From Chelativorans sp. Marseille-P2723 (GTDB taxonomy: Bacteria; Pseudomonadota; Alphaproteobacteria; Rhizobiales; Rhizobiaceae), in NCBI RefSeq assembly GCF_902809845.1, contig NZ_CADDWI010000013.1, positions 434,001 to 498,000 of the forward strand: a stretch of 64,000 nucleotides of DNA, written 5' to 3'. Position numbers and translations under genes: made by a program. Below, in pieces: positions 1-64,000 of this stretch (position 1 is its first letter; every line of letters begins with the position of its first letter). The notes below the pieces were generated by a model, which had not been told where the DNA came from, searched no databases, and worked only from the letters and a program-made list of their open reading frames with translations.

Positions 1-110
1 TCGGAATGTTCTACAACCTGAAGCCTGCGCACGTCAGGAACGGGTTGCTGTCGCCCGTTGACCCGAACGACAGCAGAAATGTAAGCCGAGGGCGTCTGCA
101 AAATGCGAGG

Positions 111-338
111 CTATTCACAACGTCGCCAATGGAGCCTCTGAAGGAGGCAGGTCGGTACATACGCAAAGACCACTTCAGCCGCCATACCGATGGTCTCGCC
201 CGCCGTGTTGTGCGGGTGAATGGTTCTGCCGATATCTACGTCATCCCCTCCCTCTCGATGGCAAGACAGATCTCGCCGCCCCCATTCGGTCCGACGATGA
301 CGCCGCGAAGTTCGGGATAGGAAGAGTTTGCAGGCAAG
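111..338 (-). pseudogene. Relic of a dihydrolipoamide dehydrogenase-like flavoprotein (C-terminal fragment)
   Basis: Read on the minus strand, two frames carry pieces of the dimerisation domain of a pyridine nucleotide-disulfide oxidoreductase. The first (about 338 to 240) contains LRGVIVGPNGGGEI and ends at a stop. The second (236 to 111) contains DIGRTIHPHNTAGETIGMAA, which resembles the HPHPTLxE signature carrying the catalytic His-Glu pair of E3-type enzymes. The frame change between the pieces, the early stop and the absence of the FAD and NAD domains mark it as a decayed fragment. The family call rests on this short signature, so it is tentative. It borders the downstream end of the amidase operon. 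Confidence 0.45.
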
Positions 339-402
339 CTCTGCCTTGGCGGCTTTGCGCCCTCACATCGGGATAGCGTCATTGACCGAGACGAATAACG
401 GC

Positions 403-1821
403 TTAAGCATCACAGCCCGGAGGCATTAGCTTGTGGAAATCGGTGACGCGCTGATAGGCGTCGCCGGCGCGAAACAGAACCGGTTCGGCAAATGGGCGCC
501 CGACAAGTTGGAACGCGGCAGGCATGCCGTTACTTGTGAACCCGCATGGAATCGAGAGTGCCGGCAATCCAAGATAAGCAATACCGCGGGTGTAGGTGGT
601 AATCAGGCCGATGACCTCAGCCACTTCTTCAGGGGGCAACTCGGTCGTTGCCGAGATGGATGGCACAGGTACTGGCAACGTGGGAATATGAACCATGTCC
701 GCGTGACGCATCGCGGTTTCAATCCATTCGCGGATGATCCCGGCCCGCATGCGGAGAGCATCGAGGTATCGGACTGCAGAGACCTGATAGCCAGGGATTA
801 TGCGGCTGCGGACTTGAGCGCCGTAGTCTTGCCCTCGCTCAGACAGCCATTGCCGATGCAGGCTCGCAGCCTCCGCCGTCATCACCACCGTCATCAATGA
901 ATTGATAAGGTCCATATCCGGCGGAGTGGTCTCAACGATTACCGCTCCCGCTTCTTTCAGCACGGCAAGACTCTCGTCCATCAGGCGCTGGACTTCGGCG
1001 TCGGTATGGTCCCGGTAGTAGCCGGTGGGAACGGCGATGCTGATGCCGCGGAGATCCTTGCCAAGATGTTCCTCGAAAACGGGAAGGCTCAGATTCACGC
1101 TGGCAGGGTCTCGCGGGTCGAAACCGGCGATCACTCGCATCACTCTTGCTACGTCTCGCACCGATCTGGCGAGCGGCCCTATAACATCCAGGCTCGGTGC
1201 AGCCGGCATCGAGCCATACCTAGGAACCAGGCCTATTGTCGGACGCAGGCCGACCACTCCGCTCATTGCGGAGGGGTGTCGCAAGGAGCCACCTGTATCC
1301 GACCCCAGAGCCACCGGCACCAGCCGGGCAGCGACTGCCGCGCCGGATCCTGAAGACGAGCCTCCGGACCCATATTCAGTGTTCCACGGGCTGCGTCCGT
1401 GTCCGTAATGTCGGTTGTACCCGGTTGGTGAAAATGCAAACTCGGCAAGGTGCAGCGTTCCCAGATCGAGCGCACCGCTCTGATCCAGTCTTTCAAGCGC
1501 CGTGGCAGTCGTGTCAGGAACGAAATTCTTGCGGATGATCGAGCCGCCGGTGCAGCGGCGTCCGGCGCGATAGAGAAGGTCCTTGTGCGCAAGGGGAGCA
1601 CCGGCCAGCAGCCCCAACTCCTCGCCCCGGGCTCTGGCAAGGTCGATCGAGCGAGCGGCCTCCAACGCGGCGTCCGGCTGCAACTCTATGATCGCATTAT
1701 AGCGCTGGCCCAGGGTGGCCAGCCTGTCGAGTGCCTCTCGCGCAAGAGCCTCAGCAGTGAAGTCGCCATTGCGAACCCCCTGCACCATGTCGAGCATATC
1801 GAGCGTGCAAGATGCAGTCAC
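403..1821 (-). CDS. Amidase signature family hydrolase
   Basis: A 472-residue amidase of normal family length that hydrolyses a carboxamide to the acid and ammonia. The Ser-cisSer-Lys triad is visible: Lys80 in AHKDLL, the Gly/Ser-rich loop at 151-160 with the cis-Ser, and the nucleophile Ser179 in GSDTGGS, followed by VGLRPT. The GTG start overlaps the stop of the preceding 61-residue gene (GTGA), so the two are probably translationally coupled. It is the last gene of a minus-strand operon with a Liv-type importer, a deacetylase-type ring hydrolase and an aldolase. Inference: it cleaves the half-amide made by the upstream ring opener, as half-amidases do in cyclic-imide degradation. The true substrate is unknown. 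Confidence 0.9.
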   Translation of the reverse strand: MTASCTLDMLDMVQGVRNGDFTAEALAREALDRLATLGQRYNAIIELQPDAALEAARSIDLARARGEELGLLAGAPLAHKDLLYRAGRRCTGGSIIRKNFVPDTTATALERLDQSGALDLGTLHLAEFAFSPTGYNRHYGHGRSPWNTEYGSGGSSSGSGAAVAARLVPVALGSDTGGSLRHPSAMSGVVGLRPTIGLVPRYGSMPAAPSLDVIGPLARSVRDVARVMRVIAGFDPRDPASVNLSLPVFEEHLGKDLRGISIAVPTGYYRDHTDAEVQRLMDESLAVLKEAGAVIVETTPPDMDLINSLMTVVMTAEAASLHRQWLSERGQDYGAQVRSRIIPGYQVSAVRYLDALRMRAGIIREWIETAMRHADMVHIPTLPVPVPSISATTELPPEEVAEVIGLITTYTRGIAYLGLPALSIPCGFTSNGMPAAFQLVGRPFAEPVLFRAGDAYQRVTDFHKLMPPGCDA

Positions 1822-2003
1822 TTCACCTTCTCCGTTAGTTGAAGAAGGTCCGCGCCGGCGAGAACACCGGCATCGATGGTGAGACGACGCTGGGCTGCAC
1901 GATCCACCGTCGCCCCCTGCTTCTCGGCGAGCTCTGCGAGTTGCAGATGCTCAGCGTCATCTAACGGCACCCCATGGGTGCGAATACGGCGGTCGGTTTC
2001 CAT
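1818..2003 (-). CDS. Small 61-residue protein coupled to the amidase
   Basis: A 61-residue soluble, acidic, probably helical protein. It has a good ribosome site (AGGGGAAG) upstream of its ATG, and its stop overlaps the GTG of the amidase. I do not recognise its family. Position and size recall the small GatC/AtzG-type subunits that pair with amidase-signature enzymes (as AtzG does with AtzE), but I see no convincing sequence match. It lies between livF and the amidase in the same operon. The role as amidase partner is inference from context only. Confidence 0.6.
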   Translation of the reverse strand: METDRRIRTHGVPLDDAEHLQLAELAEKQGATVDRAAQRRLTIDAGVLAGADLLQLTEKVK

Positions 2004-2038
2004 ACTGCACTTCCCCTGATCGGACTTGATTTGCGGCC

Positions 2039-2743
2039 CTAATGTACGCCGAGGTACTGGGTGAGACTGTCGAGGTTTGCGGCGACGTTGGCGGTAACAT
2101 CCGAATGCACCACTCGCCCCGTCTCGAGGACATAGAGCCGGTCCGACACGTCTAGCGCGCTGTAGAGATTCTGCTCGACCAGAAGAATGCCGAGGCCTTC
2201 CCCCCTAAGCTCTGCCATGATCTTCTCGAGGTGGCGAACCATCACCGGCGCAAGGCCTTCGGAAGGTTCGTCCATGAGGATTATGTTAGGGTCCGTCATC
2301 AGAGTGCGCGCTATAGCGAGCATCTGTCGCTCGCCGCCGGAGAGCTGGTCACCACGGTTCTGCCGACGCTCTGCGAGACGCGGGAAGAAATCGAAAGCCT
2401 TTTCAAAGGTCCATCCGGTCTTCTCATGAGCCGGCTTGAGGACAGTGAGATGCTCCGTAACTGTAAGAGAAGGAAACAGGCGCCGTCCCTGTGGGACGTA
2501 CCCGATACCTTTTCTTGCGACCTCGAAGGACGGCAATCCAATCAGTTCCTCGCCGTTCCACTTAATGCTACCGATAACACGGCTTGGTGGTTTAACGCCC
2601 ATGATCGACCGTATGAGCGTGGTCTTGCCCATGCCGTTGCGGCCGAGCAACGCGACGATTTCGCCTTTTCCCACGGAAAGGCTCAGATCGTTCAGAACGT
2701 GCGCCTCGCCATAAAAGCTGTTGACCTCGCTCACCTCAAGCAT
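2039..2743 (-). CDS. livF: Liv-type ABC transporter ATPase, LivF-like
   Basis: A 234-residue ATP-binding subunit of a branched-chain-amino-acid-type (HAAT family) importer. Visible motifs are Walker A GRNGMGKTT near residue 35, the ABC signature LSGGERQ near 136, Walker B IILMDEP and the H-loop equivalent LLVEQN. The length and the short C-terminus (TQYLGVH) are typical of LivF rather than LivG. Its start overlaps the end of livG by 8 bases. With LivG it would power uptake through the LivH/LivM channel. The substrate is not determined by this subunit; the operon context suggests an amide, imide or ureide. Confidence 0.93.
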   Translation of the reverse strand: MLEVSEVNSFYGEAHVLNDLSLSVGKGEIVALLGRNGMGKTTLIRSIMGVKPPSRVIGSIKWNGEELIGLPSFEVARKGIGYVPQGRRLFPSLTVTEHLTVLKPAHEKTGWTFEKAFDFFPRLAERRQNRGDQLSGGERQMLAIARTLMTDPNIILMDEPSEGLAPVMVRHLEKIMAELRGEGLGILLVEQNLYSALDVSDRLYVLETGRVVHSDVTANVAANLDSLTQYLGVH

Positions 2744-3491
2744 CCTGGCCGCCCCGTCCTAAATAGACATCCTGAACGTCCGTGTTGTTTTTGATCTTTT
2801 CGGGTGATGCCTCCACGAGCAGTTTGCCGTTGTTCAGCACCGTTATGTAGTCGACAAGGTTCATGACGATATCCATGTCGTGCTCAATCAGTATCAGCGT
2901 GAGGTCACGCGGCAGCGCACGTATGATGTCGGAGACGATGACGCGCTCGCGCGGCGACAGCCCAGCAGCCGGCTCGTCCAGGAGGAGAATTCGAGGTTGC
3001 GTCGCAAGCGCCATTGCGAGTTCCAGCTGGCGCTGCTCGCCATAGGACAGCTCAGTTACCACCGAGTGGCGCCGGTTTCCGAGGCCGGTCATCTCAAGAG
3101 CGGCGGCACCGCGCTCCGCCTCGTCTGGGTTCAGGGTCGGCAACGTGGCCAGTGCGAATTTGCGCGGTGTGTGACCGAGCATCGCCAGGAGGACGTTTTC
3201 CGCAACGCTCAGCCGAGGAAACAGGTTCGTGATCTGAAAGGTTCGGCTGATCCCCATCGCGCTACGTTTGTGAACTGGCGCGCGGGAGATGTCGTTGCCG
3301 TCGAACAGCACGCGCCCCTGCGTTGGGCGAACCACGCCAGTCATCGCATTGAACAAGGTGGTCTTCCCTGCTCCGTTGGGACCTATGATCGCCCGACGCT
3401 CGCCACTCCTGATAGCCATGCTGACCGCGTCGACCGCTACCAGCGCGCCAAACTGAACGGTAACATTCTCTAGCCGAAAATAGTCTTGCAC
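2736..3491 (-). CDS. livG: Liv-type ABC transporter ATPase, LivG-like
   Basis: A 251-residue ATPase, second nucleotide-binding subunit of the HAAT importer. Walker A is GPNGAGKTT near residue 37, the signature is LSYGEQRQ (a common variant of LSGGQ in this family), Walker B is ILLLDEP, followed by LIEHDM. The family's inserted region after Q-loop TFQITNLFP is present. It is overlapped by livF downstream and follows the binding-protein gene after about 80 bases. Orientation and spacing place it in the same minus-strand operon as the amidase. Confidence 0.93.
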   Translation of the reverse strand: MQDYFRLENVTVQFGALVAVDAVSMAIRSGERRAIIGPNGAGKTTLFNAMTGVVRPTQGRVLFDGNDISRAPVHKRSAMGISRTFQITNLFPRLSVAENVLLAMLGHTPRKFALATLPTLNPDEAERGAAALEMTGLGNRRHSVVTELSYGEQRQLELAMALATQPRILLLDEPAAGLSPRERVIVSDIIRALPRDLTLILIEHDMDIVMNLVDYITVLNNGKLLVEASPEKIKNNTDVQDVYLGRGGQDA

Positions 3492-3572
3492 GGCATCCCG
3501 ACCTTGCTTGCAGGGAGTAGGTTGCGGCCGGCCCGAAGGCCGACCAGTTATGCATGGTGCGAGTGCCCGAGC

Positions 3573-4814
3573 TTAGCCCTGATAGTCTCGCGAGAACGCC
3601 GGCTGGCGAAGATATTCCTCGGGATCGTACGTCCAGAACTGGGATACCGCCGGATACTCGGCAATCGGCTCGTTCCAAAACCTACCGTCGGGACGCTTTC
3701 GAAGCGATCGGATGACAACGTCGTAGATCGGGTTGCCGTAGTCGTCGAGCTTCACTGCCGTACCGAGCGGCGAGCCCGTCAGTTCCGTCTTGGAAACTGC
3801 GGCTAGGAATGCCCCCGTGTCGCTGATGTCGCCATCGATGGACTTCAACGCCTCGTCGATCCACATGGCCCCAGAATACATCGCAAAGCCATACAGCGAA
3901 GGGAGGTTCTTGTAGGCCGCTTCGTATCGGGCAACGAATTCCTGAGTTGCAGGAACGGTCGAACCTTCTGCGAAATGCGCCGCCGAGACGATTCCTTCCA
4001 CCTCGTCGCCCATCGTGCGGATGACCGACTGATCGGTCATGTTCATTGCGCCGATCAGCGGGATGTTCCCCTTCAGTCCGAAATCACGGTACTGCTGCAT
4101 GAAGCGCGTCGCGTCGGCACCCGTCTCCATGGCGAAGATCACGTCGACGCCGAGCCCCGCCAGTTGACCGAGATACGAGCTGAAATCGGACGTATTGAGC
4201 GGGTGCCAGAACTGCCCGATCACCTCGCCACCGCCGGCGCGGAACACCTGGGAGAAGCCACCACACTGCTCATGACCGAAGGTGTAGTCCTGGCTGATCG
4301 TGGCGGCCTTCCGCCATCCCTGAGCCAGCGCCCAGTCGGCCAGCGGCCGCGGGAAATGGCTCGCGGAATAGCCCGCCACGCGGATGACGTTGGAAATCCG
4401 GTGGCGCTGCGTGAGGTCATCGGCGGCAATGATGGGAATGAAATACGGCGTTCCGGTCGACTCCACATAGTTGGCGACCGCGAGGCCGGTGTTGGCCAGC
4501 AGGTTGCCGAAAAGGAGATGAACCTTTGCCTGCTCGACCAGTCGGCGGGCCTTCTGCAACGCGATGTCAGGATTGGCGCCATCGTCCTCGACAATGATCT
4601 CCACAGGCCGGCCGGCAATCAGCCCGCCTTTTTCGGCGAAGTACATCTGGAAGCCGTCGACCATCTCGCGGCCGCCGGATGCAACCACGCCTGTCAGCGG
4701 AGCCATCAGGCCGATCCGGATTGGCTCGCCCTGCGCCCGCGCCATCCACGACCCCGACAAAGGGATGCTCGCTGCCAACGAGCCGCCTGCAAATAGGAAT
4801 GTTCTGCGGTCCAT
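3573..4814 (-). CDS. Periplasmic amino-acid/amide-type substrate-binding protein
   Basis: A 413-residue Peripla_BP_6 (LivJ/AmiC/UrtA-like) binding protein. The start chosen is the ATG at 4814, preceded by GAGGAG at good spacing; an in-frame ATG at 4829 lies inside that ribosome site. The N-terminus MDRRTFLFAGG is a signal sequence with a Tat-like RR pair, ending near ARAQG. The mature part begins EPIRIGLMAPLTGVVASGG, the classic opening of the family. It would deliver the ligand to LivH/LivM. Unusually, the gene sits between livG and livM rather than at the operon edge. The closest functional relatives (amide-, urea- or amino-acid-binding) cannot be separated by eye. Confidence 0.9.
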   Translation of the reverse strand: MDRRTFLFAGGSLAASIPLSGSWMARAQGEPIRIGLMAPLTGVVASGGREMVDGFQMYFAEKGGLIAGRPVEIIVEDDGANPDIALQKARRLVEQAKVHLLFGNLLANTGLAVANYVESTGTPYFIPIIAADDLTQRHRISNVIRVAGYSASHFPRPLADWALAQGWRKAATISQDYTFGHEQCGGFSQVFRAGGGEVIGQFWHPLNTSDFSSYLGQLAGLGVDVIFAMETGADATRFMQQYRDFGLKGNIPLIGAMNMTDQSVIRTMGDEVEGIVSAAHFAEGSTVPATQEFVARYEAAYKNLPSLYGFAMYSGAMWIDEALKSIDGDISDTGAFLAAVSKTELTGSPLGTAVKLDDYGNPIYDVVIRSLRKRPDGRFWNEPIAEYPAVSQFWTYDPEEYLRQPAFSRDYQG

Positions 4815-4866
4815 GGTGTTACTCCTCATTTTATTTGTTTCCCCCTTGACTTAGCCCCGGCAATCG

Positions 4867-5859
4867 TCACCGGGAACTACGGCTGGTCCATTTGCCAAAG
4901 CCGTCCTTCAATCGACCCAGCACTCCGTCAGGAGCGAAGATCATGATGATGATGAAGACCGCACCGAGCACGCTCTGCCAGCGCTCCGTGTAGAGGCTGA
5001 CAACGTTTTCAAGGGCGATGATTGCAGCGGCCCCGATGAAACCGCCGAACAAGGTTCCGACGCCGCCGACGATTGTCATCAGCAGACCCTCCACCGACAG
5101 GACCAGCGCCACCGCAGATGGGCTCACGAAGTTGTTGAACACCGCGTACAGTGCCCCGGCCATGCCTGCGAAAAAGCCGGAGATCGTGAAGGCGGCAAAC
5201 ATATGCAGAGGCACATTGTATCCTAGGGCCTGCATCCGGCTTTCGCTGTCGCGGATCCCCCGCATCGTCAGCCCGAAGGGCGAACGAACGATACGCCACA
5301 TCGCCAAGGTGATGAGCGCGACACATACGAACACAACGTAGTAGAACGATACGTGATCATTCAGGAACTCAGGCCGGCCCGGTCCCCGAAGCCCGTTCTC
5401 GCCGCCGGTGACGGAGGTCCAGCGAAGGCAGATTCCCCACACCACCATACCAAGTGCCAAGGTCAGCAGCAGGAAGTAGACCCCGGAGGTTCGGATCGCT
5501 AGCATCCCGAACACGGCAGCCAGCATCGTTGCCATCAGCACCCCCGCGATCATGGCCACTGCTATCGAGCTGCCATCCTGCGCCAGCCAGATGGTCATGT
5601 ATGTAGCGGTGCCGAAGATGGCCCCGTGGCACAGGGATGTGCGACCCGCGTAGCCGGCGAGCATGTCGATCGACATTGCAAGCACCGCGAAGATCAGCAC
5701 CTCGGTCAGAACGCTGACCTGGTAGTTCGGTAGCACCATCGGAAGCGCGGCCAGCACCAGCGCGCCGAGCAGGACACTGACCGTTGCAGCCTTGCCTACG
5801 CGGCTCGTGCTGAGATCGCCCGCTGCAGCCGCTGAATCGGATGATAAGCTAGCCGTCAT
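4867..5859 (-). CDS. livM: Liv-type ABC transporter permease, LivM-like
   Basis: A 330-residue inner-membrane permease with about nine or ten hydrophobic segments, including the LivM-type stretch MSIDMLAGYAGRTSLCHGA and the cytoplasmic loop near SPFGLTMRGIRDSESRMQAL that contacts the ATPase. The ATG at 5859 overlaps the TGA of livH (TGATG), which argues for that start over the TTG three bases upstream. It pairs with LivH to form the channel. Confidence 0.92.
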   Translation of the reverse strand: MTASLSSDSAAAAGDLSTSRVGKAATVSVLLGALVLAALPMVLPNYQVSVLTEVLIFAVLAMSIDMLAGYAGRTSLCHGAIFGTATYMTIWLAQDGSSIAVAMIAGVLMATMLAAVFGMLAIRTSGVYFLLLTLALGMVVWGICLRWTSVTGGENGLRGPGRPEFLNDHVSFYYVVFVCVALITLAMWRIVRSPFGLTMRGIRDSESRMQALGYNVPLHMFAAFTISGFFAGMAGALYAVFNNFVSPSAVALVLSVEGLLMTIVGGVGTLFGGFIGAAAIIALENVVSLYTERWQSVLGAVFIIIMIFAPDGVLGRLKDGFGKWTSRSSR

Positions 5860-6719
5860 CAAACTGACCTTCCAAACAGGCCCAGGGGTCTAAAGGCGAG
5901 CAAGAGCGCCATCGGTCCGAAAATCACGAAGTAGGCGAGCTCCGGAAACATCACCTGCCCTATGGTATTGAGCATGCCGACAGCGATAGCACCCACCGCC
6001 GCCCCGAGAAGGCTTCCGCGACCGCCGATGATCACGACGGCCAGGGAGAACACGAGGATTTCCGCGTCGGCGCTTGGATAAAGTGTCAGGAACGCACCAC
6101 CGATGACACCGCCGAGCCCGGCCAGCGCCGCGCCAAGGAGGAACGTGAACAGAAAGATGCGACGGATGTTGACGCCGAGAGCGGCAATCGTTTCCGCATC
6201 ATCCACTCCGGCGCGGATCAGCGCCCCGAGGCGCGTGCGGTTGAGCAGCAGCCAGAGCAGAATGAAGACGGCGATGCCCAGGCCAAGCACGAAGAGCCGG
6301 TATTTTGGGTAGAAGAAGCCGGACCAGTTCAGCGCACCCCGCAGCAACTCCGGCACAGGGACGGTGAAGGTGTCGCCGCCATATAGCACCAGCAGCATGT
6401 CGTTGAGCAGGAAGGTGACACCCAGCGTCAGGAGCACCTGGCGCATCTCGTTGTCGCCAACGAACCGGAGAAGGCCGCGTTCGATCACGAGACCGATCAG
6501 CGCGACCGCGCCCATCGCGGCCATTGTGCCGATGAGGAAGCTGCCGGTCGTTGTTGCGGCGGAATAGCCGACGTACCCGCCCGCCAGGTACAGGGCACCG
6601 TGCGCGAGGTTCACGATGCGCAGCAGGCCGAAGATCAGCGTGAAGCCGGAGGCCACGATGAAGAGGAGCGCGGCAAATGTGAGCCCGTTCAGGATCTGGA
6701 GCAAGCTCAGCCCGTTCAT
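5859..6719 (-). CDS. livH: Liv-type ABC transporter permease, LivH-like
   Basis: A 286-residue permease with about eight membrane segments and the LivH hallmark motifs GLTLIFGLLRIVNLAHG-like (residues 25-42) and the ATPase-coupling loop TRLGALIRAGVDDAETIAALG. It overlaps livM at its end and starts 60 bases after the deacetylase gene, so it probably belongs to the same transcript. It forms the transmembrane pathway with LivM. Confidence 0.92.
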   Translation of the reverse strand: MNGLSLLQILNGLTFAALLFIVASGFTLIFGLLRIVNLAHGALYLAGGYVGYSAATTTGSFLIGTMAAMGAVALIGLVIERGLLRFVGDNEMRQVLLTLGVTFLLNDMLLVLYGGDTFTVPVPELLRGALNWSGFFYPKYRLFVLGLGIAVFILLWLLLNRTRLGALIRAGVDDAETIAALGVNIRRIFLFTFLLGAALAGLGGVIGGAFLTLYPSADAEILVFSLAVVIIGGRGSLLGAAVGAIAVGMLNTIGQVMFPELAYFVIFGPMALLLAFRPLGLFGRSV

Positions 6720-6779
6720 CTGCTTCCAACTCCGCTGACGTGTCGGCGCGGACGGCGGTTATTCCCCGGGGCGAACAGG

Positions 6780-7661
6780 CTATCCATCCGACCGCGCTGC
6801 CTCGTACCAGTCCAGGATCTGTTCTCCGTTCCAGAACACGACGCCCGTGAGGCTTGCGGCATATTCGTAGACAGCCTCGAGATACTTGATCCGGTGCGGC
6901 TGGCCCGAGATGTACGGATGAACGGCGACGGCAAGAATCTTGGCGCGGTTCGCGCCCTCCTCGTGAAGCCGGTCCAGGCTGTCCTTGAAGCGATCCAGCC
7001 AGTAGCCTGATTCATGGTTGGCGACAGCCATCATCGGGATATCGTTATGCTCGACGGTATAGGGCAGCGTGACCAGCGGCCCGTTTTCCGTCGCGATCTC
7101 ACAAGGCTCATCGTCCCAGACCCAGTCGCCAATGTATTTCACACCCGCCTCAGCGAGCAGGTCCGGCGTCTCCAGCGTTTGGGTCAGCCCAGGCCCGAGC
7201 CAGCCCTTTGGACGCTGGCCGGTGAATTTTTCGAGAATGTCCATCGTGCGATGGATCATTTCGCGCTGGTTTTCGATCTTGTGGATCGGGCCCTGTTCAT
7301 AAGCATGGCCCATGAACTCCCAGCCTGCCTTCAGTGCTTCCTGCGCGACCCGCTCATAGTCCTCGCAGACGCGGGCGTTGATCGAGAGGGTCGGCTTGAT
7401 ACCGAGACGACGGTACAGATCGAAGAAGCGCCAGACGCCGACGCGCATGCCGTATTCGTGCCAGCTCCAGTTCGGAACGTCCGGGAGAAGGGCCTGGCCC
7501 GTCGGCGCGGGGATCACCTGCCTCGCCATTGGGCGCGCGATATCCCAGACTTCCAGGTTCACGATGCTCCAGATCACCACCCGTGCGCCATCCGGCAGCT
7601 TGAGTGCAGGGCGGTCGATGATTGCGCTGTAGGGTGCGCGATCACGGGGCAGCATGCTCAT
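6780..7661 (-). CDS. Polysaccharide-deacetylase-fold hydrolase (PuuE allantoinase / cyclic imide hydrolase-like)
   Basis: A 293-residue NodB-fold protein of the PuuE-like branch, which acts on ring amides rather than sugars. Features include GHAYEQGPIHKI (metal-site region, residues about 118-130), GWLGPGLTQT and the C-terminal VHPYISGQPHR segment. It has no signal peptide, so it should be cytoplasmic. The ATG overlaps the TGA of the aldolase gene (ATGA), and GGAG lies nine bases upstream. Known members hydrolyse allantoin or cyclic imides. Together with the operon's amidase this suggests ring opening followed by half-amide cleavage, but the substrate is inferred. Confidence 0.85.
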   Translation of the reverse strand: MSMLPRDRAPYSAIIDRPALKLPDGARVVIWSIVNLEVWDIARPMARQVIPAPTGQALLPDVPNWSWHEYGMRVGVWRFFDLYRRLGIKPTLSINARVCEDYERVAQEALKAGWEFMGHAYEQGPIHKIENQREMIHRTMDILEKFTGQRPKGWLGPGLTQTLETPDLLAEAGVKYIGDWVWDDEPCEIATENGPLVTLPYTVEHNDIPMMAVANHESGYWLDRFKDSLDRLHEEGANRAKILAVAVHPYISGQPHRIKYLEAVYEYAASLTGVVFWNGEQILDWYEAARSDG

Positions 7662-8365
7662 TCATTTTCTCCATTGAAATCTCGGATAATGCCGGACAGC
7701 CTCGACAGGGACGATTTCAGCAGGGCATGCAGGTTCAGGTACAGGAATCCCGCCCCCTTCTCGACGTACAGGGCGGCGCTGTCTTCATCGACGGGAAGCC
7801 CGAATGCGCAGCCGGCCCTGCGCAAGCGCACCATGATGTCCTCGACCGCGTCCAGCACGTCCGGATGCCGGGGGTTGCCGGGATGTCCCATCGACAAAGC
7901 GAGGTCATTCGGCCCGATCAGCACGAGGTCGATACCCGGAGACGTGGCGATCTCTTCCAGTCGCGCGTGCCCTTCGATCGTCTCGATCTGGGGGATGAGA
8001 AGGAGGTCGCCCTCGCGTCCGTTGCTGGCATCGCGCGCAACCTCTACGAGTTGCCGGCATTCCGCTGCGGATTCCACCTGCGGCAGCACGATGCCATCGA
8101 CCCGGCAATCGATGTATCGGATGAGCAGCGCGGGATCGGGCGTCGGCACGCGCACGACCGCGCACAGCCCAGCCGCATGTGCCATCCGGGCCATGATATG
8201 AACGCTCTCCACCGAGACCGGCGTTCGCTCGCAGTCTATGAACAGGCAATCGGCCCCGGCGCTGGCGATCGGGTCAATGACTGGAAAGGCCGCGCCACCC
8301 GGATTGACCACCAGAACTGGCTGACCACTGGCAAGCTTGTCCTTGATGCGGCGCACCATCGTCAT
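7658..8365 (-). CDS. HpcH/HpaI family aldolase
   Basis: A 235-residue class II (metal-dependent) aldolase of the HpcH/HpaI/citrate-lyase-beta fold, which cleaves or forms 2-keto-acid or malyl-type products. Visible family blocks are FIDCERTPVS near residue 47, VVRVPTPDPALLIRYID, GIVLPQVESAAEC with the catalytic Glu, LIPQIETIEG and DLVLIGPNDLALSMG. It is the first gene of the minus-strand catabolic operon, overlapping the deacetylase. It is divergent from the LysR gene across a 304-bp promoter region that holds a LysR-type dyad. It may process the carbon skeleton left after amide hydrolysis. Confidence 0.87.
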   Translation of the reverse strand: MTMVRRIKDKLASGQPVLVVNPGGAAFPVIDPIASAGADCLFIDCERTPVSVESVHIMARMAHAAGLCAVVRVPTPDPALLIRYIDCRVDGIVLPQVESAAECRQLVEVARDASNGREGDLLLIPQIETIEGHARLEEIATSPGIDLVLIGPNDLALSMGHPGNPRHPDVLDAVEDIMVRLRRAGCAFGLPVDEDSAALYVEKGAGFLYLNLHALLKSSLSRLSGIIRDFNGENE

Positions 8366-8540
8366 GCGCGAAGTCCCCTTGCCTCGCCGGACGTGCTAGA
8401 GAGTGCGCACCGTGCAGCAGCGCCTGTCTTGCGACGCCCATGTCCAGTGATGGATTCCCCCTGAGACATTCTACGCCCCCACTCGAAGGGATGGTAGGAT
8501 GCACCTCGCCCGGAAAGAAGAAGCATCAGTCGCACACCGC

Positions 8541-8557
8541 GTTGCGCGAAACGCAAC
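8541..8557. promoter_or_regulatory. LysR-type operator candidate
   Basis: A perfect dyad, GTTGCG-CGAAA-CGCAAC, contains the T-N11-A arrangement expected for LysR family binding sites. It is in the divergent region (8366-8669) between the aldolase operon and the LysR gene, about 110 bases from the regulator start. No other gene is seen in that region. Binding by the adjacent regulator is inference. Confidence 0.55.
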
Positions 8558-8669
8558 ACCGGTAGCCGCGTACGTATTCCAGCTGTCCTGCCGTATGATC
8601 GCGATCTTCGGCCCTGTCGGCCTGCCGCGGTTGATGCTATTGCGGTTCGGGATCGACGGGGGAAGGCCA

Positions 8670-9584
8670 ATGAACGAGATTGCGTTCGCGTATTTCATCG
8701 AGGTCGTCAGACTTGGGTCGATCCGCAAGGCGGCGGACGCGATGCACGTTTCCCCGTCCTCGATCAGCCGGATGATCGCGCGCCTCGAGCACGATCTCGG
8801 CACGGAACTTCTCGTCCGTCACTCCAAAGGGATCAAGCTCACCGATGCCGGTGCATTGCTGAACCAGTTTGCGCGCAAACGGGATCGCGAATGGGATCGA
8901 TTGCGTTCCCAGTTCGACGCATTCAAGCGGCTGGAGGTGGGGCATATCGCGATCGCGACGGTGGAAGGCGCACTTTCCGGCTTTCTGCCCTCGTTCCTGA
9001 AGAGTTTTAGCCAGCGCTATCACAACCTCACCTACGAGATTCAGGTGTGCAGCACCGATGAGGTCATGCAGGCCGTCGGCGATGACCGGGCGGATATTGG
9101 CATTGCCTTCCAGCCCTACCCACGCAGCAATGTTCGCTGCGTCGCCGAGCTCCGACAGCCCGTCTATGCGATCATGGCCCCCGACCATCCCTTCGCCCGC
9201 CGTTCGCAGGTCACCTTGGAAGAGCTTCTGGATGAGCCACTCGGGATGCCCGACCGTTCGTTCGGCGTCCGTCATCTAGTCGAGAACGCACTCAAACCGC
9301 AGCGTCTTGAATTGAAACTGCGCATGGCGACGAATTCCATCGAGATGACCCGGCAGTTCGCGCTTTACGGCATGGGGATTGCTCTTCTCCCCGCCTTCGC
9401 CATCGAGCACGAGATCAGCATGGGTTCCCTGGTCCACGTGCCCGTGGCGAGCCGGGAGCTGGAGTTGGCACGCATCCAGATATGCCTGCACGCTGAGATC
9501 GAGCCCTCGGCGGCAACTCAGCGGCTCGTTGCCGCTATCTGCAACAGGATCGGTGGGATGGAGGGTGGCGCGGTCTTCAGATGA
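8670..9584 (+). CDS. LysR family transcriptional regulator
   Basis: A 304-residue LysR regulator. The start chosen is the ATG at 8670 with GGGGGAAGG upstream; longer in-frame starts would add residues unlike the family. The winged helix (residues 1-60) contains FIEVVRLGSIRKAADAMHVS and SSISRMIARLEHDLG. The remainder is the two-lobed effector-binding domain (IAIATVEGALSGFLPSFL onward). It is transcribed divergently from the aldolase-deacetylase-Liv-amidase operon, the classic LysR arrangement, so it probably controls that operon in response to a pathway metabolite. Its 3' end overlaps the mutase relic on the other strand. Confidence 0.92.
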   Translation: MNEIAFAYFIEVVRLGSIRKAADAMHVSPSSISRMIARLEHDLGTELLVRHSKGIKLTDAGALLNQFARKRDREWDRLRSQFDAFKRLEVGHIAIATVEGALSGFLPSFLKSFSQRYHNLTYEIQVCSTDEVMQAVGDDRADIGIAFQPYPRSNVRCVAELRQPVYAIMAPDHPFARRSQVTLEELLDEPLGMPDRSFGVRHLVENALKPQRLELKLRMATNSIEMTRQFALYGMGIALLPAFAIEHEISMGSLVHVPVASRELELARIQICLHAEIEPSAATQRLVAAICNRIGGMEGGAVFR

Positions 9585-9897
9585 CGCGCGCCAATCTCAG
9601 ACACCCACAATCCTGCGCCTTCAGCGTCTCCAGCAACTGCGGGTCGAGCGTCTTGTGGTCGGCGGCGAGCGAGGAGATGCCCGCCACAGGCACCTTCGAT
9701 CTAGCCGCAGGGTCGGCCACTTCTTCCGGCGACTGAAACAGCGGACCGGCGATCATTTCGAAGCCGATGTTGCCGAAGCCTGAGGCTATGATCTTGGGCG
9801 CCGCGATCGTGTCCATCCTGGCGAGCTTGGCGACCCTCACTCTGGGCGCTTCGCCGAGGGTCTCCTTGAGCACGTCAATCCGGTCGAGCAGTGTCCT
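9577..9897 (-). pseudogene. Relic of a B12-dependent acyl-CoA mutase (cobalamin-binding domain)
   Basis: Minus-strand frames match the C-terminal B12 domain of methylmalonyl-CoA-type mutases: APRVRVAKL, KIIASGFGNIGFEM, GPLFQSPEE and VAGISSLAADHKTLDPQL. The B12-ligand motif DGHDRG is absent from this frame but present in the next one. One base is missing just before it and one extra base lies just after, so the frame is restored downstream. A stop precedes the fragment (near 9898-9900), and the sequence ends inside the lysR 3' end without the GGVIPPQD block. The catalytic TIM barrel is missing. This is a decayed fragment. Confidence 0.8.
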
Positions 9898-9941
9898 TTA
9901 TTCCGGCTCGCCTTCATAGGCAGCGCTGTGCAGGGCGCAGG

Positions 9942-10151
9942 TCAGTGCCGTAATGTATCTGGGGCGCTTGAAGAGCCTTCAGCCTCCTGCAGCTTACCAA
10001 GCAGTTCAAGCCACTGTTCCGGGATTTCCCGTCGAAGCTCGAAAGCTGGCAATCGGCGGAGAAAGCGAATGTTCTCCGCACGACGTATCTGCCGGCTTAA
10101 AAGCCGCGCCATTCCCGGCGCCGCCGCCGCTCTGTCGTTTTTTCGCGGCAT
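9942..10151 (-). CDS. Hypothetical small protein (69 residues)
   Basis: An Arg-rich small protein without a signal peptide or membrane segment. The N-terminal half is basic (SRQIRRAENIRFLRRLPAF) and the C-terminal half acidic (REIPEQWLELLGKLQEAEG). The pattern of a Pro followed by LxLLxxLxxAE is faintly like the C-terminal part of NepR-type anti-sigma proteins, but no sigma factor or PhyR gene is nearby, so I do not make that call. The ribosome site is weak. It lies between the mutase relic and the pilus operon, divergent from cpaB. Confidence 0.4.
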   Translation of the reverse strand: MPRKNDRAAAAPGMARLLSRQIRRAENIRFLRRLPAFELRREIPEQWLELLGKLQEAEGSSSAPDTLRH

Positions 10152-10423
10152 TTCATGTCTCGTGTTTCAACTCTCATCTCTTCAACGGGAAAAACGTTAC
10201 CGGGGGAAGGACGTTCCGTTAGGGGGCTCGATGACGGCGGGTCTTCGGCAACAGGGTAAAATTTGTATAAATTTTGCTTTATCGCGGCGCACTGTTTCTT
10301 AGCGTTTCGCGGCCCAACCTTTGCTTAACAATGCCCATATCGGTTTTATTAACCTTAATTTGACGTTTCCCTGATCATTGTCGCTCCAGTTTGCGGTGCA
10401 ACCGCATGCGAGGGGGCGCACGG
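10152..10423 (+). promoter_or_regulatory. AT-rich promoter/leader region of the cpa pilus operon
   Basis: A 272-base region without a gene. It is notably AT-rich from about 10250 to 10375 against GC-rich surroundings, which fits the promoter of the pilus operon. A TATAAA box occurs near 10267, and TTAACC with an adjacent TTAA occurs at 10349-10358, resembling CtrA half-sites. The exact start of transcription cannot be fixed by eye. GAGGGGG precedes the cpaB ATG. Confidence 0.4.
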
Positions 10424-11239
10424 ATGAACAAATCCCGCATCATTATTCTGGGCGTTGCGGTCGCCGCCGCTATCGGCGCCGGCTATATGGCCAAGAACCT
10501 CGTCGCTGCAGAGCCGCAGCAGGTAATCATTGAAGCCCAGCCTGCCGAACCCGCCATGGAACTGGCGGAGGTGCTTATCGTAACGCGCGATGTGCCGCTG
10601 GGCGAACCCGTGGGAAATGCAACAGGGTGGCAGGCTTGGCCTGCGGGTTCCGTCAACAGCACCTTTATCACCCGTGAACAAGAGCCTGATGCGATCGAGG
10701 AGTTGAAGAACGCGGCCGCCAAAGTGTCACTTTATGCGGGAGAGCCCCTCAAGCGCTCGAAACTGATCGGTGAAGGACAGAGCCTGATGTCGGCGATCCT
10801 TCCTCCGGGAAAGCGTGCCGTGGCAACGCACATTGCGGCTGCCACTTCCGCAGGCGGCTTCATCCTGCCGGGAGACTATGTGGATGTCATTATCACGCGC
10901 CGCTCCGACACTGCATCCACTCCCAGCGGCTACATCACCGAGACGATCCTGGAGAACATCCGTGTTCTTGCGATTGACCAGACGATCCATGAGGACGAGG
11001 AAGGCCGCCGGGTAAAAGTCGGAGAGACAGCTACACTGGAGCTAACCCCGGAGCAGGCTGAAGTCATTACTGCAGCTCAGCAAATGGCCGACCGGCTGAC
11101 GCTTTCCTTGCGGTCGATTGCCGATGTCAGCGAAGAGCCCGTGAATCAGGGATCATATCTCGTCACCGGTTCCGGACGCGGCAACAGCATACGCCTTATA
11201 CGTTCAGGCGAGGTCACGATTGTGGGGACGCGTAGATGA
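10424..11239 (+). CDS. cpaB: Flp/Tad pilus assembly protein CpaB (RcpC)
   Basis: A 271-residue periplasmic protein with one N-terminal membrane anchor (IIILGVAVAAAIGAGYMA) and an SAF domain (about residues 45-115: VLIVTRDVPLGEPVG, YAGEPLKRSKL). A CpaB/RcpC domain follows (ILPPGKRAVATHI, GGFILPGDYVDVIIT). The start at 10424 is favoured by GAGGGGGCG upstream and by the compact membrane anchor. It is the first gene of cpaBCDEF-tadBC and overlaps cpaC by four bases. CpaB is thought to stabilise the secretin. The pilin and prepilin-peptidase genes usually found upstream are not in this window. Confidence 0.93.
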   Translation: MNKSRIIILGVAVAAAIGAGYMAKNLVAAEPQQVIIEAQPAEPAMELAEVLIVTRDVPLGEPVGNATGWQAWPAGSVNSTFITREQEPDAIEELKNAAAKVSLYAGEPLKRSKLIGEGQSLMSAILPPGKRAVATHIAAATSAGGFILPGDYVDVIITRRSDTASTPSGYITETILENIRVLAIDQTIHEDEEGRRVKVGETATLELTPEQAEVITAAQQMADRLTLSLRSIADVSEEPVNQGSYLVTGSGRGNSIRLIRSGEVTIVGTRR

Positions 11240-12777
11240 ACACAAGGCCGGACCTTCGCAGAGGAAGAATGGCAAGCGCCTTTATGATTGCATGGGCGAG
11301 CCTTCTTGCCTTGGCCGCTCCGGCAGGCATTCCCATGCTGGCAAAGGCCGCTCATGCAGAGGGCATCATCCAAGCGCGTGGCGCCGGGCTGCAACGCATA
11401 AAGCTGGGGCTCAACAAGTCACTCGTGATCGACCTGCCCCACGACGCCTATGACATACTCGTCGCAAACCCGGCGGTTGCGGATGCCATTACCCGCACGG
11501 CCCGCCGCATCTATCTGTTTGGCAAGCAGGTGGGCCAGACCAACATTTTCGTCTTTGGCTCCAATGGCGAGCAGATTGCCAGTCTCGATGTGGAGGTGGA
11601 GCGCGATGTTGCCGGCCTTGAAGAACACCTGAAGCGATTCATTCCCAACTCGAACATCCAGGTTGAACTCATAAACGACAATGTTGTGCTGACGGGCACT
11701 GTGGAGACCCCTCTCGACGCTTCCCGCGCCGCACAGCTTGCGACAATCTTCGTCACAGGCGGCGAAGCGACGACGGGACAATATTCGCAGACCGCGGCAG
11801 CCCCTACCGATGGTGGCGGCGTCGCCATCAACAATCCCGATGCGGAACGTCGGGTAAGCCGCGTCGTCAACATGCTCCAGATCGTCGGTGAGGATCAGGT
11901 AACGCTAAAGGTCACAGTCGCCGAAGTCAGCCGGTCTGTAATGAAGCAGCTCGGCGTGAACATGATCGGCTCCGGCAGCGTGGACGGAATAAGGTGGGGC
12001 GCGATTGTCGACAACTTTGCCGGGCTTGGAACGCCGCTCGCCAATTCCGGCGTCGGTGTCACGGGTTCGACGCTGGATGCTTTTCTTAATGCCATGGAGC
12101 AAGCCGGGGTGATGAAGACCCTTGCAGAGCCGACCCTTACGGCGGTCTCGGGGGAGAAGGCGACCTTCCGCGTTGGCGGCGAGTTCAATATCGCCCGCAA
12201 TCAGAAGGTGGACGAAGACAGCAATTCGATCACCTACGAGATCGAGCAGATCGATTACGGCATAGGGCTCGAATTCCAGCCGGTGGTTCTGTCGCCTGGC
12301 CGCATCAGCCTGAAGATCAGGACCCAGGTCTCTGAGCCTACGGCCGACGGATCGATTTCTCTTTCGAGCGGCAGGCGGAATCCGCCCGGCATGAACGTGA
12401 TTTCCATTCGCAAGCGGTTGGCTGACACGACGGTGGAGCTTCCCTCCGGCGGTTCGATGATGATTGCGGGGCTTGTCAGGGACGATGTCAGGCAGGTCAT
12501 CAACAGCGTGCCCGGCATCTCCAGGATCCCCGTACTGGGCACATTGTTCCGCAGCCGTTCCTTCGAGCGGAACGAGACGGAACTTGTCATCATCGTCACA
12601 CCCTATCTGGCGCGCCCTGTCGCGCGCACTGCCCTTGCAAAGCCCGACGACAACTTCAACCCTCCCAGCGACGGCGCCGGCGTGTTCCTGGGACGCGTTA
12701 ACCGCGTCTTCGGAGCAATGAAGACCGATCTGCCAAACGGACGCTATCACGGCGTCGTGGGCTATATCTACAAGTGA
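11236..12777 (+). CDS. cpaC: Tad pilus secretin CpaC (RcpA)
   Basis: A 513-residue outer-membrane secretin. The N-terminus has a signal peptide ending near AKAAHAEG. An N-terminal BON/N-domain region (KSLVIDLPHDAYDILVANP, QTNIFVFGSNGEQI) leads into the secretin core (QVTLKVTVAEVSRSVMKQLG through VPGISRIPVLGTLFRS). The latter block is the conserved secretin signature near residues 425-445. It forms the multimeric pore through which the pilus passes. ATGA overlap with cpaB indicates coupling. Confidence 0.95.
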   Translation: MNTRPDLRRGRMASAFMIAWASLLALAAPAGIPMLAKAAHAEGIIQARGAGLQRIKLGLNKSLVIDLPHDAYDILVANPAVADAITRTARRIYLFGKQVGQTNIFVFGSNGEQIASLDVEVERDVAGLEEHLKRFIPNSNIQVELINDNVVLTGTVETPLDASRAAQLATIFVTGGEATTGQYSQTAAAPTDGGGVAINNPDAERRVSRVVNMLQIVGEDQVTLKVTVAEVSRSVMKQLGVNMIGSGSVDGIRWGAIVDNFAGLGTPLANSGVGVTGSTLDAFLNAMEQAGVMKTLAEPTLTAVSGEKATFRVGGEFNIARNQKVDEDSNSITYEIEQIDYGIGLEFQPVVLSPGRISLKIRTQVSEPTADGSISLSSGRRNPPGMNVISIRKRLADTTVELPSGGSMMIAGLVRDDVRQVINSVPGISRIPVLGTLFRSRSFERNETELVIIVTPYLARPVARTALAKPDDNFNPPSDGAGVFLGRVNRVFGAMKTDLPNGRYHGVVGYIYK

Positions 12778-12787
12778 CGGAACGGCC

Positions 12788-13468
12788 ATGACCACACCAC
12801 GGATGAAATGGATGGCAGCGGTTGTGGCAGTGGCAGGCGTTCTTGCAGGCTGCACCCACCGAGACTCGGTCATTGTCGGCGCTGTTCCGGACGATTACCG
12901 GACCAACCATCCGATCGTACTGACGGAGGGGGAGGAGGTGCTGGATATTCCGGTCGGAATCCTTTCCTATCGCCTCAGCGGGCAGCAGGAGGCTGCGATC
13001 GCCGGCTTCATGGACAATTATGGCGAAAGCGGCAAATCCGTCGTCACTATTCTCGTGCCGGACGGCGCAGCCAATTCACCCGCAGCGGCGAGCGTCTCCC
13101 GCGAGATGGCAACTTCCCTCAGAAAGCACGGCGTGCCCCAGGGCTACGTCCAGATCCTCGCTTACCAGGCTTCTCCGGCAGATGTTGCACCGATAAGGCT
13201 GACCTTTTCGCGCCTGAAGGCGACGGTCGGGCCATGCGGCCGATGGCCGGCCGATCTTACGGAGAACTATGAGAACCGCCACTACGCCAATTTCGGCTGC
13301 GCCTATCAGAACAATCTCGCCGCCCAGGTCGCCAATCCGATGGATTTACTCGGGCCGCGCAAGATGACGACCATCGACGCGGAGAACAGGGGCCACGCCA
13401 TCAACGATTACAAGAACCGCAGGATTTCCGAATCGTTCTGGGAAAATAGCGAAGTCTTCTATGACTAG
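12788..13468 (+). CDS. cpaD: Pilus assembly lipoprotein CpaD
   Basis: A 226-residue protein with a lipoprotein signal (VVAVAGVLAGC; lipobox LAGC, lipidated Cys near residue 22). The CpaD domain has the typical C-terminal block FGCAYQNNLAAQVANPMDL, seen near residues 175-195. It acts at the outer membrane with the CpaC secretin. It starts 10 bases after cpaC in the same operon. Confidence 0.93.
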   Translation: MTTPRMKWMAAVVAVAGVLAGCTHRDSVIVGAVPDDYRTNHPIVLTEGEEVLDIPVGILSYRLSGQQEAAIAGFMDNYGESGKSVVTILVPDGAANSPAAASVSREMATSLRKHGVPQGYVQILAYQASPADVAPIRLTFSRLKATVGPCGRWPADLTENYENRHYANFGCAYQNNLAAQVANPMDLLGPRKMTTIDAENRGHAINDYKNRRISESFWENSEVFYD

Positions 13469-13483
13469 TACTGCAGGCGCTCC

Positions 13484-14764
13484 ATGACCAATCTGGCTTA
13501 TAAGACTGAGCATACCTTCAACTGGAAAGAGGAAAGCGCAAGCGCAGCTCTCCAGTCATTACGCCCTTTGCCTCGCATTTCTATTCAGGTGTTCTGCGAG
13601 ACGGCCCCCGTGGCCGAAGCGATCGAGAAGGCTGGCGCGGACCGGCGCATGGCCAAGACGCATGTGAAGATGCACATGGGCGGAATTTCGGCGGCTATCG
13701 AATATTATCAGTCCGCCGCCACGCCAAATCTCATTATCCTGGAATCGCGTACCGAGCCTGGGGAACTGATTGATTCGCTCAATCAACTGGCCGAGGTCTG
13801 CGACGCCGGTACGAAGGTCGTGGTGATTGGCCATTACAACGACGTCTGGCTCTATCGTGAGCTTATCCGCACGGGCATATCCGAATATGTGGTGGCACCG
13901 GTCTCCATGCCGGATATTGTTGGCGTGATCGCCGGCATCTTCACCGATCCTAGCGCCGGCCCTATAGGCAAAGCGCTGGCCTTCGTCGGGGGGAAGGGGG
14001 GGGTCGGTTCTTCCACACTCGCGCACAACGCCGGGTGGGCCATGTCAAAACTGTTCGAGAGCGAGGTGATGGTTGTCGACCTCGACCTGCCCTTCGGCAC
14101 CGCAAATATCAATTTCGATCAGGACCCTCCGCAGGGCATCGCCGAGGCGGTCTTTGCACCGGAGCGCCTTGACGAGGTCTATCTTGACCGGCTTCTTGCG
14201 CAATGTGCCGAAGGCCTCTCTCTGCTGGCCGCGCCCTCGACGCTCGACCGCGTCTATGATTTCGATGCGGAAGCGTTTGTTCATATCATCGATACTGCGC
14301 AGCGCACCGCGCCGGTGGTAGTGCTCGACGTGCCGCATTTGTGGACGAGCTGGACCAAGACCACGCTCGCGCGGGCAGATGATATCGTGCTCACCGTCAC
14401 GCCGGAACTCGCCAATTTGCGCAATGCGAAGAATCTGATCGATACGCTGCGCAAGCTCAGGCCGAATGACGATCCTCCCCGGTTGATCATCAACCAGACG
14501 AACGTCCCGAAGCGGCCCGAGATCGGCGTGGATGATTTCGCCGATGCGCTGGGGCTCGTGCCCCTTGCAGTCATCCCCTTCGAACCGCAGCTTTTCGGCA
14601 AAGCCGCCAATAGCGGCCGCATGCTCGGCGAAACGGACGCCAACCACCCCATCGTCCAGGCGATCAACGACATGGCGCATGTGCTGACCGGCCGCCGCGA
14701 GATCAGGCAGAAAAAGAAGATCGGCCTCGGTGCGCTTTTCGGCCGTCTGGGCAGGAGGAAGTAG
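13484..14764 (+). CDS. cpaE: Pilus assembly/localisation ATPase CpaE (TadZ)
   Basis: A 426-residue MinD/ParA-like ATPase with an N-terminal receiver-like domain (about 30-150: ISEYVVAPVSMPDIV). The P-loop domain carries the deviant Walker A GGKGGVGSSTLAHN near residue 170 and a Walker A' aspartate in VVDLDLPFGTAN. Lys and Arg clusters end the protein (RQKKKIGLG...GRRK). CpaE/TadZ positions the pilus machine at the cell pole. It follows cpaD after 15 bases and ends just upstream of the cpaF start region. Confidence 0.94.
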   Translation: MTNLAYKTEHTFNWKEESASAALQSLRPLPRISIQVFCETAPVAEAIEKAGADRRMAKTHVKMHMGGISAAIEYYQSAATPNLIILESRTEPGELIDSLNQLAEVCDAGTKVVVIGHYNDVWLYRELIRTGISEYVVAPVSMPDIVGVIAGIFTDPSAGPIGKALAFVGGKGGVGSSTLAHNAGWAMSKLFESEVMVVDLDLPFGTANINFDQDPPQGIAEAVFAPERLDEVYLDRLLAQCAEGLSLLAAPSTLDRVYDFDAEAFVHIIDTAQRTAPVVVLDVPHLWTSWTKTTLARADDIVLTVTPELANLRNAKNLIDTLRKLRPNDDPPRLIINQTNVPKRPEIGVDDFADALGLVPLAVIPFEPQLFGKAANSGRMLGETDANHPIVQAINDMAHVLTGRREIRQKKKIGLGALFGRLGRRK

Positions 14765-14770
14765 ACGGCC

Positions 14771-16317
14771 ATGTTCGGCAGGAGAAACGCCGGCCCGACA
14801 GGAGGTGGATTGCAGAGGCCCGCTGCACCGGTCGCTTCGTCCCGCGATAATGACGAAGCGCTGCTCCCGCCGGATCGCCCGGCGCCGGCCCAGGCGGATC
14901 TGCCTTCGGCGCCCTTTCCGCCGGCGCCGGATACACCTCGGCGCCCTTTCCGCCGGCGCCGGATACACCGCGCCGAGCCGCTTCGCCGGAGCGTACCGCG
15001 CGAGCAGCATTCTCGCATGGTGTCCGCGAGCACACCGAAGACTATTACGACACAAAGAGTCAGGTCTTCTCCGCTTTGATCGACACGATTGACCTATCGC
15101 AGCTTGCAAGGCTCGATGCCGACAGCGCGCGCGAAGAAATCCGTGACATCGTCAATGACATCATCGCCATCAAGAACTTCGCGATGTCTATTGCCGAGCA
15201 GGAGGAACTGCTCGACGATATCTGCAATGACGTTCTCGGCTACGGCCCCTTGGAGCCGCTTCTTGCCCGCGACGAGATCGCTGACATCATGGTGAACGGG
15301 GCGCGCAACGTCTATATCGAGGTGCAAGGCAAGGTCGAGCAGACCAATGTTCGCTTCCGCGACAACCAGCAGCTTCTCAACATCTGCCAGCGCATCGTCA
15401 GCCAGGTGGGCCGCAGGGTCGACGAGTCGAGCCCGATCTGCGACGCGCGTCTGCCGGACGGCTCGCGCGTTAACGTGATCGCGCCGCCGCTGGCCATTGA
15501 TGGTCCCTCCCTCACTATCCGGAAGTTCCGGAAGGACAAGCTGACGCTGGATCAGCTTGTTCGATTCGGCGCCATCTCGCCGGAAGGCGCAGAGCTTCTC
15601 AAGATCATCGGCCGGGTACGCTGCAACATTCTCATCTCGGGAGGTACTGGTTCCGGCAAGACCACCCTCCTCAATTGCCTGACCAGGTTCATCGACGCAG
15701 ACGAGCGCATCATCACCTGTGAGGATTCCGCGGAGCTGCAACTACAGCAGCCCCATGTCGTCCGCCTGGAGACGCGCCCTCCCAATCTGGAAGGGGAAGG
15801 CGAGGTGACGATGCGTGATCTCGTGCGCAACTGCCTGCGCATGAGGCCGGAACGCATCATTGTCGGCGAGGTGCGCGGCCCTGAAGTCTTCGACCTGCTA
15901 CAGGCCATGAATACCGGCCATGACGGTTCCATGGGAACGATCCATTCCAACAGCCCGCGCGAGTGCCTCAACCGAATTGAATCGATGATGGCAATGGGCG
16001 GGTTCCAGCTCCCGCCGCGCACGGTGCGCGAAATCATCGTCGGCTCCGTGGACGTCATCATCCAGGCCGCCCGCCTGCGCGATGGCTCGCGCCGCATCAC
16101 GCACATCACGGAGGTGGTAGGAATGGAGGGCGACGTGATTATCACGCAGGATCTGATGCTCTTCGACATACGGGGGGAAGATACAAGTGGGCACATCCTT
16201 GGCCGGCATGTCTCCACCGGAATCGGGCGGCCCGCCTTCTGGGAGCGCGCGCGCTATTACGGCGAGGAGGCAAGGTTGGCCTCGGTGCTGGATGCGATGG
16301 AGAAAAAGTCGGATTGA
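14771..16317 (+). pseudogene. cpaF: Pilus assembly ATPase CpaF (TadA) with frameshifting 32-bp duplication
   Basis: Hexameric type II/IV secretion ATPase that powers pilin assembly. The catalytic part reads open from 15076 to 16317 (413 codons), with Walker [15 protein letters not shown], the Asp and His boxes and [19 protein letters not shown]. The natural start is the ATG at 14771 (MFGRRNAGP), but that frame hits TGA at 15077-15079 because a perfect 32-bp tandem duplication (14906-14937, 14938-14969) shifts it. Removing one copy gives a continuous 504-residue CpaF. The catalytic frame has no ATG or GTG before 15076. Its first possible start there is a TTG that overlaps the upstream stop (TTGA), so reinitiation could yield an N-truncated but catalytically complete protein. 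The alternative is an assembly error. Confidence 0.85.
14906..14969. repeat. Perfect 32-bp tandem duplication inside cpaF
   Basis: Two identical, directly adjacent 32-base copies (14906-14937 and 14938-14969) in the Pro/Ala-rich low-complexity N-terminal part of cpaF. Identity stops exactly at the unit edges: the flanking bases differ. As 32 is not a multiple of three, the second copy shifts the frame. Loss or gain of one unit by slippage would switch the full-length frame on or off. Confidence 0.95.
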
Positions 16318-17330
16318 TGTTTGGCATGGACCTGACGCTTCTTGGCTTCATAGTGCTGGCGGCTGCAAGCGCCGGGGCGGTCGCCTATGCGCTGCTGTTC
16401 AACTCGCTGGCGGAAGAGAAGAAGGCGGAGCGACGGCTGGAGACGATCCGCAACGCCGAAACCGACCGGAACCTTGCACGCGACGCTCGCGACAGGGCGG
16501 CCGAGGCGGCGAAGCGGCGCAAGTCGATCCAGGAATCCTTGAATGATCTGGATGCCAAGCAGAAGGACCGCGACCGCTATATTCACCGGCCGCCGCTGAA
16601 GGTGCAGCTTCGCCAGGCCGGCGTCGAGATGAGCATGCGCCGGTTTTATGTCTATTCAGGAGTTTGCGGCCTGTCCCTGGCCCTATTCGCATTGCTCGCA
16701 GGAGCGCCGCTCCTTGCAGCGCTTGGGGCGCTGTTGGCCGGCACCTTCGGCGTGCCCCGCTGGTTCGTCGCCTTCCTGCGCAAGCGGCGGATAAAGGCGT
16801 TTCTGGAAGAGTTTCCCAACGCGTTGGACATCATCGTGCGCGCCGTGAAATCAGGGCTGCCGCTCAACGACGCGGTCCGCATGATTGCTAGTGAATCCAA
16901 TGAGCCGGTACGCACTGAGTTCCGCCGCCTGGTCGAGGCTCAGCATGTTGGCCTTCCCATGGCCGACGCTGCCCTGCGCATGGCCGAGACCATGCCCTGC
17001 GCGGAAGCCAACTTCTTCGGCATCGTCATCCAGATTCAGAGCCAGGCGGGCGGAAACCTTTCCGAAGCGCTAGGCAACCTCTCCCGCGTTCTGCGCGAGC
17101 GCAAGAAGATGAAGGCGAAGGTGCAGGCTCTTTCTATGGAAGCTAAAGCATCCGCAGCCATTATCGGGGCCCTTCCGGTAGTCGTGGCCTTTCTGGTTTT
17201 CCTCACTACGCCCGGCTATATCATGCCGCTTTTTACTACAAGCGTCGGCCATCTCATCCTCGGCGTCTCCGCTATCTGGATGTCGATCGGCATCTTCATG
17301 ATGCGTCAGATGATCAATTTCGAGGTGTAG
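16317..17330 (+). CDS. tadB: Pilus inner-membrane platform protein TadB
   Basis: A 337-residue integral membrane protein of the GspF/T2SSF fold. The ATG at 16317 overlaps the cpaF stop (TGATG). After an N-terminal membrane segment and a long charged helical region (residues about 30-90), there are membrane segments near 110-150 and at the C-terminus (ALPVVVAFLVFLTTP, LILGVSAIWMSIGIF). The T2SSF domain contains ALDIIVRAVKSGLPLNDAV and ANFFGIVIQIQSQAGGNLSEAL, typical of TadB. It forms the base of the pilus with TadC. Confidence 0.94.
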   Translation: MFGMDLTLLGFIVLAAASAGAVAYALLFNSLAEEKKAERRLETIRNAETDRNLARDARDRAAEAAKRRKSIQESLNDLDAKQKDRDRYIHRPPLKVQLRQAGVEMSMRRFYVYSGVCGLSLALFALLAGAPLLAALGALLAGTFGVPRWFVAFLRKRRIKAFLEEFPNALDIIVRAVKSGLPLNDAVRMIASESNEPVRTEFRRLVEAQHVGLPMADAALRMAETMPCAEANFFGIVIQIQSQAGGNLSEALGNLSRVLRERKKMKAKVQALSMEAKASAAIIGALPVVVAFLVFLTTPGYIMPLFTTSVGHLILGVSAIWMSIGIFMMRQMINFEV

Positions 17331-17336
17331 CGCGAA

Positions 17337-18332
17337 ATGGCCGGGAATGTCGTCGATACGCTTACCGATCCCGGCTTTCTCATCGCGCTTCTCGTGTCGA
17401 TCGCGGTCTTTGCCACCATTTTCACCATCATTCCCATAGGCGGCGGAGACACGCTGAGAGCGCGAATGAAAGCTGTTGCGCTGGAGCGGGACGAATTGAG
17501 AGCAAAGCAGCGCGCGCGCCTTGCCGCTGAAGCCGACCGGCGCCGCCGCACGGGCCTGCGCCAGGACGACGCAGCGCACATCCGAAGCATTGTCGACCGG
17601 CTGGATCTGCGTCGGGCGCTCGCCGACGAGGCGACGGCGTCCAAGCTCAGAAACGCTGGCTTCCGCGGCGATCGCCCGTTGACGAAGTTCCTCTTCTTCC
17701 GTCTCGTTCTGCCCTTCGCAGGGTTGGCGTTAGGCGCCTTCTATGTCTTCGTTCTCGACGCACTTCCCGGGCAGCCTCTCGTCATCCGCCTCTTCATCTG
17801 CATACTGGCCGCCTATGCCGGCTTCTATGCGCCGGTACTTTACGTTTCCAACAAGGCAACTCGGCGCAAGCAATCGATACAGAACGCGTGGCCGGACGCA
17901 CTGGATCTTCTCTTGATATGTGTGGAGTCCGGCATCTCCGTGGAGGCCGCTTTCCGCCGGGTTGCAGATGAGATTGGCACACAATCCATTGCGTTGGCGG
18001 AGGAATTCGTTCTGACGACGGCCGAACTCTCGTTCCTTCAGGAGCGACGGCAAGCGTATGAGAACCTTGCTAGCCGCACGGGCGTGGAGGCGGTCAAGAG
18101 CGTTACCCAGGCTCTCATTCAGGCCGAACGTTACGGTACGCCCGTCGGTCAGGCGCTGCGGGTGCTTGCCAATGAAAGCCGCGATCAGCGCATGAACGAG
18201 GCGGAGAAGAAGGCGGCGGCCCTGCCGCCGAAGCTGACCGTACCGATGATCCTTTTCTTCCTTCCGGTCCTCTTTGCGGTCATTCTCGGTCCTGCCGGAA
18301 TTCAGCTCACCCAGAATGGCGTCATGAATTAG
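17337..18332 (+). CDS. tadC: Pilus inner-membrane platform protein TadC
   Basis: A 331-residue T2SSF-domain membrane protein starting six bases after tadB. It has a membrane segment at residues 13-35, a basic cytoplasmic stretch, two central segments (residues about 120-165) and a C-terminal segment (VPMILFFLPVLFAVILGPAG). The conserved cytoplasmic part reads AWPDALDLLLICVESGISVEAAF. It is the last pilus gene seen; tadD and the pilin genes are absent here. Its stop abuts the convergent stop of the next gene with no spacing. Confidence 0.93.
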   Translation: MAGNVVDTLTDPGFLIALLVSIAVFATIFTIIPIGGGDTLRARMKAVALERDELRAKQRARLAAEADRRRRTGLRQDDAAHIRSIVDRLDLRRALADEATASKLRNAGFRGDRPLTKFLFFRLVLPFAGLALGAFYVFVLDALPGQPLVIRLFICILAAYAGFYAPVLYVSNKATRRKQSIQNAWPDALDLLLICVESGISVEAAFRRVADEIGTQSIALAEEFVLTTAELSFLQERRQAYENLASRTGVEAVKSVTQALIQAERYGTPVGQALRVLANESRDQRMNEAEKKAAALPPKLTVPMILFFLPVLFAVILGPAGIQLTQNGVMN

Positions 18333-19076
18333 CTAGACGTCGCCAGTGGCAGCGGCAGCGGCGATGCGATCGCGCCTCTCCTCACGCGCAGAGATCATCT
18401 TGTACAGATGCACCATCATCGCCGCCGCAAAAAGCGGTGTCAGCAGATTGAGCAGCGGGACAGACAGGAAGGCAGAGATTACGAAACCGGCAAGGAACAC
18501 CGTGGCCGAATGACGGCGGCGCAGGGCCTTCGCCTCGGCCTCGGTGCGAAAGCGCATTGCAGCAAATTCAAAGAATTCGCGGCTGAGCAGATAAGCGTTC
18601 ACCACGAAGAAGGCGATAAGATTTACCCCGGGCACGAGAAGCAGGAGTAGCGCCACCATATTGCCGAGCACGACCACGCCGAAAAATTTCAGCGACAGGA
18701 CAATGCCGCGCAAAAGTGGCACGGCAACCCCTGGCGGATCCTGCGGGTAGCTTTGCCTTTCCACCGCTTCGGCAACATCGTCGAGAAAGATGCCGGCAAC
18801 AATCGCCGTCACCGGCGCGATAAGCAGGGCAAGGGCCAAGGCGAGCCCGATCCCGGCGACAATGGCGGCAAGAAGCCCGAGCCAGCCAGCCCAGGCCGGC
18901 AGGCCCGGCATCAGCGCCTCGAGCCAGGGCAGCGCGAATGCTTCGAATAGTTCCTTAAGGGCCACCCACAAGCCTGCGAGGATAAGGAGCGTCAGGCCCA
19001 GTGACTTGTATAGGGCAGAGCGGAAAGGCGGCGAGAAAAGCTGCCTGGCAGCGGCGCGCGCAGCATCGAAGATCAT
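18333..19076 (-). CDS. EI24/CysZ-like membrane protein
   Basis: A 247-residue protein with four to six hydrophobic segments and the EI24/CysZ domain organisation (SLGLTLLILAGLWVALKELF, LALALALLIAPVTAIVAGIFLDD, VFLAGFVISAFLSVPLLNLLTP). The ATG at 19076 is chosen because AGGAGAGGGG lies just upstream; a longer frame from 19136 lacks such a site. CysZ transports sulfate in enterobacteria, but nothing nearby supports sulfur metabolism, so the substrate is unknown. It is convergent with tadC. Confidence 0.8.
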   Translation of the reverse strand: MIFDAARAAARQLFSPPFRSALYKSLGLTLLILAGLWVALKELFEAFALPWLEALMPGLPAWAGWLGLLAAIVAGIGLALALALLIAPVTAIVAGIFLDDVAEAVERQSYPQDPPGVAVPLLRGIVLSLKFFGVVVLGNMVALLLLLVPGVNLIAFFVVNAYLLSREFFEFAAMRFRTEAEAKALRRRHSATVFLAGFVISAFLSVPLLNLLTPLFAAAMMVHLYKMISAREERRDRIAAAAATGDV

Positions 19077-19230
19077 AACGGACCCCTCTCCTGGCAATAG
19101 GCCTCTTTTGCCAGATATGCACAAGGCTGCATACACGCAAGCGAGCGCATCCTTCGTATTTGCAAAACCGGTGGAAGGCGTTAAACCCCCGGCGGGCTCG
19201 GACGCTTAAGGTTCCAACGCGGAGATATTC

Positions 19231-20223
19231 ATGAGCGATTACGACGTTCTGTGCATTGGCAATGCCATCGTCGACATCATCTCGCGCTGCGATGACGCGT
19301 TTCTTGTCGAGAACGGTATCATCAAGGGCGCGATGAACCTGATTGATGTCGACCGCTCAGAACTTCTCCATCAGCGCATGGGCCCCGCCATCGAGACCTC
19401 CGGCGGAAGTGCGGGCAACACCGCCGCCGGGGTTGCAAGTTTCGGCGCTAGGGCCGCCTTCTTCGGAAAAGTCTCGAACGACCAGCTCGGCACGATCTAC
19501 AGGCATGACATCCGGGCGCAAGGCGTTGCTTTCGATACGACGGCTCTCGACGGAAACCCTCCCACGGCACGTTCCATGATCTTCGTCACGCCGGATGGCG
19601 AGCGCTCCATGAACACCTATCTCGGGGCTTGCATGGAGCTCGGGCCGGAAGACGTGGAAGAGGAAAAGGTCCGCGCTTCCAGGATTACCTATTTCGAAGG
19701 TTATCTGTGGGATCCGCCCCTCGCCAAGGAAGCAATCCGGAAAACAGCGGCAATCGCACATGCAGCGGGACGCGAGGTGTCGATGACGCTTTCCGATCCT
19801 TTCTGCGTAGACCGCTATCGCGAGGAGTTCCTGGAACTGATGCGCTCCGGCACGGTCGACTTCGTTTTCGCCAATGAGCATGAACTCATTTCGCTGTACC
19901 AGACGTCTTCCTTAGAGACTGCCCTTGCCGCGCTTAGAGGCGATTGCAAGTTCGGTGTCGTCACGCGCTCGGAACGCGGCTCCATCGTCATCCGTGGGGA
20001 TGAGACCATCGCTGTCGATCCCGAAAGAGTCGACACGGTGGTCGATACGACCGGCGCCGGTGATCTTTACGCGGCAGGGTTTCTCTTCGGCTACACCAAG
20101 GGGCTCAGCCTGGCTGATTGCGGCCGGCTTGGCTCGCTCGCGGCCGGGCTAGTCATCCAGCAGGTCGGCCCGCGCTTGCAGACAAGCCTGAAGCACGCCG
20201 GCCAGCAGGCGGGGCTTATCTAG
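19231..20223 (+). CDS. PfkB family carbohydrate/adenosine kinase
   Basis: A 330-residue ribokinase-fold kinase. The N-terminal glycine motif region (SGGSAGNTAAGVASFGARAA, residues about 53-72) and the PfkB C-terminal signature with catalytic Asp (VDTTGAGDLYAAGFLFG, near 272-288) are intact. GGAGATATTC precedes the ATG. Rhizobial orthologues are usually annotated as adenosine kinase, which would place it in purine salvage. A sugar substrate cannot be ruled out from sequence alone. It is apparently monocistronic. Confidence 0.88.
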   Translation: MSDYDVLCIGNAIVDIISRCDDAFLVENGIIKGAMNLIDVDRSELLHQRMGPAIETSGGSAGNTAAGVASFGARAAFFGKVSNDQLGTIYRHDIRAQGVAFDTTALDGNPPTARSMIFVTPDGERSMNTYLGACMELGPEDVEEEKVRASRITYFEGYLWDPPLAKEAIRKTAAIAHAAGREVSMTLSDPFCVDRYREEFLELMRSGTVDFVFANEHELISLYQTSSLETALAALRGDCKFGVVTRSERGSIVIRGDETIAVDPERVDTVVDTTGAGDLYAAGFLFGYTKGLSLADCGRLGSLAAGLVIQQVGPRLQTSLKHAGQQAGLI

Positions 20224-20394
20224 CATCCAGGCGTGACCAGTCCGCAAGCCGTTCAGGTTCGTCTTCAAACTGCCGGATAAAGCAGTCTTGGGTACGTCCA
20301 GTGCTTCACGTCATGTCGGAGATTGGCAAGAGCCTTCTTGCGGTTCAACCCAAACGGTGCATCACTGGTACTGGGCTCACTGTTTGGAGGGGAC

Positions 20395-20844
20395 ATGTTC
20401 ACCGACCTCTTGCTTGCCATTCTGCACCATCTGTTGATGTTCCTGCTTGCGGGAACGCTGGCTGGCGAATTCGTCCTGATGCGCAAGGGCCTTGCAGGGA
20501 GGAACCTGTCGATCCTTGCCCACCTTGACCGCGTGTTTGGAGCGGTCGCGCTTACACTTGTCCTTGTGGGCGTTGGCCGGGTCATCTACGGCCTGAAGGG
20601 CTGGGAGTTCTACGTCGCCAACCATGCCTTCTGGGGCAAGATGGCCGCCTTTCTGGCGGTTGCCCTCATCTCCATCAGGCCGACCATGAAAATCCTGCAA
20701 TGGCATCGCGCCGCGCGGCAAGCGGGGACATATGTCGTTCCAGACGTGGAGATTGCCGCCGCACGCCGTTTCCTGGTGGCCGAATTAGCCGTCTTTGCTC
20801 TGATACCCATCTTCGCAGCCATGATGGCACGCGACGTCGGCTAG
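20395..20844 (+). CDS. DUF2214 family membrane protein
   Basis: A 149-residue inner-membrane protein with four predicted helices (LLLAILHHLLMFLLAGTLAG, VFGAVALTLVLVGVGRVIYG, GKMAAFLAVALISI, FLVAELAVFALIPIFAAMMA). An early HH pair and an Arg-rich connector fit the DUF2214 family, whose function is unknown. The start at 20395 is set by GGAGGGGAC directly upstream. A longer frame from 20323 would put charged residues ahead of the first helix. Confidence 0.8.
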   Translation: MFTDLLLAILHHLLMFLLAGTLAGEFVLMRKGLAGRNLSILAHLDRVFGAVALTLVLVGVGRVIYGLKGWEFYVANHAFWGKMAAFLAVALISIRPTMKILQWHRAARQAGTYVVPDVEIAAARRFLVAELAVFALIPIFAAMMARDVG

Positions 20845-21251
20845 CTAAAGATGTACACTTATAGGGTCATGTACCTTGAGGCTTTTGGCGCCGGCGACAT
20901 GACCATGAGGGTGGCGTGCCCCGTGCCTTGCTTAAGCTGACCCTCCCCTGCGCTGCGGGCCGCTGCGCCACCAGCGTGCAATTTTACCGCAGCAGTCCCA
21001 GCCGGCTTTGGCCGCCGGCTTCATCAGGTTTGCGCGAGTGTTCTAACTGCGCTAGGCGGGTGATCGAGGGTGATCTGCGGGGCAGTCCTCGATAGCCACG
21101 GTCCCCCTGGTTATCAGAATGACGGATCGGCGAAGCGGTCGGTCTCGTTCCCCAACTGAGCCGCGCAGCAGGGATGATGCGAAGATGGATCCTTCGCTTG
21201 GAGCCCTCGGCGGCCAGTCCGCTCCGTTGCGGGCCTGGCACTTCTTGCGCT
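20845..21251. other. 407-bp intergenic region without a recognisable gene
   Basis: No reading frame here has family resemblance or a ribosome site. A perfect 7-bp stem (AGCCGGC/GCCGGCT, 21001-21021) could end transcription of the GntR gene arriving from the right, but it has no clear U-run. The broken frames and mixed composition look like decayed coding DNA whose origin I cannot name. Confidence 0.4.
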
Positions 21252-21905
21252 TCATGCAAAAGCAGGGTCTTGGGTGGAGTACATATTCTGCATCATGCGC
21301 GCCTTGCCGCTGTAGATATGCGCCTCAAAGGAATTCCCTGCTTCAACCACATCACCCGCCATGAGGGCTTGGAGAATGCGTTCATGTTCAAAGCAGGACA
21401 TTCGCAAACCACCCGAACCTGCGACACCGCGCCTTACGAACAGCCTCATCTCCTTGGATACAGCATCATGTATCTGCTTGAGCCGCTGATTACCGGAAGC
21501 GATGAAGATAAGGTCGTGAAACGCGATGTTGAGCCGATCATATTCAGCTTCCGAATCAAGGTCGCGCAACTTTGTCATCTGACTCTGATATTCGCGAAGT
21601 TCCTCTATCTGGGCGGTGGATGCATTGGAAGCGGCAAGCCTACCCGCTGTGGCGGATAATCCAGCCCGCACATCGTAAAGCTCTAGGATGTCGGAAACGG
21701 TTGGTTGCCGCACCACGGCACCACGGTTTTCGAGAAAGGTCACCAGCCCTTCATTTTCAAGAGATCGCAACGCTTCACGAACCACCGAGCGGCTGACACC
21801 GTGTTTCGTCGCGAGCGCATTCTCATACACACGTTGCCCGGCTCCCAGCTCGCCAGCGAGAATTGCCTGTTCGATTTGGTCCCGGATCGATGATGCCGTC
21901 GACAT
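21252..21905 (-). CDS. GntR family (FadR subfamily) transcriptional regulator
   Basis: A 217-residue regulator. The N-terminal winged helix (SSIRDQIEQAILAGELGAGQ, VSRSVVREALRSLENEGLV, residues 4-70) is followed by an all-helical FCD domain (YDVRAGLSATAGRLAA, FHDLIFIASGN, HERILQALMAGD). The FCD His/Asp residues usually bind a metal and an organic-acid effector. The start at 21905 has GGGAG upstream. It diverges from the ABC importer operon over a 223-bp region with inverted TGTCAA/TTGACA boxes, so it probably represses the sugar-acid cluster in the absence of substrate. Confidence 0.92.
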   Translation of the reverse strand: MSTASSIRDQIEQAILAGELGAGQRVYENALATKHGVSRSVVREALRSLENEGLVTFLENRGAVVRQPTVSDILELYDVRAGLSATAGRLAASNASTAQIEELREYQSQMTKLRDLDSEAEYDRLNIAFHDLIFIASGNQRLKQIHDAVSKEMRLFVRRGVAGSGGLRMSCFEHERILQALMAGDVVEAGNSFEAHIYSGKARMMQNMYSTQDPAFA

Positions 21906-21953
21906 AAAATCTCCCTGTGAAAAGTGGCTACTATAAATTTCGTCGTTGCGCCC

Positions 21954-22028
21954 AATGTCAACAATCATAGCACAGAACTTACAGAATGCAGTCAATAAAT
22001 AGGATCAGTCGGCGATATTGTTGACATT
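21954..22028. promoter_or_regulatory. Inverted 12-bp boxes, candidate GntR operators
   Basis: AATGTCAACAAT at 21954-21965 is the exact reverse complement of ATTGTTGACATT at 22017-22028. The pair lies in the divergent region between the GntR gene and the importer operon. Their core TGTCAA/TTGACA also occurs as a palindrome before the SDR gene at 33185-33203. TTGACA is also the sigma-70 -35 consensus, so a promoter role is an alternative. Confidence 0.6.
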
Positions 22029-22128
22029 AAGCGCTTATTTTTTTCAGATTGACGACAATTCCGCTTGACGTGCTTTTCAGCAGCTACTACCCCTTCCGTG
22101 TCAGGAGAGTAGCCCAGGGAGGGGTGTC

Positions 22129-23157
22129 ATGATGAATTTCGCTTTCACTCGTGCGTGCGGCGTTTTGGCTGGAGCCGTGATGATGGCATCGGCTGCTTCA
22201 GCCCAGGTCTCGGAGAGCGAGATGGAGGCGCTGGCCGCAGCGGCGCGTGAAGAAGGCACGATGACCTTCTACACGTCCTCCAGCGAGGCCACCGTTGCGA
22301 TCCTGGTTGAGGCGTTTCAGAAAGAATATCCAGGCATCAACGTCAATGTGCTGCGGTTGCCTTCAGGCGCGCTCAATACCCGTTACGGCAACGAGGTTGC
22401 GTCCTCCGTCTATGAGGCCGATCTGTTCAATTCCGCTACCACCGACCTTTTCGAAGTGCACGAAGATTGGTGGCAGCCCATGACCGAGGAGCTGATTCCG
22501 AATCTGGTGCATTGGCCTGAGTCCGCGAAGACAAAGAATTACCTTCATGCATCCTTTTCGGAGCACGGGCTGGTATACAACACAGAGTTGCTTCAGGATC
22601 CTCCGACAAGTTGGGAAGATATCCTTGACGAGCGCTACACTGGGCGCTGTCTGATGATCGATCCTCGGACATCGCCCACTTTCGTCTCCTTCTATCATCT
22701 GCTGCGCGTCTCCTATGGAGACGAGTTCCTGGTGAAGTTGCGCGAACAGAACTGCACCTTCGCGGCGGCTGGGCTGCCCGCCTCTCAAGAGGTCGGTGCG
22801 GGCGGGGCTCTGATCGGTTTTCCGGTGACGGTGTCGCAGGTGAACGAACCAAAGGCGATGGGTGCGCCGATCGACCGGGTTCGGCCCTCAAGCGGTTCCG
22901 ACATTCCTGCCCATGGCATCGTTCAATACTACGGAGTGCCCGTGAACTCGTCCCATCCGAATGCCGCACGGCTGTACCTTAACTGGTTCCTGTCCGGTGC
23001 GGCACAGCAGCTTGAATGTTCTACCGGCGGCTACTCGTCGCCTCATCCGGAAGTGGAAGGCTGCGATCCGGTTTCGGAAAAGTTTCACCCCGCACGGTTC
23101 GATATCTCGGCTGAGGAACGCGCCGAGGTGCTGAGCTTGCTTGGCGTGGATGGCTGA
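22129..23157 (+). CDS. ABC transporter substrate-binding protein, Fe3+/sugar-phosphate type
   Basis: A 342-residue periplasmic binding protein of the SBP_bac_6/AfuA-FbpA class. The signal peptide ends near ASAASAQV, and the mature protein shows GTMTFYTSSSEATVAILVEAF and EADLFNSATTDLFEVHE, typical of this class. GGAGGGG precedes the double ATG start. Members bind ferric iron, but AfuA-type members bind hexose phosphates. Linkage to sugar-acid dehydratases favours an organic anion over iron. It is the first gene of a three-gene importer operon. Confidence 0.88.
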   Translation: MMNFAFTRACGVLAGAVMMASAASAQVSESEMEALAAAAREEGTMTFYTSSSEATVAILVEAFQKEYPGINVNVLRLPSGALNTRYGNEVASSVYEADLFNSATTDLFEVHEDWWQPMTEELIPNLVHWPESAKTKNYLHASFSEHGLVYNTELLQDPPTSWEDILDERYTGRCLMIDPRTSPTFVSFYHLLRVSYGDEFLVKLREQNCTFAAAGLPASQEVGAGGALIGFPVTVSQVNEPKAMGAPIDRVRPSSGSDIPAHGIVQYYGVPVNSSHPNAARLYLNWFLSGAAQQLECSTGGYSSPHPEVEGCDPVSEKFHPARFDISAEERAEVLSLLGVDG

Positions 23158-23163
23158 AGCGTC

Positions 23164-24351
23164 ATGAGCGAGACCCTGGCACGCAACTCTGTGTATGCAT
23201 CCGATGTAGTCCGCGAGGTTGCAGCACAGTCCGTCAGCACCATCGAGGTCCGGGGACTGATGAAGCGCTTCCGCCGTTCCGGCGGAGGCGAGGTCGTGCC
23301 GGTGAATGACGTCAATCTTACAGTCGGACAGCAGGAGATGGTGGTCCTCCTCGGGCCCAGCGGTTGTGGAAAGACGACGCTCTTGCGGTGCGTAGCTGGT
23401 CTGGAGCGGCCAGACAGTGGCGAAATATCCATAGCCGGAGAACTGGTTTATTCATCGGCGCGGGAGACCTTCCTTCCGCCCAACCGGCGGCCGGCGAGCA
23501 TGATCTTTCAGTCCTATGCTCTATGGCCGCATATGAGCGTTCATCAGAACGTGGCATATCCTCTTGAGGCCCGAGGGATGAAGCGCTCCGACATCGATAA
23601 GCGGGTGTCGCGCACTCTGCAAATGGTCGGGCTGGCTGGATTGGAGGCAAGCCATCCGGGGCAAATCAGCGGCGGACAGCAGCAGCGCGTGGCGCTTGCC
23701 CGCGCCGTTGTCGGCGATTCGCGCGTAATACTCTTCGATGAACCCTTGTCCAATGTAGATGCCAAGGTGCGTGAGCAGTTGCGCCTTGAAATCAGATCGA
23801 TGCAGAAACGACTTGGGTTCTCCGGTCTTTATGTAACGCACGATCAGACTGAGGCGATGGCCATCGCCGACCGCATCGCGGTCATCGATCGCGGCCGGAT
23901 CGTGCAACTTGCTGATCCAGAAACCATCTACGACAATCCGGCCTCGCTCTATGTGGCGGATTTTGTTGGCACCGCGAATACTTGGGCGGGGACGGTGGTC
24001 GGCTGCGAAGCGGGAAAAGCGCGGGTGGATACAGCCTTCGGCCCGGTCGAGGCGGTCTGCGATAAGAGCGGTCAGGCGCCGGCAAACGGCGCCCGTGTGA
24101 CGCTCATGTGCCGCCCTGAAAGGATCAGCTTGCTGGCGCAGGGTGAGAACGCCGCAAATACTGTGCAGGCAAAGGTCATCGCGCGGGAGTTTCTCGGAGC
24201 ACATCGCGAAATCTTAGTAGAGGCAGGCGGGACGATGTTGCGCGTATGGGCCGACCGCCGTCAGCAGTTGAGCGAAGGCGAGACGGTCACACTCAGCCTC
24301 GATCCCGAATTCGTGCTGCTGTTTTCAGCCGAAGGAGGGCGGCGCCAATGA
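23164..24351 (+). CDS. ABC transporter ATP-binding protein, FbpC/PotA type
   Basis: A 395-residue ATPase. It has Walker A GPSGCGKTTLLR (near residue 63), a Q-loop at FQSYALWPHM, the signature ISGGQQQRVALARA, Walker B VILFDEPLSNVDAK and an H-loop in YVTHDQTEAMAIAD. A C-terminal TOBE-type domain follows (from about 285). It energises the downstream permease. Six bases separate it from the binding-protein gene, and its TGA overlaps the permease ATG. Confidence 0.94.
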   Translation: MSETLARNSVYASDVVREVAAQSVSTIEVRGLMKRFRRSGGGEVVPVNDVNLTVGQQEMVVLLGPSGCGKTTLLRCVAGLERPDSGEISIAGELVYSSARETFLPPNRRPASMIFQSYALWPHMSVHQNVAYPLEARGMKRSDIDKRVSRTLQMVGLAGLEASHPGQISGGQQQRVALARAVVGDSRVILFDEPLSNVDAKVREQLRLEIRSMQKRLGFSGLYVTHDQTEAMAIADRIAVIDRGRIVQLADPETIYDNPASLYVADFVGTANTWAGTVVGCEAGKARVDTAFGPVEAVCDKSGQAPANGARVTLMCRPERISLLAQGENAANTVQAKVIAREFLGAHREILVEAGGTMLRVWADRRQQLSEGETVTLSLDPEFVLLFSAEGGRRQ

Positions 24352-26120
24352 AGGCGCAGATCGGGCAGCGTTTCTCCGGAACAGGCAGTCCTGCCACACC
24401 TATCATCTCCAAGGGAACGCTTGAGCGGATCCCCTTCTTTGCCATTCTCTCCTGGTCCCTGGCCGGCCTGATGCTCTTCCTGATCGTGTATCCGGTCGGA
24501 TGGGGAATCATCAGGGCGTTTACTAAAGGGGGCGAGATTGACCTTTCCTCCTTCGCTGCCACATTGACTGCGCCATGGCTGCCCCGAGTCCTGTTCAACA
24601 CTCTTGCGGCGGTTGTATGCGGCGGCGCGCTGGCGCTCGTCACCGCATCAATATTTGCCTGGCTGAACGAACGGACTGACGCCCGACTTGGTATCGTGGG
24701 CGACCTCCTGCCCCTCATCCCCCTTCTTCTGCCGACGGTGGCTCTGGCAATTGGCTGGATCTTTCTCGGCTCGCCCACCGTCGGTTTCATCAACAGATGG
24801 CTGGATCTGACAATCAACCAGCTCGGTCTCGGTATCCGCGTCAATATCCAGACCTGGGGCGGCCTGATCTTCGTCTATGCCCTCTATTTTGTCCCTTATG
24901 TCTATGTCATTGTCGCCTCCGCCTTGCGAAACATCGACGGTTCGCTGGAAGAGGCATCCCGTGCGAGCGGGGCCGGGCTGTTCATGACCATGAGGCGTGT
25001 GTCTCTACCCGCTATCCGGCCAGCCCTCATCGGCGCGATGCTTCTGATAACCATGGTCGGCATGTCGCTCTATTCGGTTCCGGCGATCATCGCCACCCGC
25101 GCCAATATCGACATCCTTTCGGTGCGCATCATTCAGACGATGACCAACGAGTATCCGCCGCGCACCGACGAGGCGGTAAGCCTTGCCAGCCTGCTTCTCG
25201 TATTCATCTTTGCCGTTTGGACGTTGCACCGGCGGGTTGTCAGCAAAGGGCATTACGCCCAGATTTCCGGCAAGAGCAACCGCCAGGCCGCGATTCTGCT
25301 CGGCGCATGGAAATGGCCAGCCCGGCTTGTCATGATCGGCTATCTTGCGATTACCTCGATCCTTCCGGTTTTTGCGCTCGTCATAGTCTCGTTGCAGCCT
25401 TTCTGGAGCCCTCGCATCTCCTGGTCCTCGCTGACGCTGGCGCATTATGAGCGCATCCTGTTCACGAAGCAGCTTACCCAAAAAGCGCTGTTCGACAGCC
25501 TGCTGCTTGGCGTTACCGGAGGCGTGACGGCAATGGTCATCGCGGGCATACTTGCGCTCTATATCCGCCGCAACGCGTCCTCTGGACCAATCGTGGACGG
25601 CGTCACCAAGTTTCCCGCCGCGTTCTCGCATGTCGTGATTGGCATCGGGTTCCTTGTCGCCTTCAGCGGGCCGCCGCTTCATCTTGCAGGAACGCTGCTG
25701 ATCCTTTTCCTGGCCTACATCGTCATGTACCTGCCGGAAGCCTCGATTGCCGCAAGTTCGGCATTCGCGCAGGTCGGCAAGGAGCTGGTGGAAGCCTCTG
25801 AAGTGGCGGGCGCCGGGGAGGCTCGTACCTTCCGGAAGATCATCATGCCGCTGACACTGCCGGGGATGCTTTCCGGCGCCGCGCTGGTGTTCGTGTTGAT
25901 GATCGGCGAGCTGACGGCCTCCTCGATGCTCGCAGGCGTCCGCTATCCGGTAATCGGTTTCGTGATCATCGATATCTGGGAATCCGGGCAATTCGGCGAA
26001 CTGGCGGCCGTGGCCACCACCATCACCGTGCTGGCAAGTGCCGTGATCGCTTCGGTGTTCGGGTGGATGCATTATTACCGCCGCCGGCATGGGCTAGGCG
26101 CGCAGAAGGCGCAAGCATGA
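24348..26120 (+). CDS. ABC transporter permease, FbpB-type fused double permease
   Basis: A 590-residue permease with about twelve membrane segments in two homologous halves. Each has an EAA-type loop: LEEASRASGAGLFMTMRRVSLP in the first half, and near ELVEASEVAGAGEARTFRKI in the second. The start is the ATG at 24348, which overlaps the ATPase stop (ATGA); a longer frame from 24246 lies inside the ATPase gene and is not credible. It forms the entire membrane channel of the importer. Confidence 0.93.
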   Translation: MKAQIGQRFSGTGSPATPIISKGTLERIPFFAILSWSLAGLMLFLIVYPVGWGIIRAFTKGGEIDLSSFAATLTAPWLPRVLFNTLAAVVCGGALALVTASIFAWLNERTDARLGIVGDLLPLIPLLLPTVALAIGWIFLGSPTVGFINRWLDLTINQLGLGIRVNIQTWGGLIFVYALYFVPYVYVIVASALRNIDGSLEEASRASGAGLFMTMRRVSLPAIRPALIGAMLLITMVGMSLYSVPAIIATRANIDILSVRIIQTMTNEYPPRTDEAVSLASLLLVFIFAVWTLHRRVVSKGHYAQISGKSNRQAAILLGAWKWPARLVMIGYLAITSILPVFALVIVSLQPFWSPRISWSSLTLAHYERILFTKQLTQKALFDSLLLGVTGGVTAMVIAGILALYIRRNASSGPIVDGVTKFPAAFSHVVIGIGFLVAFSGPPLHLAGTLLILFLAYIVMYLPEASIAASSAFAQVGKELVEASEVAGAGEARTFRKIIMPLTLPGMLSGAALVFVLMIGELTASSMLAGVRYPVIGFVIIDIWESGQFGELAAVATTITVLASAVIASVFGWMHYYRRRHGLGAQKAQA

Positions 26121-26148
26121 CCATTTCCGGTGCAAGGACGGATAGCCA

Positions 26149-27135
26149 ATGCGTTACGTGATTTACGGCGCCGGTGCGATCGGCTGTGCTATAGGCGCCG
26201 AACTAGCGGACGCCGGCTACGAGGTCGTGCTGATCGCGCGGGGCGAGCATCTTGAGGCTCTGCGCGAAAGCGGGCTGATCTATCAAAGCCGCAAGGGCGA
26301 GCAACGTCTCAGGATTTCAACGGTTGCTCACCCGGACGAGGCGGAAATTCGCGACGGCGACCGCGTTTTTCTATGCATGAAATCGCAGCATACGCTTGAT
26401 GCGCTTCGGACGCTCTGCCTTGCTGCTCCGCCCTCCATATCTGTCATATGCGCGCAGAACGGAGTTGAGAACGAGAGGAGCGCACAGCGTTTCTTCTCGA
26501 AGGTTTATGGCCTCACGGTACGTGTGGCAGCAGTATTCGTGGCTGCTGGAAAGGTAGAAAATCCCGCATACCCGTCCGCCGGCATCCTCGACCTGGGGCG
26601 CTATCCCGGCGGTATCGACACAGAGGCTGTCAGCATTGCGCAGGACCTTTCGAAGGCCGGCTTCAGCTCCCGTGCAGTGCCCAACATCATGCGCTGGAAA
26701 TATGCCAAGCTGCTTCAAAATGTAGGCACGGGCGTACAGGCGGCATTTGCGCCATCTCAGGCGCGTGAACATCTGTTGAAAGCAGTCAGGGAGGAGGCCG
26801 AAGCATGCCTGCACGCTGCTGAGGTTGACCATGCCACGGCAGAGGAGATGAGCGCGCGTCGAAAAGACATCCTCACCTATGATCCGCAGGCTGACAGGAA
26901 GCGCCCGGGCGGTTCAACGTGGCAAAGCCTTGCCCGGAAAACAGGCTCGGTCGAAGTCGACTTCCTCAATGGGGAGATCGTGCTGCTTGGCCGCCTCCAC
27001 GGTTTCGCGACACCCATAAACGAAGAGGTCCAAAGAGCCTTGTGGGATACTGTCCGGTGCGGAGCAGGACCTGGGCGTCGCGATGCGGCGGAGGTGTGGG
27101 ACAGGCTGAAGAAGTCCGTTGGTGAGGAGCGGTAG
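26149..27135 (+). CDS. Ketopantoate reductase family (ApbA/PanE-like) dehydrogenase
   Basis: A 328-residue NAD(P)-dependent 2-keto/2-hydroxy acid oxidoreductase. The Rossmann motif GAGAIGCAIGAELADAG is at residues 7-23, and a typical ApbA middle portion follows (FLCMKSQHTLDAL, ICAQNGVENE). The C-terminal domain contains KLLQNVGTGVQAAFAPSQA and DFLNGEIVLLGRLHG. A role in pantothenate synthesis is unlikely here. In this catabolic cluster it more probably oxidises or reduces a hydroxy acid intermediate. It starts 28 bases after the permease. Confidence 0.85.
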   Translation: MRYVIYGAGAIGCAIGAELADAGYEVVLIARGEHLEALRESGLIYQSRKGEQRLRISTVAHPDEAEIRDGDRVFLCMKSQHTLDALRTLCLAAPPSISVICAQNGVENERSAQRFFSKVYGLTVRVAAVFVAAGKVENPAYPSAGILDLGRYPGGIDTEAVSIAQDLSKAGFSSRAVPNIMRWKYAKLLQNVGTGVQAAFAPSQAREHLLKAVREEAEACLHAAEVDHATAEEMSARRKDILTYDPQADRKRPGGSTWQSLARKTGSVEVDFLNGEIVLLGRLHGFATPINEEVQRALWDTVRCGAGPGRRDAAEVWDRLKKSVGEER

Positions 27136-27136
27136 T

Positions 27137-28315
27137 ATGAAGATCAGTTCGGTCAACATCGTCGTCATTGACTATCCTGAGAAAGCCTTGCCGCCTTCCC
27201 GTCGCCCGAATGCAAACCGCGCCGCCGCGCGGGCATTTCCGATCAACAAATATCCGGAGTTCTCGGCTCTTCACACACGGATACCCGGCGCGATCCCCGG
27301 TGAGTTCTGGGTTCAGGTCGTCGCTGAGGATGGCACCTGGGGTCTCGGTCAGGGGAGTTGGGGCGGTCCTGTTGCGGCGGCAGTGGAGACAATCTACGCG
27401 CCCTTGATCCTCGGCAAAGATTGCCTTGCCGTTGAGTATCTGGCCGACATCATGTGGCGCGCCAGCCAGCGGACAGGAGGGGAAGGCATCAATTGCATCG
27501 CTCGCAGCGCGGTGGATCTTGCCCTGTGGGATCTCAAGGGCAAGCTGCTGGAGGTTCCAGTCTATTCACTGCTGGGCGGTCCTGTGCGCGAGGCGATAAA
27601 CTGCTACTGCACGAGCGACGATCTCGATTGGGCAATCGAATTGGGATTCGAGCGCTTCAAGATCAGCAACCCCGTCCATTACGATCACGGGGAGGATGGC
27701 TTACGCCTGGCCGAGCGAAAGGTTGCCGCCGCGCGCGACGCCGTGGGCGACCGCGAGCTGATGTACAATCCGGTGATGTCCTTCAATGTCGACTTTGCCG
27801 TGAGGATCGCTGAGCGCCTGCGACCCTATTCTCTTCGTTGGATCGAGGAGCCGCTCATGCCATGGGACATGGATGGCCTGCTTGAGCTTCGCCGGCGTGC
27901 AGGCTGGGTGTGTTGGGCGACGGGGGAGGATCACCATGGCCGGCACGCATTCCGGGCCCTACTTGAGCGCCGCTGCGTCGACGTCATCCAGCCCGACATA
28001 CGCTGGTGCGGCGGCCTTTCCGAACTCTTGAAGATCTATCATCTGGCAGAATCGTTTGGCGTGGCAACCATCCCGCATTTCGGAGCGAACAACGCCTACG
28101 GGCAGCACTTCCATATTGCCGCGCCGGAGGCGGCGGTCGCGGAATACTGGATGGGCTCTGACCCAGGCGTGCCGCTCGCGGAGGTCTCGCGAATACCGGG
28201 AGTCGCCGTTCCTGAAAACGGGAAGGTCAGACCGTCCGATGCGCCGGGCTTCGGCATGGATATCCCGAAGGAATGGATAAGGCCTGTTAAGGTTCTGAAC
28301 GAAGACTTCCGATGA
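27137..28315 (+). CDS. Enolase superfamily sugar-acid dehydratase, L-rhamnonate dehydratase-like
   Basis: A 392-residue member of the mandelate racemase subgroup. Metal and catalytic blocks are seen: RSAVDLALWDLKGKLLEVPV, a Mg-ligand region after LMYNPVMSFNV, WIEEPLMPWDMDG, WATGEDHHGRHAFRALL and DVIQPDIRWCGGL. The catalytic His lies in IPHFGANNAYG. The EDHHG and QPDIRWCGGL pattern is closest to L-rhamnonate dehydratases. The ATG at 27137 lies one base after the preceding stop, with GAGGAGCGG upstream. It would dehydrate an aldonic acid to a 2-keto-3-deoxy acid; the exact substrate is uncertain. Confidence 0.87.
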   Translation: MKISSVNIVVIDYPEKALPPSRRPNANRAAARAFPINKYPEFSALHTRIPGAIPGEFWVQVVAEDGTWGLGQGSWGGPVAAAVETIYAPLILGKDCLAVEYLADIMWRASQRTGGEGINCIARSAVDLALWDLKGKLLEVPVYSLLGGPVREAINCYCTSDDLDWAIELGFERFKISNPVHYDHGEDGLRLAERKVAAARDAVGDRELMYNPVMSFNVDFAVRIAERLRPYSLRWIEEPLMPWDMDGLLELRRRAGWVCWATGEDHHGRHAFRALLERRCVDVIQPDIRWCGGLSELLKIYHLAESFGVATIPHFGANNAYGQHFHIAAPEAAVAEYWMGSDPGVPLAEVSRIPGVAVPENGKVRPSDAPGFGMDIPKEWIRPVKVLNEDFR

Positions 28316-28427
28316 TTCCATTCCCGATGCTCCCATTGTCTCCCTTGAAGAAGGCTCCGTGCTCGTTCCGGACCAGAGGAGGCAGGCGCATCAGTGGCTT
28401 TGAACCAGCTCATCTAAGGAAAGTATA

Positions 28428-29135
28428 ATGAACTGCACACTCTTTCCGGCACCGCCATCTCCTGATCAGGCACTTCTGAAGCGGCTTTCCCGCCTCAAGA
28501 CATCCTATGTCTCCGATGCCTTTGACCGCTGGTCGGGTGCTCCTGGAATTCGCCCGATCTCCGGACTCAGGCCGGGTGGAGTCGTTGTCGGCCCGGCCTT
28601 TACGGTACGTACGAGACCCGGCGATAATCTTGTGCTGCACAAGGCCCTGGACATGGCTGCGCCCGGAGATATCGTCACGGTGGCGGGCGGCGGGGCCGAG
28701 GACCGGGCTCTTCTGGGCGGCCTCATGGGTCTTTACGCGGCGACGAGAAAAATCGCGGCACTGGTGGTCGACGGTGCCGTGCGCGATTTATCAGAGCTTC
28801 AAGAATCGGCACCGCCCGTCTTTGCCAGAGCCATCTCCCATCTTGGGCCTTATAAGGATGGTCCCGGAGCCTTGCGCGGCCCCGTTTCCATTTCCGGCCT
28901 GGTGGTCGAGTGCGGTGATCTGGTTATCTGCGACGAGGATGGGGTTGCGGTTATTCCCAGGGCAAGGGCCAACGAGGTGATCGCAGCCGCCGAGGCGAAG
29001 ATGGCTGCCGAAATGGTTGAGGAAAGCCAGATCCGGGCGGGAACGTGGGATCGAAGCTGGCTGGATGCCCGGCTGAAGCTCCACGAAGTTCAGGCTCCGC
29101 AGCCTGGAAGACTGTTGGGAGGCGAGGCAGGATGA
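28428..29135 (+). CDS. RraA/HMG-aldolase-like protein
   Basis: A 235-residue protein of the RraA-like family, which includes 4-hydroxy-4-methyl-2-oxoglutarate aldolase and oxaloacetate decarboxylases. Seen are the substrate/Mg loop region GGGAEDRALLGGLMG and the signature ALVVDGAVRDLSELQE with conserved Arg-Asp. GVAVIPRARANEVIAAAEAK closes the domain. Given the neighbours it is probably an aldolase or decarboxylase for a keto-acid intermediate rather than an RNase regulator. Its TGA overlaps the next ATG. Confidence 0.85.
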   Translation: MNCTLFPAPPSPDQALLKRLSRLKTSYVSDAFDRWSGAPGIRPISGLRPGGVVVGPAFTVRTRPGDNLVLHKALDMAAPGDIVTVAGGGAEDRALLGGLMGLYAATRKIAALVVDGAVRDLSELQESAPPVFARAISHLGPYKDGPGALRGPVSISGLVVECGDLVICDEDGVAVIPRARANEVIAAAEAKMAAEMVEESQIRAGTWDRSWLDARLKLHEVQAPQPGRLLGGEAG

Positions 29136-30256
29136 ATGACACCATCAGGCATGTCGAGCCCTTCCTCATAGACTCCGGCGGGCCGAAGGCGTGGCTGTTC
29201 GTGCGGATGGAAAGCAGCAGCGGCCATGTTGGATGGGGTGAAGCCTATACCGTGACAGGCCGCGAGGCGGCTGTGCTGGCGTTGATAAAAGAACTCGGCC
29301 GACAAATAATCGGGCGCGGCATTCACACCATACGCGATTTCAAGCGTACCGCATTTCTGGATTTTGCCATAAAGCGTGGCTCATTGGAGTTCCACTGTGC
29401 GGTAAGCGCAATTGAGATCGCTATGTGGGATATCGTCGGCAAGAGGGTCGGCCAGCCCGTCTACAACCTTCTCGGCGGGGCATGCCAGTCCAGCTTCAAG
29501 GTTTACGCCAATGGATGGTTGCGCAAGTTCGACGGCAGCACGCAGGCGATCGAGGCAGGAGCCCGCAAGGCTGCCGAACTGATAGAAGCGGGCTTCCGGG
29601 CACTAAAATTCGATCCATTTCCTGGTCCATGGCGGCCATTCATCAGCCGTGGCGACCGCCAGGCTGCAAAGGAATGCGTTCGCTCCATCAGAGAGGCGGT
29701 CGGCCCCGACGTAGAGCTTCTTATCGAGGCGCACCGCAGATTTACCACTGCGAGCGCGATTTCCGTCGCGCGTGACATCGCTCCCTTCGATCCCTACTGG
29801 CTTGAGGAACCAGTGCCAAGTTCCCATCCAGAAGGCCTTGCTGAGGTCAGGCGCGCCTGCGGCATTCCTGTCGTCTCTGGGGAGGATCTTTACAGCAAGA
29901 GCGCGTTCAACCCCCTCTTTGCGGCTCGTGCCGTCGACATCATTAACCCCGATGTCACCAATTGCGGCGGCATTCTGGAACTGACCGAGATTGCCGCGAT
30001 GGCGGATGCCTGCCTCGTTGCGGTTTCACCACACAATTATAACAGCCCTACCGTGGGATTGGCCGCCACGATACAGGCTTGCGCGACCATGCCGAATTTC
30101 CTGATCACTGAATACTTCGTGAACTTTGCCGAACGCGCCAGCACAATTGTGAAAGAACCTCTTCTCCTGAAGGATGGATCCGTATCGCTGCCCTCTGCGC
30201 CAGGCATTGGCTTGGAGCTTGATGAAGCTGCTCTTCGGCAATATCAAATATCGTGA
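29132..30256 (+). CDS. Mandelate racemase/muconate lactonizing family dehydratase
   Basis: A 374-residue enolase superfamily enzyme, a second paralogue in the same cluster. Blocks include AVSAIEIAMWDIVGKRVGQP, the first metal-ligand region LIEAHRRF, YWLEEPVPSSHPEG, VSGEDLYSK and DIINPDVTNCGGILE. SPHNYNSPTVGLA carries the catalytic His. It looks more like galactonate/gluconate dehydratase-type members than the rhamnonate type. The start overlaps the RraA-like gene (ATGA). Two dehydratases suggest two epimeric substrates or two steps of one route. Confidence 0.86.
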   Translation: MNDTIRHVEPFLIDSGGPKAWLFVRMESSSGHVGWGEAYTVTGREAAVLALIKELGRQIIGRGIHTIRDFKRTAFLDFAIKRGSLEFHCAVSAIEIAMWDIVGKRVGQPVYNLLGGACQSSFKVYANGWLRKFDGSTQAIEAGARKAAELIEAGFRALKFDPFPGPWRPFISRGDRQAAKECVRSIREAVGPDVELLIEAHRRFTTASAISVARDIAPFDPYWLEEPVPSSHPEGLAEVRRACGIPVVSGEDLYSKSAFNPLFAARAVDIINPDVTNCGGILELTEIAAMADACLVAVSPHNYNSPTVGLAATIQACATMPNFLITEYFVNFAERASTIVKEPLLLKDGSVSLPSAPGIGLELDEAALRQYQIS

Positions 30257-30571
30257 GCGTGCATGGTCCGACAGTGCCATGGCATTTTTCGAGACCACTT
30301 GATTATCGTACGTGCTGAAGTGAGGAACGAACGAGGCGGGCCGCTATGGCCGCCTTCACAGCCCTGCGATGCGTTTGGGCAATGATCCACGATTGCAAAA
30401 AAGTCATTCTTAACGTTAGGATTACGGGTGTTGGTTGTCGCAGGCCAAAGCCAAACCACCCACCTGACGATAGCGCTTGCTCGGCGGATCCCTTCCGCAG
30501 CAAACATCATTGCTCAGCCCGGACATTCGCCCATTGACGTCGCACGGGTCAAACCTAAACTCCCACGGTCC
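30257..30571. other. 315-bp intergenic region without a gene
   Basis: It lies between the convergent sugar-acid operon and the SRPBCC operon. A hairpin (AGGCGG/CCGCCT arms near 30330-30353) could act as a weak terminator, though no U-run follows. Open frames here have no ribosome site or family resemblance. Nothing else is seen. Confidence 0.35.
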
Positions 30572-31126
30572 TTAGCTAGCTGGAGGTGTGAACAGGTTTC
30601 TGTAAGCTTTTTCGAACCGGTCATGTTCCGACCAGAAGCCGCGTGGTGGGCGCTCGGCGAGGCGGTCTTCGAGAATGCCAAGATGCGCCTCCCAGCCACT
30701 CGCAACGCTGATCATCGCCTTCGCCTCGTGCAGGCGGCGATGCGTGAGCACAAGCCGTGTGTCCTCGCCTTCGGGGAAAAGCTCAAAGCGCACCTCACTT
30801 GCTCCATCGTCCCCGGGCCAGCTATAGGCTAACAGTCGCGGCGGGTCGCATTCTGTCACCGCGCCGAACATTGCGGGGCTGTTTTCAAATTCCTTGTAAC
30901 GGGCAGGCGCCGCCTCGTCCGACAGTTCCTTATGGCGGAAAAGAAGCTCCACGCGGCCACCCAAGCGCAGCTCCATCTCGCCCGCGGCTAGCCAGAGACG
31001 GCGCTTGTCCGACTGGGTGAGATAGGTCCAGACTCGCTCCATGGAACCTGGCAGGAGCCGTTCGATCCTGACGGCGTCGTCGGCAATCCTTTTTCCGGAA
31101 ACGGTTTCGCCACTATTCAGCGTCAT
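30572..31126 (-). CDS. SRPBCC (AHSA1-like) domain protein
   Basis: A 184-residue START/Bet v1-like fold protein. The AHSA1 pattern is seen in IERLLPGSMERVWTYLTQSD, RLWLAAGEMELRLGG and LLAYSWPGDDGASEVRFELF. GGAGG precedes the ATG. It is the last gene of an ArsR-SRPBCC-SRPBCC operon, a common arrangement in which the ArsR-like factor controls one or two AHSA1 proteins. The ligand is unknown. Confidence 0.85.
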   Translation of the reverse strand: MTLNSGETVSGKRIADDAVRIERLLPGSMERVWTYLTQSDKRRLWLAAGEMELRLGGRVELLFRHKELSDEAAPARYKEFENSPAMFGAVTECDPPRLLAYSWPGDDGASEVRFELFPEGEDTRLVLTHRRLHEAKAMISVASGWEAHLGILEDRLAERPPRGFWSEHDRFEKAYRNLFTPPAS

Positions 31127-31143
31127 CCCATCCTCCCTTGGCT

Positions 31144-31593
31144 TCAGTCCACAGGGTGGTGGTCGCCCACCAGACCGAGTTCGATACCGTGTTCCAGCAG
31201 TGCCTTAGCGCCCGCAAGCACCAGCGAAAAGCCGCCCATTGAATCTATTGCCTGGGCCACCACGGCGTCATCTTCTCCGGAAAAGCCCCGATTGGTGATG
31301 ACGACAAGCGTGGTGTCGTCCGGGCGGGCGGTGAACAGCCACTCGACACTCGTCGGCGGCTCATCCCATTCGATCAGGATGCGGCGGTTCGGCTCAATCT
31401 GCTTGACACGCACGTCCGCGGAGACGCCGTACATCTCCCATTCCCATTTTACCGAATGTCCTGATTCCAGTGGCCCGCTCGAGCGCGTGAACCAGAAACG
31501 AGTTGTTATGGCGGGATCGACAAAGGCATTGAAGACTTCCGCCACCGGCCTGCGGATAAGCATTTGGGCTCTAACGATCGGACAGATTGCCAT
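31144..31593 (-). CDS. SRPBCC (AHSA1-like) domain protein
   Basis: A 149-residue single-domain SRPBCC protein with RRPVAEVFNAFVDPAITTRF and GHSVKWEWEMYGVSADVRV blocks typical of the family. Two starts are plausible: the ATG at 31593 with AGGAGG five bases upstream (chosen), or the ATG at 31620, which overlaps the ArsR stop (ATGA) and has its own GGAAGGGGG site. It lies between the ArsR regulator and the other SRPBCC gene. Confidence 0.85.
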   Translation of the reverse strand: MAICPIVRAQMLIRRPVAEVFNAFVDPAITTRFWFTRSSGPLESGHSVKWEWEMYGVSADVRVKQIEPNRRILIEWDEPPTSVEWLFTARPDDTTLVVITNRGFSGEDDAVVAQAIDSMGGFSLVLAGAKALLEHGIELGLVGDHHPVD

Positions 31594-31616
31594 GGGGTCC
31601 TCCTGCATTCGCAATG

Positions 31617-31970
31617 TCATGCGATATCCCCCTTCCGCGTCTGGTCATCTTCCGCGCGCAGAAGCGCCTCCAGGGTGTCGAGCCGCCTGTTCCAGAACCG
31701 TTCGTAGTGACGAAGCCATGCCTCGGCCTCCGCAAGCCGCGCGGCATCGAGCCGGCAATAATGAATGCGGCCGTCGACCCTGCGGCGCACCAGCCCGGCC
31801 CGCTCCAGAACTTTCACATGCTTAGATGCGCCCGCAAGGGACATGGAGAATGGCGCAGCCAGCGCGCTGACGCTCTGCTCTCCCTTGGCTAAAGCACGCA
31901 GCATCCTTCGCCGGGTAGAATCGGACAACGCGTGAAAGACTGCATCGAGGACTGCGGAATTTTCAACCAT
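31617..31970 (-). CDS. ArsR-type winged-helix regulator
   Basis: A 117-residue regulator. The family core ALSDSTRRRMLRALAKGE, the recognition helix MSLAGASKHVKVLERAGL and the wing RRRVDGRIHYCRLDA are all present. No cysteine metal site is evident, so it is probably not a metal sensor. The start at 31970 is chosen because the domain begins there; the longer frame from 32144 would add some 58 non-conserved residues and run through the promoter. It heads the operon with two SRPBCC proteins. Confidence 0.9.
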   Translation of the reverse strand: MVENSAVLDAVFHALSDSTRRRMLRALAKGEQSVSALAAPFSMSLAGASKHVKVLERAGLVRRRVDGRIHYCRLDAARLAEAEAWLRHYERFWNRRLDTLEALLRAEDDQTRKGDIA

Positions 31971-31977
31971 GTAGTTT

Positions 31978-32005
31978 ACAATAAAGAAAGCGAACCGATT
32001 GTCAA
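31978..32005 (-). promoter_or_regulatory. Sigma-70-type promoter, apparently giving a leaderless arsR transcript
   Basis: On the minus strand TTGACA (32005-32000) is followed after 16 bases by TATTGT (31983-31978). The arsR ATG begins at 31970, seven bases past the -10 box, so transcription would begin at or within a base or two of the start codon. No ribosome site precedes the ATG, consistent with leaderless translation. Confidence 0.6.
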
Positions 32006-32236
32006 CCGAAAGGTTTAATATCGAAGCCAGCGCATCATGGCGCAAGCAGATATATCCGCTACGGCGAATAAAGCGCGGTAGAAGCGGGGAGAGAGGAAAA
32101 AGCAGGCCGCTATCGGGCGCGAACAGGCAGGGGCAGCCTCGCACTGCCCCTGACGCAGCATAAAAGGCCTTGGCTACAGCCGCTTCCGCGTGAGCATCAG
32201 GAAAAAAGATCGGCCGGAAAGATAGCGCCTAAAGGG

Positions 32237-32722
32237 CTAATCGGCCTTCTTTGCCGAGTGGGCGTTTAGAAGACCGTACTTCTCTTCTCCAAGGTCCTCC
32301 AGCAGGGCAAGCTGAGTTTCCAGGAAGTCGACATGGCCTTCTTCGTCTTCCAGAAGATCTTCAAAGAGCTTCATGGTGACATAGTCGCCCGCCTCATGGC
32401 AGATCTCACGCGACCGCTTATAGGAGTCGAGTGCATCGAACTCGCCGGCCAGGTCCGCTTCGAGCACCTCCTTTACGTTCTGCCCGATGCGCAGAGGCGC
32501 CAGAGTTTGCAGATTGGGGTGGCCTTCGAGAAAGATGATGCGCTCGATGATCCTATCGGCATGATGCATTTCCTCGATGGATTCTGCGCGCTCCTTCTCT
32601 GCCAGCTTGGTGTAGCCCCAATCCTCCAGCAGCCGGTAATGAAGCCAGTATTGATTGACGGCGCCGAGCTCCAAAAAAAGAGCCTCGTTAAGCCGCTCTA
32701 TGACCCTTGTATCGCCTTTCAA
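32237..32722 (-). CDS. bfr: Bacterioferritin
   Basis: A 161-residue iron-storage protein of exact family length when started at the TTG at 32722 (reading [20 protein letters not shown], the usual N-terminus). GGGAG lies upstream. Ferroxidase residues are visible: Glu in LFLELGA, EEMHHAD (Glu, haem-ligand Met, His), [10 protein letters not shown] and [12 protein letters not shown]. The gene start overlaps the end of the Bfd gene by about 35 bases, so storage and release functions are coupled. Confidence 0.93.
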
Positions 32723-32999
32723 TGAACTTACTCCCGAATTTATCGCGCAGGGCGCGGACACGATCCAGATATGTCACGGTCTCCACGTCGCCACCACCGG
32801 CACGGCCGTGATATTCTTCGGTTACCCGAATAATGGTTTCCACCACATTCGGGAAACAGCCGCAACACCGGCCACGCTTTGCCATAGCGTGATAAACTTT
32901 CGCGGGCACAATAAGTTGCCACCGATCCTCATCGAGCATCACGATGATGGCGTCTTCGATCTCTTTCTGGGTGATGAGGTTGCAATGGCAGACGAGCAT
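32688..32999 (-). CDS. bfd: Bacterioferritin-associated ferredoxin-like [2Fe-2S] protein
   Basis: A 103-residue BFD-like protein. The four cluster cysteines are seen in [10 protein letters not shown] and [12 protein letters not shown] (Cys-x-Cys and Cys-x2-Cys), longer spaced than in enterobacterial Bfd. The start at 32999 makes the first Cys residue 4, as usual. In known systems Bfd reduces bacterioferritin iron so it can leave the core. The extended C-terminus ([18 protein letters not shown]) overlaps the bfr start. No clear iron-responsive operator was found by eye. Confidence 0.88.
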
Positions 33000-33184
33000 G
33001 GCTTCCGCTGATCTTTCCAGGGAGCAAGGTACCCCAATCCGATACCGGCGATGAAACCCTCGAAAAAACCGCTGCCTACCCGCCAACAGCCGCAGAGCGG
33101 GAGCAGCGTTTTCAATGTTATGGGTTCAGGCCCCAGACATCGGAACGCGTTTTACGCCAGTTAAATGCGACGACGGCGAATGCT

Positions 33185-33220
33185 TGTCAATATAAAGTTG
33201 ACATTACCGGTCATATTGAC
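33185..33220. promoter_or_regulatory. Palindromes TGTCAA-N7-TTGACA and GTCA-TAT-TGAC upstream of the SDR gene
   Basis: TGTCAA (33185-33190) and TTGACA (33198-33203) form a 19-base dyad. A second short dyad GTCATATTGAC lies at 33210-33220. The half-sites match the inverted boxes next to the GntR gene 11 kb away, suggesting co-regulation of the SDR/lactonase pair with the importer-dehydratase cluster. One TTGACA could instead be a -35 box. Confidence 0.5.
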
Positions 33221-33375
33221 GCGCTCTACATGAATGCGCGGCAGAACTGCATTAATCCTGCTTTAAAAGTGGGGTGATCCGCCGCCCGCATTCTGATCAC
33301 GGCATCATCAAGGTGTGGCTCTTGCAGGACGGCGGTCGCGAGCTAGATTGCCTGAAAGGCAAGGAGCACACTAGG

Positions 33376-34140
33376 ATGGCTGCGGGAGTCTTTCCGGACA
33401 TCGAAGGCGCCTCGGTGTTGATCACCGGCGGGGGCAGCGGGATAGGGGCAGCTCTGACCGAGGGCTTTTTGCGCCAGGGGGCGAATGTAGCCTTCATCGA
33501 TTTCGCGGAGGACGAAAGCCGCGCCCTTTGCCAAAAGCTGCATGATGCGCTCGGCAGGACACCCCTGTTTCTGCAGGCGGACCTGCGCGACATCGCTTCT
33601 CTAAGACAGGCCGCAGCGGAAGCGGCAGACGTGAACGGGCCTGTTTCCGTTCTCGTTAACAATGCGGCACGCGACGACCGCCACGCGATCGAGGAGGTGA
33701 CGCCCGAATATTGGGAGGATAACCATGCTGTGAACCTGCGTCCGCACTTCTTCGCCATTCAGGCAGTGGTGCCTGGAATGAAGGCGGCGGGCGGCGGCTC
33801 CATCATCAACTTCACCTCGACTTCCTTTATGATCAATCATGGCGGCATGCCCGCCTACACGGCGGCAAAGGGCGGTATCGTGGGTCTGACCAAGGGGCTG
33901 GCGGGAGCACTGGGGCCCTTCGGTATACGCGTCAATGCCATCGCACCCGGCTGGGTGATCACGGAACGCCAGAAAGCACTCTGGGTTACCGACGAAGGGC
34001 TTGCGTCCCATCTGGAGCGCCAGTGCCTGAAAAGAGAGCTGGTGGCCGATGACATGGTTGGTCCCTGTCTCTTTCTCGCCTCGGCAACTTCGAGTGCCAT
34101 AACGGCACAGACGCTGATCGTAGACGGAGGAGTGCTGTGA
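33376..34140 (+). CDS. Short-chain dehydrogenase/reductase (SDR)
   Basis: A 254-residue classical SDR. The cofactor motif is TGGGSGIG (residues about 17-24), followed by VNNAAR. The active site is the Ser in FTSTSF and YTAAKGG (Tyr-x3-Lys), with PGWVITERQ after it. The start at 33376 has AAGGAG ten bases upstream. Coupled to an SMP-30 lactonase, it probably oxidises an aldose to a lactone, giving the aldonic acid that the dehydratases upstream would use. Confidence 0.9.
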   Translation: MAAGVFPDIEGASVLITGGGSGIGAALTEGFLRQGANVAFIDFAEDESRALCQKLHDALGRTPLFLQADLRDIASLRQAAAEAADVNGPVSVLVNNAARDDRHAIEEVTPEYWEDNHAVNLRPHFFAIQAVVPGMKAAGGGSIINFTSTSFMINHGGMPAYTAAKGGIVGLTKGLAGALGPFGIRVNAIAPGWVITERQKALWVTDEGLASHLERQCLKRELVADDMVGPCLFLASATSSAITAQTLIVDGGVL

Positions 34141-35015
34141 CCGAGATCGCCGCTTCAGTACTATCGGAAGTTGCATGCAAGCTGGGGGAGGGGCCCATCT
34201 ACGAGCCCCATAGCGATACGCTCTTTTGGTTCGACATCCTTGAGCAAAAACTCCTGGAGCACCCTCTTGCGGGTGGCGAAACAAGGATTCACGCCCTACC
34301 CGTGATGGCGAGCGCACTTGCCCGGCTAGACGAGGCCAGCCACCTTCTGGTCACTGAAAAGGGCCTTATGCTGCGCGAGATCGCAACCGGCAGGCTGTCC
34401 ATGCTCCACGAGGTGGAGGCCGACCGGCCTGACATGCGGTCAAACGATGCGCGGGCTCACCCCTGCGGCGCCTTATGGTTCGGCACCATGAGCAAAAAAG
34501 GAGAGGAGCAGGAGGGCGCAATTTACTGGTATTTCAAGGGCGAGTTGCGCCGGCTCTTCTCCCATATCACCACGCCCAACTCGATCTGCTTTTCCCAGGA
34601 CGGTACCATCGGCTATTTCTCGGATACCGGCGAAAACCGGCTTTACCGCGTGGCCTGCGATCCTGAGATGGGGCTGCCGGTGGACGATCCAGTTCTGACG
34701 ATCGAAGGGAACGAGATGCCGGGCGGCATTGACGGTTCTGTAGTCGATGCGCATGGTGCGATCTGGAACGCCCGATTCGGGAGCGGGCGGCTGGATGTCT
34801 GGAACCATCGCGGCGAGCTTGTCCGCTCAGTAAAATTGCCGGCGCGCCAGGTCACCTGCCCGGCCTTCATCGGTCGCGACGCGCGGAAGCTGGCGGTTAC
34901 CTCCGCTTCCAAGGGGTTGGACGAGGAAGGCCTCAAGAATGACCCGCTGGCCGGCAAGACCTTTATACTGGATCTCGATGTAGAAGGACGTCTAGAGCCA
35001 GCCGTGCAGCTTTGA
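34137..35015 (+). CDS. SMP-30/gluconolactonase family lactonase
   Basis: A 292-residue six-bladed beta-propeller of the SMP-30/Gnl/LRE type. Metal ligands are expected at the Glu of CKLGEGPIYEP (near residue 18), an Asn in TTPNSICFSQDG and the Asp in MPGGIDGSVVDAHG. All three blocks are present. It would open a sugar lactone to the free acid. The GTG start overlaps the SDR stop (GTGA), coupling oxidation and lactone hydrolysis. Confidence 0.9.
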   Translation: MTEIAASVLSEVACKLGEGPIYEPHSDTLFWFDILEQKLLEHPLAGGETRIHALPVMASALARLDEASHLLVTEKGLMLREIATGRLSMLHEVEADRPDMRSNDARAHPCGALWFGTMSKKGEEQEGAIYWYFKGELRRLFSHITTPNSICFSQDGTIGYFSDTGENRLYRVACDPEMGLPVDDPVLTIEGNEMPGGIDGSVVDAHGAIWNARFGSGRLDVWNHRGELVRSVKLPARQVTCPAFIGRDARKLAVTSASKGLDEEGLKNDPLAGKTFILDLDVEGRLEPAVQL

Positions 35016-35142
35016 GCCATGGGAAAGCTGCCGGCAAGGCAAGGAATCAGCGACAGTTCCGGCCGCGGACCGGTCTTCGGCAAGGTGTTGCCGGATCGGA
35101 TCAGGATACAGGCAAGTCTTACTTCGCCTGCTGTTTTAACGT

Positions 35143-35784
35143 CTAGGCTGCGCTGTCTGCCTGCGGATTGTCTTCGGTAGGCGCTTCCGCCTTCGCTCCG
35201 CCTTTGGCGACGCCCACCATGGCAGGCCGCAGCACGCGCTCCCCAATCACATATCCTGTTTGCACTACCTGCACGATGGTGCCCGCCGGTACATCCGGAT
35301 TCTCCACCTCGAACATCGCCTGGTGGAAGTGGGGATCAAATTTCTCACCCTCGGGATCAATCCGTTTCACCCCGTGCCGCTCCAACGCCGCCACCATGGC
35401 GCGCTCGGTCATCTCCACGCCTTCTACCAGCGCCATCAACCGAGGCTCGGCCTCAGCCTTGGCCTCGTCGGGGACAGCCTGAAGCGCACGTTGCAGATTG
35501 TCTGATACGCCCAGCATGTCGCGCGCAAAATTGGCGATGCCGTAGGTGCGCGCCTCAGCAACGTCACGCTGGGTACGCTTGCGCAGATTCTCCATGTCGG
35601 CAGCAAGCCTCAGGGCGCGCTCTTTCAATTCCTCATTCTCCTGGGCTAGGCGGAGAAGCACATCTTCTTCCGTCACCTCGACATCGCCCGCTTCAATCTC
35701 TGCAGGCGCGGCCCCGGCTGCGGAAGCCATTTCCTCGGCGGGTGGGTTCTGGGGTGCGTTGTCGTCCTTTGGATGCGTGCTCAT
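35143..35784 (-). CDS. grpE: Nucleotide exchange factor GrpE
   Basis: A 213-residue DnaK cochaperone. An acidic, Ala-rich N-terminus leads to a long coiled coil ([20 protein letters not shown]). The GrpE head signature follows ([20 protein letters not shown] and [20 protein letters not shown]). Located downstream of hrcA on the same strand with about 139 bases between, the usual alphaproteobacterial order. AGGAA precedes the ATG. Confidence 0.96.
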
Positions 35785-35923
35785 TTCCTGTCCACTTTAA
35801 TGCAACGCTTTGCGAAGGTCGCGCCGGATATCGAGGTTCACGGCGGCAAAATCAAGGGTCTGCCCGATGGCTACGGGCTTCTACCGCCCCGACTCTGCTC
35901 GCACAAAGCCGAATTCCTGCCGA

Positions 35924-36994
35924 TTACCGCAGCATGCGTCCCACAAGTTGCGCGGTATAGTCTACCATCGGCACAATCCGCGCATAGTTCAGTCTCGTGG
36001 GGCCGATGATGCCCAGCGCGCCGATCACGCGCGAATGCTCATCATGATAAGGCGCCACGATCAGCGAGGAACCGGATAGCGAGAACAGCTTGTTCTCCGA
36101 ACCGATGAAGATGCGCACTCCGTGTCCTTCCTCAGCGAGCTCCAGAAGTTGGATCAAGCCTTCCTTGGTCTCCAAATCCTCGAAGAGATGACGCAGCAAC
36201 TCCAGTTCCGCCTGCGCGGTGACGTTCTCCAGAAGATTCCCCCTGCCGCGCACGATCAGCCTTGCCGGCACGTCGTGTTCGCTTCCGGCCCAGATGGCAA
36301 GCCCCTGTTCTACCAGCGACTGGGAAAGGGTATCGAGCGCGGCGCGCGTTTCTTCCTTCAGCCGTTCCATTTCGGAGCGCGCCTCCGCCAGGGTCCGGCC
36401 ACGGATATGGGCGTTGAGGAAATTTGACGCTTCATTGAGTTGAGAGGCTGTCACGCCGGCAGGAACCTCGATAACACGGTTTTCGACGTCGCCACTTTGT
36501 GAAACGAGAATGGCAAGCGCCTTCCGCGGCTCAAGCTGGATGAACTCGATATGCTTCAGCGGCGCTTCCGTCTTGGACGCCACCACGAGACCCGCACCCC
36601 GCGAAAGGCCGGAAAGCAGTTGGCTTGCCTCCGTGAGGATGTGCTCCAGCGACTGGCCACGGCCGGAAGCCTTGATCTGCGCCTCGATGATGTTGCGCTC
36701 TTCTTCCGTTAGGTCGCCAATCTCCATGAAAGCGTCAACAAAGAAGCGCAGGCCCTGCTGGGTGGGCAGGCGCCCGGCCGAAACATGCGGCGAATAGATT
36801 AGGCCTAGTTTCTCCAGATCGCTCATCACGTTGCGCACGGTGGCGGGCGAAAGCTGTGTCGGCAGGAGGCGCGACAGATTGCGCGAGCCCATCGGCTCGC
36901 CATGCTGCAGATAGCTCTCGACGATGATCCGGAAAATGTCGCGCGAACGCGTGTCGAGCAACTGAAGTGCCTGGTCTGTAATGGGCTTGGTCAT
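35924..36994 (-). CDS. hrcA: Heat-shock repressor HrcA
   Basis: A 356-residue repressor of CIRCE-controlled chaperone operons. N-terminal helix-turn-helix region: [19 protein letters not shown] and [19 protein letters not shown]. The GAF-like HrcA domain ends with [29 protein letters not shown]-type sequence. ATG 36994 is preferred over 37042 because AGGAG lies upstream and the family begins there. No CIRCE element was seen in this window, so its targets lie elsewhere. Confidence 0.96.
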
Positions 36995-37014
36995 GGCATC
37001 ATTCTCCTGGCAAA

Positions 37015-37042
37015 AATATAAGCCGGGATGCAGCAAACACAA
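37015..37042 (-). promoter_or_regulatory. Sigma-70-type promoter of hrcA
   Basis: On the minus strand TTGTGT (37042-37037), a 16-base spacer and TATATT (37020-37015) lie about 20 bases before the hrcA ATG, with AGGAG in between. It would serve hrcA and possibly grpE. Confidence 0.5.
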
Positions 37043-37209
37043 CTATACGCAAGCCTCTGCGAGGGCAGGCTTTGAGGCGCTGGCCACGGTGACGAAGATG
37101 AAGCATGATCGCCGGGTTCGCGGCGCAGCGTAAGGTTTTCCTTTGCATCGCTGCTCCCGCAAAGCTATAGCCGCCAACTGTGCAACTTGGGACCCTGAAG
37201 GGCGAAACT

Positions 37210-37926
37210 ATGCGACCATCCAGACGCCAACCGGACGAGATGCGCGCCGTCAGCTTCGAGCGCGGCATATCCAAACATGCGGAAGGCTCTTGCCTTGTCC
37301 GGTTTGGCGACACGCACGTTCTGTGTACAGCGAGTCTGGAGGAAAAAGTGCCTGCCTGGCTGCGCAACTCAGGAAAGGGATGGGTAACGGCCGAGTACGG
37401 AATGCTGCCGCGCTCGACCGGCGAGCGCATGCGACGGGAGGCGTCCAGCGGCAAACAGGGCGGACGCACGCTGGAAATCCAGCGTCTTATCGGCCGAAGC
37501 CTTCGATCGGTGGTCGACCTTGCGGCGCTCGGCGAGTTCCAGATCACCGTCGATTGCGATGTGCTGCAAGCCGACGGCGGAACGCGCACCGCAGCCATCA
37601 CCGGCGGCTTCGTCGCCCTTTACGATTGCCTTGCCTGGATGCAGGCGCGCCAGATGGTCTCGATCGGACGCGTGCTGAAGGACCATGTGGCTGCTGTTTC
37701 TTGCGGCATATATGAGGGAACGCCTGTTCTCGATCTCGATTACGCCGAAGATTCGGCGGCGGGAACCGATGCCAATTTCGTGATGTCGGGCCAGGGCGGA
37801 ATCGTGGAGGTTCAAGCAACCGCGGAGGGCGCTACCTTTTCCGAGGAGGAGTTTGCCGCACTCATGGCGCTCGCCAGGAAGGGCATTTCGCGGCTGGTGG
37901 AACTACAGAAAATGGCCGTCTCGTAA
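37210..37926 (+). CDS. rph: Ribonuclease PH
   Basis: A 238-residue phosphorolytic 3'-to-5' exoribonuclease that trims tRNA 3' ends. Diagnostic motifs include [11 protein letters not shown] near the start, [21 protein letters not shown] (phosphate/RNA site), [16 protein letters not shown] and [18 protein letters not shown]. Length matches the family exactly with ATG 37210. Divergent from hrcA; it heads rph-VOC-rdgB-hemW. Confidence 0.97.
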
Positions 37927-37937
37927 GAGGTGCTGAA

Positions 37938-38351
37938 ATGCGGCCCTCCGGAATACTCGAAGCAGCGCTTTATGTGAGCAATATCGACGAGGCTGAGCGT
38001 TTTTATGGCGACGTTCTGGGCCTTGAATGCATAGCTCGTGTCGAGGGGCGGCACATATTCTTCCGTTGCGGTGACATGGTGCTGCTCCTTTTCGACCCGC
38101 AAGCGACGAAAGTGCCACCAGCACCGGAAGCGCGCCTGCCCGTGCCTCCCCATGGGTGCCGCGGCGAAGGGCATCTATGTTTCGCTGCCACCGCCTCCGA
38201 GATCGAAATGTGGAAAAGGAAGCTTGAAACTCGGAATATAGAAATCGAGGCCGATTTCGAGTGGCCGAAGGGAGGGCGCTCCATCTATTTTCGTGATCCA
38301 TTCGGCAATTCGCTGGAATTTGCGGAGCCACGCATCTGGGGACTGCAGTGA
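37938..38351 (+). CDS. VOC (glyoxalase/bleomycin-resistance fold) protein
   Basis: A 137-residue vicinal-oxygen-chelate protein with two beta-alpha-beta-beta-beta modules. These are seen as [22 protein letters not shown] at the start and [16 protein letters not shown] at the end. The C-terminal Glu and an internal His (EGHLCF) are candidate metal ligands. Specific activity unknown. It sits between rph and rdgB, and its stop overlaps the rdgB GTG. Confidence 0.87.
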
Positions 38352-38989
38352 GACCCATACCGGACAGGAAATTCATTCTTGCAAGCCACAACAAGGGCAA
38401 GCTTGCCGAGTTTGCCGAGCTTCTAGAGCCTTTCGGTTACCAGATCCGCTCTGCTGCCGAGCTCGGGCTGGACGAGCCCGAAGAGACAGGTACGCGGTTC
38501 GAGGAGAACGCTTATATCAAGGCTTTCACGGCCGCGAAGGCGACTGGCCTGCCAGCCCTCGCCGACGATTCGGGAATGTGCGCCGACGCACTCGGTGGTG
38601 CTCCCGGCGTCTATTCAGCCGACTGGGCGACATTGCCGGACGGGAAGCGTGATTTCAGCCAGGCAATGGAGAAGGTGGAAGCACTCCTTCGGGAAAAAGG
38701 CGGGGTGACGCCCGAAGCGCGCCGCGCACGTTTCGTGGCGGTTCTCTGCCTCTGTTTCCCCGATGGAGAAGCGGAATACTACCGCGGCGAGGTGGAAGGC
38801 CGTCTTGTCTGGCCGCCGCGTGGATCGCTCGGCTTCGGCTACGATCCAATCTTTCAGCCGGACGGTCACGACAGAACCTTCGGTGAAATGACGGGCGAGG
38901 AAAAGCACGGCTGGAGACCTGGAGACGCACAAGCGCTCTCGCATCGCGCCCGGGCTTTCAAAAAATTCGCGGAGGCGCGGCTGGCATGA
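38348..38989 (+). CDS. rdgB: XTP/dITP diphosphatase (RdgB/HAM1)
   Basis: A 213-residue pyrophosphatase that removes non-canonical purine triphosphates. Motifs: [17 protein letters not shown] at the N-terminus, [19 protein letters not shown] (catalytic Asp region, residues about 60-78), [14 protein letters not shown] and [10 protein letters not shown]. The GTG start overlaps the VOC gene stop (GTGA), and the gene is overlapped by hemW downstream. Confidence 0.95.
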
Positions 38990-40149
38990 TGCAGCAGCCG
39001 GACGGCGGGCCGGGCTTTGGCGTATATGTTCACTGGCCCTTCTGTGCGGCCAAGTGTCCATATTGCGACTTCAACAGCCATGTGCGGCACCAGCCGGTCG
39101 ATCAGAAACGGTTCGTTGCTGCCTTCGCTCGCGAGATTGCCTCCATGCGGGAACGTACCGGCCAGCGTACGGTTTCGAGCATCTTTTTGGGCGGCGGCAC
39201 CCCCTCGCTCATGGAGCCGGCTACGGTTGGCGCCATCCTCGACGCTATCGGCGCAAACTGGCGGGTCGCACCCGGGGTGGAGATCACGCTTGAGGCCAAC
39301 CCCTCCTCGGTGGAGGCGGAACGCTTCCGCGGATATCGCGCCGCAGGCGTCAATCGGGTTTCGCTCGGGGTGCAGGCGCTCAACGACCGTGACCTGCGCT
39401 TCCTCGGCCGGCTGCACAATGTGGAGGAGGCACTGGGGGCCATTCGGCTCGCGCGCGCGATCTTCCCGCGCATCTCCTTTGACCTTATCTATGCCCGGCC
39501 TGGCCAGACTGTGGAAGCCTGGTGCTCAGAGCTGGAAGAAGCCATCGGCCACGCTGCCGACCACCTTTCGCTTTACCAACTCACGATCGAGGAAGGTACG
39601 CCCTTCTACGTCTTGCGCGAGGCGGGCCGGCTTCAGCTTCCGCATACCGATCTTGCCGCCGATCTTTACGAGGCAACGCAAGAGGTGACGTCAAGGCACG
39701 GCCTGCCCGCCTATGAAATTTCCAATCATGCACGACGAGGCGCTGAAAGCCGGCACAACCTCATCTACTGGCGTTATGGCGAGTATGTTGGCGTAGGCCC
39801 CGGCGCGCACGGGCGGTTCCTGGAAGACGGTCGCCGTGTTGTTACCTTCACCGAGAAGCATCCGGAGACGTGGCTTGCGCTGGTGGAGACCAAAGGCACG
39901 GGCGCGACCGGTGGTGAGCTGCTGACGCGCTCGGAAGAGGCAGACGAATTCCTGCTGATGGGCTTGCGCCTTGTCGAAGGCATCGACCTTCAGCGCTACG
40001 AGGCTCTTGCAGGCCATCCATTGTCGCCTGAGCGGGTGGCGGTTCTGCGCGAGGAAGGGCTGGTCGCACCCGTTGGCAATTCGCGCCTGCGCGCAACCCC
40101 GTCCGGCATGGTGGTTCTTGACGCGCTGGTTGCGGATCTTGCTCGCTAG
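38986..40149 (+). CDS. hemW: Radical SAM protein HemW (HemN-like, haem chaperone)
   Basis: A 387-residue radical SAM protein. The 4Fe-4S motif Cys-x3-Cys-x2-Cys is in [14 protein letters not shown] (near residues 20-30), followed by [10 protein letters not shown] and the HemN C-terminal domain. It lacks the N-terminal extension with the extra Cys of true HemN, so HemW is the better call. HemW binds haem rather than oxidising coproporphyrinogen. Starts within rdgB (ATGA). Confidence 0.93.
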
Positions 40150-40190
40150 CCATGCTTTGGGGCCGGCCCCGCAAGGCGTTTTGCAACCTT

Positions 40191-40219
40191 CTTGAATTCA
40201 TTCTTTCTATCGACCATAT
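40191..40219 (+). promoter_or_regulatory. RpoH (sigma-32)-type promoter of hsp20
   Basis: CTTGAA (40191-40196), a 17-base spacer and CCATAT (40214-40219) match the heat-shock sigma factor consensus. It sits about 70 bases before the small heat-shock gene, leaving room for a structured leader. Confidence 0.65.
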
Positions 40220-40221
40220 CA

Positions 40222-40288
40222 AGGGAGCCGGCAAAGACGCCCTCCTGGGGTTTTTGCCCTTCCACGTCGCTCGTTGAGGACAGGAACC
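40222..40288 (+). promoter_or_regulatory. ROSE-like RNA thermometer in the hsp20 5' UTR
   Basis: The last hairpin, GTCGCTCGTTGAGGAC at 40266-40281, forms six base pairs that sequester the ribosome site GAGGA. It has a bulged G on the 5' side, within the TCGCT sequence. ROSE elements of rhizobial small heat-shock genes are defined by a UYGCU motif with a bulged G opposite the Shine-Dalgarno sequence, so the match is close. Two upstream hairpins (GGAG/CTCC and GGG/CCC arms) fit the multi-stem layout. Melting at high temperature would allow translation. Confidence 0.7.
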
Positions 40289-40714
40289 ATGACGCGCATG
40301 ACGCCCTTTTCGAACCCGCTTCTGCTGGGGTTCGACAGTATGGAGAAGACGCTCGAGCGCATTGCGAAATCGGGCGACAGCTATCCTCCGTATAACATTG
40401 AACGCCTTCGCAACGCCGATGGGCGTGGGGAGCAGCTTCGAATCACGCTGGCGGTGGCAGGCTTCGCCGAACAGGATCTGGAAGTCATCACTGAGGAAAA
40501 CCAGCTTGTAGTGAGAGGGCGCCAGACGGACGATACCGAGCGCGAATATCTGCACCGTGGGATCGCCGCGCGGCAGTTTCAGCGGGTTTTCGTGCTGGCC
40601 GATGGCATGCAGGTTCTCGGTGCGGAACTCAGGAACGGTCTGTTGTCCATCGACCTGGACCGCCCCCAGCCAGAGCGGCTTGTAAGGAAGATCAATATTT
40701 CGGTGAAGGACTGA
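40289..40714 (+). CDS. Small heat-shock protein Hsp20 (IbpA/HspA family)
   Basis: A 141-residue ATP-independent holdase chaperone of the rhizobial class A type. The N-terminus MTRMTPFSNPLLLGFD resembles IbpA-like proteins. The alpha-crystallin domain (about 38-128) contains ITLAVAGFAEQDLEVI, LVVRGRQ and the A-x-x-x-n-G-L motif as AELRNGLLSIDL. The C-terminal I-x-I tail is INI in RKINISVKD. Controlled by a heat-shock promoter and a probable RNA thermometer. Confidence 0.94.
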   Translation: MTRMTPFSNPLLLGFDSMEKTLERIAKSGDSYPPYNIERLRNADGRGEQLRITLAVAGFAEQDLEVITEENQLVVRGRQTDDTEREYLHRGIAARQFQRVFVLADGMQVLGAELRNGLLSIDLDRPQPERLVRKINISVKD

Positions 40715-40805
40715 GGCAACAGGCAGATGCCGTGGAAATTCGTCGGAACCACTGAGCTCTTGAGCGGGTTGGTCGATAGGACGGCCCGCAGGATAGGAGG
40801 CTAAT

Positions 40806-41063
40806 ATGACCCAGAACGACAACCGGATCAGGGTGACTCCCCAACAGCTCGCCGATATTGGCGAAGGGGCTATTGCCTATATGCGCGAGATGGATGCCGC
40901 CGAGCTGAAGGTAAAGTTCCCCGGCGTGCCCGATATGGCCCCCGGAACGAAGCTTTGGGCGCTCTTCGCGGCGAATGGCCAGCCCATTCTGCTCGCAGAC
41001 GGGCGTGATGCAGCACTTGCGGGAGCGTTCCAGAACGATTTGCAGCCGGTTAGCCTACACTGA
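40806..41063 (+). CDS. DUF1150 family protein
   Basis: An 85-residue soluble protein of unknown function. The family block is seen as ELKVKFPGVPDMAPGTKLWALFAANGQPI. AGGAGGCTAAT gives a strong ribosome site. It follows hsp20 by 91 bases without an obvious terminator between and is followed by a strong terminator. It is probably co-transcribed with the chaperone and heat-inducible. Function unknown. Confidence 0.85.
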   Translation: MTQNDNRIRVTPQQLADIGEGAIAYMREMDAAELKVKFPGVPDMAPGTKLWALFAANGQPILLADGRDAALAGAFQNDLQPVSLH

Positions 41064-41126
41064 GCCGGTGTGCCGCCAAAATGCACCTTAAGGGCGCATG
41101 ATCTGAAACTGAAGCTTGAAGCGAAT

Positions 41127-41152
41127 GGGCCGCATCTCAGCGGCCCTTTTTT
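41127..41152 (+). terminator. Rho-independent terminator of the hsp20-DUF1150 operon
   Basis: A perfect six-base GC stem (GGGCCG/CGGCCC) with an eight-base loop is followed by six T residues. It lies 60 bases after the DUF1150 stop, before the convergent ptsN gene. Confidence 0.9.
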
Positions 41153-41185
41153 GTCCGCGCGTTCCGCCTAATCTGTCTTTTCGCC

Positions 41186-41650
41186 TCAGATGATCGTAGA
41201 AGCTGGTGCCTGGACAAGGAAGGTATGGATGGCCGCGGCGTCGTCGGTGCCACGAATCTTCGCCGTCGTCTCGGAGTCGCGCAGAACCCGAGCAATCCGG
41301 GACAGCGCCTTGAGGTGGTCGGCGCCCGCCCCTTCCGGCGCCAGAAGCAGAAATACCAGATCGACCGGCAGGTCATCCAGCGCGTCGAATTCGACAGGTG
41401 CTTCAAGCCTTGCGAAGACGCCCGTGATCTCCTTGATGCCCGGCAATTTGCCATGGGGAATGGCAATCCCGTTGCCAACCCCGGTGGAACCCAACCGCTC
41501 ACGCTGCAAAATGGTGTCGAAAATCTCGCGCTCGGGCAGGCTCGTGATTTCTGCGGCTTTCTCCGCTACCAGTTGCAAGACCTGCTTCTTGGAATTTGCC
41601 TTCAAGGCCGGCAGGATCGCCGAAACCTCGATCAGATCGCTAAGATCCAT
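41186..41650 (-). CDS. ptsN: Nitrogen PTS enzyme IIA (PtsN)
   Basis: A 154-residue EIIA-Ntr regulatory phosphoprotein. The phosphorylated His is in VGNGIAIPHGKLPG (near residue 66). The preceding TILQREREGL-like region and the C-terminal LRDSETTAKIRGTDD fit the family. ATG 41650 gives the normal length; in-frame ATGs further upstream add non-conserved residues. Last gene of the rpoN-hpf-ptsN set. Confidence 0.95.
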   Translation of the reverse strand: MDLSDLIEVSAILPALKANSKKQVLQLVAEKAAEITSLPEREIFDTILQRERLGSTGVGNGIAIPHGKLPGIKEITGVFARLEAPVEFDALDDLPVDLVFLLLAPEGAGADHLKALSRIARVLRDSETTAKIRGTDDAAAIHTFLVQAPASTII

Positions 41651-41712
41651 TATGTGCATCCTCTGCTTCGGCCACATCCCTCGCCCAGCAACCAGTTAGC
41701 TGGGAAACCAGC

Positions 41713-42288
41713 TTAGCTGCCGGAGGCCGCCGAAGGATCGATCCAGCCTATATTGCCGTCCGGGCGTCTATAGACGATGTTGACCTCATTGCTTCCGGCA
41801 TTCCGGAATACGAATACGGGGCTGTCTTTCATGTCGAGTTCGATGACAGCGGAAGCGACGGACATGGCTCGAAGCGGCATACGTGTTTCTGCCACCACGG
41901 CCGGCGCGAAATCCTCCGGCACCTCCTCGTCCTCGTTCGAATGCGCCATCACGCGGTAAGCAATTTCCCCAGCTCCGTCCGTGTTCTGGACCGGAGCATG
42001 GGATTTCAACTTACGCTTGTATCGACGCAGTCTTTTCTCAATGCGTTCGGCGGCCGCATCAAAGGCCAGCTGCGCATCATGCGCCTCCCCGGCAGCTTGC
42101 AATACGGCGCCGGTATCCAGATGGAGGGAGCAGTCCGCTGAAAAACGTCCACGCGTCTTTTCCACCGTTACGCGTCCGGAAAAGCCGCCATCAAAATATT
42201 TCGCGATCGCGTCACGGATTCGACCGTCAATGCGCGAACGAAAGGCATCGCCTATGTCCATATGCTTGCCAGAAATGCGGAGGCTCAT
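41713..42288 (-). CDS. hpf: Ribosome hibernation promoting factor (long HPF)
   Basis: A 191-residue long-form HPF/RaiA. N-terminal S30AE domain (LRISGKHMDIGDAFRSRI through RRYKRKLKSH) is joined by a variable linker to a C-terminal dimerisation domain (EDSPVFVFRN-type segment and NIVYRRPDGNIGWIDP). It drives 100S ribosome formation in stationary phase. It lies between rpoN and ptsN, the standard rhizobial order. Confidence 0.95.
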   Translation of the reverse strand: MSLRISGKHMDIGDAFRSRIDGRIRDAIAKYFDGGFSGRVTVEKTRGRFSADCSLHLDTGAVLQAAGEAHDAQLAFDAAAERIEKRLRRYKRKLKSHAPVQNTDGAGEIAYRVMAHSNEDEEVPEDFAPAVVAETRMPLRAMSVASAVIELDMKDSPVFVFRNAGSNEVNIVYRRPDGNIGWIDPSAASGS

Positions 42289-42522
42289 GGAGAACGACCT
42301 TTCCTGGTCAGAATATCATTGCCATTGGGGAGTTATACACATGACTCGCGCGTACAATGTACCCTGTACGCAGAAGGATGGCACCCCGGCTGTAGAAGTT
42401 CATAAAGTTTCGCCTAATGCGGGCGGAAGACGCCGATCGCCGAAGCTGCTGTCTCATGCGGGCGGGCTTCTAGTGACTTCGCTCGCGCTTGTCAATCGCA
42501 GGTAGTGGAATTGAATGTTTTG

Positions 42523-44016
42523 CTATGCACAGGCTCCGGCAAGCGCCTTCTTCTCCCTGCGTCGTTGCACTGAGGAGGGAATATTCATGCTTTCGCGATA
42601 TTTGGCAACGGTTCTTCGGGCAAGACCAATGCCCTCCTTGCGCAGCAGGCTAACGATAGCGTCGTCCGATAGAACCTCCTCGGCGCTTTCCGTCTCGATC
42701 AGGCCGCGGATGCGCTCGCGAACAGCTTCGGCAGAATGCGCCTCCCCTCCATCCGCCGCAGCGATGGCGGTAGTAAAGAAATAACGCATTTCAAAGGTGC
42801 CGCGAGGCGTCATCATATATTTGTTGGCGGTAACGCGGCTGACGGTCGATTCGTGCATGCTTACCGCATCGGCTACCGTCTTGAGCTTCAGCGGCCGCAG
42901 GTGGTGGATGCCATGAGCGAGAAAGGCATCCTGCTGGCGCACGATCTCAGAAGCGATCTTGAGAATAGTCCGGGCGCGCTGATCGAGGCTGCGGGCCAGC
43001 CAATTGGCGTTCTGAAGGCATTCTGAAAGGAAAAGCTTCTCCTGCTTGCTGGCGCGGGATGAGACCTGGGCAAAGTAGCTCTCAGCCACCAGAACGCGAG
43101 GCAACGCCTCAGCGTTGAGTTCGACCGCCCAACTCCCATCGCCCGCCTGGCGCACGATTACATCCGGCCGGATCGGGTGTGCCGGCGCGGCAAAAAACGC
43201 GGCGCCCGGCTTCGGATCGAGCGTGCGGATCTCGGCAAGCATGTGGGCGAGGTCCTCCTCGCCCACGCCGCAAAGCTTCCTCAGCGCCCGGAAATCACGC
43301 TTTGCGAGGAGGTCGAGACGGGAAAGCAAAGCTCGCATGGCCGGGTCCAGCCGATCGCGTGCTGCAAGCTGCAGCGCCAGACATTCGGACAGATCCCGTG
43401 CGAAAAGCCCGGGCGGGTCAAATGTCTGGCAGATTTGGAGCGCCCTGCGGACCATCGCTTGGCCGGCGCCAGTACGTTCGGCGATTTCCTCTATGCTGCC
43501 GATGAAATACCCGGCGTCGTCCAGCTCCCCCACCAATTCATCGACCAGAGGGCGCATAGCCGCTTCGAGGCAGGCAATAGCGATCTGGTCCTGCAAATGA
43601 TCGCGCAGCGTAACCGGAGCGGCAGCAGACATTTCGGGCGTCCAGCCGTCAACCGCGGCGGCGCCAACGTTGCCTATGCCGCGGACCGAGCGCCATTGAG
43701 CGGAAAGATCCGGGCCGATCGGGTCCCACCGTCCCGGATCGTCCGGGAAAACATTTTCCAGGGAGGTGTCCAGTTGTTCCGCTATCGCCTGCGCAGAGTA
43801 GCCGGACTCATCCAGATTGCCCGCCGCCTCCGCATCCTTCAGCGCTTCTTCGGCAGGGTCCTGTCGCTCAAGCAGCGGGTTGCGCTCGATTTCCTCGGCT
43901 ATGAAGCGGTCAAGTTCAGCCTGACCGAGCTGCAGCAGCCGGATCGACTGGAGAAGCTGCGGCGTCATGACGAGCGATTGCGTCTGGCGCAAATGCAGTT
44001 TCGGCGACAACGCCAT
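42523..44016 (-). CDS. rpoN: RNA polymerase sigma-54 factor (RpoN)
   Basis: A 497-residue sigma-54. Region I is Gln/Leu-rich (LRQTQSLVMTPQLLQSIRLL), followed by an acidic linker and the core-binding domain. The C-terminal DNA-binding domain carries VADAVSMHESTVSRVTANKY (HTH) and the RpoN box ARRTVAKYRE near the end. It directs nitrogen-regulated and other enhancer-dependent promoters. The gap to lptB upstream is unusually large (602 bases). Confidence 0.97.
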   Translation of the reverse strand: MALSPKLHLRQTQSLVMTPQLLQSIRLLQLGQAELDRFIAEEIERNPLLERQDPAEEALKDAEAAGNLDESGYSAQAIAEQLDTSLENVFPDDPGRWDPIGPDLSAQWRSVRGIGNVGAAAVDGWTPEMSAAAPVTLRDHLQDQIAIACLEAAMRPLVDELVGELDDAGYFIGSIEEIAERTGAGQAMVRRALQICQTFDPPGLFARDLSECLALQLAARDRLDPAMRALLSRLDLLAKRDFRALRKLCGVGEEDLAHMLAEIRTLDPKPGAAFFAAPAHPIRPDVIVRQAGDGSWAVELNAEALPRVLVAESYFAQVSSRASKQEKLFLSECLQNANWLARSLDQRARTILKIASEIVRQQDAFLAHGIHHLRPLKLKTVADAVSMHESTVSRVTANKYMMTPRGTFEMRYFFTTAIAAADGGEAHSAEAVRERIRGLIETESAEEVLSDDAIVSLLRKEGIGLARRTVAKYRESMNIPSSVQRRREKKALAGACA

Positions 44017-44618
44017 ACCGCTTCAACTCCCCCGAAAACACGGCCACCCCGTGCGTGATGAATAGAAGTGGCCCAGTATTTGCTTGTCAAGGAAAAGAGC
44101 CGGAAGAAATGAGCTTTGCGATCAAGCTGATGCAGCGTGTGGAGTTTCCAGGGACGACAGCCACCGCATCAAGGACGGCCGCCGGGCTTCCGGCTTTCGC
44201 TTTCGAAGCTTTTGTCATCAGCGCGTTGGGGGCCAGCCGGATATTAACATGTCGAACTGGCAGATCGGCTGGCGGCGAAGCATGATATGCGGGCAATCCG
44301 GCCAATTTGCCCCGGTTCTCGCGGCGGCTGCACATAAAAGTAAGCCCTGATCGCGCCGGAAGACGCGCGCGGCGGTTCGGATCGGACAGTGTTGTGGAAC
44401 AATCTGCGCCAGCCGAGGATGCGGTTAGAACCCATCGTATGGTCTTTGTCGACGATCGACTTCAACACCAAAATGGCGCGGCTGCGCGGCAGCAGCTAGC
44501 GGCACAAGGCTCCTGGCCAACCCCCTCCGGTCATTGGAAAACGCAAACCGTGTGGCTTTCGGCACGTGGGTCGCCACTCAGCTCGTACCAACACGCGTCC
44601 TATTAAATGGCCGTTGCT
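44017..44618. other. 602-bp region between lptB and rpoN without a recognisable gene
   Basis: Several open frames exist on both strands, but none has family resemblance, a convincing ribosome site or a consistent start. On the minus strand TTGACA (44090-44085), a 17-base spacer and TTCTAT (44067-44062) make a weak promoter candidate for rpoN. The rest may be decayed DNA or a long leader. Confidence 0.45.
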
Positions 44619-45413
44619 CTAGAGCGTAAAGCCTTCGCCGAGATAGAGCCTGCGCACGTCGGCATTGCCAACGATGTCCTGCGGCCTGCCATGGGTAAGC
44701 ACTTGCCCGGCATGGATGATATAGGCGCGATCGATAAGGCCGAGCGTTTCGCGCACGTTGTGGTCGGTGATCAAAACGCCGATCCCGCGCGCGGTGAGAT
44801 GCCGGACGAGTTGCTGGATATCGGTCACCGCAATCGGGTCGACGCCCGCGAAGGGCTCGTCGAGCAGCATGAAGTTGGGTCGGCTTGCCAGTGCTCGGGC
44901 AATCTCCAGCCGACGCCTTTCGCCGCCTGAAAGCGCGATGGCCGGCGATTTCCGCAAATGGCTGATATGGAACTCCTCCAAGAGCGCGTCCAAGGTCCGC
45001 TCCCGCTCCTTGCGGCTTTTCTCCACCATTTCCAGGATGGCGCGGATATTGTTTTCCACTGTCAACCCGCGGAAGATGGAAGCTTCTTGCGGCAGATAGC
45101 CGATCCCGAGCCGAGCTCGGCGGTACATCGGCATGGAGGTTACATCGTAGCCGTCAATATGGATTGAACCCTGATCGACCGGGATGAGCCCGGTGACCAT
45201 GTAGAAGCAAGTCGTCTTGCCCGCTCCATTGGGGCCGAGAAGGCCGACGGCCTCTCCGGCGCGCACGCCTAGCGAGACCCCGCTTACCACCTGCCGGTTC
45301 TTGTAGGATTTGGATAGGCCACGGGCAATAAGCGTCCCCTTGAAGCGGTCAGGGTTCGTAGCCGACCCCTTTTCTGCTGCTATGTCGCCCCTGAGGCGCT
45401 TGAGGATGGACAA
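44619..45413 (-). CDS. lptB: LPS export ABC transporter ATPase LptB
   Basis: A 264-residue ATPase of the LptBFG extractor. Walker [14 protein letters not shown]-loop [14 protein letters not shown], signature [16 protein letters not shown], Walker [16 protein letters not shown] and [11 protein letters not shown] are all intact. The start is a TTG five bases after the lptA stop; no nearer ATG exists. The first 25 residues are longer than in E. coli. Order lptC-lptA-lptB is conserved. Confidence 0.96.
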
Positions 45414-45418
45414 GGCTG

Positions 45419-45961
45419 CTACCGGCTCTGCGATCCCGGCGACAGAAGCATGCGGACGCGACCCGTGGAGCCGGCCTCCTCACAGCTTTCAAGCGTCGCC
45501 TGGCCTGACTTTATCTGGACCGTCAGCTTGCAGCCCACAATCACATTCTCACCTTCGGAGAGCACGACCTCCTTGCCGGAAAGTACGAGAACCTCCGTTG
45601 CCATGTCAAAAGTGCCGTGATCGCCCGTCGCCACCTGGTTTTCCGATTTCACGTACACACCGCCATCGGCCTCCAAGCGTTCGATATCTGCGCTGCCGGT
45701 TGTGGCGGAACCTCCATTGGACCGATAGAACACCTTCATGCGGGACGCCTTGAAGATGGTAGGCCCCTGTATCACGGAAACATTGCCCGAAAAGGTCGCC
45801 AGGTGTTGGTTTTCATCGACCTCGAAGCGGTCGCTCTCGATCTGGATAGGCTCATCGTTGGAAAGATTGAGACCGTCGAACCGGCGGCCTTCCTGCGCCA
45901 GTGACGCGCTTGCCAGCAGCAAAAGCCCCGCTGCAACCAGTATGCTTCGACCCCTCGTCAT
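45419..45961 (-). CDS. lptA: LPS transport periplasmic protein LptA
   Basis: A 180-residue periplasmic bridge protein. A signal peptide ([15 protein letters not shown]) precedes an OstA/LptA beta-jellyroll ([24 protein letters not shown]-type opening, KVFYRSNGG). It carries LPS from LptC across the periplasm to LptD. It overlaps no gene but lies 8 bases after lptC. Confidence 0.93.
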
Positions 45962-45969
45962 TCCCCCTC

Positions 45970-46656
45970 CTACTCCTTCCTCAGCCGTGCCGGGTCAAGC
46001 TCTACTTTCACCCGATTCTCGAAAACCAGTCTGCGCCCGCCATCCTTTGCGTGAAAACTGTCAGCGCGCACCCTCATGCCATCCATCTGGATTTCGACAG
46101 GCCTGTCGGTACTGAGATCCTGTGATAGTATATCCACGTGCGCCGACTGCAACTGCGCCACAATACCCGAAGTGGTTCGCAAGGTAATGGAATCGGAGAG
46201 AAGCACCCGGTCGTTCTCTCGGTCATAGGTGCCGGCTCCCGCAATGATCGTCGCCCGGTTTTTCTCATCGATCGGCAGCGTCGCCTCGATCTTCTCAAGG
46301 GCTATCGCTCCAGTGGCCGAGCCAATGGCCTGCCGGGCGCGCGCAGCCGTCAATTGATAGGGCAGATTCCGGCTTGTGAAGCCGTCGAGCGATGGATTGT
46401 GTATGACAAGGTCCCCGTCCTCGAAAGAGGCCGAATCAAGCTGCACAGGACCTGCGCCTTTCGATACGATCAGCGAATAGGCGAAGAAGATTCCGGCGAT
46501 GGTGATGGCGACCGCCGGCAGGATGAATTTCAGCTTGCGAACACGTTGTGAATGACGCGCAGCGCTTAGGAAAGCCTCTGCTCCGCGCTCACTTCGACGG
46601 ATCGCGTGCGCGCCGGTATGGCTGCCGCCCTCATCCCTCATTGCACCATACATCAT
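45970..46656 (-). CDS. lptC: LPS export protein LptC
   Basis: A 228-residue bitopic protein. A cytoplasmic, basic N-terminus is followed by one membrane helix (LKFILPAVAITIAGIFFAYSLIV) and a periplasmic LptC domain (VIHNPSLDGFTSRNLPYQLTA, DILSQDLSTDRPVEIQ). GGAG precedes the double ATG. The 269-base region upstream, shared with sppA, holds no gene. Confidence 0.92.
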   Translation of the reverse strand: MMYGAMRDEGGSHTGAHAIRRSERGAEAFLSAARHSQRVRKLKFILPAVAITIAGIFFAYSLIVSKGAGPVQLDSASFEDGDLVIHNPSLDGFTSRNLPYQLTAARARQAIGSATGAIALEKIEATLPIDEKNRATIIAGAGTYDRENDRVLLSDSITLRTTSGIVAQLQSAHVDILSQDLSTDRPVEIQMDGMRVRADSFHAKDGGRRLVFENRVKVELDPARLRKE

Positions 46657-46925
46657 TGCTCCAAACGTGGGAGAGGCTCCAGCGCAGTCATTGTAAGCGA
46701 CAGGACCTCATACGCCTTCGCGCCATCCAGCTAAGCCTGTCCTGCCTGCCGGCGCTGCCTTCGCACCGTAATATGGCCATTTTGCGCATCCAGACATGGC
46801 CAGGCCAGTGGCTTCACTTAAGCGCAGGCTGTGACCAAGTAGCTCATATGCGCAGCTTTGTTTAAAAGACAAGAGTATCACGGATTCATAAACTTTAAGC
46901 GAGAAAAGCAGGAACGAGGCCAGTC

Positions 46926-47894
46926 ATGTCCACGCGAGCCGATGACCTGGTCGACCGCCGTCGACTCAGGCGCAAATTGACGTTCTGGCGGGCGGCAGCG
47001 TTTATTGTCCTCGCCCTGGCGCTTGCGGCATCGGTCCGCTGGCTGATGGCGGACAGGCTCGGTCTTTCGTCCGAACATATCGCCCGGGTGCGGATCGAAG
47101 GCACGATCACCGAGGATGAGCGACTGCTAGAAGTCCTTGAAAACCTCCGCAAGTCGAAGACGGCCGCGGGAGTGATCGTCACAATCAATTCCCCTGGGGG
47201 AACCACGGCCGGCGGGGAGGCGGTCTATGAGGCGGTTCGCAGGCTGGCAGCGGAGAAGCCGGTGGCAGCACAGATTGGGACGCTGGCGGCCTCCGCCGCC
47301 TATCTGGTCGCCAATGCGACTGACCACATCGTAGCGCGCCAGACCTCGATTGTCGGCTCGATCGGCGTCATCATTCAGTTTCCGGAAATCACGGAGCTTT
47401 TGAACAAGATCGGCGTGAAGGTAGAGGAGGTGAAATCCTCGCCGCTGAAGGCAGAGCCTTCGCCCTTCAATCCCACCACCGACGAAGAGCGCCAGATGCT
47501 ACGGGCAATGCTTCTCGACAGCTACAACTGGTTCGTCGACATTATCGCGGAACGCAGGCCCCTGACGCGGGCCGAAGCGCTCTCGCTTTCGGACGGCTCG
47601 ATCTTCACCGGACGCCAGGCAGTGGAGCTGAAGCTTGTCGATGCGCTCGGCGGCGAGCATGAGGCCCGGGCTTGGCTGAACAAGCAGGGCGTGAGCGAGG
47701 ATCTTGAAATCGTCGAGTGGAAGCCCCGGGAATCCGGCGGTTTCCCTTTGCTGCCGGGCTTTGCTACTTCTCTGGCCGAGTATATAGGATTGTCGCGACA
47801 AAACGATCTGGTTCGCCTTCTCGGGGTGGATCGCATCTTCCTTGACGGCCTTCTGTCACTCTGGCAACCTGAAAAAGTCGGCTTGCCGGAATGA
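46926..47894 (+). CDS. sppA: Signal peptide peptidase SppA (short form)
   Basis: A 322-residue inner-membrane serine protease with one N-terminal helix ([19 protein letters not shown]). The Ser-Lys dyad is seen as the Ser in [10 protein letters not shown] and the Lys in [13 protein letters not shown], with SIVGSIGVI between them. It cleaves remnant signal peptides in the membrane. It lies 55 bases before ihfB. Confidence 0.94.
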
Positions 47895-47949
47895 AAAAAA
47901 GAATGTTTTCAGGGGAATATCTGGAGCGTCAAAGCGGCGGAAGAAAGCC

Positions 47950-48234
47950 ATGATCAAGTCTGAGCTCGTGCAGACCATTGCCAACCGCAATCCGCATCTG
48001 TTCCTGCGGGACGTGGAGAATATCGTGAACGCCATCTTCGACGAGATCACGGAGGCGCTTGCGGCGGGCAATCGCGTTGAGTTGCGCGGCTTTGGCGCAT
48101 TCTCCGTGAAGCACCGCCCGGCCCGGACGGGCCGCAATCCCCGCACCGGCGAGGCCGTTCACGTGGAAGAAAAGTGGGTTCCCTTTTTCAAGACCGGCAA
48201 GGAGTTGCGCGAGCGGCTGAATGCGGACAAGTAA
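47950..48234 (+). CDS. ihfB: Integration host factor beta subunit
   Basis: A 94-residue DNA-bending protein. The HU/IHF signature is in [22 protein letters not shown] with the intercalating Pro in RNPRTGE. IHF-beta is favoured over HU by [17 protein letters not shown] at the start. The ATG at 47950 follows a weak GGAAGAAAG site. Confidence 0.95.
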
Positions 48235-48256
48235 CGGTCCGAAAGGGATACAGCTC

Positions 48257-48577
48257 ATGCTGCAACGCATTGTCGCCGTCATCATCATTCTGCCATTGGC
48301 GATCATCCTGATTGCACTTGCCGTGGCGAACCGGGCAGCGGTTCCGTTTACGATCGACCCGTTCAATCCGGGAAATCCAGCGCTTACCGTGGAACTTCCG
48401 CTCTTCGTCTTTCTCTTTATCGCCCTCATTCTAGGAGTGATCATCGGCGGCGTGGTCACCTGGTTCAGGCAGGGGCGCTACCGTCGCATAGCCCGCGAAC
48501 GGGTGCGGGAGGCGAAGACGCTTCCCGCCACCGAGGAACGGTCCCGCGCCGCCCTTGCCCCTCCATCCGGCGTCTGA
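48257..48577 (+). CDS. LapA (DUF1049) domain membrane protein
   Basis: A 106-residue inner-membrane protein with two helices (IVAVIIILPLAIILIALAVAN and PLFVFLFIALILGVIIGGVV) joined by a periplasmic loop with PFNPGNPAL. A basic cytoplasmic tail (RYRRIARERVREAK) follows. In E. coli LapA helps control LPS synthesis. The ATG at 48257 places the helix at the N-terminus; an upstream ATG at 48221 overlaps ihfB and is possible. Confidence 0.85.
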   Translation: MLQRIVAVIIILPLAIILIALAVANRAAVPFTIDPFNPGNPALTVELPLFVFLFIALILGVIIGGVVTWFRQGRYRRIARERVREAKTLPATEERSRAALAPPSGV

Positions 48578-48668
48578 CACAGGAATAAAAGATCAGGCGA
48601 AGACGTTGAGAGAATCGGTCCGGCATGTTGCGCAGGCTGGACCGCTATGACAAAAGCGGTGCGTTCGA

Positions 48669-49679
48669 ATGATCGAGAGGCAGCCCAGTTCCTTGCGGGA
48701 GAAAAACCGCCATCAGCGTAGCGCCGGGAGGCAAGGGTCGGTCGGCTCGGCGGCCCGCCATTCCGCGCCGCGAAGCGGGCCCCTACCCGACGAGAAGCTG
48801 CCACTTATCCTGGAAGTCCTGCCCAACCAGAATTACGCGCTTCTTGATTCGGGGGGGATGCGCAAGCTGGAGCAATATGGCCCCTACCGGATCATCCGGC
48901 CGGAAAAGCAGGCGATCTGGCTCCCCGTCCTTGATGAGGAGGAATGGGCCAAGGCGGATGCGGTCTTCACCGGAGACACGGACGAGGAAGGCATGGGGAG
49001 GTGGCGCTTTCCAAGAGCGCCGCTCGGCGAGACGTGGCCAATGCGTCATGACGGGCTCGATTACCTTGGCCGCTTCACCTCCTTTCGCCATGTCGGCGTT
49101 TTCCCGGAACAGGCGACCCATTGGGACCATATGGAAGGATTGATCACGGCGGCCCGACGGCCGGTCAAGGTGCTTAATCTTTTCGGCTATACGGGCCTTG
49201 CCTCACTGGTGGCGGCGCGCGCGGGCGCTCACGTCACCCATGTCGATGCCTCCAAGAAGGCAATTGCCTGGGCGCGCGAGAATCAGGAAGTCGCGGGCCT
49301 TTCCGAACGGCCGATCCGCTGGATCTGCGAGGACGCCATGAAATTTGCCGAGCGCGAGGTGCGGCGCGGGAACGCATACGATATCATCCTGCTCGATCCG
49401 CCCGCCTACGGACGGGGGCCGAAGGGAGAGGTCTGGCAGCTTTTCGAGCATCTGCCCCACCTTGCCGAGACCTGCCGCGCGATTCTTTCACCCCGGCCCC
49501 TCGCGGTGGTGTTGACGGCCTATTCGATCCGCGCCTCCTTTTTCTCCATCCATACGCTGATGCGCGACATCTTTGCCGGCATGGGCGGCCGGGTGGAATC
49601 GGGGGAGCTTGTCATTCGGGAAAAATCCGCCGGCAGGGCGCTTTCCACCTCGCTGTTTGCTCGCTGGGTGGCACGATGA
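48669..49679 (+). CDS. Class I SAM-dependent RNA methyltransferase
   Basis: A 336-residue methyltransferase. The SAM motif is VLNLFGYTGLASLVAARAGA (near residues 160-180), with motif IV ILLDPPAYGRGPKGEVW. This resembles the RlmI/RlmL-type rRNA cytosine or guanine methyltransferases, but there is no PUA domain. The N-terminal 30 residues are basic and low-complexity. Its stop overlaps the next gene, also an RNA methyltransferase. Confidence 0.85.
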   Translation: MIERQPSSLREKNRHQRSAGRQGSVGSAARHSAPRSGPLPDEKLPLILEVLPNQNYALLDSGGMRKLEQYGPYRIIRPEKQAIWLPVLDEEEWAKADAVFTGDTDEEGMGRWRFPRAPLGETWPMRHDGLDYLGRFTSFRHVGVFPEQATHWDHMEGLITAARRPVKVLNLFGYTGLASLVAARAGAHVTHVDASKKAIAWARENQEVAGLSERPIRWICEDAMKFAEREVRRGNAYDIILLDPPAYGRGPKGEVWQLFEHLPHLAETCRAILSPRPLAVVLTAYSIRASFFSIHTLMRDIFAGMGGRVESGELVIREKSAGRALSTSLFARWVAR

Positions 49680-50530
49680 ATGAAAGCAAAAGGCGTGTGC
49701 CCGGACGGGTGAGGGAGGTTACAAGCCTTACCAATCCGCTCGTCAAGGAAATCAAGGCGCTGGCCCTGAAGAAGTACCGTGACCGCGAGCGGGCCTTCAT
49801 GGCGGAGGGGCTGAAGCTCGTCATCGACGCGCTGGATGCCGGCTGGACGATACGAACCTTCGTCTATGCCAAGACGGCCCGCGGCAATGCCAAGGTGGAG
49901 AAGGTAGCGGCGCGGGCGGTAGCGGCAGGCGCACTGGTGCTTGAAGTCAGCCAGAAGGTGCTTTCGGCCATTACGCGCCGCGACAATCCGCAGATGGTGA
50001 TGGGCATTTTCGCCCAGCGCTACCATTCTCTCAAGGACACTCGTCCTGCAAAGGATGATGTCTGGGTGGCGCTCGACCGCGTACGGGATCCCGGCAATCT
50101 GGGAACAATCATCCGCACCGTGGATGCGGTGGGCGCGAAGGGCGTGATCCTCGTTGGCGAATGCACCGACCCCTTTTCCATCGAGACGGTGCGCGCCACC
50201 ATGGGCTCGCTCTTTGCCGTGCCGCTCGCCCGTGCCGATGAAGAGTCATTCCTTGCCTGGCGGCGCGATTTTCCCGGTCTGGTGGTGGGCACGCATCTTG
50301 CCGGTTCGGTTGATTACCGGTCCGTCGACTACAGGGCGGGGCCAATCCTGCTTCTGATGGGCAACGAACAGCAGGGCCTGCCCGACAGGTTGGCGGAAGC
50401 CTGCGACCGGCTGGTGCGCATTCCGCAGGCAGGCCGCGCCGATTCGCTCAATCTCGCGGTGGCCACAGGTGTCATGCTTTATGAAATCCGCCGCACGGCT
50501 TTGCCGGCAGAAGCAGAGGCCATGCGATGA
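49676..50530 (+). CDS. TrmH/SpoU family RNA 2'-O-methyltransferase
   Basis: A 284-residue SPOUT enzyme. An N-terminal substrate-binding domain (TNPLVKEIKALALKKYRDRE) precedes the knotted SAM domain. SpoU motifs are DRVRDPGNLGTIIRTVDAVG, ILLLMGNEQQGLP and IPQAGRADSLNLAVATGVML. Probably modifies 23S rRNA or tRNA ribose. Overlaps its neighbours on both sides (ATGA), so it is co-translated with the methyltransferase and lspA. Confidence 0.92.
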   Translation: MNESKRRVPGRVREVTSLTNPLVKEIKALALKKYRDRERAFMAEGLKLVIDALDAGWTIRTFVYAKTARGNAKVEKVAARAVAAGALVLEVSQKVLSAITRRDNPQMVMGIFAQRYHSLKDTRPAKDDVWVALDRVRDPGNLGTIIRTVDAVGAKGVILVGECTDPFSIETVRATMGSLFAVPLARADEESFLAWRRDFPGLVVGTHLAGSVDYRSVDYRAGPILLLMGNEQQGLPDRLAEACDRLVRIPQAGRADSLNLAVATGVMLYEIRRTALPAEAEAMR

Positions 50531-51024
50531 AGAAGTCCCGGATCTTGGGCTACGGCGCCGTGCTGAGCCTGTCCGTGCTGCTCGATCAGGCGATCAAATA
50601 TCTGGTTGAGAACAATCTTACGCTGTATGAAAAAGTCGATCTCCTTCCCTTTCTTGCACTCCTGCACTCGCGCAATACCGGGGTGGCCTTCTCGCTTTTC
50701 TCGACAGTCAGCGGTTTATGGCTCAGCCTTCTGTCAATCGGTATCGTGATCTTTATTGCGATCATCGCCATGCGCACGAATGAAAACCAGCATTTTGCCC
50801 GCTTCGGTTTCGTGCTCATCATCGGCGGCGCACTCGGAAACCTGATCGACCGCGTGGTGCGCGGCTATGTCGTGGACTATGTGTGGTTTCACACGCCATC
50901 CTGGTCGTTTGCCGTCTTCAACCTTGCCGATGCCTTCATCACGGTGGGTGCGGGGCTTGTCATCCTGCAAGAAGTGCTGAACTGGTTCCGCGGCAGGTAC
51001 GAGCGTTCCGGAAAGACGGGATAG
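50527..51024 (+). CDS. lspA: Lipoprotein signal peptidase (LspA)
   Basis: A 165-residue type II signal peptidase with four membrane helices. The catalytic aspartates are in GNLIDRVVRGYVVDYV and FNLADAFITVGA. HSRNTGVAFSLF is the conserved substrate-binding block. It removes signal peptides from diacylated prolipoproteins. It is 79 bases from the Lnt-like gene. Confidence 0.96.
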   Translation: MKKSRILGYGAVLSLSVLLDQAIKYLVENNLTLYEKVDLLPFLALLHSRNTGVAFSLFSTVSGLWLSLLSIGIVIFIAIIAMRTNENQHFARFGFVLIIGGALGNLIDRVVRGYVVDYVWFHTPSWSFAVFNLADAFITVGAGLVILQEVLNWFRGRYERSGKTG

Positions 51025-51103
51025 CGCCGCGCGCCCGTGAGCCATTTGCGGCGGGCAACGCGGCTGTTAAGTCTTGGACGCTGATTCTTTCTGGCGGGGA
51101 TCG

Positions 51104-52639
51104 ATGGAGGATCTGGCAGGGCGGTTCATTTTGCTGTGGGGATGGCCTCGACGCGGCGCGGCATTTCTCGCCGGCGCGGGAGCGAGCCTTGCCCTGCCGC
51201 CACTCGATTTTCCCGCCGCCTTTTTCCTCGCCTTTCCCGTACTCGTCTGGCTGCTGGACGGACAGCCAGATACGGGCGGCCCTTTCGCGCGGTTTCTGCC
51301 GGCTTTCTCTGCCGGCTGGTGGTTCGGCTTCGGCTACTTTCTTGCATCTGCCTGGTGGATTGGCATTCCTTTCAGGATTACGACGGAAAGCATCTGGGCC
51401 GTTCTGCTCGCCACCGTCGCTGTGCCAGCCCTGCTTGCACTTTTTTACGGAGCTGCGACCCTGGTTGCCCGCTCTCTATGGAGCGATGGCGTTGGTCGCA
51501 TCGCAGCCCTGGCATTCGGCTTCGGTCTTGCGGAATGGCTGCGTTCCTTTGTTCCCATCGGCTCTGCGTGGAACGTCGTCGGCTACGCGGCAATGCCTGT
51601 ACCCGTGCTCATGCAACTCACGGAACTGATCGGCATTGCCGGTGTAAGCGCGCTTGCCGTTTTCGTTTCTTCCGTACCCGCCCTTTTGGGCACCCGAACG
51701 CAGGTGACGGCTGGCTTTGCGCTTGCCTGCATCCTTGTCGCGATACAGGCCGGCTACGGATACTACCGTTTGGCAGGCACTCCAGCTCCCTCAGATGTAG
51801 TAAACGTGCGGATCGTCCAGCCGGCTTCCGGCGCGCAGGCGGATTTCGACGAACTCTTCCGAGCTTATCTCGACCTTTCGACAGCACCGCCTTCAGAAAA
51901 CGGCAGGCCCACTGCGCTGCTGATCTGGCCGGAACTAGCTATTCCCTTTGTGCTTGCTGACCGTCCAGACCTTCTCTCAACCCTGGCCGCACTTGCCGGT
52001 TCGCAACGAACCCTGATCACGGGCGCGCTGCGCAAGGATGATGAAGGACACTTCTACAATTCGGTCGTGGCCATTACCGGAAAGGGAATCATCGACGCAA
52101 GCGACAAGGTGAGGCTTCCTCCTGCCATTGATGGCTCCTTCCTAAATTTCGGCACTTCTCAAGATTCGGCGCTGCCGCCCGGCAAAGGCTTTCGGCCTGG
52201 CGCGGCGCGGCGCCCTTTATCCCTTGCAGAGGGGATGACTCTTCTGCCGCTCATCGGGACAGAAGTGGCCAGCCCCGGAATTGCCGAGTCGGTTCATCAA
52301 TCAGTAGACATCATCGTCAATCCGGCACTCCAACCGGCTACGGCCGCCGGCGCCAAGCAGCATCTTCGCCAGGCACAATTGCGCGCCCTCGAAGCTGGAT
52401 TGCCGATAGTGGTCGCCTTTCCAGACGGCTTTTCGGCAGCCATAGATGCGCGCGGCCGAATTCTGGCCGGGCTTGCAAATAACGTGCGTGGTTACTTGGA
52501 CGTCTCCTTGCCCCTCACCAAGAGCAATGTGCTTTGGAACCGGAGTATTGTCCCTGCAGGACTGGTGTTTTGTGGAGTCTTTGGACTGTTTGCGTTATTA
52601 ATTATGGTTAGGTCGCGCATTTGTGTCAGACGGAATTGA
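51104..52639 (+). CDS. lnt: Apolipoprotein N-acyltransferase homologue lacking the catalytic Cys
   Basis: A 511-residue Lnt-like protein with an N-terminal multi-helix membrane domain (residues 1-230) and a periplasmic nitrilase domain. Of the Glu-Lys-Cys triad, Glu277 (IWPELAIPF) and Lys335 (SDKVRLPP) are present. The Cys of the usual ICYE motif is Gly385 (LIGTEVAS). The conserved NDAWF and PFGEYLP blocks are also missing. ATG 51104 follows GGGGATCG. It sits in the usual lnt place beside xre-metK, so it is the orthologue by position. As it stands it should be inactive, unless another residue serves or the acylation step is done elsewhere. Confidence 0.85.
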   Translation: MEDLAGRFILLWGWPRRGAAFLAGAGASLALPPLDFPAAFFLAFPVLVWLLDGQPDTGGPFARFLPAFSAGWWFGFGYFLASAWWIGIPFRITTESIWAVLLATVAVPALLALFYGAATLVARSLWSDGVGRIAALAFGFGLAEWLRSFVPIGSAWNVVGYAAMPVPVLMQLTELIGIAGVSALAVFVSSVPALLGTRTQVTAGFALACILVAIQAGYGYYRLAGTPAPSDVVNVRIVQPASGAQADFDELFRAYLDLSTAPPSENGRPTALLIWPELAIPFVLADRPDLLSTLAALAGSQRTLITGALRKDDEGHFYNSVVAITGKGIIDASDKVRLPPAIDGSFLNFGTSQDSALPPGKGFRPGAARRPLSLAEGMTLLPLIGTEVASPGIAESVHQSVDIIVNPALQPATAAGAKQHLRQAQLRALEAGLPIVVAFPDGFSAAIDARGRILAGLANNVRGYLDVSLPLTKSNVLWNRSIVPAGLVFCGVFGLFALLIMVRSRICVRRN

Positions 52640-52768
52640 CATCCGCAGCATGTCCTACGCATAAGGTTACGCCGACTGCTCGCGCCAAAGCTGAGGATTA
52701 GCCTGGCATTCAGGGGGGCGTGACCTCGTCGGTTTATATTATTAGTTTGTCCCAGCGGCGAGGGATAC

Positions 52769-53188
52769 ATGACTAACAAGAAGAAACCAAACCCAATCGA
52801 TGTGCACGTGGGGAGTCGAATCCGGCTCCGTCGCAACATGCTTGGCGTCAGCCAGGAAAAGCTGGGCGAAAGCCTGGGCATCACTTTCCAACAAATCCAG
52901 AAATACGAAAAAGGAACCAACCGGGTCGGTGCAAGCCGGCTTCAGGCCATCGCGTCAATTCTCAACGCGCCCGTCTCGTTCTTTTTTGATGGCGCGCCGG
53001 ATGGGGCAGGCAACGGAGCCATCTCTGGCTTTGGGGAAGACAACGCAACTTTTGTAACCGACTTTCTGAGCAGTTCCGAAGGTATTCAGCTCAACCGTGC
53101 CTTCGTGAAAATCAGCGATCCCAAGGTGCGACGCAGGGTTCTCGATCTTGTGAAGGCACTTGCGGCCGAGCCTGCTGTGCCGGAGTAA
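52769..53188 (+). CDS. XRE/Cro-CI family regulator
   Basis: A 139-residue regulator with an N-terminal HTH_XRE domain (VGSRIRLRRNMLGVSQEKLGESLG, ITFQQIQKYEKGTNRV, residues about 12-65). A short conserved C-terminal region (DFLSSSEGIQLNRAFVKISDPKVRRRVLDLVKAL) follows. Rhizobial genomes carry such a gene directly upstream of metK, and PraR-type biofilm/quorum regulators look similar; identity is not certain. Confidence 0.9.
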   Translation: MTNKKKPNPIDVHVGSRIRLRRNMLGVSQEKLGESLGITFQQIQKYEKGTNRVGASRLQAIASILNAPVSFFFDGAPDGAGNGAISGFGEDNATFVTDFLSSSEGIQLNRAFVKISDPKVRRRVLDLVKALAAEPAVPE

Positions 53189-53231
53189 CATCGGCATAAC
53201 TTCTTGACCGGTTCTGTAATGATTGGCTAAC

Positions 53232-53270
53232 AAGGTGCCCGCCTTTGCTGGCACTTTGTGCCAGCGTTTT
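53232..53270 (+). promoter_or_regulatory. metK leader with mutually exclusive hairpins (candidate attenuator)
   Basis: GCTGGCAC (53247-53254) and GTGCCAGC (53258-53265) form a perfect eight-base stem with a TTT loop and a trailing GTTTT, like a terminator. AAGGTGCC (53232-53239) can instead pair over all eight bases, one as G-U, with GGCACTTT (53250-53257). That pairing would break the first stem. The arrangement lies 22 bases before the metK start. It could simply be the xre terminator, but competing stems upstream of an S-adenosylmethionine synthase gene suggest regulation. I cannot assign a known SAM riboswitch class. Confidence 0.5.
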
Positions 53271-53286
53271 CTCAGAGGGGTTACCC

Positions 53287-54564
53287 GTGGCTCGCAGGTC
53301 TTATCTCTTCACCAGTGAATCCGTATCCGAAGGGCACCCGGACAAGGTCTGTGACCGGATTTCCGACGAGATTGTCGACCTCGTCTATCGTGAAGCGAAA
53401 AAGGCGGGCATGGATCCTTGGAAGGTCCGCGTCGCCTGCGAGACGCTGGCGACCACGAATCGCGTGGTCATCGCCGGTGAGGTGCGCGTGCCCGACACTT
53501 TGCTCAAGCGCGACGCAGAAGGGAACATTGCTCTGGACAAGCGGGGCCAGCCGGTAATCAACCCGAGTAAGTTCCGCTCCACCGCGCGCCGAGCAATCCG
53601 TTCGATCGGCTACGAGCAGGAAGGCTTTCACTGGAAGACGGTGAAGATCGACGTGCTTCTGCACCCGCAATCGCCCGACATTGGGCAGGGTGTGGATAGT
53701 GCCGCCGACGCGCAAGGAGAGGAAGGCGCAGGCGATCAGGGCATTATGTTCGGCTACGCCTGCCGGGAAACACCCGATCTTATGCCTGCTCCCATCTATT
53801 ATGCGCACCGGATTCTCCGCCTTATTGCTGAGGCTCGCAAGGCCGGCGAGGGCGATGCCGCCATGCTTGGTCCCGACGCAAAGAGCCAGGTGACCGTGCG
53901 TTATGTCGACGGCAAGCCGAGTGCTGTTACAGAGATTGTCCTTTCAACCCAGCACCTCGATCCGACATGGGATTCAAGCAGGGTGCGTGAGGTGGTTGAG
54001 CCTTACGTCCGGCAGGCGCTATCGGAAGGCGGCCTACCCATTGCGGAGGATTGCCGCTGGCACATCAACCCAACGGGCAAGTTCGTGATCGGTGGACCGT
54101 ATGGCGATGCGGGGCTTACCGGACGCAAGATCATTGTAGATACCTATGGCGGCGCGGCTCCTCATGGTGGCGGCGCCTTCTCCGGAAAGGATACGACCAA
54201 GGTCGACCGATCCGGAGCCTATGCTGCGCGCTATCTGGCAAAGAACGTAGTGGCGGCGGAGCTTGCGGATCGCTGCACTATCCAGCTCTCCTACGCCATT
54301 GGCCTTGCTCAGCCATTGTCGATCTATGTGGACCTGCATGGGACAGGGCGGGTATCCGAGGAAGAAGTGGAAATGGCAATCCGGCAGGTGATGGACCTTT
54401 CCCCCTCCGGAATCAGGCGCCATCTGGATCTCAACAAGCCCATCCATGCCAAGACTTCGGCCTACGGCCATTTCGGCCGCAAGCCCGGGCGTGACGGTTC
54501 CTTTTCCTGGGAGCGCATGGACCTGGTGGAAGCCTTGAAAAAAGCGGTGGCCGCGGCAGCCTGA
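53287..54564 (+). CDS. metK: S-adenosylmethionine synthase
   Basis: A 425-residue methionine adenosyltransferase. Signature motifs: [20 protein letters not shown] at the N-terminus, [12 protein letters not shown] (ATP site, near residue 150) and [19 protein letters not shown]. The GTG at 53287 (ARRSYLF) is preferred, with AGAGGGG upstream; the ATG at 53245 would put the hairpin leader inside the gene. Length is typical for alphaproteobacteria. Confidence 0.97.
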
Positions 54565-54666
54565 GGACTTTGGAAGTAGCCTTGCCACTATCTTGCGCGC
54601 CTCGTTTGAAGGCGGCTTGAAGCCGTTGGGGCAATATCTTTCCTGCCGAAGCAGAAATCAGAAGCA

Positions 54667-55362
54667 ATGATGGGCCAGCATCCTGAACGATCCACCGAAG
54701 GGTTCTTTGGCCGGCGACGTGGAAAGCGCTTGCGCAGGCGGCAGGAGGCGTCGCTTGAGGAGATGTTGCCGCGTCTGCGGCTCAATCTGGAAGAGCCGGC
54801 ATCCGACGACCTGCGCACGCTCTTTGCACAGGAAGTGGAGGATGCCTGGCTGGAAATCGGCTTCGGAGGCGGCGAGCACCTTCTGGCCCAAATGAAAGAG
54901 CGGCCCCGTACGGGCTTCATCGGCGTTGAGCCTTTCATCAACGGCATGGCCAAGCTGGTTTCGGCGCTGGACGAAGTGCCCGGAAACCTTCGCCTTTACG
55001 ATGATGACGCCACGCGCCTGCTTGATTGGCTGCCGGCAAGCTCGATCTCAGGCATAGACCTGCTCTACCCGGACCCCTGGCCAAAGAAGCGGCACTGGAA
55101 GCGGCGTTTCGTCAACGAAGCCAATCTGGACCGCTTTGCACGTGTGCTGAAACCAAGCGGCGTCTTCCGCTTTGCTTCCGACATCGATTCCTATGTGAAC
55201 TGGACCATCGCTCATTGCCAGGCTCACCCTGCCTTCAAATGGAAAGCCGAAAGTGCGGACGATTGGCGCTTGCCGTTTCGGGGATGGCCAGGCACCCGTT
55301 ACGAGGAAAAAGCCTTGAGAGAAGGGCGGAAGCCCGCCTATCTCATTTTCATTCGCGCATGA
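54667..55362 (+). CDS. trmB: tRNA (guanine-N7)-methyltransferase TrmB
   Basis: A 231-residue enzyme that methylates G46 of tRNA. A basic N-terminus ([14 protein letters not shown]) is followed by the Rossmann SAM motif [15 protein letters not shown]. TrmB-specific [19 protein letters not shown] and the C-terminal T-K/R-Y-E motif (GTRYEEKAL) are present. It follows metK by about 100 bases. Confidence 0.96.
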
Positions 55363-55368
55363 ACCGTA

Positions 55369-55530
55369 TCAATATCTGATCTTGCGGAACTGAACCGGGT
55401 CGATTCCGAGGCGGTTCAGGTCCTCATCGCGGGGCTGCCGCCGCTCCCGCACCGCACCAGTGACGGCAATCGCACTGCCCATGACGTCGAAAAGCCGGCC
55501 AATGGGACCAATAATACTGTGTGAACGCAT
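55369..55530 (-). CDS. Small DUF1127-like protein
   Basis: A 53-residue basic protein ending DLNRLGIDPVQFRKIRY, which resembles the C-terminal part of DUF1127 (YjiS-like) proteins found in rhizobia. A GGAG site lies eight bases upstream of the ATG at 55530, which supports that start over the longer frame from 55677. Convergent with trmB (stops six bases apart) and divergent from rimP. Function unknown. Confidence 0.6.
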   Translation of the reverse strand: MRSHSIIGPIGRLFDVMGSAIAVTGAVRERRQPRDEDLNRLGIDPVQFRKIRY

Positions 55531-55701
55531 GATAATCTCCGTGTTTTCTCCTCTTTGTAGATAAGCATTCGGCCTGCGTTGAACCATTGCGATTTTGCAA
55601 CGCAACCATGCAGTTTGTGCATTGCAGCAATAATAAGGGGGTGGGTTGAAAGGAGCTCTCTGAGCAGCTATATTCATTTCAAATTCTTGGTCGCTAAGAC
55701 G

Positions 55702-55733
55702 AAGAGTGGGTCCACCCGGTCCCGCTCTTTTTT
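55702..55733 (+). terminator. Rho-independent terminator/attenuator before rimP
   Basis: AAGAGTGGG (55702-55710) and CCCGCTCTT (55721-55729) form a nine-base stem with one G-U pair and a ten-base loop, with a run of six T residues from 55728. It lies 32 bases upstream of rimP in the direction of that operon with no plus-strand gene close before it, so it is probably an attenuator in the rimP-nusA leader. Confidence 0.75.
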
Positions 55734-55765
55734 GTTAGCGGCATTGCGTAGAGGTATTGCAGCGG

Positions 55766-56368
55766 ATGCAGGACGACCGCATCATTCGCGAGAGTGGCAC
55801 GGAGGCTCGCGTTGCGGGTATTGTCATGCCGGTACTCGACGCGCTGGGATACAGGCTTGTGCGCGTGAAGCTTTCCTCGCAGGACGGGCTGACGCTGCAG
55901 ATCATGGCCGAAAAGCCTGACGGCACCATGACGGTGGAGGACTGCGAAGAGGTCAGTCTTGCCATCTCGCCTGTGCTCGATGTGGAGGATCCCATCGAAG
56001 GCGCTTATCAGTTGGAGATCTCTTCTCCGGGCATCGACCGGCCGCTGGTACGGCTTGGTGATTTTCAGGCTGCTTCCGGCCATGAGGTGAGGATCGAAAC
56101 GTCCGTGCTGGTGGGTGGCCGCCGCCGCTTTCGCGGGCTTGTTGCGGGCGCGTCTGCCGAGACGGTGACGGTGGAGCTCGAAACGGTCGCGGAGGGCGAG
56201 GAAGCGTTGGTCGAGATACCTCTTGACGCTGTTGAAAGCGCAAAGCTGGTGCTGACCGATGCCCTCATCCGCGAAGCTCTGAAGAAAGACAAGGAAGAGC
56301 GGCGGCAGCGCAAGAAGGCCCGCCGCCGCGGAGAGCCGGCAAGCGAAGATCAGGCCGGCGAGAAATAG
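55766..56368 (+). CDS. rimP: Ribosome maturation factor RimP
   Basis: A 200-residue 30S maturation factor. RimP N-domain is seen as [21 protein letters not shown] and [21 protein letters not shown] with [11 protein letters not shown]. The C-terminal SH3-like domain has a highly charged tail ([13 protein letters not shown]). The ATG at 55766 is chosen; a TTG nine bases earlier is possible. First gene of rimP-nusA-ylxR-infB-rbfA-truB. Confidence 0.95.
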
Positions 56369-56412
56369 GTTTTTGCGGTAGCGGCCCGTCCGACCGTCGC
56401 ATATCGAGGAGA

Positions 56413-58014
56413 ATGAACATGGCAGTCAGTGCAAACAGACTGGAACTCTTGCAGATCGCCGATGCGGTGGCTCGCGAAAAATCCATCGACAAGGAGATCG
56501 TGCTGGCCGCGATGGCGGACGCCATTCAGAAGGCAGCGCGCTCCCGCTACGGCCAGGAGACGAATATCCGCGCTGATATCAACCCGCAGACCGGCGAGAT
56601 GAAACTGCAGCGGCTGATGGAAGTGGTGGAAGAGGTTGAAGAACCCGCTCGCCAGATTCCGATTTCGGAGGCGCGGGAACGGAACCCAGATGCTCAAATG
56701 GGCGACTTCATCGCCGAGCAGCTTCCGCCCATGGATTTTGGCCGCATCGCTGCCCAGTCGGCGAAGCAGGTCATCGTCCAGAAGGTGCGCGAGGCGGAGC
56801 GTGACCGGCAGTACGAAGAATACAAGGACCGTATTGGCGAAATCGTCAATGGCACGGTCAAGCGGGTCGAATATGGCAATGTGATCGTCGATCTGGGTCG
56901 CGGCGAGGCCATCATCCGACGTGACGAACTGATCCCGCGCGAGACGTTCAAATATCTCGACCGTGTGCGTGCCTATGTCTATGACGTGCGGCGGGAGCAG
57001 CGCGGTCCGCAGATTTTCCTGTCGCGTACGCACCCGCAATTCATGGCGAAGCTTTTCACCATGGAGGTACCGGAAATTTATGACGGCATCATCGAGATCA
57101 AATCCGTCGCCCGCGATCCGGGCAGTCGCGCCAAGATCGCCGTCATCAGCCACGATTCCTCCATCGATCCGGTGGGCGCCTGTGTAGGCATGCGTGGAAG
57201 CCGAGTACAGGCGGTGGTGGCCGAGCTTCAAGGCGAGAAGATCGACATCATTCCGTGGAACGACAATGCGGCCAGCTTCATCGTCAACGCGCTGCAGCCG
57301 GCGGAAGTTTCCAAGGTGGTGCTTGACGAGGATGCCGAGCGCATCGAGGTGGTGGTGCCCGACGACCAGCTTTCACTGGCGATCGGCCGGCGGGGCCAGA
57401 ATGTGCGCCTTGCCTCGCAGCTCACCGGCTGGGACATCGACATCCTCACCGAGGTGGAAGAGTCACAGCGCCGGCAGAAGGAGTTTGTCGAGCGTTCGAA
57501 GCTTTTCATGGACGCGCTCAACGTCGACGAGATGGTGGGCCAGGTGCTTGCTTCCGAAGGGTTCACCAGCATCGAGGAGCTGGCCTATGTCGAGGCTGGC
57601 GAGATAGCCTCTATCGACGGCTTCGACGGCGAGACGGCCGAGGAAATCCAGCTTCGTGCGCGCGAGTATCTGGAGAGGATCGAAGCGGAGAACGACGCCA
57701 GGCGCACGGAGCTTGGCGTCGCCGACGAACTACGCGAGATCCCCGGCATAGAAACGGCCATGATGGTGAAGCTGGGCGAGGATGGCGTGAAGACCATCGA
57801 GGACTTCGCCGGCTATGCCGTCGACGATCTGGTAGGCTGGAAGGAGCGCAAGGATGGGGAGACGAAATTCTTCCCCGGCGTCCTGTCTGACTTCGACGTC
57901 AGCCGGGCTGAGGCCGAGCAGATGGTGCTGGCTGCGCGAACGCGGATGGGCTGGATTGAAGAGGAAAGCCTGGCGGACGAGGCAGGAGAGCTTGCCGAAT
58001 CGGCAGAGGGCTGA
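56413..58014 (+). CDS. nusA: Transcription termination/antitermination factor NusA
   Basis: A 533-residue protein. N-terminal RNA polymerase-binding domain, S1 domain ([20 protein letters not shown], near 135-200) and two KH domains ([39 protein letters not shown]). Two C-terminal acidic helix-hairpin-helix repeats (to about 530) follow. It modulates pausing and termination. It starts 44 bases after rimP. Confidence 0.97.
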
Positions 58015-58060
58015 GGCGGCCTCATGGTGGCTTCCGCAACACCGGGTCTTGTGAAACGCG

Positions 58061-58693
58061 ATGAACGACCGCACATGTATAGTGACGCGCACGGCGCGAC
58101 AGCCGGATGAACTCATCCGGTTTGTTGCGGGACCGGACGGCACTGTCGTACCCGACCTGAAGCATAAGCTTCCCGGAAGGGGATGCTGGGTTGGTGCGGA
58201 AAGGGCACTGGTGGAGAAGGCGGCGGCGAAGAACCTGTTTGCCCGGGCGCTGAAGATGCCGCTAAACCCTCCGCCGAACCTGGCCGAAACCGTCGATTCA
58301 TTGATGGCGAGCGCCGCATTGGGTACCCTTGGCCTTGCGCGCAAGGCCGGAGCCGTGGCATTGGGTGCTACAAAGGTGGAAGCGGCGGTGCGTGGCGGCA
58401 AGGCAGTGGCCGTTTTGCATGCGCTGGATGCCGCAGAAGATGGCGTCCGCAGGATAACATCCGCGCGCAGGGCGGCATCCTATGCCGTCTCTGCCCAGGT
58501 GCCGGCATACAGACTCTTTTCAGAATCGGAAATGAGTTTGGCATTAGGGGCGACAAATGTGATACATGCTGCCGTGCTCGACCGGGGGCCGGGCGTGGCA
58601 GCGTTAAGGCGCATCGAGACGCTTGCGATATATCGCGGCTCCCCCGGCATGAAATCGTCGAGCGCGGCCGATGCCGCAGAGGACATGGAATGA
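58061..58693 (+). CDS. YlxR (DUF448)/L7Ae-fold RNA-binding protein
   Basis: A 210-residue two-domain protein: YlxR domain ([28 protein letters not shown]; residues 1-65) and an L7Ae-like fold ([20 protein letters not shown], residues about 95-190). Usual third gene of the nusA-infB operon. YlxR proteins in other phyla bind RNase P; the function here is not established. A stop lies three codons before this ATG in frame, so the start is fixed. It overlaps infB (ATGA). Confidence 0.92.
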
Positions 58694-61260
58694 CTGATAC
58701 GAAAACTGGTGACGACAAGACGCTGAGCGTCAACCCGAAGAAGACGCTGACGCTCAAGCGGCCGGAACAAGGCACGGTGCGCCAGAACTTTTCGCATGGG
58801 CGTACCAAGGCTGTCGTCGTGGAGACGAAGAAGCGGAAGTTCTTGCGGCCCGATGAACGTGCGGAGCCTGTGGCGCCGTCGCGCCCGAAGCCGGCCGCCG
58901 CTCCTGCTCCCGCGCCTGCGCCACAGCAGCAACAAAGGCGGCCACGCCCGCAGCAATCTGCTGCTCGCTCCGGCGTCGTGCTTAATGAGCTCTCTTCGGA
59001 CGAGATCGAGGCTCGCCGCCGGGCGCTGCAGGATGCCAAGCTGCGCGAGGCCGAGGAGCGCAAGAGGGCAGCCGAAGAGGCTGAGCGCCGAGCCGAGGAA
59101 GAAGCCCGGCGTGAGCGCGAGCGCGAGGAATCTGCTCGCCGCCAGGCCGAGGAAGAAGCCCGCGTGAAGGCTGAGGCCGAGGCCCGACAGCGCGCCGAGG
59201 AAGAAGCCCGACGCCGTGCGGCGCCGGCACAACCGGAGCCGGCCGTCGCGGCCAAGGAGATCGACGACGAGGAGGAAGAGGCGAAGGGCCGTAGCGTGCC
59301 AGGAAGGCGTGGCGCGGTGAAAGCCGAAGCCCCTCCGCGTCCGGCCAAGCCGCGTACCGACGAACAGCGCCGCCGCGGGAAGCTGACGCTCAACTCTGCG
59401 CTGTCTGACGACGAGGGTGCGCGTGGCCGCTCTCTCTCGTCCATGCGCCGCAGGCAGGAAAAGTTCAAGCGTGCAATGCATCAGGAGCCGCGTGAGAAGG
59501 TTTCGCGCGAAGTGGTGCTGCCGGAGACCATCACCATCCAGGAGCTTGCAAGCCGCATGGCCGAGCGTTCGGTGGATGTGGTGAAATACTTCATGAAGCA
59601 GGGCCAGATGATCAAACCTGGCGACGTGATCGATGCGGATACGGCGGAGCTGGTCGCGGTCGAGTTCGGCCATACGGTCAAGCGCGTTGCCGAATCGGAT
59701 GTCGAGGAGGGGCTGTTCGATATTGAGGACCGTCCCGAGGATACGCAGTCGCGACCACCGGTCGTCACCATCATGGGCCACGTCGACCATGGCAAGACGT
59801 CTCTGCTTGATGCGCTTCGCAAAGCTAATGTCGCGGCTGGCGAGGCCGGCGGCATCACCCAGCATATCGGCGCTTATCAGGTGGAGCATGAAGGCAATAC
59901 GATCACCTTCATCGATACGCCTGGACACGCCGCATTTACCGCAATGCGCGCCCGCGGCGCACAGGCGACCGATATCGCCATCCTCGTGGTTGCGGCAGAC
60001 GACAGCGTGATGCCGCAGACGGTCGAGTCCATCAACCATGCCAAGGCGGCGAACGTGCCGATCATCGTGGCGATCAACAAGGTGGACAAGCCGGAGGCTA
60101 ATCCGCAGAAGGTTCGCACCGAGCTCCTCCAGCATGACGTGTTCGTGGAATCTATGGGAGGCGATGTGCTTGACGTTGAGATTTCAGCTCTCAAGAGCAT
60201 CAATCTCGACAAGCTACTCGAAGCTGTCCTGCTTCAGGCAGAAATTCTGGAACTCAAGGCGAACCCGAACCGCACGGCAGAGGGTGTCATTATCGAGGCC
60301 AAGCTCGATCGCGGCCGCGGCCCGGTTGCCACCATGCTCGTACAGGCCGGGACGCTCAGCCCGGGCGACATCCTCGTTGCCGGCAATGAGTGGGGGCGCG
60401 TACGTGCGCTCATCAACGATCGTGGCGAGCAGATCAAGTCTGCCGGCCCATCCACGCCAGTGGAGGTGCTGGGCCTTCAGGGAACGCCGCAGGCGGGCGA
60501 CCGCTTTGCGGTGACGGATACAGAAGCCCGGGCACGCGAAATCTCCGAATACCGCCAGCGCAAGGCGCGCGAGAAGGCGGTGGCCCGCCAGGCAGGCCAG
60601 CGCGGCTCGCTGGAGCAGATGATGTCTCAGCTCCAGACATCGGGCGTGAAGGAATTTCCGCTCATCATCAAGGGTGACGTTCAGGGTTCCGTTGAGGCCA
60701 TTGTCAATGCGCTGGAGAAGCTCGGCACGGACGAGGTGCGCGCCCACATCGTCCATTCGGGCGCTGGCGCTATCACCGAGAGCGACGTTTCGCTGGCCGA
60801 GACCTCGAATGCGGCCATCATCGGCTTCAATGTCCGTGCCAACAAGCAGGCCCGGGATGCAGCCGAGCAGGCGGGTATCGAGATCCGCTACTACAACATC
60901 ATCTACGATCTCGTGGATGATATGAAGTCAGCCATGTCCGGCCTGCTTTCGCCAGAGCGGCGCGAGACTTTCCTGGGCAATGCCGAGATTCTGGAGGTCT
61001 TCAACATCACCAAGGTGGGCAAGGTTGCCGGCTGCCGCGTAACGGAAGGCAAGGTGGAGCGTGGTGCAGGCGTGCGCCTGATCCGTGACAACGTTGTGAT
61101 TCACGAAGGCAAGTTGAAGACCTTGAAGCGCTTCAAGGACGAGGTGGCGGAAGTGCCAGCCGGCCAGGAGTGCGGCATGGCCTTCGAGAATTACGAGGAC
61201 ATCCGCGTCGGCGACGTCATCGAGGCCTACCGTGTCGAGATGGTGACGCGCAGCCTGTAA
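58690..61260 (+). CDS. infB: Translation initiation factor IF-2
   Basis: An 856-residue GTPase. A long Glu/Arg/Ala-rich N-terminal coiled region (residues about 80-250) precedes the IF2-N motif ([21 protein letters not shown]). The G domain has G1 [11 protein letters not shown]3 DTPGHAAF and G4 NKVD. Domains II-IV include the fMet-tRNA-binding C-terminus ([36 protein letters not shown]). The ATG at 58690 overlaps the ylxR stop; longer in-frame extensions run over that gene and are rejected. Confidence 0.97.
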
Positions 61261-61265
61261 TTTGA

Positions 61266-61290
61266 GCGGCCGCCGCGCGCTGGCGGCCGC
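61266..61290 (+). other. Strong GC hairpin between infB and rbfA
   Basis: A perfect nine-base stem (GCGGCCGCC/GGCGGCCGC) with a seven-base loop starts five bases after the infB stop. No U-run follows, so it is more likely an mRNA-stabilising or processing structure than an intrinsic terminator. rbfA and truB continue on the same strand. Confidence 0.6.
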
Positions 61291-61394
61291 ACAAAATTGC
61301 GCCGTCGTGGCCGTTGCGGCTGCGCGGCATGCCCTATTATTAAGCAGGGCCGGGCGGCTGGCCTGTCATCTTTTTCGAGCATGATCGAATAGCA

Positions 61395-61793
61395 ATGCCA
61401 TCTACCGGTCCATCACAACGTCAGCTCCGCGTAGGCGAACAGGTTCGCCATGCACTCGCCACCCTTCTGCAGCGCGGCGAAATACGCGATCCGGAAATTG
61501 AGGCCGTGGTGATTTCAGTTTCCGAGGTGCGGATGTCGCCGGACCTGAAGGTTGCGACGGTTTTCGTTTCGCCACTGGGCCTCGACGACAAGGAGCCGGT
61601 CGTGGCCGCCCTCAACCGCAACGCGCGCTTCATTCGCGGTCGGGCAACCCCGGCCCTTCGCCAGCTCAAATACATGCCCGAATTCCGTTTCCGGCTGGAT
61701 AAGGCGTTCGACAATTTCGAGCGGATCGACCGCATCCTGCGGTCGCCCGAAGTGGCGCGCGACCTGGGGCATGATGAGGAGAATGACGAATAA
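61395..61793 (+). CDS. rbfA: Ribosome-binding factor A
   Basis: A 132-residue single KH-like domain protein that assists 16S rRNA 5'-end maturation. Family blocks: [40 protein letters not shown] and [22 protein letters not shown]. Typical size. Between infB and truB as in most bacteria. Confidence 0.95.
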
Positions 61794-61866
61794 TGAATTG
61801 GATGCTGCGGCAACCAGCCCCGACTTCTGCGGGAATCAAACAGGATGAATTGGGAGGCGCTTCCTG

Positions 61867-62805
61867 ATGGGGCGGCGTGGAAGAAAGATGGGTCGGCCCA
61901 TCTCCGGCTGGCTGGTTCTGGACAAGCCCGCCGGCATGGGGTCGACTGAAGCCGTCTCGAAGGTGAAATGGCTGTTTTCAGCGCAAAAGGCGGGTCACGC
62001 AGGCACGCTTGACCCGCTTGCCTCGGGCATGCTGCCGATCGCTCTGGGTGACGCAACCAAGACCGTGCCCTATGTCATGGAAGGGGCCAAGGTTTACCGT
62101 TTCACGGTCTCATGGGGCGAAGAACGCTCAACGGACGATCTAGAAGGGCCGGTCGTCAGGACATCGGACAAACGCCCGTCCGAGGCGGAAATTCAGGCTC
62201 TGCTGCCGCGCTATACCGGGCTAATCATGCAAACCCCGCCGCAATTTTCGGCGGTAAAGATTGGCGGCGAGCGTGCCTATGATCTGGCCCGCGAGGGCGA
62301 GACAGTGGAGATCGCCGCGCGCGAGGTGGAAATCGGCCGCCTCGATCTCCTTTCCATTCCTGAATCTGGAAAGGCCGTGTTCGAGGTGGAATGCGGCAAA
62401 GGAACCTATGTTCGCTCACTGGCGCGCGATATGGGACGCGATCTCGGCTGCTTCGGGCATGTGGCCGACCTACGCCGCACCGAGGTCTATCCGTTTGGTG
62501 AGGAGCAGCTTGTGCCTCTGAGGAAGCTGGAGGAGGCGGCAGAGGCAGCCGGGGAAGAGCGCGAGCGCTTCTCAGCGCTTGACGCCTTCCTGCTCAATAC
62601 GGCAGCCGCCCTTGACGGTTTGCCGGAGATTGCATTGAGCGACGATGCCGCCAGTCGGCTGAGGCTCGGCAATCCGGTGATCGTCCGCGGACGAGATGCC
62701 CCGCTCGATGCTCCAGAGGCATGGGCGAGCGCCAGGGGCCGCCTTGTTGCGATTGGATTTGTTGAAGCTGGTATGTTCAAGCCGAAACGGGTATTTGGCG
62801 TCTGA
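61867..62805 (+). CDS. truB: tRNA pseudouridine(55) synthase TruB
   Basis: A 312-residue pseudouridine synthase. Catalytic Asp in [24 protein letters not shown]; motif I region [27 protein letters not shown] further on. The ATG at 61867 has GGAGGCG upstream; an in-frame ATG at 61888 (MGRPISGW) is the conserved family start and is an alternative. Last gene of the translation operon here. Confidence 0.95.
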
Positions 62806-62886
62806 TTGTCGCGTTCCCACAAGCCATAGTGCAACGCTTGCTCGTCTTCGGCGTTGAACACAAATCCGGGTTGGATTTTTGGTGCC

Positions 62887-64000
62887 ATGCCACGGGGAGA
62901 GACGGATACCGATACCAGCAGTCCCGACGCGAAGCATCACGTTGGGGCTGGCTTGCTTAAACGGCTGGCGGGCCCAAAGCCGATCGGCTTTTTCCTGTTC
63001 CTGCTGATCCTGGCCACCATTATTCCCGCGCTTGCGGTATCGCTTGCTCTGCTTCAACGCAATGACGCTGCACAGCGCGAGGTTGTGGAGACGCTCGCTT
63101 CAGCAATGGCCAGTTCCATTGCCGAGGCGATCGACCGGGAACTTAGCGGAATGATAACGACGCTGCGCGTGCTTTCCACAACGCCCTCCCTGGCTTCGGG
63201 TCGATATGAGGATTTCTACAGTCGTGCAAAATCGGCGCTGGTAGGCAGCGGCGCACATCTCGTCTTGCTTGATGAAGAGATGCGGCAGCTTCTGAATACA
63301 AGGGTTCCCTATGGTGAATCGCTTGGCCGCACGTCCGATCCCGGATCGGCCCTTCAGGCGCTCCAGTCTGGCGATATTGCGATCTCCGGCGTCTTCTATG
63401 GGAAAACTTCGGGCACATGGGTCTTTAACGTCATACTTCCCTTCCTTGCGGAAGGACACCCGCCGCGCCTTTTGGTTCTGTCGCGCGACGCGGACACCAT
63501 CACGGACACGCTGTCCCAGCAGATGCTGCGTGGCGGCTGGAACGCCTCGCTGGTGGACCGCGGCGACACTGTCATAGCTTCGTCTTTCGCACCGGCCGAT
63601 GTAGGCAAGCCGTTCTTTCTCGATCTGGAAGCTTCATCGCCGCAGGTGGCGCGTCTGGGAGAAGACAGCGCACCCCAATCCTTTGTAACGATCGTTAAAC
63701 AATCCAATCTCAGCGGGTGGCAGGTGGCCGTCTGGGCACCATCGGCCATTATCGAAGAGCCGATGCGTAGGACGCTTTGGCAGCTTCTCGCCGGAACGCT
63801 TCTGACCATCGCCATCGGCACCGGCGCTGCATGGATATTAGGCCGCAGAATCGCCAAGCCCGTGCGCCACCTTGCCATCGATGCCCGCCGTCTGGGCGCC
63901 GGAGAGGCCATCGTTGCGGTACCCTATCCGATTTCCGAGGTGGCCACTGTGTCGACTGCACTGGCCGAGGCCGCCGCAGACCGGAAGACGGCGGAAAACG
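62887..64000 (+). CDS. Membrane sensor kinase-like protein (partial, runs off the window)
   Basis: A frame open from ATG 62887 to the window end (371 codons, 3' end missing). It has a cytoplasmic N-terminus, a first membrane helix (FFLFLLILATIIPALAVSLALL) and a periplasmic sensor region of about 220 residues (dCACHE-like, RVLSTTPSLASGRYEDFYSR). A second helix (LLAGTLLTIAIGTGAAWILG) leads into a HAMP-like linker (RRIAKPVRHLAIDARRLGAGE). This layout is typical of sensor histidine kinases; the kinase core is not in view, so a chemoreceptor or cyclase output remains possible. It follows truB where rpsO-pnp would often be found. Confidence 0.8.
   Translation, partial: MPRGETDTDTSSPDAKHHVGAGLLKRLAGPKPIGFFLFLLILATIIPALAVSLALLQRNDAAQREVVETLASAMASSIAEAIDRELSGMITTLRVLSTTPSLASGRYEDFYSRAKSALVGSGAHLVLLDEEMRQLLNTRVPYGESLGRTSDPGSALQALQSGDIAISGVFYGKTSGTWVFNVILPFLAEGHPPRLLVLSRDADTITDTLSQQMLRGGWNASLVDRGDTVIASSFAPADVGKPFFLDLEASSPQVARLGEDSAPQSFVTIVKQSNLSGWQVAVWAPSAIIEEPMRRTLWQLLAGTLLTIAIGTGAAWILGRRIAKPVRHLAIDARRLGAGEAIVAVPYPISEVATVSTALAEAAADRKTAEN

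Follow-up and report, generated by a model that had tools for sequence, protein, structure and literature searches.

The cpaF locus and its gene context

The window, a stretch of 64,000 nucleotides from Chelativorans sp. Marseille-P2723 (contig NZ_CADDWI010000013.1, positions 434,001 to 498,000), carries a tad gene cluster on its forward strand. In this cluster, cpaF is preceded by cpaB, a cpaC-like secretin gene, cpaD, and a cpaE-like gene (10391..14764) and followed by two genes coding for platform proteins with T2SSF domains (16314..18332), which we take to be tadB/cpaG and tadC/cpaH. Both groups of genes are unbroken in the list of open reading frames. Genes for pilin, prepilin peptidase, and TadE-like proteins are located apart from the cpaB-tadC cluster (C13:718038-721083, corresponding to L120:6038-9083), approximately 220 kb beyond the end of the window and 270 kb from cpaF. 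As these distant genes are also uninterrupted in the list of open reading frames, decay of the whole Tad system was rejected.

The catalytic part of CpaF (15076..16317, forward strand) is uninterrupted and comprises most of the three-helix bundle, the N-terminal domain, and the ATPase domain. Its translation matches the T2SSE family (PF00437) with 219.8 bits against a cut-off of 24.9 and contains the P-loop GGTGSGKT. Residues 2-409 of this query align to residues 94-501 of Caulobacter crescentus CpaF (PDB 9e24, E 7.1e-214), and the alignments to the structures 8rjf and 8rkd gave E-values of 2.3e-214 and 2.5e-214, respectively. The locus differs from its Caulobacter counterpart in that the start and linker on the one hand and the catalytic part on the other are found in separate frames as sequenced. 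A compensating second cpaF was considered and rejected, since the other match in the genome of the strain is an ATPase of 38% identity; one PF00437 match below the cut-off is also present.

What separates the two frames is a tandem duplication of 32 bp. Copy 1 (14906..14937, forward strand) and copy 2 (14938..14969, forward strand) are identical (TRF: 2.0 copies, 100%), and the array consists of exactly two copies. A perfect array of 64 bases is not a product of chance. As sequenced, the 5' part of the gene (14771..15079, forward strand) begins with MFGRR at ATG 14771, continues through an Ala/Pro-rich linker, and ends in an out-of-frame tail that is closed by TGA 15077-15079 after 102 amino acids. 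The catalytic frame is uninterrupted between 14854 and its stop, which ends at 16317. The peptide read from copy 1 in the start frame (ATG 14771) is identical to that read from copy 2 in the catalytic frame, as expected if one of the two copies is extra. As sequenced, no continuous frame runs from the MFG start through the gene in the window. The segment 14771-16317 spans 1547 nt, and removal of 32 nt leaves 505 codons including the stop. The initial annotation had described exact 32-bp copies that shift the frame of cpaF, and a continuous gene of 504 codons upon deletion of one copy, and both descriptions hold.

The same is true of the stop and start that it had placed at the junction of the two frames. 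The sole ATG, GTG, or TTG of the catalytic frame between 14854 and 15078, and hence the first possible start of this frame, is TTG 15076..15078 (forward strand), which overlaps the TGA closing the first frame. According to the alignment, this codon is situated at about residue 93, the next residue being aligned to residue 94 of Caulobacter CpaF.

One conceivable way from the first frame into the second would be ribosomal -1 frameshifting. The heptamer C_CCT_TTC (14944..14950, forward strand) is a -1 slippery-type sequence in the frame of ATG 14771, from which a -1 shift would restore the catalytic frame, and a GC-rich hairpin lies downstream of it (14954-14959 / 14970-14975; the RNA of 14951-14985 folds with -16.2 kcal/mol). 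However, at least one such in-frame heptamer was obtained in 447 of 2000 shuffles, the spacer between heptamer and hairpin is only about 3 nt, and slippery heptamers of the C type are weak. The heptamer is thus probably fortuitous, and we consider frameshifting at this site extremely improbable.

cpaF in related genomes

The genome of the strain comprises 3.77 Mb on 13 contigs, and 15 genomes of the same genus were among those searched. The sample of cpaF loci was drawn from the best 80 of 529 confirmed loci, the best matches in 61 genomes, the matches listed from 394 genomes, and 14 stretches chosen for short open frames. It amounted to 128 loci, 121 of them distinct and 126 from outside the strain. 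Six of the 121 distinct loci were left out, their cpaF being truncated at the 5' end by a contig boundary, which left 115 assessable. Closest among the matches listed was the locus of Chelativorans petroleitrophicus (L010), with 93% identity over the catalytic part.

An in-frame MFG start followed by one open frame was found in 112 of the 115 assessable distinct loci sampled. These intact loci code for the MFG start, a linker with a high content of Ala and Pro in the majority of them, and then a ..ALIDTIDLSQLA..-type motif, with 66-107 codons between the ATG and the alignment column of the window's TTG. None of the 126 sampled loci from outside the strain contained an exact tandem repeat (12-199 bp) within cpaF or immediately upstream of it.

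This result bears on a reversible switch, one of the options of the initial annotation, in which slippage or recombination between the 32-bp copies would turn the Tad pilus on and off. Repeat-mediated phase variation is the hallmark of contingency loci, and cpaF resembles these in that a perfect tandem repeat in a gene for a surface structure alters the frame; the range of linker lengths in the 112 intact loci also indicates that a change in length is tolerated. In contrast to contingency loci, the array has two copies only, with zero junction homology, and a repeat of the kind that would mark a phase-variable gene does not recur in any of the 126 sampled loci from outside the strain. Furthermore, the same kind of duplication affects the metabolic genes hisZ and cydCD (see below), for which there is no obvious reason for switching. 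The comparison with relatives spoke against the switch, which we regard as highly improbable.

Broken frames were seen in three of the 115 assessable loci, namely the window, L047 (Mesorhizobium sp. L-8-3), and L136, a count that is not a rate because 14 loci, including L136, had been picked for their short open frames. L136 is 92% identical to a Mesorhizobium locus (L055), from which its linker differs by one base in the length of a homopolymer. In both L047 and L136, the break lies in the linker and is found without a tandem repeat. The short open frames of L124-L127 were rejected as cpaF breaks, as they are due to contig ends. In each of the three broken loci, the catalytic part is uninterrupted. 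The disordered linker of CpaF might accordingly be a recurrent site at which frame breaks are tolerated, and lineages might tune pilus retraction by losing or regaining the disordered N-terminus through indels, while internal starts or frameshifting would maintain some motor. We consider this very unlikely.

The same alignment was informative on the overlapping TTG, which encodes the Leu in the conserved motif ..SALIDTIDLSQLA... In 111 loci, the codon in this column was CTG 53 times, CTC 45 times, CTT nine times, and TTG four times; two of these four belong to the genome of the window itself, which leaves two TTG codons in 109 loci from elsewhere. A conserved start overlapping a stop, as in a termination-reinitiation pair, was thus not found in this column. 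Since this TTG specifies a conserved Leu for which other loci mostly use CTG or CTC, the TTGA overlap is a consequence of the frame shift and is not itself conserved. Nor was a strong ribosome-binding site (Shine-Dalgarno sequence) recognized by eye before TTG 15076. The rescue of cpaF by the overlapping stop and start, suggested in the initial annotation, consequently found no positive support.

Tandem duplications elsewhere in the assembly

We scanned 1,680,000 bases (44.5%) of the assembly of the strain for exact tandem duplications, allowing periods of 12-400 bp. The scan gave 20 matches at periods of at least 12 bp, nine of them with a period of at least 24 bp, a cut-off that was chosen after the hits had been seen. 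As a control, 1,520,787 bases from relatives were scanned (stretches of the genomes G011, G007, G015, G010, and G004 and the 80 loci L004-L083). Four matches were obtained, two of them with a period of at least 24 bp (48 bp x 2.56 copies and 60 bp x 2.07 copies), both periods being multiples of three. Matches with periods below 24 bp (11 of 20 in the strain, two of four in relatives) were dropped from the main count; short-period repeats need no artefact to explain them.

The nine long units measure 25, 27, 28, 32, 35, 38, 44, 48, and 49 bp, and each is present in about two exact copies. Within each of the nine pairs the copies are identical, with a junction homology of 0-3 bp (0 in cpaF). Eight of the nine units belong to the top 8.5% in GC content for their length. 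Five of the nine duplications come from 400 kb of sequence on contig C9. Genes are split by five of the nine, the genes affected being cpaF, hisZ, a nuoF-like gene, cydC, and cydD.

The gene hisZ is split by a duplication of 44 bp (C9:118764-118852, L163:18764-18852). A single NCBIfam model recognizes both halves, scoring 298 and 273 bits, and the 5' half, an open frame of 238 amino acids, has a single match in the genome of the strain (E ≤ 1e-20). The open frame measures 391-433 amino acids in all five relatives searched. A 49-bp duplication (C13:735606-735704, L148:606-704) splits the nuoF-like gene, presumably of the formate dehydrogenase beta type, both halves of which match TIGR01959. The open frame is 428 amino acids long, compared to 530, 690, and 607 amino acids in its three relatives of 93-96% identity; a second NuoF-like match in the same genome shows 46% identity only.

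Duplications of 28 bp (C9:462402-462458, L176:2402-2458) and 38 bp (C9:464115-464190, L176:4115-4190), 1.7 kb apart, split cydC and cydD, respectively. The assignment of the 5' parts is supported by NCBIfam, while the 3' parts were recognized by eye. The search for cydD in five relatives gave no match in one, matches of 25-27% identity in three, and a match of 61% identity with one TGA inside in G011; an intact close relative of cydD was not found among these five.

Four further two-copy duplications have units of 48, 27, 25, and 35 bp (L177:3013-3111, L177:15420-15476, L209:11312-11361, and L258:14736-14807, respectively). Reading frames are preserved by the 27- and 48-bp units, in genes that we take to code for arginine-deiminase-like and PPIase-like proteins, and a gene's stop codon falls within the 25-bp unit. 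Separately, an imperfect 24-bp tandem repeat was recorded in the window at 59144-59212 (2.9 copies, 68% matches).

The strain and its relatives differ modestly in these counts, a difference that speaks for an artefact without proving it. At periods of at least 24 bp, the 1.68 Mb of the strain contained nine duplications and the 1.52 Mb from relatives contained two (p = 0.047, with the cut-off set post hoc), and frame-splitting duplications number five and zero (p = 0.040). For a class of 24-50 bp and up to 2.15 copies, defined after seeing the hits, the counts are nine and zero (p = 0.003). Before the last 400 kb (contig C8) were added, the p-values were 0.030 for the count and 0.020 for frame splitting, so that C8 weakened both. 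With all periods of at least 12 bp included, 20 matches in the strain stand against four in relatives. The control is a weak stand-in for whole genomes in all these comparisons, because 723,261 of its bases (the 80 loci) represent one genomic region across many species.

Origin of the duplication

From the duplication and the split frame, the intact genes of relatives, and the similar duplications in the same assembly, we infer an origin in the assembly process. The second 32-bp copy in cpaF is most likely an assembly artefact and probably does not exist in the organism. Among the three options listed in the initial annotation, this one is supported best, with five of the nine duplications found in the assembly splitting genes, whereas no positive evidence was obtained for the switch, for the rescue at the TTGA, or for frameshifting. 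Qualitative points favor an artefact more than the counts do, because the copies are identical, the unit lengths show no preference for multiples of three, the units are GC-rich, and the sole hisZ match is hit. Unselected events would be expected to show such indifference to multiples of three, and a free-living strain should need hisZ. We consider an error in joining sequences likelier than so many fresh and perfect gene breaks. On the other side, unit lengths vary, five of the nine duplications are concentrated in 400 kb of C9, and the difference in rate is modest.

Short false tandem duplications are a known kind of error in draft assemblies. The duplications described here are like them in being exact two-copy units of less than 50 bp, mostly GC-rich, indifferent to frame, and several per assembly. 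Assembly or gap closing may have created several short perfect two-copy duplications, mostly at GC-rich places; for example, neighboring contig ends sharing a short unmerged overlap could have been joined end to end. Loss of read coverage would fit the GC-rich units. A fixed k-mer overlap (k-1 = 32) was rejected as the cause, given the unit lengths of 25-49 bp in the same assembly. Slippage driven by hairpins was rejected as a common cause as well: GC-matched windows folding equally well made up 4.8% for the cpaF unit and 25-95% for the other eight, which leaves GC content as the trait shared by the units. Structural assembly errors are addressed by NucBreak, according to the available text (PMC7035700). 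Judging by titles and opening abstract lines, none of the papers listed in searches for cpaF frameshifts and for assembly errors that produce false tandem duplications addressed the matter directly.

The alternative is that the duplication is real and recent, in which case cpaF would be broken, yielding a fragment of 102 amino acids and at best low amounts of an N-truncated motor by reinitiation at TTG 15076, with Tad piliation lost or weak. The two-copy sequence lies in the interior of a contig of 1.36 Mb, the catalytic part is uninterrupted, and both copies are identical, all of which agrees with a real and recent event. Studies on Caulobacter CpaF further suggest that some function may survive the loss of the N-terminus. 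In the available text of PMC11300603, residues 1-79 are disordered and residues 80-149 form a three-helix segment. A deletion of residues 1-78 left piliation near normal and extension preserved, with retraction lowered, and upon deletion of residues 1-146 phage infection was lost and the protein was not readily detected (PMC11300603). The layout given in the available text of PMC12019362 is a disordered N-terminus, a three-helix bundle, an N-terminal domain, and an ATPase domain; truncations at residues 66, 73, and 80 lowered extension and retraction equally, along with the protein level, and removal of the bundle as well abolished expression (PMC12019362).

Reinitiation at the TTG would remove the disordered N-terminus and, with the bundle taken to begin at residue 80, roughly 13 of the bundle's residues. 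Since the TTG (about residue 93) falls between the tolerated and the non-tolerated truncations of Caulobacter CpaF, a weak motor is conceivable, and the comparison suggests that a reinitiated CpaF would be a weak motor at best. However, hisZ, cydC, cydD, and the nuoF-like gene are likewise split by perfect duplications of similar length in this assembly, the TTG column is not conserved, and TTG 15076 lacks a strong Shine-Dalgarno sequence to the eye. A real break with a truncated motor is therefore judged unlikely.

If the duplication were real after all, the strain would be a natural test case for the disordered N-terminus of CpaF, the role of which in extension and retraction is described differently in the available texts of PMC11300603 and PMC12019362. 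If the second copy is an artefact, as we consider probable, the cpaF of the living strain is most likely an ordinary intact gene, as in its relatives. The assembly would then contain several perfect short duplications inside genes, and its annotation would wrongly imply the loss of the Tad motor, of a subunit for histidine synthesis, and of the CydDC exporter.
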